From Planococcus halotolerans (GTDB lineage: Bacteria; Bacillota; Bacilli; Bacillales_A; Planococcaceae): DNA of 64,000 nt. Numbering within the stretch: the first letter of the stretch is position 1; each line of letters begins with the position of its first letter. The stretch covers positions 248,001-312,000 of the forward strand of contig NZ_QLZR01000003.1 of the NCBI RefSeq assembly GCF_003289955.1, read 5' to 3'. Under the pieces are notes generated by a model, which worked only from the letters and a program-made list of their open reading frames with translations, ran no database searches and was not told where the DNA came from. The position numbers and the translations under genes were made by a program. This document shows, piece after piece, positions 1-64,000 of this stretch.

Positions 1-477
1 TTGTATAATCCAGCCGAGTTGCAGGAAATCAGCCGGTTGCTGGTTGAGTTGAATGATGCAGTGGCTGTTGCGAAGGCGGCTGGCAGAATAGATGCCGATG
101 AACTGAAAACAGTCGGCGTCATTTCATTTTACGGTGAACAAGTGAAACGACTGCAGCGCATGATTGACCAGGAATTGCGCTTGCCGCATTTGACGATCCG
201 TACAGGCACCGTCGACCGATTCCAGGGCAGTGAAATGGAAATCATTTTGTTGAGTATGGTGCGCAATAACCAAAACAACCACGGCGATATCGGCTTTGCA
301 AAAGATTACCGTCGTTTGAACGTGGCTTTATCGCGGGCGAAGCAATTGCTTGTCATGATCGGCAGTTCGGAGATGTTTACGCAGCGTGCGAAAAAAGAAG
401 AAACGAAGCGGATGTATCAGCATGTGCTCGCCACTGTTGAGAAGAAAAACGGCTTGAAAGTCTTGCAGAAGGGATGA
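1..477 (+). CDS. Superfamily 1 DNA/RNA helicase, C-terminal fragment (5' end outside window)
   Basis: This is the C-terminal end of a UPF1-like superfamily 1 helicase (AAA_12 type). VDRFQG at residues 71-76 matches helicase motif V, where the helicase senses nucleic acid and ATP. LNVALSRAK at 106-114 matches motif VI with its arginine finger. The P-loop (motif I) is missing, so the TTG at base 1 is almost certainly an internal codon and the gene begins upstream of the window. The next gene starts 4 bases after the stop, so the two probably share a transcript. The family unwinds nucleic acids; the substrate here cannot be told from the fragment. Confidence 0.85.
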   Translation: MYNPAELQEISRLLVELNDAVAVAKAAGRIDADELKTVGVISFYGEQVKRLQRMIDQELRLPHLTIRTGTVDRFQGSEMEIILLSMVRNNQNNHGDIGFAKDYRRLNVALSRAKQLLVMIGSSEMFTQRAKKEETKRMYQHVLATVEKKNGLKVLQKG

Positions 478-481
478 GCGC

Positions 482-1246
482 ATGGAGAAACTGATAGAGA
501 GACTCAGCTCGGAGATCACGCAGAACCGTGATGTGTCGATTCGGAAAAGCGATGTCTGGCAGCTGCCGGTCATTTCATATGAAGTGTCTTTCGACCGGGT
601 CAAGCGGCTGAAGATGGATATCCTGATGAAAATGCTGCTGTTCGCGTTTCAGCAGTCCGAAATCCGCCGCGCCGCCGTCCTGGCTGATATGCTGTCGGTG
701 GAAGAGCTGTTTGTCAGTGATCTGATCGACAAGATGCAGCGTACGGGACTGGTGCTGCTTGGGAAAAAAGGTTATGTGCTAACACCGAAAGGCCATGATT
801 ATCTGGACAAAGGCATTTTCGAGGAAGAGCTGGACGGGGAGCAGGCGGTGATTTCCTATAGTGCGGCACATGATTCTTATCGGTTAAGTGAAATAGATAA
901 TTCACCGAATGAAGGTGAGTTTTCGATTTATCGATATGCGATAGAGAAGGACGTGGAAGAAGAATCGATGCTCGAGTTGCTCGCAAATGAGAAAAACTCG
1001 ACAGAAGAAGGTTTTCAAATTCTCGTCTCTGGGATTGAGGATTTCGAAGAACTCGAAACCGTTTTTATTCCCTGCATCGAATTTCAATGTTATGACCGGA
1101 AGCAAGACATTCTGTTTGCCCGCGTCTGGAATACAGGAACGGGAGTATGGGATGAAACGCTGGAGAAAGCGATTGAAGAACGCGAACTTGTGGAATGGCG
1201 AGAGGCAATGAAAGCGGAAGTTGAGATTGCTGGACAGAGTGAATGA
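482..1246 (+). CDS. Hypothetical protein with winged-helix-like segment, partner of the helicase
   Basis: I do not recognise this 254-residue acidic soluble protein. Residues about 55-120 look like a helix-turn-helix followed by a wing (GYVLTPKGHDYLDKG), which suggests a DNA-binding or regulatory N-terminal half. The C-terminal half is acidic and resembles nothing I know. There is no signal peptide or membrane segment. It begins 4 bases after the helicase stop codon, with an AGAAGGG ribosome site inside the helicase gene, so it is probably translationally coupled and may act with the helicase. A strong terminator follows directly. Confidence 0.7.
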   Translation: MEKLIERLSSEITQNRDVSIRKSDVWQLPVISYEVSFDRVKRLKMDILMKMLLFAFQQSEIRRAAVLADMLSVEELFVSDLIDKMQRTGLVLLGKKGYVLTPKGHDYLDKGIFEEELDGEQAVISYSAAHDSYRLSEIDNSPNEGEFSIYRYAIEKDVEEESMLELLANEKNSTEEGFQILVSGIEDFEELETVFIPCIEFQCYDRKQDILFARVWNTGTGVWDETLEKAIEERELVEWREAMKAEVEIAGQSE

Positions 1247-1252
1247 AACAAG

Positions 1253-1292
1253 AAAAAGGTGCAGAAGCGATTGCCGTTTCTGCACCTTTTTG
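1253..1292 (+). terminator. Rho-independent terminator
   Basis: AGGTGCAGAA pairs with TTCTGCACCT across a short loop and is followed by a T-rich run. It ends the helicase/partner transcript. Confidence 0.85.
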
Positions 1293-1432
1293 TTTGGTTT
1301 TTTCGCTTTTCGTTTACGAAAAGCATGCATTATGTGTTTTGACTTAAGATTTAGATTGAAGTGAACTCTATTTTTATGCGAAAACGGCTATTTACATTGC
1401 TATTTACTATAATTTTTTAGACATATAACCAG

Positions 1433-1546
1433 ATATCGGCGCTCAGGAAATTAAATCAGCGTTCAGCAGATTATATCGGCGTTCAGGAAATTAAATCAGC
1501 GTTCAGCAGATTATATCGGCGCTCACGAAAATATATCGGCGTTCGC
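1433..1546. repeat. Intergenic tandem repeat, 40-bp period made of two ~20-bp halves
   Basis: Two near-identical 40-bp units (1433-1472 and 1473-1512) are followed by a decayed third. Each unit is made of two related 20-mers, one beginning ATATCGGCG and one beginning AAATCAGCG, both carrying a CGYTCA core. The array sits between two convergent genes and has no ORF. Variation between units is limited to single bases, which points to recent expansion. A similar 20-bp-period array with a different sequence lies near 63.2 kb. Confidence 0.85.
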
Positions 1547-1578
1547 CGATTTTTCGCCAAAATTATAACAACAATAAA

Positions 1579-1609
1579 AGGAGTGGAAACGGCGGCCGTT
1601 TCCACTCCT
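1579..1609 (-). terminator. Terminator of the reverse-strand aldehyde dehydrogenase
   Basis: AGGAGTGGAAACGG pairs with CCGTTTCCACTCCT. On the reverse strand the stem is followed by a TTTTATTGTTGTT tract. Confidence 0.75.
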
Positions 1610-1615
1610 CATTAA

Positions 1616-3067
1616 TTACTGCTTATCATTTTTGTACTGCATATAAACTACTTGCGTAGCTAGGAAATCTTCCATACCGTGCTTGCCGTCGGCTCCGCCG
1701 AGGCCGGATTGGCGCATGCCGGCATGATAGCCCTGCACGGCTTCAAAATTCTCACGGTTAACATAAGTTTCACCGAATTTCATTTCATTGACGACGCGCA
1801 TCGCTTCGTTGAGGTCGTCGGTGTAAACGGAAGAAGACAGGCCGTATACGGTGTCGTTCGCTTTTTCGATTGCCTCATCCAATGTTTTGAATGTCGTGAT
1901 AGGGAGGACGGGGCCGAAAACTTCTTCGCGGATTATCTCCGAATCATGTGCCACATTGGTCAAAATGGTCGGTTTGTAGAAAAAGCCGCTTTCGATGTCC
2001 GGACGTTCTCCGCCAGCCGCAACCACAGAACCTTGTTCGACTGCCTCTTTGACCATGCTTTCCACGGTCTCAAGACGGTCCTGGCTGATTAACGGACCGA
2101 CTTCCACATCTTTATTTTCACGTGGATTGCCCAAAATTTTCGATTCGAATGCCTTAACCAGTTTCTCGGTCAATGCTTCCGCGACACTTTCATGTACATA
2201 GAGACGTTCGGCATTTGTGCAGGCTTGTCCCCCATTGGCAAGCCGTGAATCGGTGATGGCTTTAGCCGCCAGCTCCAAATCTGCATTCTGCGTCACGATG
2301 GCCGGTGCTTTGCCGCCCAGTTCCAGATTGACTTTGGTGATATTCTGCGCTGCCGCTTCCATCACTTTCGTTCCGGCCTGCACACTGCCTGTCATCGTGA
2401 TCAGCTGCACTTTTTTATGCGCCGCCAGTGCATTGCCGATTTCAGATCCGGTGCCTGTCACTACGTTATAGACACCTGCTGGAATTTCATCCATCGCGTC
2501 AATGATTTTGGTGAATTCCATTGCTGTATTCGGCGTCTGCTGGCTCGGCTTGATGACAATTGTACAGCCGGTCACCAAGGCAGTAGCGACTTTTCGCGCG
2601 AGAATAAAGACGGGGAAGTTCCAGGGGATAATCCCGGCTACGACGCCGATCGGTTTTTTATAGATGAAGATATTCTCGTTCGGGCGGTCACTCGGCAGTA
2701 TTTCGCCTTCGATTCTTCTTGCCCATTCGGACATATAATGGAAATAATCGATGGCGAGATCCACTTCGCCGCTTGCGAGTTCATAGTCTTTTCCTTGTTC
2801 TTCCTGTAATAAATCGATAAAAGTATCCCGTTTTTTGGCGATTTCATCACCAAGCTTACGGACGATTTTTCCGCGTTCGATATTTGGCGTCAGTTCCCAT
2901 GCCTGCTGCGCCTGGAATGCCGCTTCGACTGCTTTATCAACGTCTTCCTCATTGCCTTTCGGAATTTGTGAAATCACTTCTTCAGTGGCTGGGTTTATGA
3001 TATCAATCCATTCATTTCCGGTGGAATCTATATATTTGCCGTTCACATACAATTGATGTTTCTGCAA
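1616..3067 (-). CDS. NAD(P)-dependent aldehyde dehydrogenase (AldA/lactaldehyde-type)
   Basis: A full-length 483-residue aldehyde dehydrogenase, which oxidises an aldehyde to its acid with NAD(P). Visible active-site features are PWNFP (Asn150), the general base in LELGGK (Glu249) and the catalytic Cys283 in GQACTNAERLYV. The ACTNAER context resembles lactaldehyde/glycolaldehyde dehydrogenases (AldA) more than betaine-aldehyde enzymes; this is a judgement from memory, so the substrate is uncertain. It is a single-gene unit with its own terminator. A GGAGG-type RBS lies just upstream of the ATG on the reverse strand. Confidence 0.9.
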   Translation of the reverse strand: MQKHQLYVNGKYIDSTGNEWIDIINPATEEVISQIPKGNEEDVDKAVEAAFQAQQAWELTPNIERGKIVRKLGDEIAKKRDTFIDLLQEEQGKDYELASGEVDLAIDYFHYMSEWARRIEGEILPSDRPNENIFIYKKPIGVVAGIIPWNFPVFILARKVATALVTGCTIVIKPSQQTPNTAMEFTKIIDAMDEIPAGVYNVVTGTGSEIGNALAAHKKVQLITMTGSVQAGTKVMEAAAQNITKVNLELGGKAPAIVTQNADLELAAKAITDSRLANGGQACTNAERLYVHESVAEALTEKLVKAFESKILGNPRENKDVEVGPLISQDRLETVESMVKEAVEQGSVVAAGGERPDIESGFFYKPTILTNVAHDSEIIREEVFGPVLPITTFKTLDEAIEKANDTVYGLSSSVYTDDLNEAMRVVNEMKFGETYVNRENFEAVQGYHAGMRQSGLGGADGKHGMEDFLATQVVYMQYKNDKQ

Positions 3068-3287
3068 AGTTGCTTCCTCCTAGTATTGAGATTATTATGT
3101 TTTTCCCGTTGCACCAAGTGTTAAACAAAGCGGAAAAATAAGAAGTTCACTTTGTCTCTTAAGACAAAGAACCTGTACCAAAGCTTGTTAGGCTCCCGAA
3201 ATAATTTGGTGGTCACTGAGTTCAATTACTTAATAATTATTATTTCAAAAAAGACATCGATTTTTAATGAATAAAAGAGGAAATGTT
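3068..3287. other. Divergent intergenic region, aldehyde dehydrogenase/ilvD
   Basis: AT-rich DNA upstream of both divergent genes. A hairpin at 3150-3169 (CTTTGTCT, loop CTTA, AGACAAAG) is visible. I see no T-box signature (no AGGGTGGNACCGCG-like antiterminator) and no recognised riboswitch. Confidence 0.5.
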
Positions 3288-3392
3288 ATGAAAACGCATA
3301 CATATAAATTTTTAGTGAAATTTTTAAAAAATAATGAAATAACATTCAATCAATTCATTGAATTCCGAAAATTGTTCTCTATAATGGAATGA
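3288..3392 (+). CDS. Possible 34-aa leader ORF upstream of ilvD
   Basis: An ATG with an AGAGG ribosome site 7 bases upstream opens a 34-codon frame rich in Phe, Lys, Leu and Ile. It ends 24 bases before the ilvD start. It could be a leader peptide that couples translation to ilvD. Against this, the DNA is very AT-rich, where short ORFs arise by chance, and a good sigma-A promoter for ilvD lies inside it, so it may not be transcribed as a unit with ilvD. Confidence 0.35.
   Translation: MKTHTYKFLVKFLKNNEITFNQFIEFRKLFSIME
3358..3385 (+). promoter_or_regulatory. Sigma-A promoter of ilvD with CodY-like box
   Basis: TTGAAT, a 16-bp spacer and TATAAT precede ilvD by about 30 bases. The stretch 3359-3373 ends in a perfect CodY half-site (GAAAATT) and overlaps the -35. 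Against the consensus AATTTTCWGAAAATT it has five mismatches, so it is weak. CodY control of branched-chain amino acid genes is known in Bacillus; here it is an inference. Confidence 0.5.
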
Positions 3393-3416
3393 ACAGAATA
3401 GAAAGGATAGGATGTT

Positions 3417-5126
3417 ATGAAAAAGGATTTGCGGATCAACAGTAAAGTATTTGAGGGAGCGATGAAAGCACCGAACCGGGCAATGCTCCGGTCGGTTGGT
3501 GTTACAGATGAAGATTTCAAAAAACCGATGATTGGTGTTGCGAGTACCTGGAGTCAAGTGACACCCTGCAATATACATATTCATGATTTAGCCGTCAGTG
3601 CTAAAGAAGGAGCAAGAGCTGCAGGCGGAGTACCATTTATTTTTAATACAATTACGGTGTCGGATGGTATTTCAATGGGGACGGAAGGCATGCGTTATTC
3701 GCTGCCGAGCCGCGATGTCATTGCGGATTCCATTGAAACAGTGGTCGGAGCGGAAAGTCTGGATGGGCTTGTGGCGATCGGAGGCTGTGATAAGAATATT
3801 CCAGGGTGCATGATTGCCATCGCCAATTCGGATGTTCCTGCGGTCTTTGTCTACGGCGGAACGATTGCGCCTGGACGCCATAATGGCCAGGATATTGATA
3901 TCGTTTCTGTTTTTGAAGGAGTCGGCCAGCACAATAACGGAGACATCAGCGATGATACATTACGCAGCATTGAGTGCGGAGCTTGTCCGGGAGCGGGATC
4001 TTGCGGAGGAATGTATACTGCGAATACAATGGCGTCTGCTGCTGAAGCGATTGGCATCAGTATGCCTGGCAGTTCATCGAACCCAGCTGAGTCACAAGCT
4101 AAACTGGATGATTGTGCAAAAGCGGGAGCTGCAGTTTACAACCTGCTGGAAAAAGAAATCTATCCGAAAGACATCATGACGAAAGAAGCGTTTGAAAATG
4201 CAATTACTGTTGTCATGGCACTCGGTGGATCGACAAACGCAGTCCTTCATTTATTGGCGATTGCCCATGCCAGTGAAGTGGATTTGACGATTGATGATTT
4301 CAACCGCCTGCAAAAGACAGTGCCGCATATTGCGGACTTGAAACCGAGCGGCAAATACGTCATGCAGGACCTTCACCGCGTCGGAGGCGTCCAGGCCGTT
4401 ATGAAGCTCCTTCTGGAAGCCGGTTACCTCCATGGGGATTGTATGACAGTCACCGGTAAAACAGTAGCCGAAAATTTAAAAGATGCTCCTGACCTTACTG
4501 AAGGACAGAAAGTGATCACACCGCTTGATCAGCCGAAACGAAAAGACGGTCCATTGATTGTCTTAAAGGGTAATCTTTCTCCTAGCGGGGCCGTTGCAAA
4601 AGTATCCGGGGTGAAAGTCAAACGCCATACGGGACCAGCGCGTGTCTACGATACCGAACAGGAAGCTACAGCAGCCGTCATGGCCAATGAAATCGAAGAC
4701 GGAGATGTTCTGGTGATCCGCTATGTCGGCCCGAAAGGCGGTCCGGGAATGCCTGAGATGTTATCGATTTCTGCAATTTTGGTAGGCAAAGGGATGGGCG
4801 AAACCGTTGCATTACTGACGGACGGCCGGTTCTCCGGTGGAACCCATGGATTGGTGGTAGGACACATCTCTCCAGAAGCGCAAGCGGGTGGACCAATCGC
4901 TTTATTGAAAGAAGGAGACCTGGTGACAATCGACTCGGATTTGCAGGAAATCACGGTTGACGTTTCTGAAGAAGAATTGAATGAGCGCCGTAAATTATGG
5001 CAAGCACCGCCTCTTTATAAGAAAGGTGTGCTTGGAAAGTATGCCCATAATGTTTCTTGTTCTTCCAAAGGTGCAGTTACAGACTATTTGAATAGAGAAA
5101 CTTCTCCAAGTGAAGTGAAAATATAA
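3417..5126 (+). CDS. ilvD: Dihydroxy-acid dehydratase
   Basis: IlvD dehydrates 2,3-dihydroxy-isovalerate and its methylvalerate homologue to the 2-keto acids, the third step of valine, leucine and isoleucine synthesis. The 569 residues match the usual length. The Fe-S ligand cysteines can be seen at Cys51 (VTPC), Cys124 ([11 protein letters not shown]) and Cys196 ([13 protein letters not shown]), along with GRFSGGTHG and [10 protein letters not shown] nearer the C-terminus. It stands alone here; ilvBHC and leu genes are not adjacent. A strong terminator follows. The RBS AGAAAGGATAGG lies just before the ATG. Confidence 0.97.
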
Positions 5127-5128
5127 CT

Positions 5129-5168
5129 AAAAAAAGGCACACTCTTTTGTAAGAGTGTGCCTTTTTTA
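5129..5168 (+). terminator. ilvD terminator
   Basis: AAGGCACACTCTT pairs with AAGAGTGTGCCTT, followed by a T run. Confidence 0.9.
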
Positions 5169-5323
5169 TTGGCAAATTCTTTGAATCAATCGGAATTCCG
5201 TGATGTTTTCAGGCCTTTCATATGCAATACGGTAAAACATGCATTTTTGTTTTTAACTTAGGATGTTGATTGAAGATAACCGTTTATCCAAAGTGAGAGG
5301 ATTAAAGAAAGGCATAGTATTTA

Positions 5324-6322
5324 TTATGCCTGCTTCAATTCAGCAGTTTTAGATGAAGGCTGATCGATCCGTTCACAAACCAGTATTTCCCGCAGGAATA
5401 AACTCTTTTTCGCGATGCAGCGGTCGATGATTTTAAAGCCGGCATCTTGAATCATATGGTCGATCGGTTCAATGGTGACGACCAGCAGTTTTTCCGCAAA
5501 AGGGTGGGCATCTTTTAAAATTTCCTGCTGTTCATCAGGTGTTGCGTGCGTGTACAGATTGTAAGGCATATCGATAATTGCGACGTCGTATTGCTCTGTA
5601 ATGTCGGCGATTGGCCCCAATTCGACCGTTCCCGTCAATCCGAAATGGGCGATGTTTTCCCGTGACCCGTCAACGACGAGTGGATTGATATCGCGCCCAT
5701 CAATATCGATGCCCATCGATAAAGCTTCGACTAGAACGGTTCCGATGCCGCAGCAAGGGTCGATCGCTTTAACGCCAACAGGATTCGGCACAGCAATATT
5801 GGCGATGGCCCGGGCTACTTTCGTGCTCAGCGCCGTGGAATATTCCCGTGGTTTCTGCTGGTGGCGGAACCAGACAGACTCGCTCAGCTGATATTTTCCA
5901 AAATACCATCGGCCGCGAAATGGAATCAGCCCGAATGTGATATCAGGATCATGGACGTCAGCGCGTCCTGTGATGACAGCACCGATTTGCCGTTCAATAT
6001 CGCGTTTTTCCATATATTCAACTTTATCAGCCAAAGCCAGGTCATTGATTTTCGGGAAAATCACTTTGAAAGTAGCAGTTTCCATGTCCACATCAGCGGC
6101 TTGCTCTAATATCTCTGCCAGTCCACTGGCTTCAAACAACACTTCAAGCCGCTCTTTGATAAACGGGCTTCTGCTCGGATCGATGCCGAATGTACTTTTA
6201 ATAATTTTATCTTCCGTGTCTTTGCCAAAAAATGCGCGCATCTCCAAATGGCAAAGTTCCCTTTCATCCCCGTGGTATGCATATGTGTATATAAATTCAC
6301 CAGTCGGTGTTAATCGTTTCAA
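5324..6322 (-). CDS. Trm11-like SAM-dependent RNA methyltransferase
   Basis: A 332-residue methyltransferase with an N-terminal region of about 160 residues resembling the THUMP-containing/Trm11 group and a C-terminal Rossmann methyltransferase. DPCCGIGTVLVEAL is the SAM-binding loop (motif I), and IDMPYNL takes the place of the (N/D)PPY motif found in base-amino methyltransferases. The family methylates guanine N2 in tRNA in archaea and eukaryotes; the bacterial target is not established, so it is left open. The start is TTG with a weak GGACGGGATGA upstream. The gene is monocistronic. Confidence 0.75.
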   Translation of the reverse strand: MKRLTPTGEFIYTYAYHGDERELCHLEMRAFFGKDTEDKIIKSTFGIDPSRSPFIKERLEVLFEASGLAEILEQAADVDMETATFKVIFPKINDLALADKVEYMEKRDIERQIGAVITGRADVHDPDITFGLIPFRGRWYFGKYQLSESVWFRHQQKPREYSTALSTKVARAIANIAVPNPVGVKAIDPCCGIGTVLVEALSMGIDIDGRDINPLVVDGSRENIAHFGLTGTVELGPIADITEQYDVAIIDMPYNLYTHATPDEQQEILKDAHPFAEKLLVVTIEPIDHMIQDAGFKIIDRCIAKKSLFLREILVCERIDQPSSKTAELKQA

Positions 6323-6467
6323 TTCATCCCGTCCTTCTAAGCCGTATGTAGTTATTATACCAAGAACATCAGCAAAACATGTCGCAGGAGAAGAGATAAT
6401 GTAGATTCTGCCATTGTCTTCGTTAAAATAATCTTATTCCATAATGAAATTTAAGGATTTACCATCG

Positions 6468-6492
6468 CAGTTGCCTTTTCTTTAGGCAACTG
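6468..6492. promoter_or_regulatory. Inverted repeat upstream of the malate sensor operon
   Basis: CAGTTGCCT and AGGCAACTG form 9-bp perfect arms around a 7-base loop, about 85 bases upstream of the kinase start. It lacks a clean T tract. It may be an operator or an attenuator; no match to a known site was recognised. Confidence 0.4.
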
Positions 6493-6575
6493 CCTTTTCC
6501 TTGCCCGCCTTTTTGGCTTATAGTAGAAACATCTGTGTTGAAAGTTATTTCTGCAAGATAAGAATGAGGTGACCG

Positions 6576-8189
6576 ATTACGTTATCATCACGATTTAAGT
6601 TAAGTACGATTATTATTTTGTTCGTTTGTTCAGTTGTCCTGGTGTCATTATTGATCACCAATCTGCTCATCGCGGATACGTCGGGAGAAGTGATCGAACA
6701 GCAGCTGGAAGAAAAGGCGGTAAGCATTTCCCGGACAGCGGCCGAATCACAAGTGGTCCGGGATGGCCTGCAATCTGAAGCTGCGGAAGAGAACATTCAG
6801 GATTACGCGCTTGCCGTCCAACAGGCAACGGAAGTTTTATTCGTAGTTGTCATAGATATGGATGGCATCAGGAAATCGCATCCGAACCCAGACAATATCG
6901 GAAAAGCGTTTGCCGGGGGTGATGAGCTTCGGGTGCTTCAAGGAGAAGCATATACTTCAAGGGCGGAAGGGACGCTCGGACTTTCCGTCCGATCTTTCAC
7001 ACCGGTTTTCGATACCGCTGAAAACCAGATTGGTGCAGTCGCAGTGGGAATTTCGCTGCAGGAAGTAGATACGGCTATTCAGCAAAACCGAAAGACAATT
7101 CTGCTCGGTTCGCTGATCGGCTTGCTGATCGGAATTATCGGTGCTTTCTGGCTGGCCCGGTACATCAAGAAAAACTTGCTTGGACTGGAACCTCATGAAA
7201 TTGCACGAATCCATGAGGAGCGGAATCAGATGCTCCATTCTGTTTATGAAGGAGTAATCGCCATCGATAAGAACTGCCGGATCCTGTTGGTAAATAAATC
7301 GGCAAGTGAACTTCTTAAAAAAGCGGGCTTGATGGATAATGACCTCGTTAGCCAGGATATACGGGAATTCCTGCCGAACTTGGAACTGGAGCGGGTGCTT
7401 CAGGATAAAAAAACGATTTTGGATGAGGAACAAACAGTCAATGGTCTAACCATCATATCGAATCAGGTGCCATTGCTGGTAAATGAAGAGGTGATCGGTG
7501 CGATTGTCACATTCCGTGACAAAACAGAGTTAAATCAGCTGGCAGAGCAGCTGACCGGTGTTGAAATGTATGCAGAAACGTTGCGGGCACAGTCCCATGA
7601 ATTTATGAATCAGCTCCATGTGTTACTGGGGCTGATTAAGTTGGAGGAGTACGATCAAGTTTCAAATTTCATTGGGAAACTTGTGGACCATCAGGTATAT
7701 GAAGTTGGTAACATTACTCGTTATATCAAAGACCCGGTTCTGGCGGGATTCATTATCGGGAAAATCAGCTTTGCGAGAGAAGCCCATGTCGAGTTGACGA
7801 TCAGTTGTGAAACGGAAATTCCGAAACCTGCAGATCCAGCGGTGACTCATGAGCTGGTTACTATAATCGGCAATGTGATTGATAATGCCATTGAAAATGT
7901 CATTGGCATGGAACAGCGAAGTATCCATACTGCATTTTCTTACATCGATGAATTGCTGACCATTACCATCAGCGATACAGGAACCGGAATTCCGGAAGAA
8001 TTGCAGGAATCCATTTTTACAAAAGGAGTATCCAATAAAGAAGGATATCATCGCGGTTTCGGGCTCCATCTGGTGAAAAACAGTGTTGAAAAACTGGAAG
8101 GCTCAATCGATGTGGATTCTGATATAAAGAAAGGCACGACATTTGAAGTGGTGTTGCCTTATGAAGCGGGAGGTGACAATGATGATTAA
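6576..8189 (+). CDS. malK: DcuS/CitA-family sensor histidine kinase, MalK-like (malate sensing)
   Basis: A membrane sensor kinase of the DcuS/CitA/MalK group. After the first membrane segment comes a roughly 130-residue extracytoplasmic sensor, then a second membrane segment (GSLIGLLIGIIGAFWLARYI), a PAS domain, and the kinase core with HEFMNQLHVLLG (phospho-His), NVIDNAIENV (N box) and DTGTGIPEE (G box). Codon-wise the protein homologous to the family begins before the first TTG (6618), because the typical SSRFKLS segment lies upstream. The only plausible start with a ribosome site (GAGGTG) is an ATT at 6576. It overlaps the regulator by 8 bases. Next to a MaeN-type symporter, it most likely senses malate or a related C4 acid. 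Confidence 0.85.
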   Translation: MTLSSRFKLSTIIILFVCSVVLVSLLITNLLIADTSGEVIEQQLEEKAVSISRTAAESQVVRDGLQSEAAEENIQDYALAVQQATEVLFVVVIDMDGIRKSHPNPDNIGKAFAGGDELRVLQGEAYTSRAEGTLGLSVRSFTPVFDTAENQIGAVAVGISLQEVDTAIQQNRKTILLGSLIGLLIGIIGAFWLARYIKKNLLGLEPHEIARIHEERNQMLHSVYEGVIAIDKNCRILLVNKSASELLKKAGLMDNDLVSQDIREFLPNLELERVLQDKKTILDEEQTVNGLTIISNQVPLLVNEEVIGAIVTFRDKTELNQLAEQLTGVEMYAETLRAQSHEFMNQLHVLLGLIKLEEYDQVSNFIGKLVDHQVYEVGNITRYIKDPVLAGFIIGKISFAREAHVELTISCETEIPKPADPAVTHELVTIIGNVIDNAIENVIGMEQRSIHTAFSYIDELLTITISDTGTGIPEELQESIFTKGVSNKEGYHRGFGLHLVKNSVEKLEGSIDVDSDIKKGTTFEVVLPYEAGGDNDD

Positions 8190-8898
8190 GGTGCTGATTG
8201 TGGAAGACGATCCGATGGTTGCCGCTTTGAACCGGCAGTTCGTAGAGCAAATCGACAGTTTTATGGTTTGTGGAGCTGTCTCCGATACCGATAAAGCCAA
8301 GGAATTTCTAAGTGAGACAGATATCGATTTGATACTGTTGGATATCCATATGCCGGGCATGAACGGAATTGAATTTCTGGGGTGGATTCGTGAGCAGCAA
8401 CAGGATCTCGATGTGATTCTGATTACAGCAGCTTCTGAAATGGAGCAGATTCAGCGGGCCTTGCGGCTTGGTGCGGCGGACTATTTGATAAAACCGTTTG
8501 AATTCAGCCGTTTCCAGGAAGCGCTGCTGCAGTATAAAAACAATTATCACAAAATCCACGATAAGAGCCGGGTCAACCAGCAAGAACTGGACCGCTTGCT
8601 GCAGCGAAAAAATACACCTGGAACTGAGCCCACTAACTTGCGGGCATTGCCAAAAGGGTTAACGAAGAATACGCTGCAAACAATCAATGAAGTGATACTG
8701 TCGATGGAGCCAGCAACCTTTTCAACAGACGAACTTGCAAAAGCGGTCAATATTTCCCGTGTATCCGTAAGAAAGTATTTAAAGTTTTTAACCGAAATCG
8801 GCTACCTGGATGAGAATCTAATTTACGGCGTGGGGAGACCGATCTACCAATATCAATTGAACAAGGAAGGTTCACAGCGGCTCTATTCCTATTTATGA
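8182..8898 (+). CDS. malR: CitT/DcuR/MalR-family response regulator
   Basis: A two-component regulator with a receiver domain (Glu8, Asp9, Asp54 in LLDIHMPGMNG, Lys in the KPF loop) and a C-terminal winged/helix-turn-helix DNA-binding domain (FSTDELAKAVNISRVSVRKYLKFL). Phosphorylated by the overlapping kinase, it should activate the downstream symporter gene. Two ATGs (8179, 8182) are available; 8182 was preferred because it lies 8 bases from GGGAGG inside the kinase gene. The length (238 residues) agrees with MalR of B. subtilis. A terminator separates it from maeN, so the transporter has its own promoter. Confidence 0.92.
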   Translation: MIKVLIVEDDPMVAALNRQFVEQIDSFMVCGAVSDTDKAKEFLSETDIDLILLDIHMPGMNGIEFLGWIREQQQDLDVILITAASEMEQIQRALRLGAADYLIKPFEFSRFQEALLQYKNNYHKIHDKSRVNQQELDRLLQRKNTPGTEPTNLRALPKGLTKNTLQTINEVILSMEPATFSTDELAKAVNISRVSVRKYLKFLTEIGYLDENLIYGVGRPIYQYQLNKEGSQRLYSYL

Positions 8899-8925
8899 AA
8901 GCAACCAATGCGGTTGCTTTTTTTA
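8898..8925 (+). terminator. malKR terminator
   Basis: AAGCAACC/GGTTGCTT stem overlapping the stop codon, followed by seven T residues. Confidence 0.85.
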
Positions 8926-8996
8926 ATTACAATAATATCAATACTTTTATAAGGTGTAAGTTGTCTGAAAACTTGTCTATTATAATGAATACAAAC

Positions 8997-9010
8997 TGAA
9001 AGCGCTTACC
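8997..9010 (+). promoter_or_regulatory. cre-like catabolite repression site upstream of maeN
   Basis: TGAAAGCGCTTACC differs from the cre consensus TGNAANCGNNNNCA only at the last base. It lies 10 bases downstream of a TATAAT (8981-8986), where bound CcpA would block transcription. The matching -35 is poor, as expected for a promoter that needs an activator such as MalR. Confidence 0.65.
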
Positions 9011-9050
9011 TAATCGTGGCGCAGAAGACAAAGAAGACGGGGTGTATAGA

Positions 9051-10358
9051 GTGGAAGAAACAAAAAAAGTGCCGGAAGAGCTGCCGGAGAAGAACAGAAA
9101 AAACAAATTCACGATTTTTAATATACCGATTCTATGGTTTGGTGTTTTTGCTGTTATTGCAATATACGCGATGTATACCGAAAATTTGCCAGCAGGCATG
9201 ATTGGAGCTTTACTGATAACCATGGTGCTCGGTGAATTGTTTGGCTGGTTCGGCAACAATACGCCGATTGTGCGCACATTCCTGGGCGGCGGTGCCATCG
9301 TTGCTATTTTCGGATCCGCATTCATGGTCTATAGTGGACTTATGCCTGAAAGCACGTCCACCGCCATTTCAGAATTCATGAGAGACGGCGATTTTCTTAA
9401 TTTTTATATTGCTGCATTGATTACCGGCAGTATCCTGGGTATGGAATCAAAGATTCTGGTGAAAGCGGGAGTCCGCTATGCGTTGCCATTGCTGGCTGCA
9501 GTTCTTGGTGCAGTGGGTCTCGCTGCATTGATCGGTTTGTTGCTGGGCTTTAGTGTGCAGGAAGCTGTACTCGTCATTGCCATGCCTATCATGGGCGGCG
9601 GCATGGGTGCAGGCGCTGTGCCGATGTCCCAGGTCTATTCCGAAATGCTGGGCAATGAACCGGGCTATTATCTATCGATTCTGGTTCCCGCTTTAGCACT
9701 GGGTAATGTATTCGCGATTATTCTTGCCAGTGTTTTAAACTTAATCGGCAATAAATATCCGAGTCTGACTGGGAATGGACAATTGATCCGTGGTTTCCAT
9801 TACGAAAAGAAAGAAACGCCGCGCTACGATTTGGCCAAAATGGGAATCGGCGTATTGGCTGCTGTTTCGTTCTATATTTTAGGGAATCTGCTGGGTGACT
9901 TTATTCCCTTGCATCCTTATGCGATTATGATTGTTTTGGTCGCAGCCTTGAAAGTGGCCAATGTTATGCCGGAAGTTATTGTGGAAGGCGCCAGTCAGTG
10001 GTATGAATTTGTAGCACGAAACTGGACCAATGCGCTTCTGGTTGGAATCGGGGTTGCTTATACCGATTTGGAAGCGGTTATTAATGCCTTGAGTATCCAA
10101 TATGTACTTATTGTTCTGGCGGTAGTAATTGGAGCAGTAATTGGAGCCGGAGTAGTCGGGAAATTCATGGGCTTCTATCCGATCGAAGCTGCCATCACAG
10201 CGGGACTCTGCATGGCGAACATGGGAGGAACTGGCGATGTGGCTGTATTGTCCGCTGCCAGAAGAATGGAATTGATGCCGTTTGCGCAAATTTCTTCACG
10301 TCTCGGCGGTGCATTGATCTTATTGCTGGCCAGTATTTTTATACCATTTTTCATTTGA
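9051..10358 (+). CDS. maeN: 2-hydroxycarboxylate transporter family symporter (malate/citrate), MaeN-like
   Basis: An integral membrane symporter of the 2HCT family (CitS, CimH, MaeN), which imports malate or citrate with Na+ or H+. The protein has about 11 hydrophobic segments and both family signature loops: GGGMGAGAVPMS mid-protein and ANMGGTGDVAVLSA near the end, the two re-entrant loops that form the transport site. The start was set at GTG 9051, 6 bases after GGGGTG, rather than the GTG at 9042. The position just after a MalKR-like pair, plus a cre-like site, fits malate uptake induced by substrate and repressed by better sugars. Confidence 0.9.
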   Translation: MEETKKVPEELPEKNRKNKFTIFNIPILWFGVFAVIAIYAMYTENLPAGMIGALLITMVLGELFGWFGNNTPIVRTFLGGGAIVAIFGSAFMVYSGLMPESTSTAISEFMRDGDFLNFYIAALITGSILGMESKILVKAGVRYALPLLAAVLGAVGLAALIGLLLGFSVQEAVLVIAMPIMGGGMGAGAVPMSQVYSEMLGNEPGYYLSILVPALALGNVFAIILASVLNLIGNKYPSLTGNGQLIRGFHYEKKETPRYDLAKMGIGVLAAVSFYILGNLLGDFIPLHPYAIMIVLVAALKVANVMPEVIVEGASQWYEFVARNWTNALLVGIGVAYTDLEAVINALSIQYVLIVLAVVIGAVIGAGVVGKFMGFYPIEAAITAGLCMANMGGTGDVAVLSAARRMELMPFAQISSRLGGALILLLASIFIPFFI

Positions 10359-10421
10359 TGAGATTAAAATGGGAGGGAAGGGAGAAATCCTTTCCCTCTT
10401 TCTGATGGGATGTGAAATGCT

Positions 10422-11327
10422 ATGATTTTTACTGAAATCATCAATGTAATACTGCCCGTATTCATCTTGCTGGGAATCGGCTTTTTTGTCGGCAAATATA
10501 TGGATATTAATTCGAAGTCGGTTTCTGATTTATGTATCTACGTATTCAGTCCGGCGCTGTTTTTCCATTCCGTAACGACTTCCTCGTTGGATCTTGGCGA
10601 TTTAGGGAAAATCGTGCTGTTTGCCTTGTCATTATTTTTACTGTTTGCCGTGCTTGTTAAATTACTGGGGCTTCTTTTTGGATGGACTTTGTCCTATCAA
10701 AATACGATGATGCTTGCCAGTGCTTTTCCGAATACCGGAAATTACGGATTGCCGATCGTCTTTTTCGCATTCGGAGATGAAGGAATGGCCATTGCGATTA
10801 TTTATGTCGTCATGCAATCATTGCTGATGAATTCTGCTGGCATTTTTTATGCATCGAACCATGAAAAAACGCCGAGGAAGGATATATTCATAACAATTGT
10901 CCGGATGCCTGGATTTATTGCCATAACCATAGGGCTGATTATAAAAATTGCTGGTATAGCGGTTCCTGAAGCAATTGGCAACGCCACAAGTTTATTGGGG
11001 CAGGCGGCGGTGCCGGTTTTGCTGACGCTTCTCGGTATTACACTTGCTTCGATTCAGATTAAAAATGTCCTGAAATTTATTGGCACAGCAGCCATACTCA
11101 AATTGATCGCTTTTCCGGCAATCGGCTTGTTGCTGTTGACATTGCTTTATCCGGCAGGCTCGCTCGAATCGAAAGTGCTGCTGATTGCTGTTGCGACGCC
11201 GGCCGCTGCAACAACGACATTGTTGGCGATAAAATTCGATATGAATCCGGATATGGTTTCGAGTGCCATGTTCGTCAGCACGTTAGCGAGTATCATTACC
11301 ATTCCGATATTGCTGCTGGTACTTTAA
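10422..11327 (+). CDS. AEC family transporter (putative malate permease)
   Basis: A 301-residue membrane protein of the auxin efflux carrier (AEC) family with ten predicted membrane segments in two five-helix halves. ASAFPNTGNYGLPI in the first half is the conserved crossover motif with its unwound helix. Bacterial members include malate/malonate permeases (MleP, MdcF). It lies 63 bases downstream of the MaeN-like gene in the same direction with no terminator between them, so the two probably form one transcript, suggesting a shared substrate class, possibly with opposite transport direction. Substrate is inferred only from context. Confidence 0.85.
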   Translation: MIFTEIINVILPVFILLGIGFFVGKYMDINSKSVSDLCIYVFSPALFFHSVTTSSLDLGDLGKIVLFALSLFLLFAVLVKLLGLLFGWTLSYQNTMMLASAFPNTGNYGLPIVFFAFGDEGMAIAIIYVVMQSLLMNSAGIFYASNHEKTPRKDIFITIVRMPGFIAITIGLIIKIAGIAVPEAIGNATSLLGQAAVPVLLTLLGITLASIQIKNVLKFIGTAAILKLIAFPAIGLLLLTLLYPAGSLESKVLLIAVATPAAATTTLLAIKFDMNPDMVSSAMFVSTLASIITIPILLLVL

Positions 11328-11341
11328 AATAAATATATTAG

Positions 11342-11383
11342 GCAAAAAAACTCTCCGGGACAATTTCATCCGGAGAGTTTTGC
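11342..11383. terminator. Bidirectional terminator
   Basis: AACTCTCCGG/CCGGAGAGTT stem flanked by A and T runs, located between the convergent AEC and rhodanese genes. Confidence 0.85.
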
Positions 11384-11399
11384 ATTCATGTTTTAATCT

Positions 11400-12272
11400 T
11401 CAAACTTCACTCTTCACAATCGGGCATGAAGGGTCACTTGCCCATTCATTCATCGAGCCGTCATAAACCGCGACGTTTTGCTGTCCGAGATTGTTCAGCA
11501 GTAACGCGTTCCAGGTAGCGGCAATTCCGCCGCCGCAATAGGTGATGACTTTTTTATCAGGATCGAGTGCACCTGTTCCTTCAAAGGAGGCGCGCACTTG
11601 GTCTTCATTGTAAAGCGCTTTTGTTTCTTCATCCGCATGGGCGCCGAAAAAGACGTTCGTGCTGCTCGGGATGTGTGCAGCCTGGAATTCTTCCGGCGAC
11701 AGGCTGTTCAACAGGACGGTATGTTCATCGTCCATCGCTTTTCGGACATCTTCTTTTGTCGCCAGCATTTCTGTTCGGCGCTTGCCGGAGAAGCTTGCTG
11801 CCGGATAAGACGGTTGCTCCGTGGATAATTCACGGCCTTCCGCCTGCCACTTCTGGAGGCCGCCTTCTAAAATGGCAACATTATCATATCCTTCGTAGCG
11901 CATCTGCCACGCGAGGCGGGAGGCCCAGTAGGAAGCCGCAACCGATTCCCCGACTAATGCGTTCTGGTCGTAAATGACCGTATAGGTGTCATCGCCGATT
12001 CCAAGCTCTGTCAATTTTTTCACGAAAGCTTCACGGGATGGTACAGTAAACGGCAAATCGGAATCTTTATCCGATAGTTCGCCCACCAAATCGGCATAAA
12101 TTGCTCCTGGAATATGGCCTTGTTCATAAGAAGTTTTACCGGACTCCACGTTCGGGGGTCCGCCGCCTTCAGGGAATTTCATGAATACTGTAGCATCAAC
12201 GATTCGCAGCTTAGGATCTTCCAAGCGCTCCCCGAGCCAGTCAGTTGAAACGATCAATGGAATATCATTCAT
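11400..12272 (-). CDS. Thiosulfate/3-mercaptopyruvate sulfurtransferase (tandem rhodanese)
   Basis: Two rhodanese domains in 290 residues. The N-terminal one (about 5-130) is inactive-type; the C-terminal one carries the catalytic loop YCGGGIAAT with the sulfur-accepting cysteine followed by glycines. Such enzymes move sulfane sulfur from thiosulfate or mercaptopyruvate to cyanide or thiol acceptors in the cytoplasm. CGGGI is closer to the thiosulfate-type loop than to the CG(S/T)G loop of mercaptopyruvate enzymes. GGAGG precedes the ATG on the reverse strand. It is a single gene, divergent from the sigma-B-preceded fusion gene. Confidence 0.9.
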   Translation of the reverse strand: MNDIPLIVSTDWLGERLEDPKLRIVDATVFMKFPEGGGPPNVESGKTSYEQGHIPGAIYADLVGELSDKDSDLPFTVPSREAFVKKLTELGIGDDTYTVIYDQNALVGESVAASYWASRLAWQMRYEGYDNVAILEGGLQKWQAEGRELSTEQPSYPAASFSGKRRTEMLATKEDVRKAMDDEHTVLLNSLSPEEFQAAHIPSSTNVFFGAHADEETKALYNEDQVRASFEGTGALDPDKKVITYCGGGIAATWNALLLNNLGQQNVAVYDGSMNEWASDPSCPIVKSEV

Positions 12273-12352
12273 CTGAACATCCTCCTTTATTGCATTTACT
12301 TCACTTTAAGGTTGTTGGTAAAAGGCGTCAAAAATTCTGCCTTTTCATGAAT

Positions 12353-12379
12353 GTTTACCCTGTCGACAAGACAGGGAAA
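12353..12379 (+). promoter_or_regulatory. Sigma-B-like promoter of the UPF0180-YtxH-MBL gene
   Basis: GTTTAC, a 15-bp spacer and GGGAAA match the general-stress sigma-B consensus GTTTAA-N12-15-GGGWAW. A perfect CCCTGTC-gacaa-GACAGGG inverted repeat (12358-12376) fills the spacer. The distance to the start codon is about 40 bases. Confidence 0.65.
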
Positions 12380-12420
12380 ACAAAAATTATAGCCAAATCA
12401 CTGAAGGAGGAATGCTGCAG

Positions 12421-13788
12421 ATGGTAAAAGTCGCAGTAGAATACCCATTTACAGATATTCGGCAGGCACTGCAGAAAAAAGGATATCAGACAGATATGGT
12501 AGAGATGGAAGCAGACGCATCCATTTATGATGTGATTGTTGTACGCAATCTTAATGCGCTGAGCGCCTCTTTTATAAAGGGCTCGCTTGTGGAAACCGGT
12601 GGGCGCAGTGTTAAGGAAGTCGTCATGGAAGTGGAAGAACGCCTCCAGCGTGCAGGGAAAATTGCAGGCAGAGCGAACGCTGAAAGGAGCGGAACCGGCG
12701 CGGGTTTTAAATCTGGCATGTTGGCTGGTGCCGCAGCTGGCGCGCTGGCAGCACTTATGATGGCTCCGAAAAGCGGTGAGGAGCTGCAGCGCCTTCTAAA
12801 GGAAAAAATCTCGACTGGCGATTCTGAGGGCGAAGATTCGCTAAATCGCATTAAAGAAAAGGCGGCACAAGTAAAAGATAAAGCAATGGAAATGAAAGGC
12901 AAAAAGTCCATGGGCCAGGAAAAAGGAAATCAATCCATTTTTGAAACGGTTCCTGACGGTTTCCGCGTCGTGACCGTGGGCTCCGGCAATCCATTAACTG
13001 AAATCGGCAGGAACTCGCCGAGTACACTTGTTCAATTCAAGGATAAGTATTTCCTGGTTGACTGCGGTGCCGATACGACGAGCACATTATTTGAACTTGG
13101 TCTCCCCGCCAATAAAATCAATAATATGCTTTTCACACATCAGCATGTCGACCATAACGGTGATTTCTGGACGTTCTTCATTGATGGCTGGCAGGGGTCT
13201 GGTGGAAGACGCCTCCTGAATCTGGCAGGTCCACAGGTTCAGGAACTCTATGATGCAACTGTAAATTTCTTCAAGAAAGATTTGGAGTACCGGGCCGGTC
13301 TGGGGACATCGAAAGACGGAGCGCTGACAAATGTGCATATCACTGATTTCACTGAAGAAAAGCACAGCCTGGAACTTGATGGTGTAAAAATCACGGCAAT
13401 TCCTGTGCCACATAGTGCACCGACGTATGCGTTCCGTTTTGATGCAGAGGGGCAAAGTGCAGTGGTTTCTGGAGATTTGACCTACACTGCGGATCTGGGT
13501 CCATTTGCAAAGGATACAGATATCCTTGTCCTGGATGGAATGATGACCAGTGATTTTTCAGGGCTTCCTGAAGAGAAAGCGGAAAACCTTGAAAAAGGAT
13601 TGGAAAACTCTCATGCAGTGACCGAAGACCTCGCCCGGATGGCAGCTGAATCTGCAGCGGGGAAGGTAGTACTGACGCATCTCGGTTTGGGTAAAATAGA
13701 TGTAAAGCGTGTCACTAAGGAATTTTCATCGGCCGGCTTTAAAGGTGATATCATCATCGCAGAAGATGGCCTGGCGATTTATCCGTAA
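12421..13788 (+). CDS. Three-domain fusion: UPF0180 (YkuS-like) + YtxH + metallo-beta-lactamase hydrolase
   Basis: One uninterrupted frame of 455 residues contains three modules. Residues 1-75 resemble the small UPF0180/YkuS protein. Residues 95-125 are a YtxH-type glycine/alanine-rich hydrophobic segment ending in APKSGEEL, followed by a charged Lys/Glu linker. Residues 177-455 form an RNase Z-like metallo-beta-lactamase domain with HQHVDH at 240-245 binding two metals, plus later His and Asp ligands (PHSAP, SGDLTY, LTHLGLG). YtxH proteins are sigma-B general stress proteins in B. subtilis, and a sigma-B-like promoter precedes this gene. Start ATG 12421 lies 10 bases after AAGGAGG; the ATG at 12412 is too close. 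Substrate unknown. Confidence 0.85.
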   Translation: MVKVAVEYPFTDIRQALQKKGYQTDMVEMEADASIYDVIVVRNLNALSASFIKGSLVETGGRSVKEVVMEVEERLQRAGKIAGRANAERSGTGAGFKSGMLAGAAAGALAALMMAPKSGEELQRLLKEKISTGDSEGEDSLNRIKEKAAQVKDKAMEMKGKKSMGQEKGNQSIFETVPDGFRVVTVGSGNPLTEIGRNSPSTLVQFKDKYFLVDCGADTTSTLFELGLPANKINNMLFTHQHVDHNGDFWTFFIDGWQGSGGRRLLNLAGPQVQELYDATVNFFKKDLEYRAGLGTSKDGALTNVHITDFTEEKHSLELDGVKITAIPVPHSAPTYAFRFDAEGQSAVVSGDLTYTADLGPFAKDTDILVLDGMMTSDFSGLPEEKAENLEKGLENSHAVTEDLARMAAESAAGKVVLTHLGLGKIDVKRVTKEFSSAGFKGDIIIAEDGLAIYP

Positions 13789-13862
13789 CAGACTTTCACA
13801 AGGTAAGAGAAAGTCATATCATGAAGTTGATTAAACTGTTTTACTTCATAGAAAAAGTATAG

Positions 13863-13909
13863 AAAAGACGTTTCGGGCCAGCAGCTGACCTTCCGAAACG
13901 TCTTTTTTA
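13863..13909. terminator. Bidirectional terminator
   Basis: AAAAGACGTTTCGG pairs with CCGAAACGTCTTTT, with T runs on both strands. It lies between the fusion gene and the convergent selenoprotein gene. Confidence 0.85.
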
Positions 13910-13913
13910 AATT

Positions 13914-14703
13914 TTATTGTAATTTGTCCTGATAAACAACCCGTGTCTCCGATGGAAGGCCCGATGGAAGGGCCAAAAGCTCAAGCAATTGGTCCACAAC
14001 TTTCTTCCGTGTATCGAAGTCGAAGGGTTCGCCGCAAGGCCGGCCCATCTTGAACGGAACATGCATTGTGCGGGGAGCTGCGACTTTATCGGTGACTTCC
14101 GGGAACAGCGTGATCATGGCGGTTGGTATATTTGAAGCTTCTAAAGCCCGGGCATACAGCCCGAGTACATTGTGGCAGGATCCTCAGCCAGGCACAAGCA
14201 ACGCAGCGTCGATTCCTTCGTTAAGGAACAGCTCGACAACTTTTGGAATCGATTCCTTTTCGGCTAATGCCGTATCCAGGATGCCGCCGTTCAATCCGAT
14301 ATTAATGGATGAAGGGGATCCGATTTTTCCGTCAGCAGCAGCTTGTTTCAGCTGCGGCAATGGAAAGACGATTGTCGGATCCGATTTTGCAAACTTCGTA
14401 TCGATGTATATATGCGTCACTGTCAGTTCCTGTTCCGAAATATCCGATGGGATGATTCTGAAAGTATGGTCGCCGGCCGGGTTATCGACATCAAAAGGTT
14501 CGTCGGTTTCGAGGTGGACACCTGCAGTTGATACTAGTGCTACTTTACATAGGTTCAAAGGCTTTGATAAAAAAGCTTCGGGCAGACTCGTATGTTCCCT
14601 CATATGGCTCATGGTGAATTTCTTGTAAGCTCCCGTGAAGTTCCCTGAAAAAGTCCGCGACATTTTCGACTTGATCTTTGTCTTCATTTTCATAGATCCG
14701 CAT
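13914..14703 (-). CDS. Probable UGSC-type selenoprotein (glycine/sarcosine/betaine/D-proline reductase B-like) with in-frame TGA
   Basis: Reverse-strand gene interrupted by TGA at 14184-14186. Before it, the frame encodes the GrdB-like pattern LCKVALVSTAGVHL...DEPFDVDNPAGDHTFRIIPSDI...LLVPG; after it the same frame continues for 89 codons as GSCHNVLGLYARALEA...MGRPCGEPFD to a TAA. Reading TGA as selenocysteine gives U-G-S-C, the redox motif of the UGSC family (CGSC in cysteine forms). A hairpin 19 bases downstream fits a bacterial SECIS. The N-terminus is uncertain: ATG 14693 is 11 bases from GGAGG but its first ~40 residues look unlike coding sequence. The frame from ATG 14703 looks like protein and joins the conserved frame if one T of a six-T run (14569-14574) is skipped. 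So either a frameshift or sequence error lies there. Redox substrate unknown. Confidence 0.75.
14147..14165 (-). promoter_or_regulatory. Candidate bacterial SECIS hairpin
   Basis: In the mRNA, CUCGGGC (14165-14159) pairs with GCCCGGG (14153-14147) through 7 base pairs, closing a 5-base loop UGUAU. The loop begins 25 bases after the UGA and has a G in its first two positions; both agree with the reported bacterial SECIS model (loop 16-37 bases downstream, G near the loop start). Confidence 0.55.
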
Positions 14704-14969
14704 TCCTCCGTTTCGGCTTGATTAATGTTAATAATTCGCTGTCTGATTGCGAACTCCTTTATTGTAATAGCGGTTAGTTGACAGGCGGCACAAATCTGAA
14801 GATAAAGTAAAGAACGTATGACTTCTCACCTAAAACGGTATATTCCATAAGACTATTGATGCTTTTATGTGAAATATAGTAAAAAATTAATGTTTTATAT
14901 TGAATATTATACCAATTCAGAATATTATATAGTTAGCTTCAAAATACAGGAATAAGAAAGGAGAAAAAA

Positions 14970-15392
14970 ATGAAAAAGGGTCTTGCAGGAATTTTAACTG
15001 GTTCAATCTTATTTATCGGAACAACGTTCAGTGTGGCTGCTGATGAACACATTGACAAAGATTGTGGGGATTTTGCTGATCATAACGAGGTTATGGCTTT
15101 TTGGTATGAAAATGGATACAGTGCAGAAAATGACCCACATGATCTTGACCGTGATAACGACGGTCTGGCTTGTGAAGTCAGCCAGTCTGAATACGACAAT
15201 TATGTAGCCAGCCAGGAAGAGGATGATTCTGCTGAAGAAGAACAAGATGAAAATGCTGCAGAAAATGAAAGTGAAGAAGGAGCGGCTTTACCTGATACCG
15301 CATCAAACGGACCTCTTATGATGCTGTTCGGTGCTGGAGTTGCGGGTGCCGGGTCATTGCTTTTATTCCGTCGTAAAAGTAAAACAGCCTAA
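14970..15392 (+). CDS. Secreted Excalibur calcium-binding-domain protein with LPDTA sortase signal
   Basis: A 140-residue cell-wall protein. Residues 1-24 are a signal peptide ending near VAADE. Residues 29-75 are an Excalibur domain with Cys32, Cys68 and a calcium-type loop DLDRDNDGLAC (58-68). A Glu/Asp-rich spacer (83-104) follows, then the sortase signal LPDTA (107-111), a hydrophobic stretch and the basic tail RRKSK. LPDTA is a class D-type recognition motif, and a class D sortase gene lies immediately downstream, so that enzyme is the likely partner. A strong AAAGGAG RBS precedes the ATG. The role at the surface is unknown. Confidence 0.9.
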   Translation: MKKGLAGILTGSILFIGTTFSVAADEHIDKDCGDFADHNEVMAFWYENGYSAENDPHDLDRDNDGLACEVSQSEYDNYVASQEEDDSAEEEQDENAAENESEEGAALPDTASNGPLMMLFGAGVAGAGSLLLFRRKSKTA

Positions 15393-15400
15393 TGCAAACA

Positions 15401-15426
15401 AACGGCAGGAAATATCCTGCCGTTTT
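15401..15426 (+). terminator. Terminator/attenuator between substrate and sortase genes
   Basis: AACGGCAGGA pairs with TCCTGCCGTT, then TTTAC. It lies between the LPDTA gene and the sortase, so it probably sets a higher level for the substrate than for the enzyme. Confidence 0.7.
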
Positions 15427-15444
15427 ACTTCGAGGTGATGGTTG

Positions 15445-16089
15445 ATGAGGCGCTTATTGGGGCTAATCCTGCTGATGGCCGGATTGGCAATAGCGGTAAC
15501 AAACTTTCTGGAGTGGAACGCCGGGCAAACGGCTGCCCAGGACTTCACTGTAGAAGAAGTACAGACTTTTGAAAAAATCGAAAAGACGATGGAAAAAGAT
15601 ATGTTGTTTACGCCGCCTCCATTAAAGGAAGATCCTGCTCCTCTCCTCACTTCAGATGCATCACATAAGACAGGAGAGGAAATGGCAGCTCTTTTAATTC
15701 CTAAAATCGAAAAAAAGTATTCGGTTTACTGGGGTACTGATCCAGCCACTTTGAATCAGGGAGTCGGAATGTTTGTCAGCGATCTGACTACTCTTCCCGG
15801 CGGCAACGGCCATACTGTTTTAAGCGGCCACCGTGATACCGTGTTTACCGGGCTGGGTGAATTGGAAGTATCGGATTTATTGTATGTCGAATACGAGACT
15901 GAAGTATTTGTTTATGAGATTACAGATATCTGGATAACACATGAAGATGATAAATCGGTCATCGTGGAAAAAGATGAATCGACTTTGACGCTGACGACTT
16001 GTTATCCTTTTGACTTTATCGGATACGCGCCTGACCGTTATATCGTTCAGGCAAAATTCATTTCCAGCCAAAGCAGCGAAATGAAGTGA
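15445..16089 (+). CDS. srtD: Class D sortase
   Basis: A 214-residue membrane-anchored transpeptidase. An N-terminal hydrophobic segment (about 3-20) is the signal anchor. The extracellular sortase barrel carries all three catalytic residues: His129 in SGHRD, Cys186 in LTTCYPF and Arg198 in APDRYIV. It should cleave LPDTA between Thr and Ala and attach the protein to peptidoglycan; the neighbouring Excalibur protein is the obvious substrate. ATG 15445 was chosen because GAGGTG lies 7 bases upstream. Confidence 0.93.
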   Translation: MRRLLGLILLMAGLAIAVTNFLEWNAGQTAAQDFTVEEVQTFEKIEKTMEKDMLFTPPPLKEDPAPLLTSDASHKTGEEMAALLIPKIEKKYSVYWGTDPATLNQGVGMFVSDLTTLPGGNGHTVLSGHRDTVFTGLGELEVSDLLYVEYETEVFVYEITDIWITHEDDKSVIVEKDESTLTLTTCYPFDFIGYAPDRYIVQAKFISSQSSEMK

Positions 16090-16124
16090 GTAGAACCAAT
16101 CAGAAGTCAGCAGAACAATACCTG

Positions 16125-16164
16125 AACACACCTGTATTTTAATCAATCGGGTGTGTTTTTATTT
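16125..16164 (+). terminator. Sortase operon terminator
   Basis: AACACACCTG pairs with CGGGTGTGTT, followed by T-rich sequence. Confidence 0.8.
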
Positions 16165-16281
16165 TGTCCTTCTGAAAAACGGGTATACAAAAATTAATTC
16201 AATACCCCAGGAAGCATGGGTCTGACTCCAACCTTATTCCTTATGCCGGTGTAACCGCATTCAGAATAAAGAAGGTGACTT

Positions 16282-19029
16282 ATGAAAAAGTGGCGTACTT
16301 TTCTTATACTTATTGTCCTTTGCCTCTTTTTAAGTACGGCAGCCCATACCGCTTATCTGCTGGAATGGGCTGGAGATCGTTTTATGCTCGGTCCAAACGA
16401 TGGACTGTCACAGATGATGCCATTCAAGGCGATGCTCTATGAACAATACACTTCAGGTGAATTTTTCTATTCACCTTCATTCGGCTTGGGCAGCGGGACC
16501 TATAGTGGCCTATCTTATTATTTTGCCACTTCGTTCGTATTCGCACTGACTGTTGTATTCGTTTTCATGCTGGAAGTGGCTGGCATTATTACAGAGCCCG
16601 ACGTCTTGTTCTGGGCACATGCCGCTGTCTTCATCAATATCGCACGGCTTACAGCAGTGCTTTTCATCAGTTTTCACGTCTTCCGCTATATGAAATTCAA
16701 GCCGGTGCCAGCCTTTCTTGGAGCCAGCATCTATGGATTATCCAGCATGTATTTTCGCCATGCCGTTTACTGGGAATTCTTTGCGGATGCTTATTTATGG
16801 TTGCCATTCCTCATTTTCGGCATCGAAAAAATCTTCCGTGAAGCTAAGCCTGGCTGGTTCCTCGCTGCAGTCGCTGTATCAATGATCGACAGCTTCTACT
16901 TCGCCTATGTGAATTTTCTGCTTGCCGGCATTTACATCCTCTTCCGGCTCTTTATGCCGCTCGCGGAAAATGAAATCAGAAGAAGCAGAGCAATCGTACT
17001 TTTTCTCATAAGCGGAGTAATCGGAGCGGGTATCAGCTCAGTATCTTTTATACCGGCTGTGCATGCATTCATACACAATCACCGGCCTGCTTATGTCCAT
17101 GAAATTGACTGGCTGATGTTCCACGATAACATTCTATTCACGAGCAGCTATGTCATTTTGCCCGCAGCTATTGTCGGACTGGCTGGTGCATTTCCTCTTT
17201 ACCGCGATTCCCGGTTCCGCTTTTTCGTATCGCTTATACTGTTTGGCGTATTGCTCCATTACAGTCCGCAAGTTGCCAGTGTCTTTAACGGCTTTTCCGC
17301 GCCTCAATTCCGGTGGGAATATTTCCTATCCTTTGTTTCCGGCGGTGCTGTCGCAGCCGGCTTCAGCAAACTCCCTGTATTGAATGTTAAGGACTTTACG
17401 CTTGCTGGCGGTCTGGCGCTGCTGGTTTATGGACTGTTTGCTTTATATGATGACAGGCTCGAGATACGTGCACTTTTTATCTTCACTGCGGTAAGCGCAA
17501 GCTTATTCGTCTATGTCCTCTTTGCTTTGGCTGTTAAAAGAAATTCCAAGAAAGGGCAGGCGGCCGTCGCCGTACTTCTGGCCTTGCTTTTTTTAGCGGC
17601 AGGCTACCAATTTGCCCTTGCCGTCTCCGAAGACGGAGTAACGATCCAGTTTCCGCTGTTCCTAGGTGTACTTGGCTCAGCGTTGTTTACATTTATGCTG
17701 TTATTGCGTACTGTCCGGGACCAATCAAAAATCGGTGAAGCCGTAGCTTTTATTGTCATCACCCTGCTGGTGCTGGCCAACGGTTTTCAGTATGTAAATC
17801 TTATAAATGGCGGCAATACACAAAAAGTTTCGGAAGAATACATTACGGGCGAGGATTATGATGATCCGGAAATCAACAGGCTTCTTGCAGAAATCGAAGA
17901 ACGTGATGCCTTTCCTTTCTACCGCATCGATTGGATGGAAGGGGTGCGGAACAACACACCGATCGTCGAGGATTTTTACGGATTAAGTGCTTATTCCAGC
18001 ATTCTCAATGAAGAATTACTGTATTTTTACTTGTATGAACTTGAAATCGATATGGCGCGTGAAAGTGTCAGCCGCTACGCGACGCTTGGCAAGCGCACTA
18101 ATTTGCACAGCTTGCTGCTCGGGAACTACGTCATACTTCCGCGTGGCGATGAAAATGTGCCGGCCGGTTTTGAGGAAATTCTGGCCTCGGAAAATTTTAT
18201 AGTTTACGAAAATCAATTGCCGCTGCCGTTTGTGCGTTCCGCAACTGCGACTTACAGCGAAGACAGCCTTGCCGATGAACCGGTGCTCCGGCGTGAACAT
18301 GCGATGCTGTCTGGCGTCGTTTTGAAAAATCCTGCTGAGCAGGCTGTGCTTCCGCCGGAACCGGAAGCGTTGGCATTTGAAGTTAACGGAGTTGAAGCGA
18401 CTTATGAAGATGGTGTGCTTGATGTATCGGGCGAAGCAGGCGGCATCGATTTGATGCTGAAAGATGCCGTGCCGGAAGAAAGCGATTTATATGTCGCATT
18501 TCATCTGGCCAACCGAGCTGAAAATCAGGGATTTTCAGTGACGGTCAATTCGTACAGAACATCGAGGAAGTCGAATGTGTCTGTCTATAAGACGTTTGTC
18601 GACGATTTGACCATTCGTATACCGGCAGACAGTATTGTTCGAATCCGTGTTCCCGAAGGAACCTATGAACTTACTGAACTTGCCGTCTATGAAGAGCCTT
18701 ATGACGTGCTGCGCTCCGAAGTGGAAGAGGCTGATGGAGGCAATCGTTTTGAATGGAGCGGCAGCAGGATTCAGGCGGATTATCTGAATGCTGAAAACGA
18801 TGAATTCATTGTGTTTCCTGTGCCTTATGAAGTCGGCTGGACTGCGAAAGTCAATGGAGAAAAGAGGGAAGTTCTTGAAGCGAACTACACTTTTCTCGCT
18901 GTCCCGGCATCTCCTGGGGTGAATGAAATCAGGTTGACTTATCGGCCGCCGTATTTTTGGAAATCACTGCTGCTCAGCGTGATATCTCTGTTGGCAGCTA
19001 TTTTATATCTGTGGAAACGCAAAAATTGA
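16282..19029 (+). CDS. YfhO family polytopic membrane protein (GT-C-type glycosyltransferase)
   Basis: A 915-residue membrane protein with an N-terminal block of about twelve membrane helices, a large extracytoplasmic C-terminal region (roughly residues 530-885) and one final membrane helix before WKRKN. NDGLSQMMPFKAMLYEQY near the N-terminus is the family's first-loop signature with acidic residues. YfhO proteins move sugars from undecaprenyl-phosphate carriers to cell-wall polymers outside the membrane; in B. subtilis YfhO glycosylates lipoteichoic acid. The sugar and polymer here are inferred. RBS AGAAGGTGA; followed by a strong terminator. Confidence 0.85.
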   Translation: MKKWRTFLILIVLCLFLSTAAHTAYLLEWAGDRFMLGPNDGLSQMMPFKAMLYEQYTSGEFFYSPSFGLGSGTYSGLSYYFATSFVFALTVVFVFMLEVAGIITEPDVLFWAHAAVFINIARLTAVLFISFHVFRYMKFKPVPAFLGASIYGLSSMYFRHAVYWEFFADAYLWLPFLIFGIEKIFREAKPGWFLAAVAVSMIDSFYFAYVNFLLAGIYILFRLFMPLAENEIRRSRAIVLFLISGVIGAGISSVSFIPAVHAFIHNHRPAYVHEIDWLMFHDNILFTSSYVILPAAIVGLAGAFPLYRDSRFRFFVSLILFGVLLHYSPQVASVFNGFSAPQFRWEYFLSFVSGGAVAAGFSKLPVLNVKDFTLAGGLALLVYGLFALYDDRLEIRALFIFTAVSASLFVYVLFALAVKRNSKKGQAAVAVLLALLFLAAGYQFALAVSEDGVTIQFPLFLGVLGSALFTFMLLLRTVRDQSKIGEAVAFIVITLLVLANGFQYVNLINGGNTQKVSEEYITGEDYDDPEINRLLAEIEERDAFPFYRIDWMEGVRNNTPIVEDFYGLSAYSSILNEELLYFYLYELEIDMARESVSRYATLGKRTNLHSLLLGNYVILPRGDENVPAGFEEILASENFIVYENQLPLPFVRSATATYSEDSLADEPVLRREHAMLSGVVLKNPAEQAVLPPEPEALAFEVNGVEATYEDGVLDVSGEAGGIDLMLKDAVPEESDLYVAFHLANRAENQGFSVTVNSYRTSRKSNVSVYKTFVDDLTIRIPADSIVRIRVPEGTYELTELAVYEEPYDVLRSEVEEADGGNRFEWSGSRIQADYLNAENDEFIVFPVPYEVGWTAKVNGEKREVLEANYTFLAVPASPGVNEIRLTYRPPYFWKSLLLSVISLLAAILYLWKRKN

Positions 19030-19066
19030 AGGAGGGCCGGCTGCGTTATGCCGGCTCTCCTTTTTC
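19030..19066 (+). terminator. YfhO gene terminator
   Basis: GGAGGGCCGGC pairs with GCCGGCTCTCC around an 8-base loop, followed by TTTTT. Confidence 0.9.
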
Positions 19067-19155
19067 AACCGGTGCATCTATTCGCTGAATAAGAATGAAG
19101 GCGCAGAATATAGGGTAGGGAAGAATAACAGAAGCTTGAATCAGGAGTGATGGAA

Positions 19156-19851
19156 ATGGACTTTTTGCCTGCGGATTATATGGTCATCACAGTGCGCCTT
19201 CTAATGGCAGCGGTGCTAAGCGGCATTATCGGAATCGAACGCGAAACGAAAAAGCAGCCTGCAGGACTCCGGACGCATCTTTTGGTCGGCACTGGAGCTT
19301 GTCTGATGATGATTCTTTCTGTCACAGGTTTTGATACTTATATAAATACAATGACAGGGCCGTTGCAGTTTGATCCTTCCCGTATCCCGTCCTATGTCAT
19401 AAGCGGTATCGGTTTCCTCGGAGCCGGAACGATTATTGTTAACCGTGGATCCGTAAAAGGACTGGCGACTGCCGCTTCGATTTGGGTGGCTGCCGGATTG
19501 GGACTGGTAATCGGCATCGGCATGTATTACGTAGCCGTGTTATCGACATTGATTGTCATCGGGACATTATATGTGCTGGGAGAAGTGGAGAAAAAATATA
19601 TCTCGAAGCATAAACAGAAACAAATCGTCATCATCGCAGAAGACCAGAGTGAAATGTTTGCGAAACTCAGCGGATTCTTTGAAAACAACGACCTCAAAGT
19701 GACAGATTTTCAAATTGAAGAATTGGACACATATTCTGAAAAACAAGTATCAAAATATATTTTTTCGCTAAAAGAAGGAAAGGTCCAAAACGAAATGGAA
19801 CTGGTTAAAGAGATCCAGAAGTTAGACGGAGTCGCTAAAGTGATTGTGTGA
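19156..19851 (+). CDS. MgtC/SapB family membrane protein
   Basis: A 231-residue protein with an N-terminal MgtC domain: four membrane helices and the signature GIERETKKQPAGLRTHLLVG followed by SGIGFLGAGTI. The C-terminal ~80 residues form a soluble ACT-like domain (IVIIAEDQSEMFAKL...). MgtC proteins support growth at low magnesium and affect ATP synthase and membrane potential in pathogens; the exact role in Bacillales is unsettled. ATG 19156 was chosen because AGGAGTG lies 8 bases upstream. Confidence 0.9.
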   Translation: MDFLPADYMVITVRLLMAAVLSGIIGIERETKKQPAGLRTHLLVGTGACLMMILSVTGFDTYINTMTGPLQFDPSRIPSYVISGIGFLGAGTIIVNRGSVKGLATAASIWVAAGLGLVIGIGMYYVAVLSTLIVIGTLYVLGEVEKKYISKHKQKQIVIIAEDQSEMFAKLSGFFENNDLKVTDFQIEELDTYSEKQVSKYIFSLKEGKVQNEMELVKEIQKLDGVAKVIV

Positions 19852-19902
19852 CTGAACGCAGCACTGAATTTATTTCAAAAGCGGCAAGAGAGGGGAACGG
19901 AT

Positions 19903-20922
19903 ATGAAATTACTGATTCTTGGAGGTACACGATTTTTAGGGCGGTTCCTAACCGAAACGGCACTGCAAAACGGTCATGAAGTGACATTATTCAATAGAGG
20001 AAAAACAGAACCGGAACTGTTTCCGGAAGTGGAGAAGCTGATCGGCGACCGGAACGGGGACCTGGAAGCGTTGAGAGGACGCAGCTGGGATGCGGTTATT
20101 GATCCGAGCGGCTATCTGCCATGGTCCGTCCAGGAGTCAGCGGAATTGCTGACCGACTCAGCCGGGCATTATACCTTCATCTCAAGTGCTTCGGTTTATG
20201 ATCAGCTCGATCAACCCGACATTGATGAGAACCACTCAGTCGGCAAATTGCCTCAGGAAAGAATCGAAGAATTGAAAGCGATGGAACCGGCACAGGCGAT
20301 AGCTGAAAATTATGGCGAACTGAAATACCTGTGCGAAAAGGAAGTGGAGCGGGTATTCACAGGACGCAGTTTGATTGTCCGGCCGGGATTGATCGTTGGC
20401 CCCTTCGACTTTACGGACCGCTTCAGTTATTGGGTCAACCGCATAGCAAAAGGCGGAGAAGTGCTGGCACCAGGCCGTCGCGACAAGGAAATTCAGTTTA
20501 TCGATGTGCGCGACCTCGCTGAATGGATCATCCGGATGGTGGAGTCGAAAGTGTATGGCACCTATAATGCCACAGGCCCGGCCACCGAGTTGACGATGGA
20601 AGAGTTTTTGGACAGATGCAAAGAAACAGTAGGAGATAGAGTCGATATAGTCTGGGTTGAGGAGAAATTTCTGCTGGGCCATGAAGTAAACGGGTGGACC
20701 GACATGCCGCTGTGGATTCCTGACAGCGCGAATATGCCCGGCTTTCTGTCGGTCAACATTCAAAAAGCAATGGATGCCGGACTGAAATTTCGTCCGCTGA
20801 AAGAAACAATCCTCGATACCTTAAAGTGGGAGTCGTCGCGCAGCGTAACTGAGAAGAAAGCGGGACTGGATCCTGCCAAAGAAAAAGCGGTGCTGAAAGA
20901 TTGGAATGAAAAAGGTTTATAA
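19903..20922 (+). CDS. NAD-dependent epimerase/dehydratase (extended SDR)
   Basis: A 339-residue protein with an N-terminal Rossmann fold: GGTRFLG at residues 8-14 binds NAD(P), and FISSASVYD marks the strand before the active site. NYGELKYLCE contains the Tyr-x3-Lys pair. The group acts on nucleotide sugars or related compounds, but the sequence does not show which. It begins 51 bases after mgtC with a GAGAGGGGAACGG site and could be co-transcribed. No terminator is apparent after it. Confidence 0.8.
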   Translation: MKLLILGGTRFLGRFLTETALQNGHEVTLFNRGKTEPELFPEVEKLIGDRNGDLEALRGRSWDAVIDPSGYLPWSVQESAELLTDSAGHYTFISSASVYDQLDQPDIDENHSVGKLPQERIEELKAMEPAQAIAENYGELKYLCEKEVERVFTGRSLIVRPGLIVGPFDFTDRFSYWVNRIAKGGEVLAPGRRDKEIQFIDVRDLAEWIIRMVESKVYGTYNATGPATELTMEEFLDRCKETVGDRVDIVWVEEKFLLGHEVNGWTDMPLWIPDSANMPGFLSVNIQKAMDAGLKFRPLKETILDTLKWESSRSVTEKKAGLDPAKEKAVLKDWNEKGL

Positions 20923-21005
20923 ATTAAAAGGCGATACTCTCCAAAATAATTGGGGTTTGTTATAAGATAAGAGTCATACGGCACCTTCGGAAGGGGTGAT
21001 ATCAG

Positions 21006-21101
21006 TTGACAAGCAAATCTCGAATGTCAGCGTCAGGAGAAACTCATGCAAAGCCTGTGATACAGAATGGCGATACTTTGCGTGGGGGAAGCAAGAACTA
21101 A
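21006..21101 (+). CDS. Possible 31-aa leader peptide upstream of the FusB-like gene
   Basis: A TTG start 5 bases after AAGGGGTGAT opens a 31-codon frame that ends 73 bases before the FusB-like start. It is hydrophilic, with no recognised motif. Together with the RBS-masking hairpin downstream, it suggests translational attenuation. The evidence is only the ribosome site and position, so chance cannot be excluded. Confidence 0.3.
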   Translation: MTSKSRMSASGETHAKPVIQNGDTLRGGSKN

Positions 21102-21133
21102 TTCGCCCGTAAATGTGTCATTCGAACATGGCG

Positions 21134-21164
21134 TCCTTATAAATATACAATCAAACAATAAGGA
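21134..21164 (+). promoter_or_regulatory. RBS-sequestering hairpin before the FusB-like gene
   Basis: TCCTTAT (21134-21140) is the exact complement of ATAAGGA (21158-21164), which contains the core of the ribosome site AAGGAG for the ATG at 21175. The 7-bp stem with a 17-base loop would hide the site until opened. Confidence 0.55.
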
Positions 21165-21174
21165 GTGTTTCAAA

Positions 21175-21861
21175 ATGATACATGTAAAAGAAACAAGTGA
21201 TAAACAAGGCACTGCCGGCGAACGTCCGGAAGCATTTATCCGGAATGACCAGTTTAACTTTATCAAAGATCAGGCGAAAATTCTGGTCAATGGCAAGGCA
21301 ACCAGCAGCGATGCGGAAGTACTGAGTGTACTGCGCCATCTGGCACAGGAAAAGGTCTTTGGGCTGTTCCCATCTTTGACCGAAGAACAGAAAGCCGTAT
21401 TGAAACCGTTGACAGCGGTAAAGGAAACGGCGGAAGCAGAAGCATTTCTTGAACAGGTGTCTGCATATTTGCTGCCGTTCAAAAGTGTAACGGATCAGGG
21501 CTTGAAGAAATTATTCCCAAAAGCGAAAAAGCTTAAAGGGCCGAAACTTGATACGCTCGATTTCAAAAAGCTGTCTTATCTCGGCTGGATTGAAAGTTCG
21601 ACGCTTATGTACCTAGTGATTGAAAAAGATGGCCGCCTCGAAGGCATCCAAGGCAGCTTCAACCGCAGTGCGAAACATGGCATCTGCTCAATCTGCAATA
21701 AACATAGCGAAGTAGGTTTGTTCACTGCCAAGACAAAAGGTTCCAGCCAGGATAATTTCGTGAAACGCGGCAACTATATCTGCCAGGACAACGACACCTG
21801 CAACAGCAATATCGATACATTGGAGCGGCTCCATGACTTTGTGGAACGGTTGCAAAAATAA
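21175..21861 (+). CDS. FusB/FusC-like elongation factor G-binding protein
   Basis: A 228-residue two-domain protein of the FusB/FBP family. The N-terminal ~80 residues are helical; the C-terminal domain is a treble-clef zinc finger with its four cysteines in GICSICNKH and YICQDNDTC. FusB-type proteins bind EF-G and release it from the ribosome, which rescues translation when fusidic acid traps EF-G. Chromosomal homologues occur widely in Bacillales; whether this one gives resistance cannot be read from sequence. The start is ATG 21175, after AAGGAGTG; upstream in-frame codons have no ribosome site. Confidence 0.88.
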   Translation: MIHVKETSDKQGTAGERPEAFIRNDQFNFIKDQAKILVNGKATSSDAEVLSVLRHLAQEKVFGLFPSLTEEQKAVLKPLTAVKETAEAEAFLEQVSAYLLPFKSVTDQGLKKLFPKAKKLKGPKLDTLDFKKLSYLGWIESSTLMYLVIEKDGRLEGIQGSFNRSAKHGICSICNKHSEVGLFTAKTKGSSQDNFVKRGNYICQDNDTCNSNIDTLERLHDFVERLQK

Positions 21862-21872
21862 TTAAAAAATTG

Positions 21873-21903
21873 AGCTTTTCGGGAAACCGGAAAGCTTTTT
21901 TTA
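21873..21903 (+). terminator. FusB-like gene terminator
   Basis: AGCTTTTCGG pairs with CCGGAAAGCT around a GAAA tetraloop, followed by seven T residues. Confidence 0.9.
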
Positions 21904-21968
21904 TTGAAGAAAAAGCGCTTCAGACAAGTATGCGGGACAAGAAATAACCCAGTTGACAGAATTTCAGG

Positions 21969-21997
21969 TTGACAACATGTGGAACAGAATATATATT
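21969..21997 (+). promoter_or_regulatory. Sigma-A promoter of the rbs operon
   Basis: TTGACA, a 17-bp spacer and TATATT lie directly before the palindromic operator. A second TTGACA at 21953 has no well-placed -10. Confidence 0.8.
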
Positions 21998-22017
21998 ATG
22001 TGTAACCGGTTACACAT
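21998..22017. promoter_or_regulatory. Perfect 20-bp palindrome, probable RbsR operator
   Basis: ATGTGTAACCGGTTACACAT is fully self-complementary and has the central CG of LacI-family operators. It abuts the -10, so the bound repressor would block transcription starting there. Confidence 0.8.
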
Positions 22018-22038
22018 TATGGAGTGGGGGGGAAGCGT

Positions 22039-23022
22039 ATGACGACGATCAGGGATGTAGCTAAAAAAGCGGGAGTTTCCGTTGCGACAGTTTCAAGATT
22101 TTTGAACGGCAACGGTTATGTCAGCCAAGAAGCGGCAACTGCTGTGAAAGCGGCTGTAGAAGAGTTGAACTATGAGTTGAACACGGTTGCCCGCTCGCTT
22201 ACAACTAAAAAGTCGAATCTGATCGGATTGATCCTGCCGGATATTACAAACCCCTTTTTCCCGGAACTGGCCCGTGCAGTGGAAGACGTTGCATTGACCT
22301 ACGGCTACACCGTGGTGCTGTGTAATTCCGATGAAGATCCCAAAAAAGAGAAGAATTACATTGAAACCTTGAAGAAAAAATATATCGCCGGTTTTATTGT
22401 GACCTCAAACCAGCTTGACGCCCCGCATTACGCGAATTTAAAGCTGCCCGTCGTCGCTTTGGACCGTGTTATCAACGAGCGGATACCGACTGTCGTATCA
22501 AACAATAGACAAGGTGGTTTTATGGGAGCGCAGGCTTTAGTCGACAGAGGCAGCAAAAACCTGCTGTTCCTGAGAGGTCCGGAAGAATTCGGGTCGGCAA
22601 ATGACCGTTACATAGGATTTGGCGAAGCGATGGAAAAGAACAGCGTTACTTATGAAACAGTTTTCTGCCCTTTTCATTTCGCGGAAGCAGAAAAAATTGT
22701 GGAACAGTATTTACATGACAATAAAGACATCGACGGCATATTCGCCAGCAGTGATGTGCAGGCTGCGGGAGCGTTGAAAGCAGCGCATAATCTGGGATTG
22801 GCTGTGCCGAAAGATTTGCAGATCATCGGTTTTGACGGAATTTCAATGGGAGAGATGCTGACCCCCGCTTTGACGACAATCGCACAGGATATTTATAAAA
22901 TGGGTGCGATTGCGGCAAGGGTGCTGATCAAGCAGATTGAAGGCCAGCCGATTGAAAATTTCATGAACGAGATTCCAGTGAATCTTGTGGTTCGGGGAAC
23001 GACGAAAGGAGCGGTGACATGA
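22039..23022 (+). CDS. rbsR: Ribose operon repressor, LacI family
   Basis: A 327-residue LacI/GalR regulator. The N-terminal helix-turn-helix reads TTIRDVAKKAGVSVATVSRFLNG, here split by the hinge at about residue 50; the rest is a periplasmic-binding-protein-like sensor domain. It heads an operon of ribose genes and follows a perfect palindrome, so it should repress its own operon until ribose or a derivative is present. ATG 22039 was chosen: it begins the conserved domain and follows GGGGGGAAG. Its stop overlaps the rbsK start (ATGA). Confidence 0.93.
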   Translation: MTTIRDVAKKAGVSVATVSRFLNGNGYVSQEAATAVKAAVEELNYELNTVARSLTTKKSNLIGLILPDITNPFFPELARAVEDVALTYGYTVVLCNSDEDPKKEKNYIETLKKKYIAGFIVTSNQLDAPHYANLKLPVVALDRVINERIPTVVSNNRQGGFMGAQALVDRGSKNLLFLRGPEEFGSANDRYIGFGEAMEKNSVTYETVFCPFHFAEAEKIVEQYLHDNKDIDGIFASSDVQAAGALKAAHNLGLAVPKDLQIIGFDGISMGEMLTPALTTIAQDIYKMGAIAARVLIKQIEGQPIENFMNEIPVNLVVRGTTKGAVT

Positions 23023-23900
23023 TTACAGTTGTGGGCAGTATCAATATGGATCTCGTAGTTCGCACGGATCGATTCCCGAAACAAGGGGAAACGGCGCTTG
23101 GAGATTTGTATACGACAATTCCAGGCGGTAAGGGAGCCAATCAGGCAGTCGCGGCTGCCAGGCTTGGAAGCGATGTGCAGATGGTTGGTGCAGTAGGAAC
23201 CGATGCATTTGGCCAAGTGCTGGTCGAAGGATTGGACACAGAAGGCGTTCACATTGAACACGTCAAACAATTGGATGGAATGAGCGGAATCGCCAATATC
23301 CTGCTATCTGAAGGAGACAACCGGATCATCGTGGTGCCCGGTGCGAACCATCTTCTGAAGGAAGAAGAAATAGATGGTTTGGAATACTTGTTTGAAGCAA
23401 GTGATCTTGTAATTATGCAATTGGAGATTCCGCTTCCCGTTGTGCAGCGGACATTGGAAATTTGCCAGCGCATCGGAACTCCTACCATTCTAAATCCTGC
23501 GCCATCTGCAGGTTACCGCAAAGAAATGGAACCTTATTGGACTTACCTGACACCAAACGAATCAGAAGCAAAAGAAATTTTCGGCCCGCAATGGGAGAAC
23601 GCTCTGGAACAATTTCCGAACCGCCTGATTGTGACATTGGGGAAAAAAGGTGCCCGTTATTTCGATGGCAATAAACATATAATCGTCGAAGGTTATGCGA
23701 CAAAAACTGTTGATACTACGGGTGCCGGCGATACATTCAACGGTGCACTTGGCGTAGCGCTTTCGGAACAGATGCCATTTGAAGAAGCGGTTCGTTTTGC
23801 CAATGCGGCGGCTTCATTATCTGTAGAAAAAATGGGTGCCCAGGGCGGCATGCCTAATAGAGAAGACGTCCTCGCGAGAATGCGTGGTGCTTCAGAGTGA
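23019..23900 (+). CDS. rbsK: Ribokinase
   Basis: RbsK phosphorylates D-ribose at O5 with ATP, feeding the pentose phosphate pathway. The 293 residues have both PfkB signatures: the sugar-binding GGKGANQAVAAARLG near residue 35 and DTTGAGDTFNGAL near residue 230 with the catalytic Asp in GAGD. It overlaps rbsR by four bases and rbsD by four bases (GTGA), indicating tight translational coupling. Confidence 0.97.
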   Translation: MITVVGSINMDLVVRTDRFPKQGETALGDLYTTIPGGKGANQAVAAARLGSDVQMVGAVGTDAFGQVLVEGLDTEGVHIEHVKQLDGMSGIANILLSEGDNRIIVVPGANHLLKEEEIDGLEYLFEASDLVIMQLEIPLPVVQRTLEICQRIGTPTILNPAPSAGYRKEMEPYWTYLTPNESEAKEIFGPQWENALEQFPNRLIVTLGKKGARYFDGNKHIIVEGYATKTVDTTGAGDTFNGALGVALSEQMPFEEAVRFANAAASLSVEKMGAQGGMPNREDVLARMRGASE

Positions 23901-24283
23901 AGAAGCATGGGATGATTAACCGTGACATCGCAGCGGCGCTGGCCGAATTCGGCCATACAGATCAACTGGTGATTGCGGATTGCGGATTGCCGATGCCGAA
24001 AGACGTTCGCTGCGTCGATTTATCATACGAATTGGGCAAGCCGTCATTCATCGATATTCTGGATGCTGTACTTGCGGACTTTCAGCACGAAGCAGCATTT
24101 ATTGCCAATGAAATAGAACAGGAAAATCCGGAAGTCGAATCAAAAATTAAAGAACGGACAGCTGTATCCTATATTACGCATGAGGAATTGAAACAAATGA
24201 GCAAAGACGCCAAGCTGATTATCCGGACCGGTGAAGCGACTCCATACGCCAACATTGTGCTGCGGTCAGGCGTTATTTTCTAG
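23897..24283 (+). CDS. rbsD: D-ribose pyranase
   Basis: RbsD interconverts the pyranose and furanose forms of ribose so that ribokinase can use it. The 128 residues begin with the family start MKKHGMINRDIA, and include the conserved H in the first helix and the C-terminal TGEATPYANI. The start is GTG, overlapping the rbsK stop. Confidence 0.96.
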   Translation: MKKHGMINRDIAAALAEFGHTDQLVIADCGLPMPKDVRCVDLSYELGKPSFIDILDAVLADFQHEAAFIANEIEQENPEVESKIKERTAVSYITHEELKQMSKDAKLIIRTGEATPYANIVLRSGVIF

Positions 24284-24301
24284 AAAGGCAGGTGTGTAAT
24301 C

Positions 24302-25804
24302 ATGATTGAAATGACAGGCATTTCTAAAGCATTCAGTGGCAACCAAGTATTAAAAGACGTTTCTTTTTCATTGGAGAAGGGTGAAATCCATGCCCTGATG
24401 GGAGAGAACGGAGCCGGAAAGTCTACATTGATGAAAGTATTGACGGGAATTCATAAGCGGGATGCCGGAACGATTGTTGTCAAAGGGGAAGAAGTGAATT
24501 TCACTTCACCCAAAGAGGCAGAAAAAGCCGGGATTGCTGTAATTCATCAGGAACTGAATATACTGCCGCATCTGTCGATTGCTGAAAATCTGTTTCTTGG
24601 AAAAGAAGAAACCGTCGGGAAAACGAGCATTCTTAAAACGAAGAGTATGAACAACAAGACGAAGAAGATTCTTGGTGAATTAGGACTGAATATAAATCCC
24701 TCCTCTCCGGCAAGCGGATTGTCTGTCGGCAAGCAGCAAATCGTGGAAATCGCGAAAGCGCTGTCTGCAGAAGCCGAAGTCATTGTAATGGATGAACCGA
24801 CTGCCGCTTTGACTGACCGCGAAATCGATACGCTTTTCAAGACGATTCGGGATCTGCAGAAAAAAGGCGTTTCTTTCATCTACATTTCCCACCGGATGGA
24901 AGAGATTTTCTCTCTCTGCGACCGTATTACCGTGCTGCGGGATGGCGAATTCGCGGGAGTGAAATATATAAAAGATACCTCATTTGAAGAAATTGTGCAG
25001 TTGATGGTAGGCCGTGAACTGGGCGAGCGTTTCCCCGAAAGGCATGCCGAGATTGGCGAAGTAAAGCTTGCGGTGAAAGGCTTGACGAGAAAAGGCCACT
25101 TTGAAGATATATCGTTCGAGTTGCGCAAAGGCGAAGTGCTTTCAATTGCAGGTCTGATGGGTGCCGGGCGGACCGAAGTGGCGCAGACATTATTCGGTTA
25201 CCGGAAAGCGGACGCGGGCGATGTGGAACTGGACGGCAAAAAGGTGAAAATCAACAGCCCCCGCGCTGCTAAGAATTTAGGCATCGGATATGTAACGGAA
25301 GACCGGAAGTCTGAAGGCCTGCTGGTGGACTTCACTGTAGAAGAAAACATCAGCCTGACCAATTTCCATGAAATATCGAAATACGGGCTGATTTCACAGA
25401 AGAAAGAAAGTGCACTTTATCAATCGATGAAAGAACGGCTGGGCATCCGGACTTCCGGTCCTCACCAGACAGCGAAATCACTGAGTGGGGGGAACCAGCA
25501 AAAAGTGGTCATCGCCAAATGGATCGGCATCGAACCCAAATTGCTTATTCTGGATGAACCGACCCGGGGCGTTGACGTTGGGGCAAAAAAAGAGATTTAC
25601 TCGATTATCAACCAACTTGCGGAGCGGGGCGTTGCTATTCTGATGATCTCTTCCGAATTGCCGGAAGTGCTCGGTATGGCCGACCGCGTACTCGTTATGC
25701 ACGAAGGCAAACTTGCAGGTGAATTGTCGAAAGAAGAAATGACACAAGAAAGAATTATGCACTACGCTACTGGAGGTGAAAGTAATGCAACTCAAAACAG
25801 CTAA
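24302..25804 (+). CDS. rbsA: Ribose ABC transporter, ATP-binding protein (duplicated ATPase)
   Basis: A 500-residue tandem ABC protein. The first half has a complete Walker A (GENGAGKST), signature LSVGKQQ and Walker B VIVMDEP. The second half has the degenerate Walker [10 protein letters not shown] typical of sugar importers, with signature LSGGNQQK and Walker B LLILDEP. It powers ribose import with RbsC and RbsB. Its 3' end overlaps rbsC by 20 bases. Confidence 0.97.
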
Positions 25805-26729
25805 TCAATCGTTGTTTCAAAAAATCGCACCGTTTATCGGTTTGTTTCTTATTATCCTAATCATTACTTTATTGAATCCTGGTTTCCTTTCCATGAACAA
25901 TATTCTCAACGTACTGAGACAAGTATCAATCAATGCCCTGATTGCCTTCGGGATGACCTTTGTCATTCTGACGGGCGGCATAGATTTATCGGTCGGTTCG
26001 ATTCTGGCATTGACCGGAGCCGTTACTGCCGGAATGATGGCAAGCGGCGTTGACCCGATTTTAGCCATGTTTGTCGGCCTCTTGCTCGGCGCATTACTTG
26101 GAGCTTTCAACGGAATAATCATTGCGAAAGGGAAAGTTGCTCCTTTCATCGCCACTTTAGCGACAATGACGATTTACCGGGGCTTGACTCTTGTCTATAC
26201 AGAAGGTCGCCCGGTTTCCGGACTCGGCGACGGCGGCGCATTCCAGATGTTGGGGAGAGGTTATTTCCTCGGCATACCAATTCCGGTTGTCACCATGATC
26301 ATCAGTTTCCTTATTCTTTATTTCATCTTGAAGAAAACGACTTTCGGACGCCGTGTTTACGCGGTGGGCGGCAATGAAGAAGCGTCAATTCTTTCCGGAA
26401 TCAACGCGGACCGCATTAAGATTTATGTCTATTCATTGATCGGCTTCCTGTCGGCGTTTGCTGCATTAATCTTAACGTCACGCCTGAATTCAGCGCAGCC
26501 GACTGCCGGACAGATGTTTGAACTTGATGCCATCGCGGCTGTTGTGCTTGGTGGAACGAGCTTGACCGGTGGGCGCGGCTGGATTGTCGGTACTTTGATT
26601 GGTGCTTTGATCATCGGTGTTTTGAATAATGGTTTGAACTTAATTGGGGTTTCGTCCTTCTTCCAGCAAGTGGTGAAGGGTGCAGTCATATTATTGGCGG
26701 TCCTGTTGGATCGTAAAAAAACAGCTTAA
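25785..26729 (+). CDS. rbsC: Ribose ABC transporter, permease
   Basis: A 314-residue permease with about ten membrane helices, including the conserved [16 protein letters not shown] loop and the ATPase-contacting ERSGGNE-like segment [13 protein letters not shown]. It forms the ribose channel as a dimer. ATG 25785 was chosen because GGAGGTG lies 7 bases upstream within rbsA; an in-frame GTG at 25776 sits on the ribosome site itself. Confidence 0.96.
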
Positions 26730-26742
26730 GGAGCGTGGGAGA

Positions 26743-27669
26743 ATGAACAAGTTCAAGTTTCTAGCAATGTTGGTGGCCATGATGGTTTTAGCGGCATGTT
26801 CAATGGAAGGTCCAGGTTCAAGTTCAGAAGATGAATCAGGCGGCAGCACGGAAAGTGATGGGGAATACACAATCGGCTTTTCAATCTCGACATTGAACAA
26901 TCCGTTCTTTGTAACATTGAGCGAAGGGGCTGAAGCGAAAGCTGACGAGCTTGGCGCGGAAATTTCAGTTGTTGATGCACAGAATGACGCAGCAAAACAA
27001 GCAAGTGATGTAGAAGATTTAATTCAACAGGGCGTCGATTTGATCATGATCAACCCAGTTGACTCAGAAGCGGTTGCAACTGCAGTCGAATCAGCAAACA
27101 ATGCTGATATTCCTGTAATTTCGGTTGACCGCAGCGTTGAAGGCGGAGAAGTGATTTCACATATTGCCTCTGATAACACAGCGGGCGGAGAAATGGCTGG
27201 CGAATACTTGTTGTCATTGGTTGGAGACGGCGCACAAGTGGCTGAGCTCCAAGGAGTACCAGGAGCTTCAGCAACGCGTGAACGCGGAGAAGGTTTTAAT
27301 AATATCGCACAGGAAAGCCTGGATGTAGTCGCACAGCAAACTGCAAACTTTGACCGTGCGGAAGGATTGAGCGTTATGGAAAATATTCTTCAGTCCAATC
27401 CGGATATCGTAGGCGTTTTTGCTCATAACGATGAAATGGCATTAGGGGCTCTTGAAGCCATTGAAGCTGCAGGCAAAGATATTCAAGTTGTCGGTTTTGA
27501 TGCCACGGAAGATGCAGTGCAAGCGGTTGAAGAAGGACGTCTTGCAGGCACAGTTGCCCAAAAACCGGAATTGATCGGTGAAACAGGCGTAGAAACAGCG
27601 GTTCAATTCCTAGACGGAGAAGATGTGGAAGCATCAATTCCAGTAGAGCTTGAATTGATCCAGCCGTAA
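26743..27669 (+). CDS. rbsB: Ribose ABC transporter, substrate-binding lipoprotein
   Basis: A 308-residue lipoprotein that captures ribose outside the cell. The signal peptide ends in the lipobox LAAC, so the mature protein is anchored at this cysteine; a Ser/Glu-rich linker follows. The core has the type I periplasmic-binding-protein pattern (TIGFSISTLNNPFF, GFDATEDAV). ATG 26743 follows GGGAG; longer in-frame starts run into rbsC. A strong terminator ends the operon. Confidence 0.96.
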   Translation: MNKFKFLAMLVAMMVLAACSMEGPGSSSEDESGGSTESDGEYTIGFSISTLNNPFFVTLSEGAEAKADELGAEISVVDAQNDAAKQASDVEDLIQQGVDLIMINPVDSEAVATAVESANNADIPVISVDRSVEGGEVISHIASDNTAGGEMAGEYLLSLVGDGAQVAELQGVPGASATRERGEGFNNIAQESLDVVAQQTANFDRAEGLSVMENILQSNPDIVGVFAHNDEMALGALEAIEAAGKDIQVVGFDATEDAVQAVEEGRLAGTVAQKPELIGETGVETAVQFLDGEDVEASIPVELELIQP

Positions 27670-27695
27670 TCGAAATCGAATAAAAACAGTTACGG

Positions 27696-27728
27696 AGCAG
27701 CATCCTTTTACCTGGATGCTGCTTTTTT
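27696..27728 (+). terminator. rbs operon terminator
   Basis: AGCAGCATCC pairs with GGATGCTGCT, followed by six T residues. Confidence 0.92.
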
Positions 27729-28043
27729 CTGTCCAGTAATAATTGAAAAATCGAGGTTGGGAAAATTTTTCGTGTTTTTAGAGAGGAGTTATTAATAAGG
27801 GGATTAAAATGATATTTATGTTTAATTTTTAATGTTAATTTGACTAATGAGAATGAAATATGAACTTTTAATAGGTGTATATAACTTGATTGTTCATTAA
27901 GAGGTTGGGAAATATTTCTGTCTATTGATTTGAAAAATTTGTCAGTTTACTATCAGAAGAAGCAAGGTACACAAACTACCTTATCTGCTCCATGTGGACA
28001 GCTGACACCATATAGAAGAAATATAACTACTGGAGATGAAGCT
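27729..28043. other. AT-rich intergenic stretch
   Basis: About 315 bases with no supported gene. The frame of the next gene is open upstream (from 27930), but it has no ribosome site and no protein-like character. No repeat or structured RNA was recognised. Confidence 0.5.
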
Positions 28044-28604
28044 ATGAAGAGAAGGATGACATCATTGTTGATTATCATTTTGCTGATTGTTCTTGGAGTT
28101 CTGGGCTATGAATATTTAGAAAAAGCGGAAGCGGGTAACGGCATATGGGGATCGGATGAATTGTATAGAACACTTGATGAGATTAAAGCGGACTCGGATC
28201 TCGTGGTTCGTGCCCATATTCCTTTGTATTATGATATCCGTGAATATGGAGGAGAAGAAAGAACCACAAAGCAAGCTTTTTACGAAGTGGCTATTGATGA
28301 GGTATTTCTTGACCATACAGGCCATGGATTTGATGAAGATTCCGAAATCGTGGTCAATCAGGTGATCGGTTTAAAGGATTCGGATGCTGATAAGTATTCA
28401 TCGAAAAGAGGCATGAAGCCCATGAAAACAGGCGACTATTTACTCTTTCTGAAGAAAGTTACCCACCCGGCGGATGGCAATGTCTATTATATTTCAAACT
28501 CCTCCCACCATCTTTATAAATGGCGCGGCAATAAAACCTTCAAGAACATCGCGTCTGATAAATTGGGGGAGATAAAATATTCGGAGCTGACGAGTGGCCA
28601 GTAG
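28044..28604 (+). CDS. Hypothetical membrane-anchored protein
   Basis: Not recognised. The 186-residue protein has one N-terminal membrane helix (about 6-20) after MKRR, which suggests an anchored extracellular domain. The exterior part contains a repeated pattern of charged residues and GDYLLFLKKV, a beta-strand motif also seen in secreted proteins of the kind at 40618-41133 (there EYLFFLNQD). Both may share a fold. Start ATG 28044 follows GGAGATG. It is monocistronic with its own terminator. Confidence 0.7.
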   Translation: MKRRMTSLLIIILLIVLGVLGYEYLEKAEAGNGIWGSDELYRTLDEIKADSDLVVRAHIPLYYDIREYGGEERTTKQAFYEVAIDEVFLDHTGHGFDEDSEIVVNQVIGLKDSDADKYSSKRGMKPMKTGDYLLFLKKVTHPADGNVYYISNSSHHLYKWRGNKTFKNIASDKLGEIKYSELTSGQ

Positions 28605-28633
28605 AAGCTGGGTGCTTAAAAGTTCGTTCAAAA

Positions 28634-28683
28634 GAAAAGGCTGTTCAAAAGGTCAGGCACATGACTTTGGGATAGCCTTTTTT
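28634..28683 (+). terminator. Terminator
   Basis: Long imperfect stem from AAAGGCT to AGCCTTT, with an inner GGTCA/TGACT helix, followed by six T residues. Confidence 0.8.
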
Positions 28684-28712
28684 ATGATCTTAAATACCAG
28701 CTTTTCTATTCA

Positions 28713-29234
28713 TTATTTCTGTCTGATTTCACCCCTCGTAAATGAAATACTTTCCGTCCAGTCAGTGAAACCGATTTTCATGAGCTTTTCCGCAGCTTCA
28801 CCAGGGCTTGACCGGAAGTCGTCTTCGACCCAGGCACATAAATAGCCGATAGTGCCGTAGCTGGCGAAAATGGCATAATCCTGATCATTGAATACTTCAT
28901 GCAGCCGGACTGCGAGCTCATTGGATAAATGATGGATTGCGACCGCGTTTGAAAATTCATGGCTGTAAAATGAACGGTAGAAAAAGATATGCTGGCATAT
29001 CTGGTAGGTGACTGGAGACACTGCTGATGTTTCTGTATAAAAACGCAGAAATTGATCATTCAAGCTTTTACGCACTTCATCCATTAACTGATACTTGTCA
29101 GTGAAATGCAAGTAGAAGGTGGAGCGGGAGATTTCGGCTTGTTGCACAATATCTTTTACGGAAACAGCGTCGAAATTTCGGTTGGCAAGCAATTGCAGTA
29201 ATGATTCAATTATCGTTTCTTTCGCTGATTTCAT
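28713..29234 (-). CDS. TetR/AcrR family regulator (TetR-SDR pair 1)
   Basis: A 173-residue TetR-type repressor. The helix-turn-helix (VSVKDIVQQAEISRSTFYLHFTDK) lies near residues 30-53; the C-terminal ligand domain belongs to the small DhaS-like group. It is divergent from an SDR gene, so it probably controls that gene. The intergenic region holds GACATT and AATGTC arms (about 29253-29271), a possible operator. The start was moved inside to ATG 29234, which follows AAGGAG. Confidence 0.85.
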   Translation of the reverse strand: MKSAKETIIESLLQLLANRNFDAVSVKDIVQQAEISRSTFYLHFTDKYQLMDEVRKSLNDQFLRFYTETSAVSPVTYQICQHIFFYRSFYSHEFSNAVAIHHLSNELAVRLHEVFNDQDYAIFASYGTIGYLCAWVEDDFRSSPGEAAEKLMKIGFTDWTESISFTRGEIRQK

Positions 29235-29332
29235 TTGTGGCTCCTTAATGGACATTCGGGATGAAAATGTCTCGTGAAATTTCTGCGGTTACGCTTACAA
29301 TTAATTATAATAAATGATTGGAGGAATAGCTC

Positions 29333-30157
29333 ATGACAAATGAAGTTTATGTAATCACAGGCGGTTCTGGTGGAATGGGTAAGGCAACAGCTGAACTGGT
29401 CGGCAAAAAAGGAACGGTTTTACTGGCGGATATTTCAGAGGAACGTCTGGTCCAGACGAAAGAAGAACTTGCTGCTAAAGGCATCACGGATGTCCATTAC
29501 CAAACGGTTGATATTACATCAAAAGAAGATGTTGCAAAACTGGCAGAAAAAGCGGCAGAACTTGGTACATTAAGAGGTCTTGTTCATACAGCCGGTTTAT
29601 CGCCAACGATGGCCGATTCCAAACGAATCACAGCTGTAAACCTGGTTGGTACAGGATTGATCCTCGACGCATTCCTGCCATTGGCCAATGAGAAAACAGC
29701 TGCGGTAATGGTATCGTCGATGAGTGCATATATGGTGCCTCGCCAAGGTCCGTTCATGGAAGCATTGGTACAGCCGCTTGCAGAAAATGCAGTGGAAACA
29801 ATGGAGCAATTCACTCAAGGCGATTCAGGTGCAGCATACAGCATGTCGAAACTTGGTGTCATCCTGATCGTTGAAGATCAGGCTTGGGCTTGGGGCGAAA
29901 AAGGCGCTCGATTGAACTCGTTGTCACCGGGGACCATCAATACGCCGATGGGCCGCCAGGAAGCTGCCCAACAGCAGCAGATGAAAATCATGCTCGATCA
30001 CACGCCGCTTCGCCGTGAAGGTGAGCCGTCTGAAATTGCGGCGGCTATGGAATTCCTGCTGAGCGACGCTGCATCATATATTACAGGCATCGATCTTCGT
30101 GTGGACGGCGGCACTATCGCCAACTTCCCGCGCATGCGTGCATCAATGTCCCGTTAA
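29333..30157 (+). CDS. Short-chain dehydrogenase/reductase
   Basis: A 274-residue SDR. The cofactor loop GGSGGMGKA lies near residue 10, and the catalytic Tyr-x3-Lys is in AYSMSKLG; SSMSAY precedes it. Residues 140-165 (EALVQPLAENAVETMEQF) form an unusual insertion before the active-site Tyr, longer than in standard SDRs. Substrate unknown. It is divergent from a TetR gene; the RBS is TTGGAGGAATAG. Confidence 0.88.
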   Translation: MTNEVYVITGGSGGMGKATAELVGKKGTVLLADISEERLVQTKEELAAKGITDVHYQTVDITSKEDVAKLAEKAAELGTLRGLVHTAGLSPTMADSKRITAVNLVGTGLILDAFLPLANEKTAAVMVSSMSAYMVPRQGPFMEALVQPLAENAVETMEQFTQGDSGAAYSMSKLGVILIVEDQAWAWGEKGARLNSLSPGTINTPMGRQEAAQQQQMKIMLDHTPLRREGEPSEIAAAMEFLLSDAASYITGIDLRVDGGTIANFPRMRASMSR

Positions 30158-30175
30158 TTGGATAGGGAAAATACG

Positions 30176-30217
30176 ACCCCCCCTGATTGCGTTTGCGACG
30201 CGTTTAGGGGTTTTTTG
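30176..30217 (+). terminator. Weak terminator after the SDR gene
   Basis: CCCCT...AGGGG stem with an inner GCG/CGC pairing, followed by TTTTTT. Confidence 0.5.
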
Positions 30218-30451
30218 GTTAGCTGTTAGTTTGCAAATTGGTGAAGCAGGGTGCGTTTTAACGGATGGAAGTGTCTATTGAAGCGGATTTTCCTTTTGTC
30301 CTGCAGCTTATGTGCGCAGTGCCAATAATCCGTGAAAATAAATAACTTTATGCTGTCCGAATAATCAATTCAAAAACACAACTTTCCCACACAAAGTCCT
30401 TGAACTAAACGGATGTTTTTCGCATAGCGAAAAACTCCAATCCATTAAAGA

Positions 30452-30475
30452 GAGGCTTCGCGTCCGCGAAGCCTC
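30452..30475 (-). terminator. Terminator of the PadR/DUF4097 transcript
   Basis: GAGGCTTCGC pairs with GCGAAGCCTC around a 4-base loop; the reverse strand continues into TCTTT. Confidence 0.7.
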
Positions 30476-30481
30476 AATCAT

Positions 30482-31510
30482 TCATACCAATTTAACTGTA
30501 ATGCTGCCGTTGTCGGATTGCAGGTCAATGGGGTGCTGGCCGGTTCCGTAAACAGTTCTTCTTTTCTTCGAGCCGAATACAGAAACCGAGCCCCAATCGA
30601 CTTCAGCGTTGATGGTGGCGTTTTCCGGCTTTCTCTTTGTTTCCAGCAGAATAGAACCATTGTCTGTTTCCAGACTTATGTTGCGTTCAAGATCGGGCGC
30701 CAAAAGATGGATGCGTCCATTATCTGTTTGTGCCTGGACGTCACCTTCAACTTCTTTCAATGTAATGCCACCGTTGTCGGAGACGGCATTCAGTTTACCG
30801 GCTCGGATATCTTTCAACGTGAGCTGGCCATTATCTGTTTCGGCTCTCAAATTTTTTGCCTGGACAGCTGTCAGCTTTATCGCTCCATTATCCGATTTTA
30901 CCGCGAACTTTTCGGCGGTTATCCGGCTTAGATCGATGCTGCCATTATCCGTTTCAACCAGAAGTTCTGTACTTTCCAGGCGTTCACCGGTGATGGTGCC
31001 ATGGTCAGAGAGAATTTGAATCTTCTCGTATAGTTTAGGAGGCAGTCGAACAATCAGAGTGGGTGACTTGAAATTGCCTGTAATCGTAAAGAATCCCCAT
31101 TTTCTTGCTTCTTCTTTCAACGTAATCACCAGGGTACGGTCAAGGATGTCTACTGCCAGGTGCTGGCGGTAGGTTTTATTTTCAACATCTACGTGCATTT
31201 GGCCATCAGCAGAAGGGAAAATTTGCACCACTGCATTGTCGGTCTGAATATCAACTTTATCGAATTTGTCCTTCGAAATATCGATTTTCTCGGCAGGTAC
31301 TGTTGATTGGCTAAAGTCAAAGCTGTCGACAAGTTCTTTTGCGATGGCATCCGGAGAGCCCAATTCCACAGCGATATCGCTGTCGGATTTGCCATCAGCG
31401 CGGCCATTCGCAAAGTATTCGCGGATATCCTGCAGAATGTCGCTGCGTTCTTCGGCAGGCAGCCGCTCCAAGGCTTGTTCAAGCTGTTGCAGAAATTGTT
31501 GTTCAGTCAT
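30482..31510 (-). CDS. DUF1700 (HAAS) and DUF4097 repeat protein
   Basis: A 342-residue soluble protein. Residues 1-65 are a DUF1700/HAAS domain (EQALERLPAEERSDILQDIREYF). The rest is a DUF4097-type beta-helix built from at least seven repeats with a T/S-DNG turn (TDNGSIDL, SDNGAIKL, TDNGQLTL and so on). It overlaps the PadR gene by 8 bases, the usual partner of HAAS proteins, which are thought to relay signals from PadR-controlled envelope systems. No signal peptide is seen. Start ATG 31510 lies after GAGGGTG. Confidence 0.85.
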   Translation of the reverse strand: MTEQQFLQQLEQALERLPAEERSDILQDIREYFANGRADGKSDSDIAVELGSPDAIAKELVDSFDFSQSTVPAEKIDISKDKFDKVDIQTDNAVVQIFPSADGQMHVDVENKTYRQHLAVDILDRTLVITLKEEARKWGFFTITGNFKSPTLIVRLPPKLYEKIQILSDHGTITGERLESTELLVETDNGSIDLSRITAEKFAVKSDNGAIKLTAVQAKNLRAETDNGQLTLKDIRAGKLNAVSDNGGITLKEVEGDVQAQTDNGRIHLLAPDLERNISLETDNGSILLETKRKPENATINAEVDWGSVSVFGSKKRRTVYGTGQHPIDLQSDNGSITVKLV

Positions 31511-31826
31511 TTTGCACACCCTCTTCGATTAGTTTATTGACCCCATCCGTAAAGCTTTTCCATTCTTCGAGCTGTTCATGAAGATATGTTCTGCCGGCTT
31601 CGGTAAGCGAATAATATTTGCGCGGCGGACCTTCCGACGATTCCTGCAGATAAGTGGAGAAATAGCCTTCTTTGGTCAAACGGCGAAGCAGGGGATAAAC
31701 AGCGCCTTCCGAAATGGCGATGCGATCGGAAATTTTCTGCACCAATTCATAGCCGTAGCGGTCTTGTTTATCCAAAAGAACCAGCACACATAAATTCAAC
31801 GCGCCTTTTTTAAATTGAATATTCAC
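31503..31826 (-). CDS. PadR family transcriptional regulator
   Basis: A 107-residue PadR-like winged-helix repressor: YGYELVQKI...GAVYPLLRRLTKEGYF is the family's DNA-binding signature, with a C-terminal dimerisation helix. PadR-HAAS pairs are typically autoregulated and respond to envelope-active compounds. A strong GGAGG lies before the ATG. The BceAB-type exporter upstream ends in a terminator, so it is a separate unit but may share regulation. Confidence 0.92.
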   Translation of the reverse strand: MNIQFKKGALNLCVLVLLDKQDRYGYELVQKISDRIAISEGAVYPLLRRLTKEGYFSTYLQESSEGPPRKYYSLTEAGRTYLHEQLEEWKSFTDGVNKLIEEGVQND

Positions 31827-31936
31827 CTGAAAAGCCTCCTTTCCTAACTAGTATTTTATAAACAGTAGTGGTTAATGAGTAATATAACATTCAGTACTAT
31901 TCAATGCAAGGTATTGAGAGAATTTATTTTTACAAT

Positions 31937-31973
31937 AAAAGCCTTCCCGGAATCTTCAGTCCGAAAAGGCTTT
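31937..31973 (-). terminator. Exporter operon terminator
   Basis: AAAGCCTT/AAGGCTTT stem with an inner GGA/TCC pairing. Lies after the permease stop on the reverse strand, followed by TATTGT. Confidence 0.75.
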
Positions 31974-31980
31974 GATAAAC

Positions 31981-33810
31981 TTAATGCTTAGGTAAAACAA
32001 TCTTCCGATAAAGATAGACTGTAAAGAAATAATAGCCGCTGTAAATTGCCAGGAAAATCAGGATGGACACCCACAATCGGTAATAAGGTTCGTCCATGAT
32101 GAATGTGAACATCCGCATGCCGATAAAGACATGCAGCAATCCTAATAAGCCTGGGAATAAGAAGACAATCAGGATTTCACGGTAAATGGAATTCTCCAGA
32201 AGCCTGCGTCGCACACCCAGTTTCCGCAGACTGTCATAGCGGCGGATGTCATTATTTGCGCCAGACAGAATTTTGAACATCAGGATGCTTGCCATCATCG
32301 TCAGAAAAGCAAGGCCAAGGAAAAAGCCCATAAAAAACGTTCCGCTGGCAATGGCGTATTGTGTTTTGAACTGGGCGTATTTGGTCGCGACAGAATCGAT
32401 TTCTGGATCAAATCCGGAAACGAGATCGGGGTATACGTTTAACTGCAGCTCATCCAGCTTCTGCCACTCTTCAATATGGGCAGAAAAATCAGAGGTTCTT
32501 GCCAGCAGAATGGAAATTTCCTCTCCTTCCGCAAGTTCATATTCCTCAAGCGGAACGATGCGGGTAGATCTTGTGCCTTCAAGAGCAGGGTTGATTGCAT
32601 AGAGTGCAGTAAACCATTGGTCAGAGACAATTTGGTTGCCGTCCTCAATATCCAGCTTTTCCGGCAGCGGATCGGGGCGGACTACTTCATACGTGACCAT
32701 ATCTCTAATCAGCGGAGGTGAAGCATTCAGCTCTTCCTGAACCAAATAGATGAACTCATCATTCAATTTCATGCGGAATGTGAGTTGTTCTTCAACTGGA
32801 ATTGAATCTAAAACAGCCATTTCTGCAGCGCCCGGGTTGTAAAGCGTAGCATCATACTGCCAATGTTCATCAATAGATGTGAAAGCGTCGTTTTTGAAAG
32901 CGAATCCGCCTGCAATAGCACCGGCAGATAATGCGATCAGCAATGCTATCGTGGCAAGAACCCATTTCAGTGATGATAAACGGAAGTTAAGCTGTCCGGA
33001 AGTGAAAGAATTGATCCCTTTAAAATTCACTCTTTTATTGCGTTTCCATTTTCGGACGATGATAGGCAGCAGTGCCACGAATAGCACATAAGTGCCGAGC
33101 GTTGTTGCTATTGGTGCAGTGAATAACCCGATAAAACGGAGTATTTCCATGAAATAGAGCGCAACATAACCGATTGCCAATAAGAAGAGACCTAAGAAAA
33201 TCATTAATGCAGCGTTTTTGGGCTTTTCCGGTAAGAGGTCGTTTTGTACTTCTGAACGCAATAATTCAATGATGGAAATTTTGGTGAGCCATAAATTATG
33301 GATGGACGACGTAATGAAAGAAGTGACAAGGAAATAAATCATGGTCCAGAAAACCGCCGGCAAATAGACGGCCTTGAATTGAGTGAATTCGATATTCAGC
33401 TGGTTCATCAGCAACCAGGAAACGACACGGGATAAAATGATTCCGAGTATGAGGCCAATGATGAGTGAAATTCCGGTTATGGCCATGGTTTCAATCTGAA
33501 ATACACGCCGAATCTGGATTTTTTTCGCACCGATCAGTTCATAAAGGCCATATTCCTTTTTTCGTAAGGACAGCAGAAACGAATTGGTATAGAACAAATA
33601 GAAGAATGTGATGACAGAAAGCATTACTGTCCCGACGAGAAAGACCAATTGAATATTATTGATAACGGAATTTTGCAGGATAAATTCTTTATTCAGTGAA
33701 AGGGTAAGGAACATGTAAAATACAGCGATGGAAATGATCAGGCCGGTAAAGAGAATAGCATAATCCCGCTGTTTCTTTTTCAAGCCGTTTAACGCCAGTT
33801 TCAGAATCAT
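31981..33810 (-). CDS. BceB-type ABC transporter permease (antimicrobial peptide exporter)
   Basis: A 609-residue permease with FtsX-type topology: four N-terminal membrane helices, four more centrally, a large extracellular domain at about residues 310-500, then the final helices. Ten helices with one large outside loop are the mark of BceB/VraG permeases, which sense or expel bacitracin-like and cationic peptides. It overlaps the ATPase gene by four bases. The usual neighbouring BceRS kinase/regulator pair is absent here. Confidence 0.88.
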   Translation of the reverse strand: MILKLALNGLKKKQRDYAILFTGLIISIAVFYMFLTLSLNKEFILQNSVINNIQLVFLVGTVMLSVITFFYLFYTNSFLLSLRKKEYGLYELIGAKKIQIRRVFQIETMAITGISLIIGLILGIILSRVVSWLLMNQLNIEFTQFKAVYLPAVFWTMIYFLVTSFITSSIHNLWLTKISIIELLRSEVQNDLLPEKPKNAALMIFLGLFLLAIGYVALYFMEILRFIGLFTAPIATTLGTYVLFVALLPIIVRKWKRNKRVNFKGINSFTSGQLNFRLSSLKWVLATIALLIALSAGAIAGGFAFKNDAFTSIDEHWQYDATLYNPGAAEMAVLDSIPVEEQLTFRMKLNDEFIYLVQEELNASPPLIRDMVTYEVVRPDPLPEKLDIEDGNQIVSDQWFTALYAINPALEGTRSTRIVPLEEYELAEGEEISILLARTSDFSAHIEEWQKLDELQLNVYPDLVSGFDPEIDSVATKYAQFKTQYAIASGTFFMGFFLGLAFLTMMASILMFKILSGANNDIRRYDSLRKLGVRRRLLENSIYREILIVFLFPGLLGLLHVFIGMRMFTFIMDEPYYRLWVSILIFLAIYSGYYFFTVYLYRKIVLPKH

Positions 33811-34580
33811 GAGCGGACACCTGCCACAGGGCGGCGGTCTAAATCGCCTAGAACAGCCAGGATTTCCTGATGAAATTCTTCACGTGTACCGGCTGAAAAA
33901 AGTTCGTGGTCCAGTTTTCCATCCTTTATGAACAGGAGCCGACTGCAATAGCTGGCGCTGCGCGGGTCATGGGTCACCATCAGGATGGAGACTTTCCGTT
34001 CTTTATTCAAATCGGCTAATGTGTCGAGCAATGTGGCAGCATTTTTGGAATCGAGTGCACCCGTTGGTTCGTCGGCGAGAAGCAGTGTCGGTTCATGGAT
34101 CAAAGCGCGGGCGATGGCGGTCCGCTGTTTCTGGCCTCCTGAAAGCTCTGCCGGATATTTTTCTGTAATGTCACTAATTCCAAGCAGACTGGCTACTTGA
34201 TGAACGCTTGCCTGGATTTTATCTAATTTCTTATTCTGGAGCGCTAAGGGCAAAGCAATATTTTCAAAGACTGTCATATTTTCCAGCAGATTAAAATCTT
34301 GAAAGATGAATCCAAGTTTCTGGGAGCGGAAGTCCGATAATTGATTTTCGTTCATGGACGATACGGAAATGCCGTCGATGGTGATTTCACCATCCGTCAA
34401 TGGATCGAGTGTCGCGACCATATTCAGTAATGTGGTCTTGCCGGAACCTGATGGACCCATAATGCCGATGAATTCACCCTCATTCATTGAAAATGATAAA
34501 TCGCTGATTGCCGTGTAGGCGGCCGTACCTTTTTTGCCGTAAGTTTTTGTTACGTTTTTTGCCTTTAATATTGTTTTCAT
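33807..34580 (-). CDS. BceA-type ABC transporter ATP-binding protein
   Basis: A 257-residue ATPase with Walker A GPSGSGKTTLLN, signature LSGGQKQRTAIARAL and Walker B LLLADEPTGALDS, the classical MacB/BceA group. It pairs with the overlapping permease to export or detoxify envelope-active peptides. RBS TGGAGGAATTAGT precedes the ATG on the reverse strand. Confidence 0.93.
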   Translation of the reverse strand: MKTILKAKNVTKTYGKKGTAAYTAISDLSFSMNEGEFIGIMGPSGSGKTTLLNMVATLDPLTDGEITIDGISVSSMNENQLSDFRSQKLGFIFQDFNLLENMTVFENIALPLALQNKKLDKIQASVHQVASLLGISDITEKYPAELSGGQKQRTAIARALIHEPTLLLADEPTGALDSKNAATLLDTLADLNKERKVSILMVTHDPRSASYCSRLLFIKDGKLDHELFSAGTREEFHQEILAVLGDLDRRPVAGVRS

Positions 34581-34683
34581 ACTAATTCCTCCATTTGTTT
34601 CAAAATATCTGATGAGACTCAGTATATTGGAGAAACATGAAGAATTACTTTCGATAAAAATGAAGAATTCTTAAGGTTTTCAA

Positions 34684-34728
34684 AAAAACTGCTTCCAAAT
34701 CATTGTTAATGACTTGGGAGCAGTTTTT
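34684..34728 (-). terminator. Terminator of the MMPL-HssRS-like operon
   Basis: AAAACTGCTTCC pairs with GGGAGCAGTTTT, with an inner TCAT/ATGA helix; T tract on the reverse strand. Confidence 0.85.
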
Positions 34729-34737
34729 CGCTTAAAT

Positions 34738-35127
34738 CTATTCTTTTTCCGTCAGGAACGTAATAACCGCGAACAGCAGGAAGGCCAGTAATAACAGCGA
34801 ACCGCCTACGATGAACAGCACCATGACAAGGGTTTCGTTCCAATTGAACGGGTTCAAATTATACAGCCACATGCCGCCCGTCAGGCCGACCGCGCCGACC
34901 ATTGCCAGAATACCGTGGACGGTAACGAGTTTTTTATATTTAATCGTGTAGGCGTGATAGAAAATACCCCAGGCAAATACCGACAGCCAACCTACAAGCA
35001 AGATGTGAGCGTGGACCGGTCGCAGCGAATAATCCATCTGGCCAGCCATGTGTGAACCCAGATACGTGCCGATAAAACCGAAAATTGCCGAAAAGCGGAT
35101 CAATCTTAAACTCCAAACTTTTTCCAT
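34738..35127 (-). CDS. Small four-helix membrane protein with conserved histidines (heme-copper-oxidase-like)
   Basis: A 129-residue protein with four membrane helices. His39 and His41 in RPVHAHILLVGW, His58 in FYHAY and His71 in VHGIL lie near helix ends and resemble the heme-ligand pattern of truncated oxidase subunit I-like proteins. This is pattern recognition, not proof of heme binding. It is the last gene of an operon with an HssRS-like heme-sensing pair, which supports a heme-related role. The start was set at ATG 35127 because GGAGGG lies 7 bases before it. Confidence 0.7.
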   Translation of the reverse strand: MEKVWSLRLIRFSAIFGFIGTYLGSHMAGQMDYSLRPVHAHILLVGWLSVFAWGIFYHAYTIKYKKLVTVHGILAMVGAVGLTGGMWLYNLNPFNWNETLVMVLFIVGGSLLLLAFLLFAVITFLTEKE

Positions 35128-35143
35128 GAATAAACCCTCCAAA

Positions 35144-36538
35144 TTATGTTTGTTTCAAATCGGGATGAGGCAGGGTGAGGATGAACTCACTGCCTTCACC
35201 GATTTTGCTGTTAACTTCAACATTACCATGATGCAACTGGACAACCTGTTCCACAATGGACAGACCGAGTCCTGTGCCGTCTTTTTTGCGGGCGGCATCA
35301 CCACGGTAAAAGCGTTCGAATAATTGGGAAATCGCGTCTTCCGAGATTCCTGATCCAGTGTCTTTAAATATAATGATAACTTCTTTGCCGACTGTCTTGA
35401 GCCCAATTTCGATACTGCCACCGGGTTTATTGTATTTAATGGCGTTTGTCAGCAAATTGTCCCAGACGTTATCGAGCAGTTCGGCGTCGCCCCGGAAAAG
35501 GGTAGGGGGCAAAGAATAAGAAAGATTGATATCTTCTTCCTCAAGGCGCCAACGGTATTTCCGGACAACAGCTTTCAGCTGCTCGTCGAGTTGAAATTCT
35601 TCGGTCTTCATCGGATAAGCGCCCTGGTCAAGCGACGTCAGCAATAAGAGCTGGCGCGTCAGGCTGGAGAGCCGTTTCGCTTCCTGATCGATGATTGATG
35701 TGTAAGCCAGTCTGTCACCATCCGGCAAGTCAGGCGATTTCAAGAGATCCGCGTAGCCCTGAATGTTCATGAGCGGCGACTGGAAATCGTGCGATACATT
35801 GCTGATGAACTCTTTGCGCGCTAAGTCGTTTTGCTGCAGCTGTGTCTGCATCAAGTTAAAGCTCTCCGACAGCTGGCCGATTTCATCTTTACGCTTTATA
35901 TCGAGCGGGTAGTTATAGTTTTCGCGCGCGATGTGTTTGGTCGCTTCGGTCAGCTGCACGATAGGACGCGTCAATTGCCGCGCAAGCCAGATCATGCCGA
36001 TGATGCTGACAAGTCCGATAGCCACCACAAAGCCGATCAGCACCGAATGGATATCGGTTCCCAAAAGTTTGGTATCGGGCCGGATGAATAAGCCATAGTT
36101 TTCGCCGTTGCGCTCAAAAGGGACGCCGACAGTGTTATGCAATTCGTTTGTGAAATGTCCGATCATGAAGATCTGGTCCGTGAAACTGTCGAGTCCGGTA
36201 TAAGTATCATTTTCAGTCAGAACGCGCTTGGCTTCCTCCGGAAACGTCGTGTCGTCAAACGGTTCTCCAAAAAAATTCATATTGCCCGAACTGTCGACAA
36301 GGGCAATCTGGTAGCCGAGCTTCGCCACAGCCTGCATATAGCGATCGAAGCCTTCATCGGAATAAGGCACATTTTGGACAGTTGCCACAATTTCCTGAGC
36401 GATGCCCACATTCTGTTCGATCGTCTCTTCTTTAGTGACAGTAATATAAAAAATATTGGCGATAGTAAAACCGATCAGGATGCTGATAGCCAGGATGAAC
36501 AGCGTGGCAACGGTAAATTGGCGGTATAGGGTTTTCAT
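35144..36538 (-). CDS. Sensor histidine kinase, HssS-like (heme sensor)
   Basis: A 464-residue kinase: membrane helices at 10-33 and 165-187, an extracellular sensor of about 130 residues between them, HAMP (188-240), phospho-His250 in VSHDFQSP, N box NLLTNAIKYN and G boxes DTGSGIS and GTGLGLS. The sensor contains LGYQIALVD, FFGEPF, NTVGVPF and FIRPD, the same order of motifs as I recall in HssS of S. aureus and B. anthracis, which responds to heme. No hrtAB genes are adjacent; instead it is linked to an MMPL transporter and a histidine-rich membrane protein. Confidence 0.8.
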   Translation of the reverse strand: MKTLYRQFTVATLFILAISILIGFTIANIFYITVTKEETIEQNVGIAQEIVATVQNVPYSDEGFDRYMQAVAKLGYQIALVDSSGNMNFFGEPFDDTTFPEEAKRVLTENDTYTGLDSFTDQIFMIGHFTNELHNTVGVPFERNGENYGLFIRPDTKLLGTDIHSVLIGFVVAIGLVSIIGMIWLARQLTRPIVQLTEATKHIARENYNYPLDIKRKDEIGQLSESFNLMQTQLQQNDLARKEFISNVSHDFQSPLMNIQGYADLLKSPDLPDGDRLAYTSIIDQEAKRLSSLTRQLLLLTSLDQGAYPMKTEEFQLDEQLKAVVRKYRWRLEEEDINLSYSLPPTLFRGDAELLDNVWDNLLTNAIKYNKPGGSIEIGLKTVGKEVIIIFKDTGSGISEDAISQLFERFYRGDAARKKDGTGLGLSIVEQVVQLHHGNVEVNSKIGEGSEFILTLPHPDLKQT

Positions 36539-37206
36539 TTCAACGCCTCTAATTTATAGCCGATGCCGCGCATCGTATGGATTTCAACAGTGGCCCCGTA
36601 TCGTTTGAGCCGGTCACGGATACGGTTGATATGTGTATTCAATGTCATTTCACTGACATCGTGGTCTTCGCCCCAGACATATTCAAACAGCAGGCCGCGG
36701 GGAGTGGCCAAGTTGGTGCGGGAGACCAGAAGGGACAGAATTTCAAATTCCTTCAGCGGTAAAATGACGGTTTCATCGCCAATCGTCACTTCGAAATTCC
36801 GGCGGTTGATCGCCACATTGCCTGCCTGCAAATTTTCCTGTACCAAACGTTCGGAGCGCCGCAGCACCACCGCGACACGAAACAGCAATTCCTTCGGCTC
36901 GAACGGTTTAACCACATAATCCTCGGAGCCTGATAAAAAACCTTTTTCCTTATCTTCAAGCTGGCCTTTTGCCGTCAGAAGGATTACCGGAATGTTCAGG
37001 TCCTGTGTCAGGATGCGGGTCAGGTCAAAGCCATCCATTCCCGGCATCATTACATCGACGATTGCCAGATCGACAAGCTGTTCTTCCAGCAGCAATAACG
37101 CTTGTTCCGCGTCTGTAGCCCTGAAAACGGAATACCCTTCTTTGCCCAGATGGATTGCCACCAATTGCTGGATATAAAGATCGTCGTCAACGACGAGTAT
37201 TTTCAT
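36535..37206 (-). CDS. OmpR-family response regulator, HssR-like
   Basis: A 223-residue regulator with receiver (Asp51 in IVDVMMPGMDGF, Lys in the KPFEP loop) and a C-terminal OmpR-type winged helix (MTLNTHINRIRDRLK). It overlaps its kinase by four bases (ATGA). Targets likely include this operon. GGGAGGAATCGGC precedes the start. Confidence 0.88.
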   Translation of the reverse strand: MKILVVDDDLYIQQLVAIHLGKEGYSVFRATDAEQALLLLEEQLVDLAIVDVMMPGMDGFDLTRILTQDLNIPVILLTAKGQLEDKEKGFLSGSEDYVVKPFEPKELLFRVAVVLRRSERLVQENLQAGNVAINRRNFEVTIGDETVILPLKEFEILSLLVSRTNLATPRGLLFEYVWGEDHDVSEMTLNTHINRIRDRLKRYGATVEIHTMRGIGYKLEALK

Positions 37207-37227
37207 GCCGATTCCTCCCTGTGATGA

Positions 37228-37250
37228 GGAAGCCGTCTCATACGGCTTCC
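37228..37250 (-). promoter_or_regulatory. Stem-loop between the MMPL and regulator genes
   Basis: GGAAGCCGT pairs with ACGGCTTCC around 5 bases. It has no T tract, so it may protect or tune the transcript between mmpL and the two-component genes rather than end it. Confidence 0.5.
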
Positions 37251-37272
37251 CGGTATTTTCAGTATGCAGGGT

Positions 37273-39372
37273 TTACTTGTCTTTTTCAAAAAACAATATC
37301 AATGCCGGCAACAGCATGCCGCGGACAAGGAAGGTATCGATCAGGATACCGATGGAGACCATGAAGCCGAATACGAATAAATCGGCGATCGGCATCGTGG
37401 TCAGTGCAGCAAATGTTGCCGCAAGGATGATGCCGGCTGAAGATATCACGCCGCCCGTATTCGTAAGAGCGATTTCCAGGGACTCTTTAACTTTCCGCGA
37501 TTTGCGTTCTTCGATAAAACGTGACACCAGAATTATATTGTAATCGATGCCGAGCGCTACAAGGAAGATAAATGCATACACTGGCACGCGGGTGCTGATT
37601 GCGTCAAAGCCGAACAGCACATCCACCAGGAAAATACCCAGGCCGAGCGCGGACAGGTATGACAATAAAATCGTTCCCATCATGTAGAATGGCATTTTCC
37701 AAGACCGTGTCAGTGCAAACAATAGAACCAGGATGAGCAACGTTTCGAGAACGACAATTTTGATGATATCTGAATTGTTTACATCCCGCTCATCAGTCAA
37801 TTTCGGTGTGATGCCCCCGAAATGCGTTTCACCTTCAATTGAGGCAGCGGCAAGCAATTGTTCGCTGTCGGAACGCAGTGTTTCTACAAAATCGATGGCT
37901 TCCGTTGAATAGGGATTCATCGATAGGGCGATATTGAATTTCACAGCTTCGCTGTCATCTGTTTGACCTGACAGACGGGCAGATGCGATTTCATCGTAAG
38001 CTGTCAATTCTTCAGCAAGTGCGGCTGCAGCTTCGCCGTCAATCGGCTGGTCGCCAACTACAAGCAGCGTAGAAGGGGCGATTTCGCCTTTGTCGAAATT
38101 CTGTTCAACGATTTCATAGCCGACACGGGAAGGCATATCTTCCGGGAAGGATTTCACCGTATCGAATTCAAATTCGAGATTGAAGATATTCAGTGCTGAA
38201 ACAATCAGGAAAATGGCGACAATTCCACCGGAAAAGACGGGCTTGTTGACGACGGATTTCGCAACTGGTCCCCAGATGCCATGTTTTAATTCTTTAGCTT
38301 CTCCGTATTTCGGTACTTTAGGCCAGAATGCTTTACGGCCGAATAATGTGAATAAAGCCGGTATCAATGTAATGGAAGCAATCATGATGATAAAAACAGC
38401 TGTACCGAAAATCGGCGCGAAGTTGGTGTAATCACGGAAGTCCGCAAAAAACAGGATCAGCATCGCAGCGAGCACTGTACCACCTGCAAAGAATACCGGT
38501 TCGCCGGTAGCGCGCATTGCGTATTTCATCGCTTCATATTTGCTTTCATAATGGTTCAGTTCTTCGCGGTAGCGCGAGAACACAAACAGGGAATAATCGA
38601 TCACTGCCGCAAACAGCAGGATGCTCATGATTGATGTGGTCTGGCTTGTCAGCTCAAGACCGGCGGCTCCCATGAATGCGAGCGTCTGGTTAACGACCTG
38701 ATAGACGATGATCGTCGCCAAAAGAGGTATGAACGCGAGCAGCGGTGAACGATAGATGACGATAAGAAGTACCAGGATAATCAGTACCGTCGCGATCAAT
38801 AGAACGAAATCCGCTTCTTCAAAGAGTTTTACTGTGTCGCCTGCAATACCTGCTGGACCGGTGACATAAAATTCAAGATTGCCTGATTCGGCAGCTATAT
38901 CAGAACCGATTTCACTGGCACGATCATTGATTGCAGAGAAATTCGCACCGCCGAGACCGGCTTCAAGCGTCATGGGAACAATCATCGTTGAATTGTCATC
39001 AGAATAGAAACCTTCCAGCGCTTGTGGCGGCAACTGGCTGATATCGATGATCGAATCAATGCCTTCAATGTTTTCGGCATTGATCGCTGTCAGGATTTCT
39101 TCGACAGTTTCATTTGCTACTTCACCTTCACTATTATGGAAGACGAGTATGCCGGGAGTTCCCTGGTCATCCGGGAAATATTCCTTCAGCTTCTGGTCTG
39201 CGATGATTGATTGCGCATCATCCGGCAGTGACTGGAAGTTCGCGACTTTGTAATCATTCAGTCTCGGGCCCATACTGAGTGCGATCATCACGACAAACCA
39301 GGTGATGATGGTAATCCACATGCCCCGTTTCGTAGATACCCAATCGGTTATCGAGGTTAAAAATTTATGCAT
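37273..39372 (-). CDS. MMPL family (RND superfamily) transporter
   Basis: A 699-residue membrane transporter with twelve helices and two large extracellular domains, between helices 1-2 and 7-8, as in MMPL/YdfJ proteins. Conserved membrane acids are seen in AVIDYSLFVFSR and ALGIDYNIILVSRF, the proton-relay motifs of both halves. It exports lipids, or hydrophobic or toxic compounds, using the proton gradient. It is first in an operon with an HssRS-like system and a small histidine-rich protein, suggesting it acts against the signal sensed by that kinase. AGAGGAGTGG lies before the ATG. Confidence 0.9.
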   Translation of the reverse strand: MHKFLTSITDWVSTKRGMWITIITWFVVMIALSMGPRLNDYKVANFQSLPDDAQSIIADQKLKEYFPDDQGTPGILVFHNSEGEVANETVEEILTAINAENIEGIDSIIDISQLPPQALEGFYSDDNSTMIVPMTLEAGLGGANFSAINDRASEIGSDIAAESGNLEFYVTGPAGIAGDTVKLFEEADFVLLIATVLIILVLLIVIYRSPLLAFIPLLATIIVYQVVNQTLAFMGAAGLELTSQTTSIMSILLFAAVIDYSLFVFSRYREELNHYESKYEAMKYAMRATGEPVFFAGGTVLAAMLILFFADFRDYTNFAPIFGTAVFIIMIASITLIPALFTLFGRKAFWPKVPKYGEAKELKHGIWGPVAKSVVNKPVFSGGIVAIFLIVSALNIFNLEFEFDTVKSFPEDMPSRVGYEIVEQNFDKGEIAPSTLLVVGDQPIDGEAAAALAEELTAYDEIASARLSGQTDDSEAVKFNIALSMNPYSTEAIDFVETLRSDSEQLLAAASIEGETHFGGITPKLTDERDVNNSDIIKIVVLETLLILVLLFALTRSWKMPFYMMGTILLSYLSALGLGIFLVDVLFGFDAISTRVPVYAFIFLVALGIDYNIILVSRFIEERKSRKVKESLEIALTNTGGVISSAGIILAATFAALTTMPIADLFVFGFMVSIGILIDTFLVRGMLLPALILFFEKDK

Positions 39373-39510
39373 TTATTCCACTCCTCTTTCTCTTTTAAGA
39401 TGTATCAGAGCTATCGTAGCGTCCGAATATAAATTCAATATCAATTTTTGGTGGCAGGGATATGAACGATCGGAAGTGGAGGCAGAAAAATAAATGAAAC
39501 TTTATCCCCC

Positions 39511-39535
39511 GTTTCACTCTTTTCTTTTCGGGAAT
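39511..39535 (+). promoter_or_regulatory. Sigma-B-like promoter of a 53-aa gene
   Basis: GTTTCA, a 13-bp spacer and GGGAAT match the sigma-B consensus. It sits 33 bases before the TTG start of the small gene. Confidence 0.6.
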
Positions 39536-39567
39536 AGGAGGACTAACACGATAGAGGAGGGATTCGA

Positions 39568-39729
39568 TTGGCACGAGATAAGAACAAAGACGAATTGCAA
39601 ACGAATCAGCGAGACCTGGAATTGAGACAAGAGGCACAGGAATATAAAGAAGAGATCAATCTTCCAGAAGAGGAATTCCGTGGCATGGACAATGACAATA
39701 ACGATGAGCAGGAAGATAAGAAGAAGTAA
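39568..39729 (+). CDS. Small charged hydrophilic protein (53 aa)
   Basis: A short gene starting with TTG after a strong AGAGGAGGG site. The product is very hydrophilic: Gln/Glu/Lys-rich, one proline mid-protein, an acidic tail (DNDNNDEQEDKKK). It has no signal peptide or hydrophobic segment and looks like small stress proteins of Bacillales that are intrinsically disordered. A sigma-B-like promoter precedes it and a good terminator follows, which together support it as a real gene. Function unknown. Confidence 0.72.
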   Translation: MARDKNKDELQTNQRDLELRQEAQEYKEEINLPEEEFRGMDNDNNDEQEDKKK

Positions 39730-39747
39730 AACCGATATGATAATAGC

Positions 39748-39780
39748 CCGTATTCCGGATCTTCCGGAATACGGTTTTTT
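39748..39780 (+). terminator. Terminator of the 53-aa gene
   Basis: CCGTATTCCGG pairs with CCGGAATACGG, followed by six T residues. Confidence 0.92.
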
Positions 39781-39946
39781 AGTGCGAAAATCTATTGATG
39801 TTTTAAGGTCCAGATGAACCCGTGAATGCGTTAGAAGGCTTTGGAAAATCATCAGTAAAAGTAGAAGAAAGAATTTACCGCCAAATAGATTGGAAAAAGC
39901 GTAGAATCATATATATACATATTTTTCCGGAAAATGAGGGATAAAG

Positions 39947-40540
39947 ATGAAGCAAGTTTTACTCTACTCAGCAACGTTGATCGTTGCAGGTGTGCTGTCG
40001 TATTTAGGGGAAGCTTTATTTGGAGCGGAATGGATTTTCGGCTTATTGACTGTCTTTTTGTTCTTTTTGTTTTTACAAGGCTGGAAACGGTGGGGAAGAT
40101 CTCCAATTGGACTGGTGATTATCACCGTATGTTTGTTGATTACGCTTGATGGAATCTTTTTTGTGCAGTATGCAGCGACCGCCATCTGCAGTTTATTGAT
40201 GGGATTGTTCCTGCTGCCGCATTTTTATAAGAATAAAGATGGGGTGGCGGCTTCAGCGGTTTTTGTTTTTCTTAACATACTGATTTGCTTCTTATTCGTG
40301 CCAAATGAATTGATGGGATGGATTTTCGTAACAGTGACAGGCATTACTGCATTAATAGGCTTTCGCTATAACCTTCCGTTTGTCAGAACTTGCTTTGTAT
40401 CATTGTTTGGAATATCAGCTTTTTTCCTTTTGCTGTTCCAGCTTTCAGAAGAGATCTATATGCTCAGCATCCTGGCAGTTTTGCTGGTTGGTTTCCTGAT
40501 TTTTGCTATGTACCGAATGAATAGGCAAGCCGCAGCTTAA
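39947..40540 (+). CDS. Hypothetical six-helix membrane protein
   Basis: Not recognised. The 197 residues are almost entirely hydrophobic, with about six membrane helices and short loops; no motif stands out. The RBS is TGAGGGATAAAG. No terminator separates it from the secreted-protein gene 77 bases downstream, so the two may be co-transcribed. Confidence 0.7.
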   Translation: MKQVLLYSATLIVAGVLSYLGEALFGAEWIFGLLTVFLFFLFLQGWKRWGRSPIGLVIITVCLLITLDGIFFVQYAATAICSLLMGLFLLPHFYKNKDGVAASAVFVFLNILICFLFVPNELMGWIFVTVTGITALIGFRYNLPFVRTCFVSLFGISAFFLLLFQLSEEIYMLSILAVLLVGFLIFAMYRMNRQAAA

Positions 40541-40617
40541 CTTCTGGAAATATATATGGAGAAGATGTAACTTCAGCAAAGGCAAAACGACAAATGGCTA
40601 AACGGGGAGGCTTTATT

Positions 40618-41133
40618 GTGAAAAAAATCATGATTCTGGTATTCTTAACCTCTTTTGTCCTGATGCCGGCCCAAAGTTTTGCCTTGTCGTGTGCGGAACC
40701 ATCACCGGTGAAGATTGCCTATGACGAATATGATGCTGTTTTGGTTGGGGAAGTGAAAGATATCAACCGTAACAATAATATGAAAATGCTGATAATCGAA
40801 GTCGGGAAAAGTTATAAAGGTGTGGAGACTAAAACCATTACAGTTTACGAAGATATTACTTGGGGAGAAAGCCAAAAGAACGCAGAGTATTTATTCTTCC
40901 TCAACCAGGACGCAGGGAAGTGGATACATCCTCTATGCTCTCCGACTACCCATAAGACGGAACTTGCGGATGAAGCCTATGCAGAGAAAGAAGAAGTGGT
41001 TTTACAGGAAGTGGAATCGAGCGGGTTCGATTCGAATAACACAACTGTAATTGTCCTGATGTCGCTTTTGGTGGCAGGGATTGTCATTGCAGGTGTCTGG
41101 ATTTCGTTATCAAACCGAAGAAATAAAATCTAG
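40618..41133 (+). CDS. Secreted, C-terminally anchored protein, possible NTR/TIMP-like fold
   Basis: A 171-residue protein with a signal peptide (about 1-24, cleaved near SFALSC), two cysteines (about 25 and 110) and a C-terminal membrane helix followed by RRN. The sequence between them (DAVLVGEVKDI...KTITVYEDI...YLFFL...C) resembles the NTR/TIMP-type beta barrel found in secreted proteins of Gram-positives; this is a tentative call. Start GTG 40618 follows GGGGAGG; the ATG at 40594 has no ribosome site. Function unknown. Confidence 0.68.
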   Translation: MKKIMILVFLTSFVLMPAQSFALSCAEPSPVKIAYDEYDAVLVGEVKDINRNNNMKMLIIEVGKSYKGVETKTITVYEDITWGESQKNAEYLFFLNQDAGKWIHPLCSPTTHKTELADEAYAEKEEVVLQEVESSGFDSNNTTVIVLMSLLVAGIVIAGVWISLSNRRNKI

Positions 41134-41150
41134 TTCGATGTAGAAATAGG

Positions 41151-41206
41151 CCAATATTAAAGACCTCCATCAGATTACTTGATCTGATGGAGGTCTTTAA
41201 TATTGG
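41151..41206. terminator. 25-bp perfect hairpin, bidirectional terminator
   Basis: CCAATATTAAAGACCTCCAT and the next five bases pair perfectly with 41182-41206 across a 6-base loop. It lies between convergent genes. The core GACCTCC stem with flanking AAA/TTT would work as a terminator in both directions. Confidence 0.8.
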
Positions 41207-41224
41207 TTAAATTCAGACGCTGAT

Positions 41225-41677
41225 TTATTCTTCCCTTTCCGCGATACTGACCGGACGGATGGTGCCCCACGGCGCGACATCGATTGTCACCTGCAGCTCA
41301 ACCGCGCTTTCCAGTTGTGGTCCGAGACCCTGTTCGACATAGAATTGCTCAAGCTGCGGAGCGGTCAAACGGTTGCCATAAGAGTAACCGCTGATGGCAC
41401 CGAAAAAAGGATTCTCGCTGATTTCATCGATGACAGCAAAACCCTCAGGTCCTTCTGTCAATGTAAAATAGATATCTCCTTCATAGGTACCGCCCACTGC
41501 GTTTAAATCAGGATACTGCAGCATAACGTATTCTCCGTAAAACGGATCAAACGGGTCAAAAGGCTCTGCCCGCAGTGTATATTGTTCACCAAACCAGGAG
41601 GCGGAATAGAAAGCTGCTACTAATATGACAATGAACAGCGTCATGAGAATCGGCAAAATCCAAGATTTTAATTTCAT
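41225..41677 (-). CDS. GDYXXLXY family membrane-anchored protein
   Basis: A 150-residue protein with one N-terminal membrane helix and an outside domain carrying FYGEYVMLQYP, a variant of the GDYxxLxY signature. It overlaps the end of the DUF2157 gene by four bases. DUF2157-GDYXXLXY pairs occur together in many bacteria, sometimes fused, and are presumed to act as a membrane complex of unknown function. The start was placed at ATG 41677, after GAAGGTG. Confidence 0.85.
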   Translation of the reverse strand: MKLKSWILPILMTLFIVILVAAFYSASWFGEQYTLRAEPFDPFDPFYGEYVMLQYPDLNAVGGTYEGDIYFTLTEGPEGFAVIDEISENPFFGAISGYSYGNRLTAPQLEQFYVEQGLGPQLESAVELQVTIDVAPWGTIRPVSIAEREE

Positions 41678-42849
41678 GATGCAGCACCTTCTCTCTTGCG
41701 GTTCAACCACCAGGCAGCTGCTGAAAGTGCAAACAGTAACAGTGCACCGATCAGGAAGAACAGCGACATATCAAGGCGTTCCCAGGCATAGATGACGTAA
41801 ATCACAAATTGCACCAAGATAAAATAGACGAACCCTGGAGCAAGCATCCGGTTTTGCCGCTGGGCAATAATGAGGTAAGCAAGTGCACTCACTTCAGCAA
41901 CCAGCGCCAATGCGATGGCTGTATCGTCATACAGCAGGAAGCCCATGGCACCGAGAATGGAAATCCAAATGATATCCCTGAATCTCGTATAGGCAAGAAA
42001 TAATACAGCAAGTCCAGCAGCGGCAAGCATAATCGCCTCTGGCCAGTTGAGATCGACGAGCGACATTTCGGTTTCACCTCTAAGGGCCAGATAGACGACG
42101 AGCATAACAGCGCCGAAGAGCAGATAAAGCGGCGACAAAAGCTCCTGTTTGTCCTTTGGAGCTAAGAACAGCAGAAGGACGAGCGCGAACAGGGTCCAAA
42201 CCGGCCAGAAAGGGCTGCTGTATGTAACAAGATCCCACATTAACAGACCCGAGAAAAACAGCAGCATCCAGCTTAATATCTTCGGTGCATCATCTTTGCT
42301 GAAATAGAACCAGGCGAGGGAGATGGCTACAAAGATTCCCCATTCAACCCAATTGGTATCGGGCAAAAATGACGTGAGCGTAAATATGCCAAAAATGAAG
42401 GCGATCATTACATACGCTAAATGCCTCCACTGGAAGTAATGGGCCAATGCAGCGATGAAAATTGCCCATGGCAACATGGAATTGGAGAGGCTGAAATGGA
42501 ATGTCTGGGCCGTCACCAGAATGCTGGCTCCGAACATGGCGAGTCCGAGCAATCGGAATAGTATCGGCTGTCCGACACGTTTCTTTTCGGAAAAGTAGGC
42601 AATTATATAGAAAATCCACATCAATGCAACAACCAATGCCACTTTCACCAGCTCAGGAATCGCCTGCCAATTGGCTGCGATAAAACTGAACACAGCCAAT
42701 GCGAAGAAAATCAAGCCGATCAGCAGTAATAATGGAATCTTTTTCTTTTTGGGCTGGCCTCTTTCAAATATCAGTATGCGGTCAACAGCCGCTTGGTCAA
42801 TAAACCCTTCATTGCGCCATTGCACCAGTTTCCGTTCGAAATCCATCAT
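41674..42849 (-). CDS. DUF2157 membrane protein
   Basis: A 391-residue protein: a cytoplasmic N-terminal ~45 residues (WRNEGFIDQAAVDRILIFERGQ) followed by about twelve membrane helices, which is the DUF2157 architecture. Function unknown. It forms a translationally coupled pair with the GDYXXLXY gene. A possible promoter (TTGACA-type and TATAAT-like) lies at 42870-42900 on the reverse strand. Confidence 0.87.
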   Translation of the reverse strand: MMDFERKLVQWRNEGFIDQAAVDRILIFERGQPKKKKIPLLLLIGLIFFALAVFSFIAANWQAIPELVKVALVVALMWIFYIIAYFSEKKRVGQPILFRLLGLAMFGASILVTAQTFHFSLSNSMLPWAIFIAALAHYFQWRHLAYVMIAFIFGIFTLTSFLPDTNWVEWGIFVAISLAWFYFSKDDAPKILSWMLLFFSGLLMWDLVTYSSPFWPVWTLFALVLLLFLAPKDKQELLSPLYLLFGAVMLVVYLALRGETEMSLVDLNWPEAIMLAAAGLAVLFLAYTRFRDIIWISILGAMGFLLYDDTAIALALVAEVSALAYLIIAQRQNRMLAPGFVYFILVQFVIYVIYAWERLDMSLFFLIGALLLFALSAAAWWLNRKREGAAS

Positions 42850-42958
42850 CGTCTCCCCCTAATCTTTGCCTTTATTATAATGCCGATTTGACAGAATTGA
42901 CAGACAATGAATGAACAAAAAGACTTAAAGATTTTACTGAAAAAAGGGGCCAAGGTGG

Positions 42959-43543
42959 TCAATCTTTGACTACTATTGCGCCTCCGTATATCTTGCCATG
43001 GAGAACGGCCAGTTTTTCAGCCATGACTCTTGGCGGACTGCTGAAATTTTCTTTAATCCAGTACAGGAAGAAACCAAGGCTGCCATAAGTCACAAAATAA
43101 TTGAGCGAAGGAATCTCGATATTGCTTTCTTCTTCCAATTTCAACTCGATACTGGAAACCTGGACCAAGCTCTCGCAAAAGAGATTTTGAGAACCAGGAA
43201 GTACTTCTCCTTTGATGATCAGCGAAAAAATGAACTGGTTCTGGTACATATATTCGAAAATTGGCAGATGGCGCTCCACATCTGTTGAAGAAAAACGTTC
43301 GCGGCCTTTAAAGCTTCGACGGAAATGAGCCGTCAACCCGGCTAAGTGGTCTTCCACTATTGCTTCCAGTAAGGCATTTAAATCCCTGTAATGCGAATAG
43401 AAGGTGACTCTATTGCATTCAGCCTGTTTAGTAACTTCAGTGATAGACAGCTCTTGCAGCTCTTTGTGTTGCAATAAATCCAGTAACGCGGTTTTTAACT
43501 TTTTCTGTGTCCGTAAGATGCGGCGATCTTCTGGGCTTGCCAT
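42959..43543 (-). CDS. TetR/AcrR family regulator (TetR-SDR pair 2)
   Basis: A 194-residue TetR regulator with helix-turn-helix LSITEVTKQAECNRVTFYSHYRD near residues 33-56 and a C-terminal domain like that of pair 1. It is divergent from an SDR gene and should control it. TGTCCAT (43562) and ATGGACA (43615) arms in the gap, and a CATCC-tgt-GGATG palindrome at 43565-43577, are candidate operators. RBS GAGGAGG. Confidence 0.87.
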   Translation of the reverse strand: MASPEDRRILRTQKKLKTALLDLLQHKELQELSITEVTKQAECNRVTFYSHYRDLNALLEAIVEDHLAGLTAHFRRSFKGRERFSSTDVERHLPIFEYMYQNQFIFSLIIKGEVLPGSQNLFCESLVQVSSIELKLEEESNIEIPSLNYFVTYGSLGFFLYWIKENFSSPPRVMAEKLAVLHGKIYGGAIVVKD

Positions 43544-43695
43544 GTCAAAAACCTCCTCTTATGTCCATCCTGTGGATGATACTCTTGAATTTATTATGAC
43601 ATGATTTATTTTCAATGGACAAACAGCACATTTTTCCGTTAACTTACAAGTGTAGTTTATTTCATAGAACCAATAATTTGCTGGAGGAATGGAAA

Positions 43696-44430
43696 ATGGA
43701 CCGATTAGCTGGAAAAGTAGCGATTGTTACAGGTGCCGCTCAAGGGATGGGTGCATCACACGTAAAAAAATTCATCGAAGAAGGCGCGAAAGTGGTGCTG
43801 ACAGATTTAAATGAGGAAAAAGGCCAGGCATTGGCACATGAGCTTGGAGAAAATGCCTTTTTCGTAAAGCAAAATGTCGCGCTTGAGGATGACTGGTCAA
43901 AAGTGATCGAGGAAGCTGAAAAAGCATTCGGACCAGTGAATGTTTTGGTTAACAATGCCGGTATTACAATGGCCAAGTCAATTTTGCAGACGACTGCAGA
44001 AGAATACCGCCGAATTGTTGAAATCAATCAGGTTTCTGTTTTTCTAGGGATGAAGGCTGTTATTCCGTCCATGCAAAAGGCGGGTGGCGGTTCGATTGTC
44101 AATATCTCATCCATGAATGGACTGGTAGCAGGAGCAATCGGTTATACGGATACGAAATTCGCGGTTCGCGGAATGACGAAAGCGGCCGCAATTGAATGCG
44201 CTAATTATGGAATTCGCGTGAATTCTGTTCATCCAGGCGTCATCGCTACGCCGATGGTCGTACAGGAAGATACAAAAGCTGCCGTGGAGGAATTCTCAAA
44301 ACATATCCCTTTGAAGCGTGTGGCTCAGTCGGAGGAAGTTTCCAATATGGTGCTATTCCTTGCTTCAGATGAAGCAAGCTACTCAACAGGTTCAGAATTT
44401 GTCATCGACGGCGGTTTGACTGCCCAATAA
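43696..44430 (+). CDS. SDR family oxidoreductase (FabG-like)
   Basis: A 244-residue SDR with cofactor loop TGAAQGMGAS, NNAG motif, catalytic Ser in SSMNG and Tyr-x3-Lys in YTDTKFA, all present and spaced normally. Substrate unknown; alcohol or ketone groups are typical. It is the regulated partner of the divergent TetR gene. ATG 43696 lies 8 bases after GGAGG. Confidence 0.9.
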   Translation: MDRLAGKVAIVTGAAQGMGASHVKKFIEEGAKVVLTDLNEEKGQALAHELGENAFFVKQNVALEDDWSKVIEEAEKAFGPVNVLVNNAGITMAKSILQTTAEEYRRIVEINQVSVFLGMKAVIPSMQKAGGGSIVNISSMNGLVAGAIGYTDTKFAVRGMTKAAAIECANYGIRVNSVHPGVIATPMVVQEDTKAAVEEFSKHIPLKRVAQSEEVSNMVLFLASDEASYSTGSEFVIDGGLTAQ

Positions 44431-44441
44431 ATAAGTGTTGC

Positions 44442-44485
44442 AATAACAAAGCCAGTCCAAAAAATTCCGGACTGGCTTTGTTATT
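44442..44485. terminator. Bidirectional terminator
   Basis: AATAACAAAGCCAGTCC pairs perfectly with GGACTGGCTTTGTTATT (17 bp). Confidence 0.9.
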
Positions 44486-44548
44486 AGACTCAAGATCCAT
44501 TCTAACTATGACTCTTACAGTGAATTTAGGGATAAACGAATTGGCCAG

Positions 44549-45109
44549 TTAAACCTCCAGTTTGCCGCGGAACCCTCTGCTGGCGTAATAAGAGTCAGCG
44601 CCGTTGTGGTAGGTGAAGACCTGGCCATAACGGTAGTCGCAGAAAATTGCGCCGCCATGGGACCGGATGTTTTCTGGTGTCAGCACCCAGGTCGACGTTT
44701 TACGGTCAAACTCGCCAAATTGATGCAGCGAGCGATACTCATCTTCTGAAATCATTTTGATGCCCATCTCAGCAGCCATGTCCATCGCAGTATTTTCAGG
44801 CTTGAATTTCTTCCGTGCTTCCCAGGCTTCGCGGTCGTAGCAAAGACTGCGGCGGTCTTTCGGTGTTTCGGGAGAACAATCATAAAATACATGGACGCCG
44901 TCCTGCAGATCCAAGGTTACGACATCCGGCTCGCCGCCCGTTTCTTCCATTTGGAACAGTGACCATAGCTTGTCGGGAGCTGCTTCAAGTTTCTTCTGCA
45001 CTTCATCCCACTCCACACCCTCGTGCCGATTCATATTCTTTTCGAAACGGCTTTTCAATTTGCCGAGCAATTCTTCCTGCTGTTCAGTAGACAATTCCTT
45101 TTTCGCCAT
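44549..45109 (-). CDS. DUF4256 domain protein
   Basis: A 186-residue soluble protein of the DUF4256 family, recognised from its overall pattern: VEWDEVQKKLEA, YDCSPETPKDRRSLCYDREAWE and the aromatic C-terminus HNGADSYYASRGFRG. Full length, no signal or membrane segment. Function unknown. GGAGG precedes the ATG on the reverse strand. Monocistronic. Confidence 0.85.
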   Translation of the reverse strand: MAKKELSTEQQEELLGKLKSRFEKNMNRHEGVEWDEVQKKLEAAPDKLWSLFQMEETGGEPDVVTLDLQDGVHVFYDCSPETPKDRRSLCYDREAWEARKKFKPENTAMDMAAEMGIKMISEDEYRSLHQFGEFDRKTSTWVLTPENIRSHGGAIFCDYRYGQVFTYHNGADSYYASRGFRGKLEV

Positions 45110-45214
45110 TTGAAATTCCTCCTTTTAAAAAATCTTCTTAGCTTAAGTATATACATTCTAATAAGCGTATTGGCGAATTCTTAGTTGAGATAATTCATAT
45201 AGAAGAAATTAAAA

Positions 45215-45252
45215 GAAAAAAAAGCCGGACCGCTTGGAAAAGGGTCCGGCTC
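45215..45252 (-). terminator. Terminator of the glycine-betaine binding protein transcript
   Basis: On the reverse strand AGCCGGACC pairs with GGTCCGGCT, followed by eight T residues. It lies about 260 bases after the stop codon, beyond a repeat cluster that is therefore transcribed as a 3' UTR. Confidence 0.85.
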
Positions 45253-45268
45253 GTGCGTACTTTATTAT

Positions 45269-45510
45269 TGTCTAGACTCCAGCGGCCCAGCTCTTCGGGT
45301 CATAAGCCAGCCCGTGTCTAGTCTCCAACGGCCAACTCCTCGGACTTAAGCTACCCTTCCTGCACGGCGAAATGCGCCGCTACGGAAGTTCATCTTAAGC
45401 CTGTCGGAGCTGAACGGCCGTTTCCGCTTTTCGAAGCTGCCGTGGCAAAGAGCGCCACTCTGCTGTTCTGTCTTATGCCTTTCAGAGCTTAACGGGCGCT
45501 GTCGCTTTTC
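45269..45510. repeat. Complex repeat cluster in the 3' region of the betaine-binding gene
   Basis: Two kinds of unit. Type A (45269-45313, 45315-45357) begins TGTCTAG-(A/T)CTCCA-(G/A)CGGCC. Type B (45357-45432, 45433-45510) contains TCTTA-(A/T)GCCT-(G/T)TC and ends CGCTTTTC; the copies are about 76 bp and diverged. The type A sequence resembles a short intergenic repeat (TGTCTAGCTCCAGCGC...) I recall from many Bacillus genomes. No ORF was found. Confidence 0.7.
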
Positions 45511-45511
45511 T

Positions 45512-46405
45512 TTACTCTTTTGGTTCAAGATCTTCAATTGAATCGATATCCATATAGGCAGGAACAGCAATGCCGTTTTGTGCGCCAGTCAGGTTCGGTC
45601 CAAGATCGAGCATATTTTCTTCATGCTTTTCATAAAAAGCCCCGTGCGTCACAGGCAGCCAAGGAGCGATGGAAGCGTCAGCGCCGCCAGTCGCGATAGC
45701 TTCGAATAAAACTGCAGGGTCTACATCAGTTACTGTTACGTCAAATCCTTGTTCTTCCAGGACAATTTCCAGCACGCTTGCAGAAGCGCGTTCACTGTCC
45801 CAAGGAGTTGATACCAGTTCAATTTTCTTGTCGTCTACCGGTTCAGCATTTGCTGTCCATTCATCGACTGTTTCACGATTTTCATCAATCCAGTTTTGGC
45901 CAGCTTCTTCAAAGGGCATGTCTTGCCCCGCATACATTACTGATTGAAGGTCTTCCAATTCCCACTCAAAAGCGTCCAAAATTTTATAGGCTTCCGGAAA
46001 ATCTTCTTCAAAACCTTCTCTTGCAATCGTCTGGATATTCTCAGGTCCACCGAGCGTTTCTTTCGGGTCTTCCAGGAATTTCAGGTCATAGGCAGAAAAC
46101 ATCCAGTGAGGCGTCCAGCCAGTGATGATAAGCGGCTCTTCATCGTCAATGGCATCGTCCAAGGCAGTCAGCATACTTGCTGTCGAACTTTCTTCGAGTT
46201 CCCAGCCTTCCAAATTGTCGTACTCTTCCAGTGTATCTTTGGCAAGACCGGTCAAGCCGGCTCCAGGCTCGATCCCAGTAATCGTGTAATCCAACTCTTC
46301 GCCAAGCGATTGCCCGCCAGCAGATCCTTCATCGCTTCCGCAGCCTGCAACCAGTAACGCAGCAGACAGAGCGGCAGTGCCAGTAAGATATTTGTATTTA
46401 ATCAT
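45512..46405 (-). CDS. Glycine betaine/proline-type ABC transporter substrate-binding lipoprotein (OpuAC/ProX-like)
   Basis: A 297-residue lipoprotein with lipobox LVAGC. It has the two-lobe binding fold of quaternary-ammonium receptors, including GWTPHWMFSAYDLKFLEDP with tryptophans for the aromatic cage and the repeated LTGLA/ALFEAIATGGADASIAPWLP pattern. It would capture glycine betaine or a related osmoprotectant at the cell surface. The ATPase and permease genes are not adjacent, so it is an orphan receptor here. The start was moved to ATG 46405 after AAGGAGGAATT. Confidence 0.88.
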   Translation of the reverse strand: MIKYKYLTGTAALSAALLVAGCGSDEGSAGGQSLGEELDYTITGIEPGAGLTGLAKDTLEEYDNLEGWELEESSTASMLTALDDAIDDEEPLIITGWTPHWMFSAYDLKFLEDPKETLGGPENIQTIAREGFEEDFPEAYKILDAFEWELEDLQSVMYAGQDMPFEEAGQNWIDENRETVDEWTANAEPVDDKKIELVSTPWDSERASASVLEIVLEEQGFDVTVTDVDPAVLFEAIATGGADASIAPWLPVTHGAFYEKHEENMLDLGPNLTGAQNGIAVPAYMDIDSIEDLEPKE

Positions 46406-46816
46406 AAATAATTCCTCCTTAAGATTTGGTGGTAAGCAGCCGGTCATAATTCTTCGATTCAATTTCTAGGAATCAGGTGGTGCAATCCGTACATTTCTTG
46501 AAAGGAATTTCAACAGGATTTCAGCTCTCAGCTGAATCAGTATAAAGTGATGAAAACTGATGGTTTCGGGAGTTTCCTATGGCATAAATAATCACATTAT
46601 TTAATATTACTGATCGGTTTCAGCCAGTGAATCCTGCTGAATTATCTCTCTTTAAACCGAGATTTACGGTTATCGAATTTAACGCGACAAATACTAGTAT
46701 AACATATAAACAGGGTCTAAGCAGAAAAGGAGTGGAAATAGCAGATAATTAGCCTATTTGAGGTTCGTTGATTTTTGGGGAATCCAGTTTCGAATAACAA
46801 AATAACTGATAAGGAT
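46406..46816. other. Divergent intergenic region
   Basis: About 410 bases before the sigma-W-like promoter. No supported gene or repeat. It should hold the promoter of the betaine-binding gene, but no clear match was seen. Confidence 0.4.
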
Positions 46817-46843
46817 TGAAACCATTAGTCAATCAATTCCGTA
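46817..46843 (+). promoter_or_regulatory. Sigma-W-like (ECF) promoter of the 40-aa gene/pspA operon
   Basis: TGAAAC, a 17-bp spacer and CGTA match the sigma-W consensus TGAAAC-N16/17-CGTA. It lies 31 bases before the small ORF and upstream of pspA, whose B. subtilis homologue is sigma-W dependent. Confidence 0.75.
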
Positions 46844-46874
46844 GATTGTAAAAAAAGAAAGGCGGAGGATCAGG

Positions 46875-46997
46875 ATGTCGGCTGAAGTGCGAAAGAAGAA
46901 AGATCGATGGTGGGTAGTGGACTTATTAATTGATGCTGGGGAGTTGCTTCTTTTTATCCCTCGGGGGATATTCCGGATCATCAAAGATATTATATAA
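46875..46997 (+). CDS. 40-aa amphipathic/membrane-associated protein
   Basis: A short gene with a good GGCGGAGGATCAGG site. The product begins with the basic stretch VRKKKDRWW and continues as a hydrophobic/amphipathic segment VVDLLIDAGELLLFIPRGI ending in IIKDII. This suggests a membrane-surface or single-span peptide. It is the first gene behind a sigma-W-like promoter and before pspA-ydjGHI, so it probably belongs to the envelope stress response, possibly as a PspA membrane partner or a leader. I do not know a named homologue. Confidence 0.72.
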   Translation: MSAEVRKKKDRWWVVDLLIDAGELLLFIPRGIFRIIKDII

Positions 46998-47185
46998 ACG
47001 ATGATTCCCTAATCCGTTAAAACGCTCAGGCAGGAACTTTCCTTCAATAGGAGAAGGTTTATATAGAAGGAGTCTGAGGATTTTCAGTGCTAGGGGATTT
47101 CATGATTAATGCGCGGCTGGAAAGGGTAGTTTTATTGAATAAAGAACTCCTGCAATGCAGGAAAAAACCGAAGAGGAGAATGATG

Positions 47186-47902
47186 ATGGAAATCTTAAAA
47201 CGTTTTCGTGATATTATGACGAGCAATATTCACGCAATGCTGGATCAGGCGGAAGATCCTGAAAAAATGATCGATCAATATCTGCGTGATTTAAACAGCG
47301 ATCTCGGTAAAGTGAAGTCGGAGACAGCAGCCATCATGGCGGCGGAAAAACGCGAGCGCCGGGAACTTGCTGATGTGCAGAAAGAGATAGATGATATGCA
47401 GCGTTATGCGGTCAAAGCTCTGGAAGCAGACAACGAAGATGATGCCCGTAAATTCCTTCAGCGCAAAGCTGAGTTAACTGAAAGAGAACAGGGGCTAGAG
47501 ACAGCTGTCGAAATGGCCGTAGCCAATACCCAACAGATGCGCCAGGTGCACGATAAGCTGGAAGAAGACATCGGTGAACTTGAATCGCGCCGTGCTGAAC
47601 TGAAAGGGAAAGCTTCAGTCGCAAAAACCCAAGAGCGCATGAATGAATTCAATTCATCAATGGGAGGAGCGGGAGAACGGATATCGGCGTTTGATGCAAT
47701 GGAAAAGAAAATTAATCAGCAGCTTGATGAAGCGAATGCCATGTCCGAGCTTAACAAAAGTTCAGGAGATTCCGTCAAAGACCTGGCAAAAAAATACGAT
47801 AGCGACACGAACGTAGACGATGAACTGAAATCGCTGAAAGGCGGGGTCAACACGGATGATGAAATGAAGGCACTGAAAGAACAGCTGAATAAAGGTGAAT
47901 AA
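47186..47902 (+). CDS. pspA: PspA/IM30 family envelope stress protein
   Basis: A 238-residue coiled-coil protein that begins with the conserved amphipathic helix MEILKRFRDIMTSNIHAMLD and continues with helices of the ESCRT-III-like PspA fold. It binds damaged membranes and stabilises them. The C-terminus has two copies of a DDE(L/M)K(S/A)LK motif. Three ATGs stand in tandem; 47186 was chosen (7 bases after GAGGAG). With ydjGHI it reproduces the B. subtilis ydjF-ydjGHI operon. Confidence 0.95.
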   Translation: MEILKRFRDIMTSNIHAMLDQAEDPEKMIDQYLRDLNSDLGKVKSETAAIMAAEKRERRELADVQKEIDDMQRYAVKALEADNEDDARKFLQRKAELTEREQGLETAVEMAVANTQQMRQVHDKLEEDIGELESRRAELKGKASVAKTQERMNEFNSSMGGAGERISAFDAMEKKINQQLDEANAMSELNKSSGDSVKDLAKKYDSDTNVDDELKSLKGGVNTDDEMKALKEQLNKGE

Positions 47903-47950
47903 TGACTGCCACCCATAAGATAGATGTTGCGCAGAAGGGAGGAAGACGGG

Positions 47951-48979
47951 TTGGTCACTCATTATAAATGTCCAAACTGCGGATCGGACATGGCGTTCGA
48001 TGCCACCTCCGGCAAATTGTCCTGTCCGAATTGTGGCCGGCAGGATGATATCGAGACGTTTCCGGAAGAAAACATCCAGCAGAAATTCGCTCCTGAAGAA
48101 GCGAAGGAATATCATTGTGAAAACTGCGGCGCCGTGCTTCTGACAGAAGCGGAAACGACTGCGACGCATTGCAGCTTTTGCGGTGCAGCAGTCGTGCTCG
48201 CCGACCGGCTGACCGGCGACCTGGCACCGGCAAAAGTGATTCCTTTCACCATCAGCAAAGACGAAGCTGTAGCCGCATTCCGTAAATGGACGAAAAACGG
48301 CAGGCTGACGCCGAGAGGATTCATGAACGGCGACCGCATAAAAAAGATGACCGGCATGTATGTACCCTTTTGGCTTTATGACATTAACGGCAAGGCGGAA
48401 GTGGCAGCAATCGGAACACGGATGCGGACTTATCAGCAAGGCGATACGGTTGTTACGGAAACTGACTTTTACGATGTCTATCGCGAAATCGATCTAAGCT
48501 ATTTGAAGGTGCCGGCAGATGCCTCCGAAAAAATGGATGACGAATTGATGGATAAATTGGAGCCTTATGATTACAGTGATTTAAAAGATTTCAGGATGCC
48601 TTATCTAGCGGGTTTTCTGGCTGAAAAATACGATTTTGATGAAGATGCTCTGTTTTCACGTGTGGAGTCGAAAATTGTGCCGTATATCGATTCTTATATC
48701 GGCAGCACGATTTCCGGCTATTCGACAGTCAGCTACACAAATAAGCAGATCAACGCCAATAAACATAAGGTCTACTATACATTATTCCCGGTTTGGATGG
48801 TTTACTATGATTTTGAGAACAAAGAACATACCTTTGCGATGAATGGCCAGACCGGCAAAGTGGTCGGCAAGCCGCCCATCAGCGGAGGCAAGGTCGCTGC
48901 CTGGTTTACAGGAATTGCTGTTTCGACATTTGCGGCATTAAAGGCCATCTCATATCTGGTGGGAGGTGTCCTCTGGTGA
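47951..48979 (+). CDS. ydjG: YdjG-like zinc-ribbon membrane protein
   Basis: A 342-residue protein with two TFIIB-like zinc ribbons at the N-terminus (CPNCGSD...CPNCG and CENCG...CSFCG), a large middle domain and a C-terminal membrane helix (WFTGIAVSTFAALKAISYLV). It is the second gene of the PspA module and probably helps recruit PspA to the membrane or works with YdjH/YdjI. TTG start 8 bases after AAGGGAGG; upstream starts lack a ribosome site. Stop overlaps ydjH by four bases. Confidence 0.9.
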   Translation: MVTHYKCPNCGSDMAFDATSGKLSCPNCGRQDDIETFPEENIQQKFAPEEAKEYHCENCGAVLLTEAETTATHCSFCGAAVVLADRLTGDLAPAKVIPFTISKDEAVAAFRKWTKNGRLTPRGFMNGDRIKKMTGMYVPFWLYDINGKAEVAAIGTRMRTYQQGDTVVTETDFYDVYREIDLSYLKVPADASEKMDDELMDKLEPYDYSDLKDFRMPYLAGFLAEKYDFDEDALFSRVESKIVPYIDSYIGSTISGYSTVSYTNKQINANKHKVYYTLFPVWMVYYDFENKEHTFAMNGQTGKVVGKPPISGGKVAAWFTGIAVSTFAALKAISYLVGGVLW

Positions 48980-49758
48980 GAAAACCGGTGTTAAAAGCAA
49001 GTATGCTGATTTTATTGCTTACAATATTGATGATGTTGAATTGTACTGCAGCTTTTGCCCAAACTGATCAGCATATTTATGACCAGGCGGGATTGCTGAC
49101 TGATTCAGAAATCAGTGATCTCGAGGCGTATGCCGCCGAAAAGAGCCGTGAACAGGGAACGGAATTCCTGCTGCTGACGACTGACAGTACAAGTGGTATG
49201 CCGATTATAGATTACATGGGTGATTTTTATGACGATCTGGCTGATGAAACAGGAATGGAAAATGCAGTGCTACTGACGATCGATATAGGTGGACGCGAAT
49301 ATTATCTGGCTGGTTTCGGTAATGCCAGAACCCGCCTCGACAATGAACGCGTTGAAATGGTGCTCGACCGGATCACTCCTTATATGGCACAGGGACAATA
49401 TGCCGGCGCATTCCGCGAAACGATTGAAACAGCGGATCGTTACATGGAATACAATCCGGGTGTCAATCCCGAAAGCATCTTCCTCCAAACCTGGTTCCAT
49501 GCAGCAGTGGCATTGCTGCTGGCAGGAGGAATCGTCGGCACGATGCTTTACAACTCAGGAGGGCGCAATACGACCACTGCAGCAACTTATATCGACCGTG
49601 ATCATACACGTGTGACGAGAGATTCGGATCGTTTCCGCAATAAAACCGTCACAAGGCGCAGGATTCCCAAAAACAACAATAGTGGCGGCGGCTTTGGCGG
49701 CGGAGGAGGCATGACCGGCGGCGGCCGTTCATTCAGTGGAGGCGGCAGAAGCTTCTAA
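48976..49758 (+). CDS. ydjH: YdjH-like TPM-domain membrane protein
   Basis: A 260-residue protein with a signal peptide (to AFAQ), an extracytoplasmic TPM domain (IYDQAGLLTDSEISDLE at its start), one membrane helix near residue 180 and a Gly/Ser-rich tail (GGGFGGGGG... GGGRSF). TPM proteins are linked to membrane-protein quality control. GTG start overlapping ydjG. Part of the PspA module. Confidence 0.9.
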   Translation: MRKPVLKASMLILLLTILMMLNCTAAFAQTDQHIYDQAGLLTDSEISDLEAYAAEKSREQGTEFLLLTTDSTSGMPIIDYMGDFYDDLADETGMENAVLLTIDIGGREYYLAGFGNARTRLDNERVEMVLDRITPYMAQGQYAGAFRETIETADRYMEYNPGVNPESIFLQTWFHAAVALLLAGGIVGTMLYNSGGRNTTTAATYIDRDHTRVTRDSDRFRNKTVTRRRIPKNNNSGGGFGGGGGMTGGGRSFSGGGRSF

Positions 49759-49782
49759 GCGCCAATCGAAATAAAGGAAGGA

Positions 49783-50772
49783 ATGAACAACATGGTTTTT
49801 TTCGGCAATCAATTTGCAGATGTAGTGGAATGGGATGAATTCCGCGACGATATGATTTTTTATAAATGGGCCAATAAAGAAGTGAAAAAAGGCAGCCGCC
49901 TGATTATCCGTCCGGGACAGGATGCCATCTTCCTTAATAACGGCAAAATTGAAGGGATCTTTGAAGATGACGGCGAGTACGATATCGAATCGGAAATCGT
50001 CCCGTTCCTGTCGACATTAAAAGGGTTCCGATTCGGATTCAACAGCGGCATGCGGGTCGAAGTGCTATTCGTCAACACGAAAGAGTTTGTTGTCAGATGG
50101 GGCACCCAGAATCCGATTAACATCCCGGCACCGGGTCTTCCAGGCGGCATGCCAATCCGGGCAAACGGGACGTTCCAGTTCAAAGTCAACGATTACATTA
50201 ATCTCATCGACAAAATCGCCGGTGTGCGCAACAGCTATACAGTCGATGATGTGAAGATCCGCATCACGGCTGTTCTGGACCAATTATTGATGAAATGGAT
50301 TCCAAAAGAAGGCAAGGATATGTTCAACCTCCAGGCCAATGCCCATGATATTTCAAAAGGAATTCAGGACGATCTTGATATGCAGATAATGGACGATGGT
50401 ATGAAAATTACCGGTTTCCAGATCATGAGCTTCAACTATCCAAAAGAAATTCAGGATATGATCAATAAAAATGCGTCCCAAGGGATGGTGGGGGACGTCT
50501 CCAGATACCAGCAGATATCAGTGGCTGATGCGATGGGTAAATCATCGGGGTCGAATACGGCATCCGATATGGCCGGCATGATGATGGGCATGAATATCGC
50601 AAAAGAAATGATGGGCGATCAGAAAGATTCCAAAGAAGGCAGTGGGGATCCCAATAAACAAACTGGCGGCTCCGAGTCCGGCAACGGAAAAGCGCCAAAC
50701 TTTTGCCCGAATTGCGGCGAGAAAGTCAATGGTGCCAAATTCTGCCCGAACTGCGGGCAGAAACTCACCTGA
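49783..50772 (+). CDS. ydjI: YdjI-like SPFH-domain protein with C-terminal zinc ribbon
   Basis: A 329-residue protein. The central ~200 residues form an SPFH/virion-core-like domain, followed by a methionine-rich linker (MAGMMMGMNIAKEMMG) and a zinc ribbon CPNCGEK...CPNCGQK. In B. subtilis YdjI recruits PspA-type proteins to the membrane. Last gene of the module; no terminator follows closely. Confidence 0.92.
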   Translation: MNNMVFFGNQFADVVEWDEFRDDMIFYKWANKEVKKGSRLIIRPGQDAIFLNNGKIEGIFEDDGEYDIESEIVPFLSTLKGFRFGFNSGMRVEVLFVNTKEFVVRWGTQNPINIPAPGLPGGMPIRANGTFQFKVNDYINLIDKIAGVRNSYTVDDVKIRITAVLDQLLMKWIPKEGKDMFNLQANAHDISKGIQDDLDMQIMDDGMKITGFQIMSFNYPKEIQDMINKNASQGMVGDVSRYQQISVADAMGKSSGSNTASDMAGMMMGMNIAKEMMGDQKDSKEGSGDPNKQTGGSESGNGKAPNFCPNCGEKVNGAKFCPNCGQKLT

Positions 50773-50852
50773 GCCGAGACTTATAAAACAGGAGTAGAAT
50801 CTTCGTTACCGGGTAAACTATTAGTAAATAATTTTTACCAGGAGGGATTTCA

Positions 50853-51074
50853 ATGGCGAGAAAAGGAACAGCCGGCCGCACGCCTGAAAAACAGGTGGGA
50901 GCCCACGAATCCGGAATTGATAAAGCAATCAATAAAGCGAAAGAAGCTTTTGACGGTGATAACGATGCGACGGATTACGAAGAAGTAAAAGGCAGAGATG
51001 AACAGCAGGATGCCAAGGAATATTCCGAGAAAGTGTCGGATGAACGTCCGAATAACCCACGCCGAAATGAATAG
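50853..51074 (+). CDS. Small hydrophilic protein (73 aa)
   Basis: Unrecognised, highly charged, disordered-looking protein with many Glu, Asp, Lys and Arg and no hydrophobic core. Features: an N-terminal ARKGTAGRTPEKQ and a Pro/Asn/Arg-rich end. Good GGAGG site. A terminator follows. Similar in style to the 53-aa protein at 39568, suggesting a stress-type product. Function unknown. Confidence 0.72.
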   Translation: MARKGTAGRTPEKQVGAHESGIDKAINKAKEAFDGDNDATDYEEVKGRDEQQDAKEYSEKVSDERPNNPRRNE

Positions 51075-51084
51075 AAGCAGAAGG

Positions 51085-51130
51085 AAAAAGCGTTGCGGCT
51101 AGCCGGATTGGTTAGCTGCAACGCTTTTTT
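51085..51130. terminator. Bidirectional terminator
   Basis: GCGTTGCGGCTA pairs with TAGCTGCAACGC, flanked by AAAAA and TTTTTT. It separates convergent genes. Confidence 0.9.
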
Positions 51131-51143
51131 GCATACTTTTAAA

Positions 51144-51926
51144 TCAGTATTTATAAGATTGGCCGCCGTCAATCGGAATGACAGAAGCATTGATGAACTT
51201 CGCTGCATCGGAAAGAAGGAATGCAACGAGGTTGCCGACTTCTTCCGGTTTACCGAAACGTTTCATCGGGTTGACGCTGACAAATTCCTTGCCGGCAGCT
51301 TCCCAATTATCGCCAGCCATTTGTTTCAAAGAGCCTTCAACCATTGGTGTCATAATTGCACCAGGAGCTATGGCGTTGATGCTGATGCCGAATTCGCCGT
51401 ATTCAATCCCGGAGTTGCGGGTCAAACCGACAACGCCGTGTTTACTCGCTGCATAACCGGATTGATTGCCGACGCCCCGGATACCGCCAACGGAAGCCGT
51501 GTTGACGATTGAACCGTAGCCTTGTTCTTTCATGACTTTGAGTACATATTTCATGCCATAGAAAACACCGTTCAAGTTAACATTAATGACTTTTTCAAAC
51601 TCATCCGAGCCGTAAGCTTCAGTCAGGTTTTGTTTGCCTTCGATACCGGCATTATTGAAGAATCCATCAATTTTACCAAATTTCTCGATTGTGAAGTCCA
51701 CATAGTTTTTTACATCTTCTTCATTGGTTACGTTTGCCTCGACCGTTTCAATCTGAGCGTCTGAAGCCACAGACATAATTTCATTTTTGCTTTCTTCCAA
51801 GCCTTCTTTATTCATATCCACGAGTACGAGCTTGCCGCCCTGTTTGGCAATCGATACAGCCGCAGCGCGTCCGAGACCCGAACCTCCGCCTGTAATAATG
51901 ACGACTTTGTCTTTGTAATTAATCAT
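51144..51926 (-). CDS. SDR family oxidoreductase (TetR-SDR pair 3)
   Basis: A 260-residue SDR with GGGSGLGRAAA, NNAG, catalytic Ser in TASVGG and Tyr-x3-Lys in GYAASKHG. PGAIMTPM and the C-terminal IDGGQSY are typical. Substrate unknown. Divergent from the TetR gene at 52084, with a palindromic candidate operator between them. RBS AGGAGAGGTGA on the reverse strand. Confidence 0.92.
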   Translation of the reverse strand: MINYKDKVVIITGGGSGLGRAAAVSIAKQGGKLVLVDMNKEGLEESKNEIMSVASDAQIETVEANVTNEEDVKNYVDFTIEKFGKIDGFFNNAGIEGKQNLTEAYGSDEFEKVINVNLNGVFYGMKYVLKVMKEQGYGSIVNTASVGGIRGVGNQSGYAASKHGVVGLTRNSGIEYGEFGISINAIAPGAIMTPMVEGSLKQMAGDNWEAAGKEFVSVNPMKRFGKPEEVGNLVAFLLSDAAKFINASVIPIDGGQSYKY

Positions 51927-52027
51927 TGGTCACCTCTCCTTTTTTATAGGTATGCTAAACTGAAGTAAAAGCTTCTATTCCAATATATACCCGGGCTGAG
52001 AACGCCTCAATCAGTAGATATTCCGGC

Positions 52028-52048
52028 GTTGTCGAGTAAATCGACAAC
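52028..52048. promoter_or_regulatory. 21-bp palindrome, probable TetR operator
   Basis: GTTGTCGA-gtaaa-TCGACAAC, 8-bp perfect arms, lies between the divergent SDR and TetR genes. Position and symmetry fit a site that controls both. Confidence 0.65.
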
Positions 52049-52083
52049 AAGAGGAAATGTGTCGATTTTGGAGGAGAAACAGG

Positions 52084-52680
52084 ATGGAAATGAATAAAGA
52101 AAAGTTGAGTCCGCAAGCATTGCGCACCAAGCAGCATTTCAAGCAGGCATTTACCGAATTGATCAATGAAAAAGGATACAGCCATGTATCGGTGACGGAT
52201 ATTGTCCAGCGGGCAGCTTATAACCGCGCAACATTCTATCTTCATTTTTTGGACAAGCCTCATATCACAGAAGAATTAAAACAGGAAATGTTCGAGCAGA
52301 TTAAAAGGAAAAGTATGGAGCGGTACACACCTGGGAAAATCATCACAACCGAATCCCTGGATACAGATTCGTTCGAATTGGTGTCTTTCATCTATGATAA
52401 TCGTTCGTTTTTTAACTTATATTTGATGGAAGATACCATTCCGGGTTTGCACCAGGATTTGCCGAAAGCTATTTTCGAATTGCTGGACGAGCAATTCACA
52501 CTGGTGGCAAAAGGAGGCCATGACCTCAACTCCAAGAAGTTCAAATTATATATGGCTCATGGGACAGCGGGTCTGATTCTTGATTGGGCAAGGAATGGAT
52601 ATTGTGAATCGCCGCGGGAAATTACAGGCGAATTGATCAATATTCTGCAGACGTTTGCTGTCGGATTTCGGGTGGAGTGA
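52084..52680 (+). CDS. TetR/AcrR family regulator (pair 3)
   Basis: A 198-residue TetR regulator: helix-turn-helix VSVTDIVQRAAYNRATFYLHF near residues 35-55 and a DhaS-like C-terminal domain resembling those of pairs 1 and 2. ATG 52084 lies 7 bases after GGAGGAG. Its targets probably include the divergent SDR and perhaps the MDR reductase 79 bases downstream. Confidence 0.88.
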   Translation: MEMNKEKLSPQALRTKQHFKQAFTELINEKGYSHVSVTDIVQRAAYNRATFYLHFLDKPHITEELKQEMFEQIKRKSMERYTPGKIITTESLDTDSFELVSFIYDNRSFFNLYLMEDTIPGLHQDLPKAIFELLDEQFTLVAKGGHDLNSKKFKLYMAHGTAGLILDWARNGYCESPREITGELINILQTFAVGFRVE

Positions 52681-52759
52681 AAGAGGATAACTGAACCTCA
52701 TGTGTAATACCAGGATAATCGGGAAGGAATAAAGGAGAGTGAGAAAGGAGAGGGAATAA

Positions 52760-53695
52760 ATGAAAGCAATTGTCATTGATCAATATGGTGGAAAAGAAGA
52801 GTTGAAAGAGCGTGAACTGGACCGTCCCAACATTGGAGAGAACGAAGTGCTGGTCGAAGTGCATGCCACTTCGATTAATCCGATAGACTGGAAATTACGT
52901 GAAGGCTATTTGAAAGAAATGCTTTCTTTTGAATTTCCGATCATACTCGGATGGGATGCGGCAGGAATTGTTGCAGAAACTGGTGGAAATGTTAAGGAGT
53001 TTCAGGCGGGTGACCGGGTATTTGTCCGCCCGGAGCTGACCCGTGACGGGACATACGCAGAATTTATTGCCACGGAAGAACGTTTACTTGCTAAAATGCC
53101 GGACAGTATGACTTATGAAGAAGGAGCCGCTATGCCGCTGGTCGGTCTGACGGCTTGGGAATGCCTGGTTGAAGTGGCGGGCATTAAGGAAGGCGATAAA
53201 GTGCTGATCCATGCGGGAGCTGGCGGAGTGGGCACTCACGCCATTCAAATCGCGAAAAGTTTCGGTGCTTATGTCGCAGCTACAGCCAGCGATAAAAATT
53301 TAGAGCTGCTCCAGTCACTGGGAGCCGATCAGGTGATTGACTATAAATCAGAAGCATTCGAAGAAGTAGTGAGAGACTTTGACATCGTGCTCGATCCGCT
53401 GGGAGGCGATATCCAGTCGAAAAGCTTCGGTGTGCTGAAAAAAGGCGGCACGCTGGTGTCGATTGCTGAGCCACCATCTGAAGAAGAAGCAGAAAAGTTT
53501 GGCGTTAAAGCAGGATATGTCTTCCTTCAGCCGGAAGGCAAGAAATTGCAGAAACTGGCCAAACTGTATGAAGAGGGCAAGCTGAAACCGGTGATTGGGG
53601 AAACCTTTGAATTTTCAGCGCAGGGACTGAAAGACGCACACGCTGCAAGCGAAACAAATCATGCGCAAGGGAAAATTGTCATTAAAGTGAAGTAA
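52760..53695 (+). CDS. Zinc-independent MDR family NADP oxidoreductase (quinone oxidoreductase-like)
   Basis: A 311-residue medium-chain reductase with the NADPH loop AGAGGVGTHAIQIAK and the quinone-reductase signature segment EEGAAMPLVGLTAWE. It lacks the zinc-binding cysteines of alcohol dehydrogenases. It probably reduces quinones or unsaturated carbonyls. It follows a TetR gene in the same direction and may share its transcript. The RBS is GGAGAGGG. Confidence 0.9.
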   Translation: MKAIVIDQYGGKEELKERELDRPNIGENEVLVEVHATSINPIDWKLREGYLKEMLSFEFPIILGWDAAGIVAETGGNVKEFQAGDRVFVRPELTRDGTYAEFIATEERLLAKMPDSMTYEEGAAMPLVGLTAWECLVEVAGIKEGDKVLIHAGAGGVGTHAIQIAKSFGAYVAATASDKNLELLQSLGADQVIDYKSEAFEEVVRDFDIVLDPLGGDIQSKSFGVLKKGGTLVSIAEPPSEEEAEKFGVKAGYVFLQPEGKKLQKLAKLYEEGKLKPVIGETFEFSAQGLKDAHAASETNHAQGKIVIKVK

Positions 53696-53866
53696 TGAAA
53701 AGTATAAAAGAAAAAATTATTTGGAAAATTCATCCGATATGCATTTTAATGGCTCGAAAGGGTAGACATTGATTAGGTGGGACAGACAAGAACTTCGGTC
53801 GCAATCCGCTCGAAGACCTTGCCCATACTAGATTGAGTTACCATCAAATGCAAAGGGGCGAATACC

Positions 53867-54067
53867 GTGGCAGAAAACAAAAATTACCGGGTCATATATC
53901 ATTTAGGCCAAGACGTTGAGGCTGTTCAAATTGTAGAAGCGGGAAGCCCCAAAGAAGCTGCTTGTGGACTGGATAAGAAAGAAATGAAAGACTTTCTAGG
54001 AGAAAACGACACACATTTTCAATTTAGAATGGAAGAAGTAAAAATGGTGAGTGTTAAAGAAGTGTGA
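53867..54067 (+). CDS. Small hypothetical protein (66 aa)
   Basis: An unrecognised soluble 66-residue protein with a GTG start after AAAGGGG and a strong terminator behind it. The pattern YRVIYHLG...VEAVQIVEAGSPKEAA suggests a short beta-beta-alpha domain. Function unknown. Confidence 0.68.
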   Translation: MAENKNYRVIYHLGQDVEAVQIVEAGSPKEAACGLDKKEMKDFLGENDTHFQFRMEEVKMVSVKEV

Positions 54068-54081
54068 GTCCAATTATCGAG

Positions 54082-54122
54082 ACTGCTATGTCCGGCTGTA
54101 AGCTGGACATAGCAGTTTTTTC
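54082..54122 (+). terminator. Terminator
   Basis: ACTGCTATGTCC pairs with GGACATAGCAGT, followed by six T residues. Confidence 0.92.
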
Positions 54123-54215
54123 ATTAGCTGCAAGGATCGAAACTAAGAAAAAAGGAATTTATGTCTGCAGAAAAAATGCTTTTATTATAAATAAACTGAT
54201 GAATCGAGGATATAT

Positions 54216-55010
54216 ATGGTGGAACACTTATTGGCAAGTATGAAGATTGTGGGAGACGACACTATCCAAAGAGTACAGCTGAAGCATCGGCAGTCACTCG
54301 TAAATGCCTTCAGCTTGGAGAAAGGAATGCGCATTTTGGAAATCGGCTGCGGCCAAGGGGATACAACGGTTGTTTTGGCAGATGCTGTGGGTGAAGAAGG
54401 GCGTGTGCTGGCGGTGGATATTGCGGATCCGGATTATGGTGCGCCGATAACACTGGGAGAAGCGACTTCAGCGATTGTCGCTTCTGCACTCGGCAGCCGT
54501 ATCGACTTCAAGCTGCAGACAGATTTTCTCGACTTGCCTGAGGAGAGTTTTGATGTGGCAATTCTTTCCCATTCCTCATGGTATTTTCGTAATCCGGAAC
54601 AGCTTCTCGCATATTTAAAAAAAATGCGGCGTATGGCCAAACGGATCTGTATTGCGGAATGGGATGTCAATTTTACCCGCATGTCGCAGCGTCCGCATTT
54701 TGCGGCGGCAGCAATTCTAGCGCTGTACAGTGAATTTATTGATAATGAAGGCAATATCCAGCACATGTTCAATTCACTTCAATTGCAGGAAATGCTTGGT
54801 ACAGCAGGATGGACAGTCGGGAAAACCGCTGTAGTTGATGCCGGCTATTTGCAAGACGGTAAGTGGGAAGCTGATTACGCAAAGAGTGTCCAGCAGGCGT
54901 TTTCCAGTGTGCCGAAACGGATTCAGTCGCTGGCCGCCAGTCTCTATGAAATGCTTGAAGTTGATGAAGAGGCCGAAAGCTTGGACAGTTTTGTAATTAC
55001 AGCGGAGTAA
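54216..55010 (+). CDS. Class I SAM-dependent methyltransferase
   Basis: A 264-residue methyltransferase with the SAM-binding motif ILEIGCGQGDTTVVLAD near residue 40, the acidic VDIADPD loop and a post-motif FDVAILSHSSWYF. The C-terminal half is helical and may bind the substrate, which cannot be guessed. The next gene follows 35 bases later without a terminator. Confidence 0.85.
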   Translation: MVEHLLASMKIVGDDTIQRVQLKHRQSLVNAFSLEKGMRILEIGCGQGDTTVVLADAVGEEGRVLAVDIADPDYGAPITLGEATSAIVASALGSRIDFKLQTDFLDLPEESFDVAILSHSSWYFRNPEQLLAYLKKMRRMAKRICIAEWDVNFTRMSQRPHFAAAAILALYSEFIDNEGNIQHMFNSLQLQEMLGTAGWTVGKTAVVDAGYLQDGKWEADYAKSVQQAFSSVPKRIQSLAASLYEMLEVDEEAESLDSFVITAE

Positions 55011-55045
55011 ACACGAGAAAATTTGGCGTGAGGGGAGGCGTAATG

Positions 55046-55582
55046 ATGATTTATGTCGCGCTTTTAAGGGGTATAAACGTTGGCGGCAACAATAAAGTGG
55101 ATATGAAAGAGCTGAAAAAGGTGTTTGAAGAAGCAGGTATGTCATCAGTTAAGACTTATATCAATTCAGGAAATATCATTTTTGCGGACAGCCTTCATGA
55201 AAAAGAAGAATTGCCGGCTATTTTAGAAGCGGCAATTCTGGTTCACTTCAATTTGAGCATCAAAGTGCTTGTATATAGCTTTGACGAATTCCAGCGGATA
55301 GCTGCAAGTATTCCGGATAATTGGACTAACGATCAGGATATGAAAAGTGATGTTTGGTTCTTATGGCCGGAAGCAGATGATGAGGCTGTACTGGAAAAGT
55401 TGACGATCAAGCCGGAAATCGACAGGGTGAACTATGTACCCGGCGCAGTTTTATGGTCTGTCGATAAGGAGTGCGTTACGAAAAGCGGTATGCAGAAAGT
55501 GATTGGGACAAAATTATATAAATTGGTGACCATCCGCAATGTCAACACGGTCAGGAAATTACTCGGGCTGATGGAAGAGTAA
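55046..55582 (+). CDS. DUF1697 family protein
   Basis: A 178-residue soluble protein of the DUF1697 family. The N-terminal signature YVALLRGINVGGNNKVDMKE and TYINSGNIIF are clear. Function unknown. ATG 55046 was preferred (7 bases after GGGGAGG). Confidence 0.9.
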   Translation: MIYVALLRGINVGGNNKVDMKELKKVFEEAGMSSVKTYINSGNIIFADSLHEKEELPAILEAAILVHFNLSIKVLVYSFDEFQRIAASIPDNWTNDQDMKSDVWFLWPEADDEAVLEKLTIKPEIDRVNYVPGAVLWSVDKECVTKSGMQKVIGTKLYKLVTIRNVNTVRKLLGLMEE

Positions 55583-55629
55583 GAGGGAAGCCGATGTATT
55601 GAAATTACTTCTTCATTCCAGTAAAGCTA

Positions 55630-55661
55630 AAAAAAGAGCCACTGCATCCGCAGAGGCTCTT
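55630..55661 (-). terminator. Terminator of the reverse-strand aldehyde dehydrogenase
   Basis: AAGAGCC-a-CTGC pairs with GCAG-a-GGCTCTT around a 4-base loop; the reverse strand continues in TTTTTTT. Confidence 0.85.
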
Positions 55662-55686
55662 AAATATTTATCGTGTTCTAACCACA

Positions 55687-57174
55687 TTATTCCGGAATAT
55701 GCGGCAAGTCTTTCGTGTTTGGATTGTTGATGATGTGAATGTTCACATACGATTTCAGACCTTGTTCACCGTATTCACGGCCAACACCGGATTGTTTTAC
55801 GCCGCCGAATTCATAGCGGACGTCGAGCCCCTGGATAGCGGCAGTATTGATCATCGTGGTGCCGGCTTCAATGCGTGCAGCCACTTCGATCGCTTCCTGA
55901 TCATCGCCCCAGACAGAACTTGTCAAACCGAAAATGCTGTCGTTGGCGAGGTGCACGGCTTCGTCGACATCGTCATATGCGACAATTGGTACTGTCGGGC
56001 CGAACTGCTCTTCTTTAACGATACGGTCTTCCTGCTTCGCGCCGACGACTAAGGTCGGTTGCATGAAGTAACCTTTCTCGAATAGTTCAGGGTCAAGAAT
56101 TTCTCCAAGTTTGTGGATTTCAGCACCGTTAGCCTGCGCATCATCCACAAGTTCCTGAACGTAGTCCTTCTGTTTTTTATTGTTGACAGGACCTAATGTC
56201 ACATCGCGGTTGAACGGATCGCCGACACGCACCCATTTGTTTGCCGCTTCGATATATTTTTCAACAAATTGATCATGCATCGAGCGCGGCACGTAAATGC
56301 GTTTAGCGATCATGCAGATTTCGCCGGCCGTCAGGAAATTTGAAACGACTAAGCGGCGCATGGCTTTTTCGTCATTCGGATCAAAGCTTGGCAGCATGAT
56401 TGCCGGGTCGTTGCCGCCGAGTTCAAGCGTCAATTCCTTAACGGTCGGAGCCGCCGCTTCCATAATCTTGCGTCCGGTTTCTGTACCGCCAGTAAAGGCG
56501 ATTTTCATGACTTTCGGATTCGAGGTCATTTCAATGCCGACATCCGCTTCGCCGTTCAGCACATTCACGACGCCTGGAGGGAATTCCTCCGCAATGATAT
56601 CGAGCACGACGGTCACGGCAAGCGGTGCGAGCGGGCTTGGTTTCACGACAATCGTATTGCCGGCCAGCAGGGCAGGAGCGACTTTGATTGTCGACAGGGA
56701 AATCGGATAGTTCCATGGTGCAATGGCCGAAACAACGCCAATCGGATCATGCTTGATGATTGTCGTGCCGTTTTCATCTTCACGGACATCATCGCCTATC
56801 ACATCTTTTGCTGTTTTACAGGCGTGCTCCATCCATGCGATTGAAACGTATAATTCACCTTCAGAGTCGTATACCGGTTTACCATGTTCGCGGGACAGTA
56901 GTTCCGTGATCTCCTTTTGCGAATCCTGCAATCTTTTGATTGCGCGTTGCATACGTTCAATACGCTCTTCAAGCGAACTATTGCGCCAAGTTTTGAACGC
57001 TTCGTCGGCTGCATCGATTGCGCGGACCGTATCTTCTTTTGTATTCAAGGGCGCGTAGCCGACAATCTCTGACGGATTCGACGGATTCTCCCGGGTGATT
57101 TTATCTTTCGTATCCACTTTTTCTCCGTTTATAAGAGCATGTACTGTAACTGGTTCATGTACCAATTCAATCAT
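55687..57174 (-). CDS. Aldehyde dehydrogenase
   Basis: A 495-residue NAD(P)-dependent aldehyde dehydrogenase with Asn155 (PWNYP), Glu251 (LELGGN) and the catalytic Cys287 in GEICMIAKRIYV. The GGN in place of GGK after the general base and the GEICM context differ from the enzyme at 1616, so the two are distinct subfamilies. Substrate unknown. It lies among quinone reductase, YfmJ and Old Yellow Enzyme genes, consistent with detoxifying reactive aldehydes. Confidence 0.92.
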   Translation of the reverse strand: MIELVHEPVTVHALINGEKVDTKDKITRENPSNPSEIVGYAPLNTKEDTVRAIDAADEAFKTWRNSSLEERIERMQRAIKRLQDSQKEITELLSREHGKPVYDSEGELYVSIAWMEHACKTAKDVIGDDVREDENGTTIIKHDPIGVVSAIAPWNYPISLSTIKVAPALLAGNTIVVKPSPLAPLAVTVVLDIIAEEFPPGVVNVLNGEADVGIEMTSNPKVMKIAFTGGTETGRKIMEAAAPTVKELTLELGGNDPAIMLPSFDPNDEKAMRRLVVSNFLTAGEICMIAKRIYVPRSMHDQFVEKYIEAANKWVRVGDPFNRDVTLGPVNNKKQKDYVQELVDDAQANGAEIHKLGEILDPELFEKGYFMQPTLVVGAKQEDRIVKEEQFGPTVPIVAYDDVDEAVHLANDSIFGLTSSVWGDDQEAIEVAARIEAGTTMINTAAIQGLDVRYEFGGVKQSGVGREYGEQGLKSYVNIHIINNPNTKDLPHIPE

Positions 57175-57341
57175 TCCTTTCTTAAAATGGATCAGAGTAA
57201 CTGCTTATATAGTTTTCCCTGTATTATCGATGATAAACTTGCGGACATTTTTTCAAATAAAACAGAAAACCCGCTCCCTGTTTGGCAAGGTGCGGGTTTA
57301 AATTAAGTTTCATAGTGAGGTGCTGGTTCAATGACGTATTA

Positions 57342-57367
57342 TAAAAAAACCTCCACAGTTGTGGAGG
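57342..57367 (-). terminator. Terminator of the YfmJ-like gene
   Basis: CCTCCAC-agtt-GTGGAGG, with seven T residues on the reverse strand. It lies about 190 bases after the stop codon. Confidence 0.85.
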
Positions 57368-57379
57368 GTTCTAAAATTA

Positions 57380-57410
57380 CGGATTCTTTTCGAGGTGCGA
57401 AAAGAATCCG
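57380..57410. repeat. 13-bp perfect inverted repeat
   Basis: CGGATTCTTTTCG-aggtg-CGAAAAGAATCCG. No T tract follows on either strand, so it is probably an RNA hairpin in the 3' region of the YfmJ-like transcript or a protein-binding site. Confidence 0.6.
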
Positions 57411-57557
57411 GTTAGGATGTAGGGAATCGTTGGCTCTTTGGAAGGAGAGACCTTTAAAATTAGCTTGCCGATCATAAATGACTGCTAGCCGATCACAAAC
57501 GCATTACAACCGCTTCCTACCCAACAAATCCACGTTCTTTTACTTCAAAAATAAACT

Positions 57558-58586
57558 CTAAAGTTCCGCAAACTCCGGATCTGCGACTTTCACCAATTGT
57601 TTGCCGAGATTTGATCCTTCGAACAATCCGAAAAATGCCTGAGGTGTATTTTCAAAACCTTCAACGATGGTTTCCTCGTATTTCAGCTTGCCTTCCTGCA
57701 GCCATTTGCCTAAATCAGTGGCACCGGTGCGGAATTCGGATGCGTAATCGCCGAGAGTGAAGCCTTTCATCATGGAGCTTGTCGTGATGAATTTCCACTG
57801 GATGCGCGGGCCGATATCTGCACCAGGCGTGTTATAGGAAGAAATGGTTCCACATAACACAACGCGTGCTTTATTGTTCAGCTCCCAAATCACTGCATCG
57901 GAAACTTCGCCGCCGACATTGTCGAAGTAGACATCGACGCCGTCAGGCAATGCCTGTTTCAAATCTTCTTTAAAACTGTCCGATTTATAATTTACTGCAG
58001 CGTCAAAACCGAGTTCGTTGATCAGGTAATCGATTTTTTCCTGTGAACCGGCGATGCCGACAGCGCGTGCGCCTTTCAATTTAGCGATTTGGCCCACAAC
58101 CGAACCGACTGCCCCAGCTGCGCCTGAGACAACGACTGTTTCGCCAGCTAGCGGCTTGCCGATATCAAGAAGCCCGAAATAGGCAGTCAAACCCGTTAAT
58201 CCTAAAATACCAAGACGCGTCGTAATCGGGGCAATTGTTGGGTCGACTTTTTGGGCCTTCTCCGCTTTGGCGATATTGTATTCCGCCCATTTCAGCGTGC
58301 CGTTGACGATGTCGCCTTTTTGCAGAAGCTCTGAATTCGATTCCACGACTTCAGCAAGGATTCCTCCGGAAATCGCTTCGTTCAATTTATAGGGAGCCAC
58401 GTATGATTTCACGTCCCGCATACGTCCGCGCATATAAGGATCGACGGAAAGGTAAAGGGTTTTAAGCAAGACTTCGCCTTCGCCGGGTGATCCAATCTCT
58501 TTTTCTATAAAAGCAAAATCATCGTTGGATGGCGTGCCTTCAGGGCGATTTGCCAAATGGATTTCTTTATATGTTTTCGGTGTCAT
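57558..58586 (-). CDS. YfmJ-like MDR NADP-dependent oxidoreductase
   Basis: A 342-residue zinc-free MDR reductase close to YfmJ/CurA and leukotriene B4 12-hydroxydehydrogenases: LSVDPYMRGRM near residue 50, the NADPH loop SGAAGAVGSVVGQIAK, and YFDNVGG. It likely reduces the double bond of alpha,beta-unsaturated carbonyls with NADPH. Divergent from an Old Yellow Enzyme gene of similar activity. GGAGG precedes the start. Confidence 0.9.
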   Translation of the reverse strand: MTPKTYKEIHLANRPEGTPSNDDFAFIEKEIGSPGEGEVLLKTLYLSVDPYMRGRMRDVKSYVAPYKLNEAISGGILAEVVESNSELLQKGDIVNGTLKWAEYNIAKAEKAQKVDPTIAPITTRLGILGLTGLTAYFGLLDIGKPLAGETVVVSGAAGAVGSVVGQIAKLKGARAVGIAGSQEKIDYLINELGFDAAVNYKSDSFKEDLKQALPDGVDVYFDNVGGEVSDAVIWELNNKARVVLCGTISSYNTPGADIGPRIQWKFITTSSMMKGFTLGDYASEFRTGATDLGKWLQEGKLKYEETIVEGFENTPQAFFGLFEGSNLGKQLVKVADPEFAEL

Positions 58587-58739
58587 GCAAATTCCTCCTC
58601 AAAATTCTATTCGGAAAAATCGTACCATTGTAAAAGAATGGAATCAAAAATTACAGCCTGCAAGCTTGAATTCTTGTAGTGGAATGGAGGCTATGCTATT
58701 TTGAAATAACGAAGCTCATGAGAAAAGAGGAACTTATAT

Positions 58740-59873
58740 ATGAAATCACAATTCAAATCTTTATTCGAAGAAATCACGTTACCGAACGGTGTAGTGTTGA
58801 ATGACCGTTTGGGCGTTGCACCAATGACCACGTACTCAGGCAATCCGGATGGCACTGTATCGGACGAGGAACTTGCTTATTACCGCCGCCGTTCAAATAT
58901 CGGCAGCCTGTTCGTTTCGGCGTGTATCGCTGTATCTGAAAACGGCATTGCGTTTCCGAACCAATTTGTCGCTTTCAAGGACGAGGTACTGCCGCGCTTG
59001 ACGCAAATGGCAACCGAGATGAAAGCGAATGGCAATAAAGCTATTCTTCAAATCCAGCACGGCGGACGCCAGGGACAGCCGGCGCTGATTAAAACCAACG
59101 AAACGGTTGCCCCAAGTGCAGTTGAAGGTCCTGCTGGCAGACCGACACCGCGCGCACTGAGAACTGATGAAATTACGGACATCATCCGTGATTTCGGCGA
59201 AGCGACGCGCCGTGCGATTAAAGCCGGTTTTGACGGCGTTGAAATCCATGGTGCCAATACGTATCTGATTCAGCAATTCGTTTCGGAAGTAACAAATCGC
59301 CGTGAAGACGAATGGGGCGGCAGCCTCGAGAATCGCCTGAAATTCCCGCTGGCTGTATTGGCGGAAGTGAAACGAGTGGCAGCGGAATACGCGGATGAGC
59401 AATTCATCATCGGCTATCGTTTGTCTCCGGAAGAATACAGCCCGGAAGGTATCGGTTATACAATCGATGAAACGAAGGTTCTGACTGATAAATTGATTGC
59501 TGGGGGAATTCATTATCTGCATGTATCGTTGATGGATTTCCAAAAACTGCCGCATGATGATAAAGCGGAAGGCAGCATCGTCGAAATCCTGTCAAAACAG
59601 ATTGCTGGACGAGTGGCATTTGTCGTCGTCGGCAGTGTGAAAAAACCGGCAGAAGCAGTCGCGGCTCTTGAAGAAGGAGCGGACATGGTCGTGATGGGAC
59701 GCCAGGTGCTGGCTGATCCGGAATGGACAGAGAAAGTGAAATCAGGCAGAGAAGACGAAATCAATGAAAACGTTCCAAAGGAAATGATTGGCAAGCTCGA
59801 TATTCCTGGACCGCTATGGGAACGGATGGTCACTTATAAAATGGTGGAAATCGATGAAGAAGTGGAAGTTTAA
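58740..59873 (+). CDS. Old Yellow Enzyme family NADH:flavin oxidoreductase
   Basis: A 377-residue FMN TIM-barrel enzyme: RLGVAPMTTYSG at the start, LQIQHGGRQG, the substrate-binding EIHGANTYLIQQFVS (with His-x-x-Asn), and the FMN-phosphate region VVVGSVKKP...MGRQVLADP. These enzymes reduce activated alkenes and quinones. Divergent from the YfmJ-like gene. Strong terminator downstream. Confidence 0.92.
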   Translation: MKSQFKSLFEEITLPNGVVLNDRLGVAPMTTYSGNPDGTVSDEELAYYRRRSNIGSLFVSACIAVSENGIAFPNQFVAFKDEVLPRLTQMATEMKANGNKAILQIQHGGRQGQPALIKTNETVAPSAVEGPAGRPTPRALRTDEITDIIRDFGEATRRAIKAGFDGVEIHGANTYLIQQFVSEVTNRREDEWGGSLENRLKFPLAVLAEVKRVAAEYADEQFIIGYRLSPEEYSPEGIGYTIDETKVLTDKLIAGGIHYLHVSLMDFQKLPHDDKAEGSIVEILSKQIAGRVAFVVVGSVKKPAEAVAALEEGADMVVMGRQVLADPEWTEKVKSGREDEINENVPKEMIGKLDIPGPLWERMVTYKMVEIDEEVEV

Positions 59874-59891
59874 TCCCGATATCTAACTTAC

Positions 59892-59927
59892 AAAGCTCCC
59901 TGACCGTTATTCGGCCAGGGAGCTTTT
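59892..59927. terminator. Bidirectional terminator
   Basis: AAAGCTCCCTG pairs with CAGGGAGCTTT with an inner CCG/CGG, between convergent genes. Confidence 0.9.
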
Positions 59928-59936
59928 TGGTTCTCA

Positions 59937-60458
59937 TTAAATAATTTTGCCATTCACTTCAGTCGAAACCTTCGCTTTTGCATCCTGTGATTCATGCAGT
60001 TTCACCATGACGAACCGGGCAACTGGCTGGATGACCAGGCTTTCAGCTGCCAGAACGATGACAAAATTGCGCGGCCAGTTGAGCAGCCAGTTGCTGAACA
60101 GCTCTGAATGGAAGCCGTTTCCGACAACGTCACCGATAAAAGTCATTGCTGCAGACATGCCGAGTACGGTAAACAGAATACGGAACAGGATCTTCGAGTT
60201 GAAGCTGTCTTCCGGTTTCGTGAATTTTGCCGTCAACGCCTCTGCAATTCGGCCGAAAATGGCAGGTTCAATAATCATGACGATGATCCAGATGATCGGC
60301 AGCATCTTTAAAATCGTAAAGGCTACTTCACCGTTAAAATCGCCTGCGAAATAAATGGCGCTGTAAGTTGTCATGAAAAAAACCGTCAGTGTGGAAATAA
60401 TCGTGCCGTATAAAAGTCCTTCTTTGCCGTTGCGCGGCAGTCGTTTTTCTAAATGCAT
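59937..60458 (-). CDS. DUF2798 family membrane protein
   Basis: A 173-residue membrane protein with four helices in two repeats, each with the DUF2798 pattern (GTIISTLTVFFMTTYSAI and RILFTVLGMSAAMTFIG). Function unknown. The in-frame sequence upstream to 60545 is open, but ATG 60458 begins the basic stretch MHLEKRLPRNGKEG typical of the family. The ribosome site AAAAGGGG is 12 bases away, which is long. Confidence 0.78.
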   Translation of the reverse strand: MHLEKRLPRNGKEGLLYGTIISTLTVFFMTTYSAIYFAGDFNGEVAFTILKMLPIIWIIVMIIEPAIFGRIAEALTAKFTKPEDSFNSKILFRILFTVLGMSAAMTFIGDVVGNGFHSELFSNWLLNWPRNFVIVLAAESLVIQPVARFVMVKLHESQDAKAKVSTEVNGKII

Positions 60459-60565
60459 AGTATCTGTTAACCCCTTTTCTGGTGCCTTCTTTTTAAGACT
60501 GTTGCTAACTATAGCAAATAAGAAAGGGGATTCGTAAGTGTCCATTGTGTGACAGTATCAGATGA

Positions 60566-60598
60566 AAAGGCAGAAAGCTTATGCAGCTTTCTGCCTTT
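60566..60598 (-). terminator. Terminator of the SDR gene
   Basis: AAAGGCAGAAAGCT pairs with AGCTTTCTGCCTTT around 5 bases; continues TTTTC on the reverse strand. Confidence 0.9.
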
Positions 60599-60626
60599 AA
60601 CAATTAATGAAATGAAAAACAATTTC

Positions 60627-61376
60627 TTATTTCGTATTCGTGAATCCGCCATCGATGCGGATCACGTCGCCATTGATGTACTGTGCTTTTGAAATCAGCA
60701 GGAAAGTAACAAGTTCCGCGACTTCATCCGCTGTACCAAGGCGTTTTTGCGGGATGCCGGCTTCCGCATTCTTCTTCATCTCCAGGTTGGCATCGAAATA
60801 AGCTTTGACCATCGGCGTTTCAGTTGGTCCCGGTGCAACGGCATTGACACGCAAACCGTCTTTTGCGTACTCGGCAACAAGTGATTTCGTCATGCCGACG
60901 ATACCGTGTTTGGTCGCTGAATAGGTGACGACTGTATCCTGGCCGATGACGCCGGCACTTGATGCGGTATTGACTATTGAACCGCCGCCGTTTTTCACCA
61001 TCACTTCCGCGACATAGCGAAGGCCATAAAGTGCGCCGAGCATATTGATGCCGACAATCTGTTCGATTTCTTTTATATCGGTTTCAAGGAAGTACTTACC
61101 GCTTCCTGAAATACCGGCATTATTGAAGAAATAATCAATCGAGCCAAAATGTTCCACCGTTTTGTCGACGTAGTTTTTCACTTCTTCCGCTTTCGATACA
61201 TCGGCTTTGATGAAAAGGGCGTCCGCGCCGAGCTCTTTCACTTTGCTGACGGTTTCATTGCCGCCTTCTTCATTTATATCGACCACTGCAATGTTGACAC
61301 CATCCTGTGCCAGGCGCAACGCTGTTGATTGTCCGAGTCCACTGCCTGCACCTGTGATAATTGCCACTTTACTCAT
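60627..61376 (-). CDS. SDR family oxidoreductase
   Basis: A 249-residue SDR with TGAGSGLGQSTA, NNAG, catalytic Ser in TASSAG and Tyr-x3-Lys in TYSATKHG, similar to the SDR at 51144. Unlike the other three SDRs in the window it has no divergent TetR gene. Substrate unknown. GGAGG on the reverse strand precedes the ATG. Confidence 0.92.
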   Translation of the reverse strand: MSKVAIITGAGSGLGQSTALRLAQDGVNIAVVDINEEGGNETVSKVKELGADALFIKADVSKAEEVKNYVDKTVEHFGSIDYFFNNAGISGSGKYFLETDIKEIEQIVGINMLGALYGLRYVAEVMVKNGGGSIVNTASSAGVIGQDTVVTYSATKHGIVGMTKSLVAEYAKDGLRVNAVAPGPTETPMVKAYFDANLEMKKNAEAGIPQKRLGTADEVAELVTFLLISKAQYINGDVIRIDGGFTNTK

Positions 61377-61485
61377 AATGAAATCTGCCTCCTGTTTTAT
61401 TTATTGCATACCTTAACTTGTGTATGCTTCCCATAATACGGGTACCCGATTTCGAAAAGGGCTAATCAGAAGGAAGATTCGGACT

Positions 61486-61511
61486 GTTTATTCAAATTGA
61501 AAACCGGGAAG
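61486..61511 (+). promoter_or_regulatory. Sigma-B-like promoter of the PPOX-fold gene
   Basis: GTTTAT, a 14-bp spacer and GGGAAG fit the sigma-B consensus. It lies 49 bases before the start codon. Confidence 0.6.
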
Positions 61512-61559
61512 AGTCAGTAAATAAGTGGAAGTTAAATTACTCAAGGAGGAATTTAAGTT

Positions 61560-62057
61560 ATGGCTGAAAATGAACCGACTCACAAAGAAGAATTGAAAAT
61601 CGTCAACGATTTGATCAAGGATATCGATGTCGCGATGTTTACCACCATTGTCGGTAATAAACCGGTGTCACGTCCGTTGCAGACGCAAGAAGCGGAATTC
61701 GACGGTGACCTTTGGTTCCTGACTTTAAAAGATACGGACAAGTACCAGGAGATATTACAGAACCCTTCCGTCAACGTAGCTTATGCAGGTAAATCATATG
61801 TATCCATCAGTGGCTCTGCACAATTTATCGATGATCTGGAGCGCAAAAAGGAATATTGGAATCCGGTTTTCGATAAATTGCTGAATACGACCTATGACGA
61901 CCCGAACGTCATTTTGATCAAAGTCACTGCCGAAACAGCGGAATACTGGGAGTCTGGCAACATGACGAAAACTGTCAAGAATTTCGCCAAAAAGCTGACT
62001 GGCAATGAAGATGAAGGCGATAAAAAACAGATGAACGATACAGTGGAATTCAACTGA
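61560..62057 (+). CDS. Pyridoxamine 5'-phosphate oxidase-fold protein (general stress protein 26-like)
   Basis: A 165-residue flavin-binding split-barrel protein of the GSP26/YdaG group: AMFTTIV at strand 1, SRPLQTQEAEFDGDLWFLT and NVAYAGKSYVSISG mark the FMN-binding core. GSP26-type genes belong to the sigma-B general stress regulon of Bacillus, and a sigma-B-like promoter is present here. The reaction is unknown. CAAGGAGGAA precedes the ATG. Confidence 0.9.
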   Translation: MAENEPTHKEELKIVNDLIKDIDVAMFTTIVGNKPVSRPLQTQEAEFDGDLWFLTLKDTDKYQEILQNPSVNVAYAGKSYVSISGSAQFIDDLERKKEYWNPVFDKLLNTTYDDPNVILIKVTAETAEYWESGNMTKTVKNFAKKLTGNEDEGDKKQMNDTVEFN

Positions 62058-62070
62058 TCGACGTTTGAGA

Positions 62071-62104
62071 AAACCTGCAGACATTCAGATGTCTGCGGGT
62101 TTTT
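62071..62104 (+). terminator. Terminator
   Basis: ACCTGCAGACAT pairs with ATGTCTGCGGGT, followed by TTTT. Confidence 0.88.
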
Positions 62105-62179
62105 CTGTTTGTATGGGTTTATTAAAATCAGAAACTCGCTTACAGTTATAGAAAGAATCACTTGCAAAGGATGAAACCG

Positions 62180-63133
62180 ATGAAAGTATTTGCTTCCCAT
62201 GATGAACAGATAACGATATTGCAGAACCGCGGACTGCTGGTGCCGGACAAGGCGGCGGCCCGGCGCATCTTATCGCGCGAGAATTACTATGCGCTGATTG
62301 ACGGTTACAAGGAACCGTTTCTGGAACGGGATGAGCGATTGAATCCATACGGCCGAGAGCAGTATCAGGCGGGAACGGAGTTTGGACATATTTACGCGCT
62401 ATATCGTTTCGACCGGGAACTGCGGATGCTGATGCTCAATGAATTGCTGAAGTTCGAAAAGAACATCAAGTCGAAAGTGGCGTATCGCTTTTCGGAGAAG
62501 TTTAAAGACATGGACTCTTTCCTGGAACCGGCTAATTACAGCGGGGAAACAGATCGCCACCATGAGCGGGACCGCATCATTTCGACACTTTATAATTTGA
62601 TCAAGAGCCATAAGAAACGCGACCGTGTGAAATACCCGGCTATCCGCGAATTCTTCGACAAGCACCGAAACGTGCCGTTATGGGTGCTCGTCAATTTCCT
62701 GTCGCTAGGGCAAATCACGAATTTCTATTCCGTGATCGATGATGAACTGCGCGAGCGCATTGCGCAGGACTTTGCCGAAGAATTCAGCGAGGAATACGAA
62801 CCGCTGCACTTGAAGGCGAGTGAATTGGACGCCTTGCTGCGCATCGCGTTTCCGTACCGCAATAAATCCGCGCATGAAGAAGTGCTGTACCGATACAGGC
62901 TGACGCATCCGGAAGAACTCATTGACGTCGATGCGATGCTTCGATTGCCGGGGGGAAGCCTCGGCAAAGGGACGGTTTATTCAATGGTAAGCCTTTTGAG
63001 GCTGGTGCTAGCGAAAGAAGAATACGAAGTGTTTTCGGCGGAATTGGAACGGCTGATGGCGGAACTGAAAGCGGCGCTGCCGGGTCGCGCTTATGGCGTG
63101 GTTATGCGTGATACGGGGTTTCGGGAGAATTGA
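62180..63133 (+). CDS. Abi_2 family protein (AbiD/AbiF-like, HEPN RNase)
   Basis: A 317-residue Abi_2 protein. The N-terminal ILQNRGLLVPD...LSRENYYALIDGY, the LYRFDREL segment and VPLWVLVNFLSLGQI are family marks. RNKSAH at 227-232 is a HEPN-type R-x4-H ribonuclease motif. Related AbiD/AbiF proteins of lactococci cause abortive phage infection. No toxin partner, methylase or other defence gene is adjacent. ATG 62180 was chosen, 8 bases after AAAGGA. The base composition is somewhat richer in GC than its neighbours. Confidence 0.88.
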   Translation: MKVFASHDEQITILQNRGLLVPDKAAARRILSRENYYALIDGYKEPFLERDERLNPYGREQYQAGTEFGHIYALYRFDRELRMLMLNELLKFEKNIKSKVAYRFSEKFKDMDSFLEPANYSGETDRHHERDRIISTLYNLIKSHKKRDRVKYPAIREFFDKHRNVPLWVLVNFLSLGQITNFYSVIDDELRERIAQDFAEEFSEEYEPLHLKASELDALLRIAFPYRNKSAHEEVLYRYRLTHPEELIDVDAMLRLPGGSLGKGTVYSMVSLLRLVLAKEEYEVFSAELERLMAELKAALPGRAYGVVMRDTGFREN

Positions 63134-63167
63134 GCAGCTGATTTAGGGTCAGTGGAGACTATTTAGG

Positions 63168-63330
63168 ATTCTATGAGCGGTTTTTGGGGTTCTATGATCA
63201 CTTATCGGATTCTATGATCACTCAGCGAGTTCTATGATCACTTAGCGAGTTCTATGATCACTCAGCGAGTTCTATGATCACTTATAAGCATTCTATGATC
63301 ACTTATAAGCATTCTATGATCATTCGGCAC
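63168..63330. repeat. Eight-copy tandem repeat with 20-21 bp period
   Basis: TTCTATGATCA (or TTCTATGAGC in the first copy) recurs at 63169, 63190, 63210, 63230, 63250, 63270, 63291 and 63312, separated by variable 9-10-base stretches such as CTTAGCGAG and CTTATAAGCA. It lies between convergent genes. It has no coding potential and no spacer structure like CRISPR. Confidence 0.9.
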
Positions 63331-63354
63331 AAATCATCCTAGCAAAATCGCTAA

Positions 63355-63387
63355 AAAGCAGGCCCGCACATCAGCGGAGCCTGCTTT
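63355..63387 (-). terminator. Terminator of the reverse-strand gene
   Basis: AAAGCAGGC pairs with GCCTGCTTT; on the reverse strand followed by TTTTTAG. Confidence 0.8.
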
Positions 63388-63399
63388 ATTTCTTATCAA

Positions 63400-64000
63400 T
63401 CAACTGGCTTCCGGAAACTCTTCCGCTACTTTTTCATCAATTTTCTCGATGATGGTTTCGTTATAGATCAGTTCCTCTTCCAATAAAATCATATATCCCT
63501 CATAAGGTGATGAGGAGTTGATCAGCTCATAAGCTTCAAGATAGGCTTCCATATCATAATAGCCGAATTCCATATTCTCATCTTCCATGGCGACCACGTC
63601 CGCTTCCCTGACCAACTCCAAAGACACCTCCGGATCGACAAGCAGATAAATTTCCGCAAGCGTCATGAGGTCATCAAGGCGATAGTCGGAATTTCCGTTT
63701 TCAAGACGGTCTTGCATGAAAACGATGGCTTCATCAAATTGATCCTGCATCAAGTAAAGATCAGTCTGCATCCAGGTCAGATGGTTTAAATCCTCTTCCG
63801 ATGCATTTTCCTTCAGTTCGTCTATGATTTTTGCAGCTTCCTCGTATTTCCTTTTTTCCATTGCTTCATAAGCTGCGTCGTATTTCTCCTGCTCCGCTGT
63901 ACTTTCTTCAATCATGCTATCAAGGAAAGTTTTCTGGAATTCGGCAAGTTCCATGCCGGTCGCTTCTTCAAGCATGGCGTAGAATTCACTCGGCATCTTG
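63400..64000 (-). CDS. Helical acidic protein, C-terminal part (5' end outside window)
   Basis: The last 200 or so residues of a larger protein whose start lies beyond the window; the frame stays open to the edge. It is strongly acidic and helical, with pairs of helices of TPR type (YDAAYEAMEKRKYEEAAKII, and LYLMQDQFDEAIVFMQDRLE). The upstream part may be a membrane or regulatory domain. No catalytic motif seen. Function unknown. Confidence 0.7.
   Translation of the reverse strand, partial: KMPSEFYAMLEEATGMELAEFQKTFLDSMIEESTAEQEKYDAAYEAMEKRKYEEAAKIIDELKENASEEDLNHLTWMQTDLYLMQDQFDEAIVFMQDRLENGNSDYRLDDLMTLAEIYLLVDPEVSLELVREADVVAMEDENMEFGYYDMEAYLEAYELINSSSPYEGYMILLEEELIYNETIIEKIDEKVAEEFPEAS

Follow-up and report, generated by a model that had tools for sequence, protein, structure and literature searches.

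Analysis of a 64,000-nucleotide stretch of a Planococcus halotolerans contig, called here the window, indicated that a gene apparently broken by a stop codon is almost certainly one intact gene whose stop is read as selenocysteine (Sec). We consider it very probable that this gene encodes a selenoprotein, that the UGA at 14184-14186 is decoded as Sec, and that the product is a PrdB-like protein that works without a PrdA/GrdE-type partner and runs a selenol-thiol redox cycle. The reading frame, the conservation of the site, the decoding genes of the organism, a hairpin downstream of the UGA and the missing partner all lend computed support to this explanation.

Locus and reading frame

The features of the locus, all on the minus strand, are as follows.

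13917-14693, minus strand: predicted coding sequence for the 259 residues of an orphan PrdB-like selenoprotein, Sec being residue 170; the match to the family extends across the TGA
14184-14186, minus strand: in-frame TGA, predicted to be read as selenocysteine (U170); all 17 aligned family genes have TGA here, as do all 23 full-length genes of the two paralogue types (261 genomes)
14175-14186, minus strand: U-G-S-C redox motif, Sec170 and Cys173, read from the sequence; both positions invariant in a 22-row alignment
14147-14165, minus strand: predicted bacterial SECIS hairpin with a 7 bp stem and loop UGUAU, from published criteria and synonymous-codon conservation
13914-13916, minus strand: TAA stop codon of the full-length gene, from the sequence
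14705-14709, minus strand: probable Shine-Dalgarno sequence GGAGG, 11 nt before the ATG, judged from the sequence
13863-13906, minus strand: inverted repeat just 3' of the stop with A and T runs at its flanks, a probable transcription terminator (-23.7 kcal/mol, z -5.57)

An open reading frame of 169 amino acids runs on the minus strand from an ATG at 14693 to the TGA, and the same frame stays open for 89 further codons (14183-13917) before the TAA, giving a gene that occupies 13914-14693 with the TGA as its sole interruption. With the TGA translated as U, the junction reads LLVPG-U-GSC-HNVLGLY. An earlier note on this DNA had described both the continuity of the frame for 89 codons and a VPG-U-GSC-H junction with a UxxC motif, and these were confirmed in the minus-strand sequence and the read-through translation, respectively. 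Of its outer coordinates, 13914 held, as the TAA lies there, but 14703 did not, since it belongs to another frame with several stops and the gene's own ATG is at 14693.

The piece before the TGA matches positions 23-146 of the PrdB model TIGR04483 (E 1.7e-21), and the piece after it, searched alone, matches positions 149-218 of the same profile (E 1.1e-6), directly following. Because the two pieces match consecutive parts of one model, the continuity of the frame is more than chance. A general reassignment of TGA was considered and rejected, as this codon ends 22 of the 56 non-overlapping open reading frames of at least 150 amino acids in the window. A simple terminator scan listed nothing at the inverted repeat, and a promoter scan returned one site, on the opposite strand, fewer than in shuffled sequences.

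Family placement and the missing partner

The read-through protein scored 126.3 bits against TIGR04483, below the cut-off of 300, and 22.8 bits against the Pfam GRDB model PF07355, above the gathering cut-off of 22; the first piece alone scored 24.5 bits against the latter. The earlier note had placed the gene in a UGSC/CGSC family. Kinship with the GrdB/PrdB superfamily stands, on the strength of TIGR04483 and PF07355, but the family label does not: neither the NCBI UGSC family model NF041046 nor the Pfam model PF24696 matched at E<=1, and UGSC family membership was rejected, the likeness consisting of the shared letters U-G-S-C. A Cys-form PrdB touches these two models weakly (1.3e-4 and 0.004), and the UPIC-type paralogue of the gene touches NF041046 at 0.07. 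A sequence search of the PDB gave nothing relevant, its two matches (E 0.23 and 0.31) being to rRNA methyltransferase.

A search for the PrdA/GrdE-type partner family PF09338 gave matches in 93 of 299 genomes from the phylum but none in that of P. halotolerans, and for this reason the gene should not be labelled a component of glycine or D-proline reductase. GrdA (PF04723) also had no match in the genome, and no control genome gave one either. The family profile matched 91 of the 299 phylum genomes, and among the matches listed one (G463) was without an internal stop. Close reading took in 19 of the phylum matches: 13 carry TAG-[U/C]-GTC-H, and from this sequence are taken as PrdB, and six carry UP[IL]C. 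At least 11 of the 13 PrdB rows have PF09338 within 2 kb, and no adjacent PF09338 accompanies the six UP[IL]C genes among the matches listed. A tree was built from 38 rows, omitting the short L091 row as well as L013, L014, L016, L018 and L020, which are close relatives or duplicates of rows that were kept. In it the UGSC genes formed a single clade (100/100), and orphans of either kind separated from PrdB (96/94), a split for which the program warned of long branches. On the evidence of cut-off, partner and tree, the gene was filed as a PrdB-like orphan and not as PrdB; by sequence it is a PrdB-like member of an orphan clade within the GrdB/PrdB superfamily.

The gene shares with PrdB of D-proline reductase its superfamily, a similar length and the motif U-G-[ST]-C-H at the same place, and PrdB, too, has a Cys variant (G463). 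It differs in falling under the family cut-off, in having no PrdA-type partner that could be found, and in its separate clade. With GrdB, component B of glycine, sarcosine and betaine reductase, it has in common the UxxC centre and a score just over the PF07355 cut-off, but it matches only the last part of this 347-position model, and the GrdE-type partner PF09338 was not found. Sequences reported from marine metagenomes of the surface ocean as "Proline reductase PrdB" are, in the passages concerned, likewise UxxC PrdB selenoproteins (PMC1088965, PMC2398784); those passages do not split partnered from orphan genes, and the counts may include orphans of the same kind.

We think it improbable, although worth weighing, that the selenoprotein acts as a complex with a partner subunit whose sequence has diverged too far to be detected. 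The UPIC-type paralogue offers a precedent, with a conserved gene of 96-101 amino acids upstream at five of five loci, for which the one copy scanned, that of the P. halotolerans genome, had no match at E<=0.1 in NCBIfam or Pfam. Against this, the UGSC gene has no neighbour cluster common to more than 5 of 17 loci, its own second half aside, and no functional pointer was found among its neighbours at the 17 loci compared. That the gene is a true PrdB subunit of D-proline reductase is very unlikely. TIGR04483 is indeed its best family match and its motif resembles the UGTCH of PrdB, but its 126 bits stand against a cut-off of 300, while the Cys-form PrdB of G463 scores 366 bits even as a fragment of 198 residues; the PF09338 gene that lies near at least 11 of the 13 PrdB rows was not found in the genome, and the tree, with its long-branch warning, sets the orphans apart.

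Conservation of the TGA and co-occurrence with selA

Full-length relatives in 261 genomes of the order comprised 18 genes of the UG[ST]C type and five of the UPIC type, and an in-frame TGA was present at the site in 18 of 18 and five of five, respectively, with no Cys form among the 23 (16 were read in one alignment and the other seven separately). Matches in G124 and G206 that also contained TAA only run into the terminal stop. A scan of named genomes, which finds close relatives only, gave 17 loci, 16 of them intact (14 in Planococcus/Planomicrobium, one in Halalkalibacter and one in Alkalihalobacillus) and all 16 with the TGA; these mostly come from the same genomes or species as the 261-genome set, and the two sets are not independent. 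The seventeenth locus, L047 in Rossellomorea, is a decayed remnant. The lowest protein identity to the P. halotolerans gene is 64 percent among 11 rows of the order and 50 percent among the named loci, and past the TGA the frame stays open and conserved in every full-length gene of the order and every intact named locus. The UxxC positions are invariant in 22 alignment rows with the TGA shown as C, the second position in row L023 being itself a TGA; the alignments left out the G105 fragments (L024 and L028) and the remnant L047. The PrdB of G463/L072 (TAG-C-GTC-H), outside the UGSC clade, has Cys where the TGA stands and is a homologue of the sort that the earlier note had proposed to look for; one distant full-length relative (P0065) has Glu at the site. 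On the computed evidence as a whole, decoding of the TGA as Sec is strongly supported.

All 20 carrier genomes were among the 27 of 261 with selA above the cut-off, and the gene occurred in none of the 234 genomes without selA (hypergeometric 2e-24, a value inflated by kinship). Seven selA carriers have no intact copy, six being without the gene and G105 having fragments only, which indicates that the gene is dispensable. The G105 remnant (G105:C21:248323-248572) is a UGSC gene reduced to fragments in a genome whose selA is intact.

These comparisons also bear on a reading in which the UGA serves as a selenium-dependent switch, the 169-residue product being functional and read-through secondary. 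Termination at UGA when selenium is low is known in general, and the short form is a plain open reading frame, but the stretch past the TGA is strongly conserved, with long invariant runs that include the resolving Cys, and the short form would be without the active site; we regard such a switch as highly improbable. The chance that the gene is decaying, with a TGA that stems from a nonsense mutation or from a sequencing error, is close to negligible, for although real remnants of the UGSC gene exist (the G105 fragments and the decayed Rossellomorea copy), the same TGA persists in all 18 full-length order genes and all 16 intact named loci across the identity ranges given above, the frame beyond it is open and conserved throughout, and the pseudogene alternative raised in the earlier note runs against the presence of the sel genes, the conserved TGA and the existence of a Cys homologue.

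Selenocysteine decoding genes

The reading of the TGA as Sec is matched by the gene content of P. halotolerans (3.62 Mb in 17 contigs, 99.99 percent complete). A tRNA-Sec gene lies at C1:432562-432654, scoring 62.7 bits (cut-off 47) and being the only one of nine matches above the cut-off, and ARAGORN assigned it the anticodon UCA. Because the tRNA-Sec model is a loose test when used alone (14 of 14 control genomes matched at E<=0.001, five of them above the cut-off), the ARAGORN call and the other sel genes carry the weight. The genome encodes selA (568.5 bits), and also selB (368.7 bits) and selD (348.5 bits), both above cut-off; selA and selB, which are divergent, and selD adjoin tRNA-Sec. 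The selD gene is itself full-length only through one TGA read-through (GG-U-GC), and at least three genes in the genome are predicted to require Sec: selD, the UGSC gene and the UPIC-type PrdB-like paralogue on contig C1. All four components named for checking in the earlier note, selA, selB, selD and tRNA-Sec, are present in the same genome, and its suggestion of Sec decoding in this organism is supported by the full kit together with the Cys homologue of the site in G463/L072. The gene content indicates a complete selenocysteine system in a Planococcus-type genome, and on this basis the organism should be able to decode UGA as Sec.

A GT4 glycosyltransferase gene is situated between tRNA-Sec and selD (L009:8965-9975, contig C1:432964-433971). 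It scores 302 bits against NF038229 (cut-off 400) and 93 bits against the SenB selenosugar synthase model TIGR04348 (cut-off 300). At E<=1e-60, the distribution of this SenB-related gene over the 261 genomes coincides exactly with that of selA above cut-off (27 genomes with both, 234 with neither), and it lies 2.4-3.1 kb from selA in the 26 genomes with both on one contig; it could possibly represent a selenosugar branch of the Sec cassette. The region beside selD (L009:11155-16424) also contains transporter genes resembling phnE/phnC, the gene of a substrate-binding protein that scores 173 bits against TIGR04553, a putative selenate binder (cut-off 250), and that of a YedE-like membrane protein with 137 bits to NF033796 (cut-off 350). 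Selenium uptake is a possible role for this set.

Predicted SECIS hairpin and synonymous-codon constraint

The predicted hairpin (14165-14147) has its stem beginning 18 nt and its loop 25 nt after the UGA. Published criteria for bacterial SECIS elements ask for a loop of 3-9 nt, 4-16 bp, a G in the first two loop bases, a spacing of 16-37 nt and an energy of -7.5 kcal/mol or lower (PMC13188914). Applied with a gapless stem, they admit this hairpin, with its 5-nt loop, G as the second loop base, 7 bp, a spacing of 25 nt and -12.4 kcal/mol, and also 15 of 16 relatives, five of five UPIC-type genes and selD; the relative L046 misses the energy limit at -7.3 kcal/mol. As 58 of the 2616 TGA triplets in the window (~2 percent) also pass, with this site ranking 14th by energy, the hairpin alone is modest evidence. 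All 17 aligned sequences allow the 7-bp hairpin, and four of its pairs vary on one side with pairing kept; no double-sided compensatory change was seen across these 17. A shuffle control of pair count had no power. Fold energy was unexceptional against shuffles in three cuts (z -0.88, -0.82 and +1.00), energy z-scores of a single hairpin being uninformative, and in the UPIC-type genes L025 and L026 the minimum-energy fold differs from the hairpin that was scored.

Synonymous codons gave a clearer signal. In codons +1 to +17 mean synonymous identity was 0.75, the mean for 185 columns being 0.49, and when 223 sliding windows were ranked, the top 12 all had their starts in the interval from -3 to +8 relative to the TGA. 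This conservation of synonymous codons is stronger evidence for a putative SECIS element than the hairpin.

Proposed mechanism

In the mechanism that we propose, ribosomes would read the UGA at 14184-14186 as Sec with tRNA-Sec, SelA, SelB and SelD, guided by the hairpin whose stem and loop follow 18 and 25 nt past the codon, and the PrdB-like product would work without a PrdA/GrdE-type partner. By analogy with GrdB and PrdB, we infer a selenol-thiol reductase in which the Sec170 selenolate would attack an electrophilic or disulfide-type substrate, resolution of the selenium adduct by Cys173 would yield a selenenyl sulfide, and this would be reduced again by a dithiol system of the cell, the presumed electron donor. 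A structure model with Cys in place of Sec (mean pLDDT 89.4, pTM 0.90) puts residue 170 in the turn between a strand (163-167) and a helix (173-186), with Cys173 at the helix start; strand-to-helix turns are a common place for redox motifs. The pyruvoyl cofactor of PF09338-type partners holds the amine substrate, and since no PF09338 was found and hence no pyruvoyl cofactor is evident, the substrate is likely of another kind than the amine.

Database records and significance

Of the 130 database relatives among the matches listed, the P. halotolerans protein included, 122 terminate with P-G or P-A, as at the Sec site. Another five terminate with different residues at apparently the same position, and the remaining three extend further: two have Trp at the site, which we read as TGA translated by another code, and a distant one has Glu. 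The expectation in the earlier note that automatic callers would split the gene in two describes what the databases mostly contain for its close relatives, which is half-proteins; NCBI names the half-length relatives "glycine/sarcosine/betaine reductase selenoprotein B family protein". PrdB-type selenoproteins have long been known, ocean samples included (PMC1088965, PMC2398784), and one 2006 count lists three selenoproteins in Bacillales (PMC1794560). Within a limited literature collection, we found nothing on Planococcus selenoproteins or on "PrdB-like" selenoproteins. The family is one of known but functionally obscure redox proteins that gene callers tend to halve, and the interest of the present case lies in the orphan clade and its half-length annotation, in a Planococcus-type genome with a complete Sec system and at least three predicted selenoproteins (selD, the UGSC gene and the UPIC paralogue). 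What such an orphan PrdB-like enzyme reduces when its usual partner is missing is a concrete question for biochemistry. A broader proposal, for and against which we judge the chances to be about even, is that the orphan PrdB-like selenoproteins, UGSC and UPxC together, form a class of self-sufficient Sec enzymes distinct from the partnered D-proline and glycine reductases, which would catalyse, in Bacilli and several further lineages of the phylum, a selenol-dependent reduction that is as yet undescribed.

UPIC-type paralogue

The small gene of 96-101 amino acids noted above lies directly upstream of the UPIC-type gene in all five loci of that family (L101:8666-8956, minus strand, and the corresponding position of L102-L105), and its product is possibly a partner of the UPIC-type protein. 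In one UPIC-type gene, L023 (G031:C1:1667654-1668412), the motif reads U-P-I-U, with two in-frame TGA codons at a distance of nine bases from each other, and one hairpin loop lies within SECIS range of both (26 and 17 nt); this gene may encode a double-Sec protein, or the second TGA may reflect a mutation or sequencing error.
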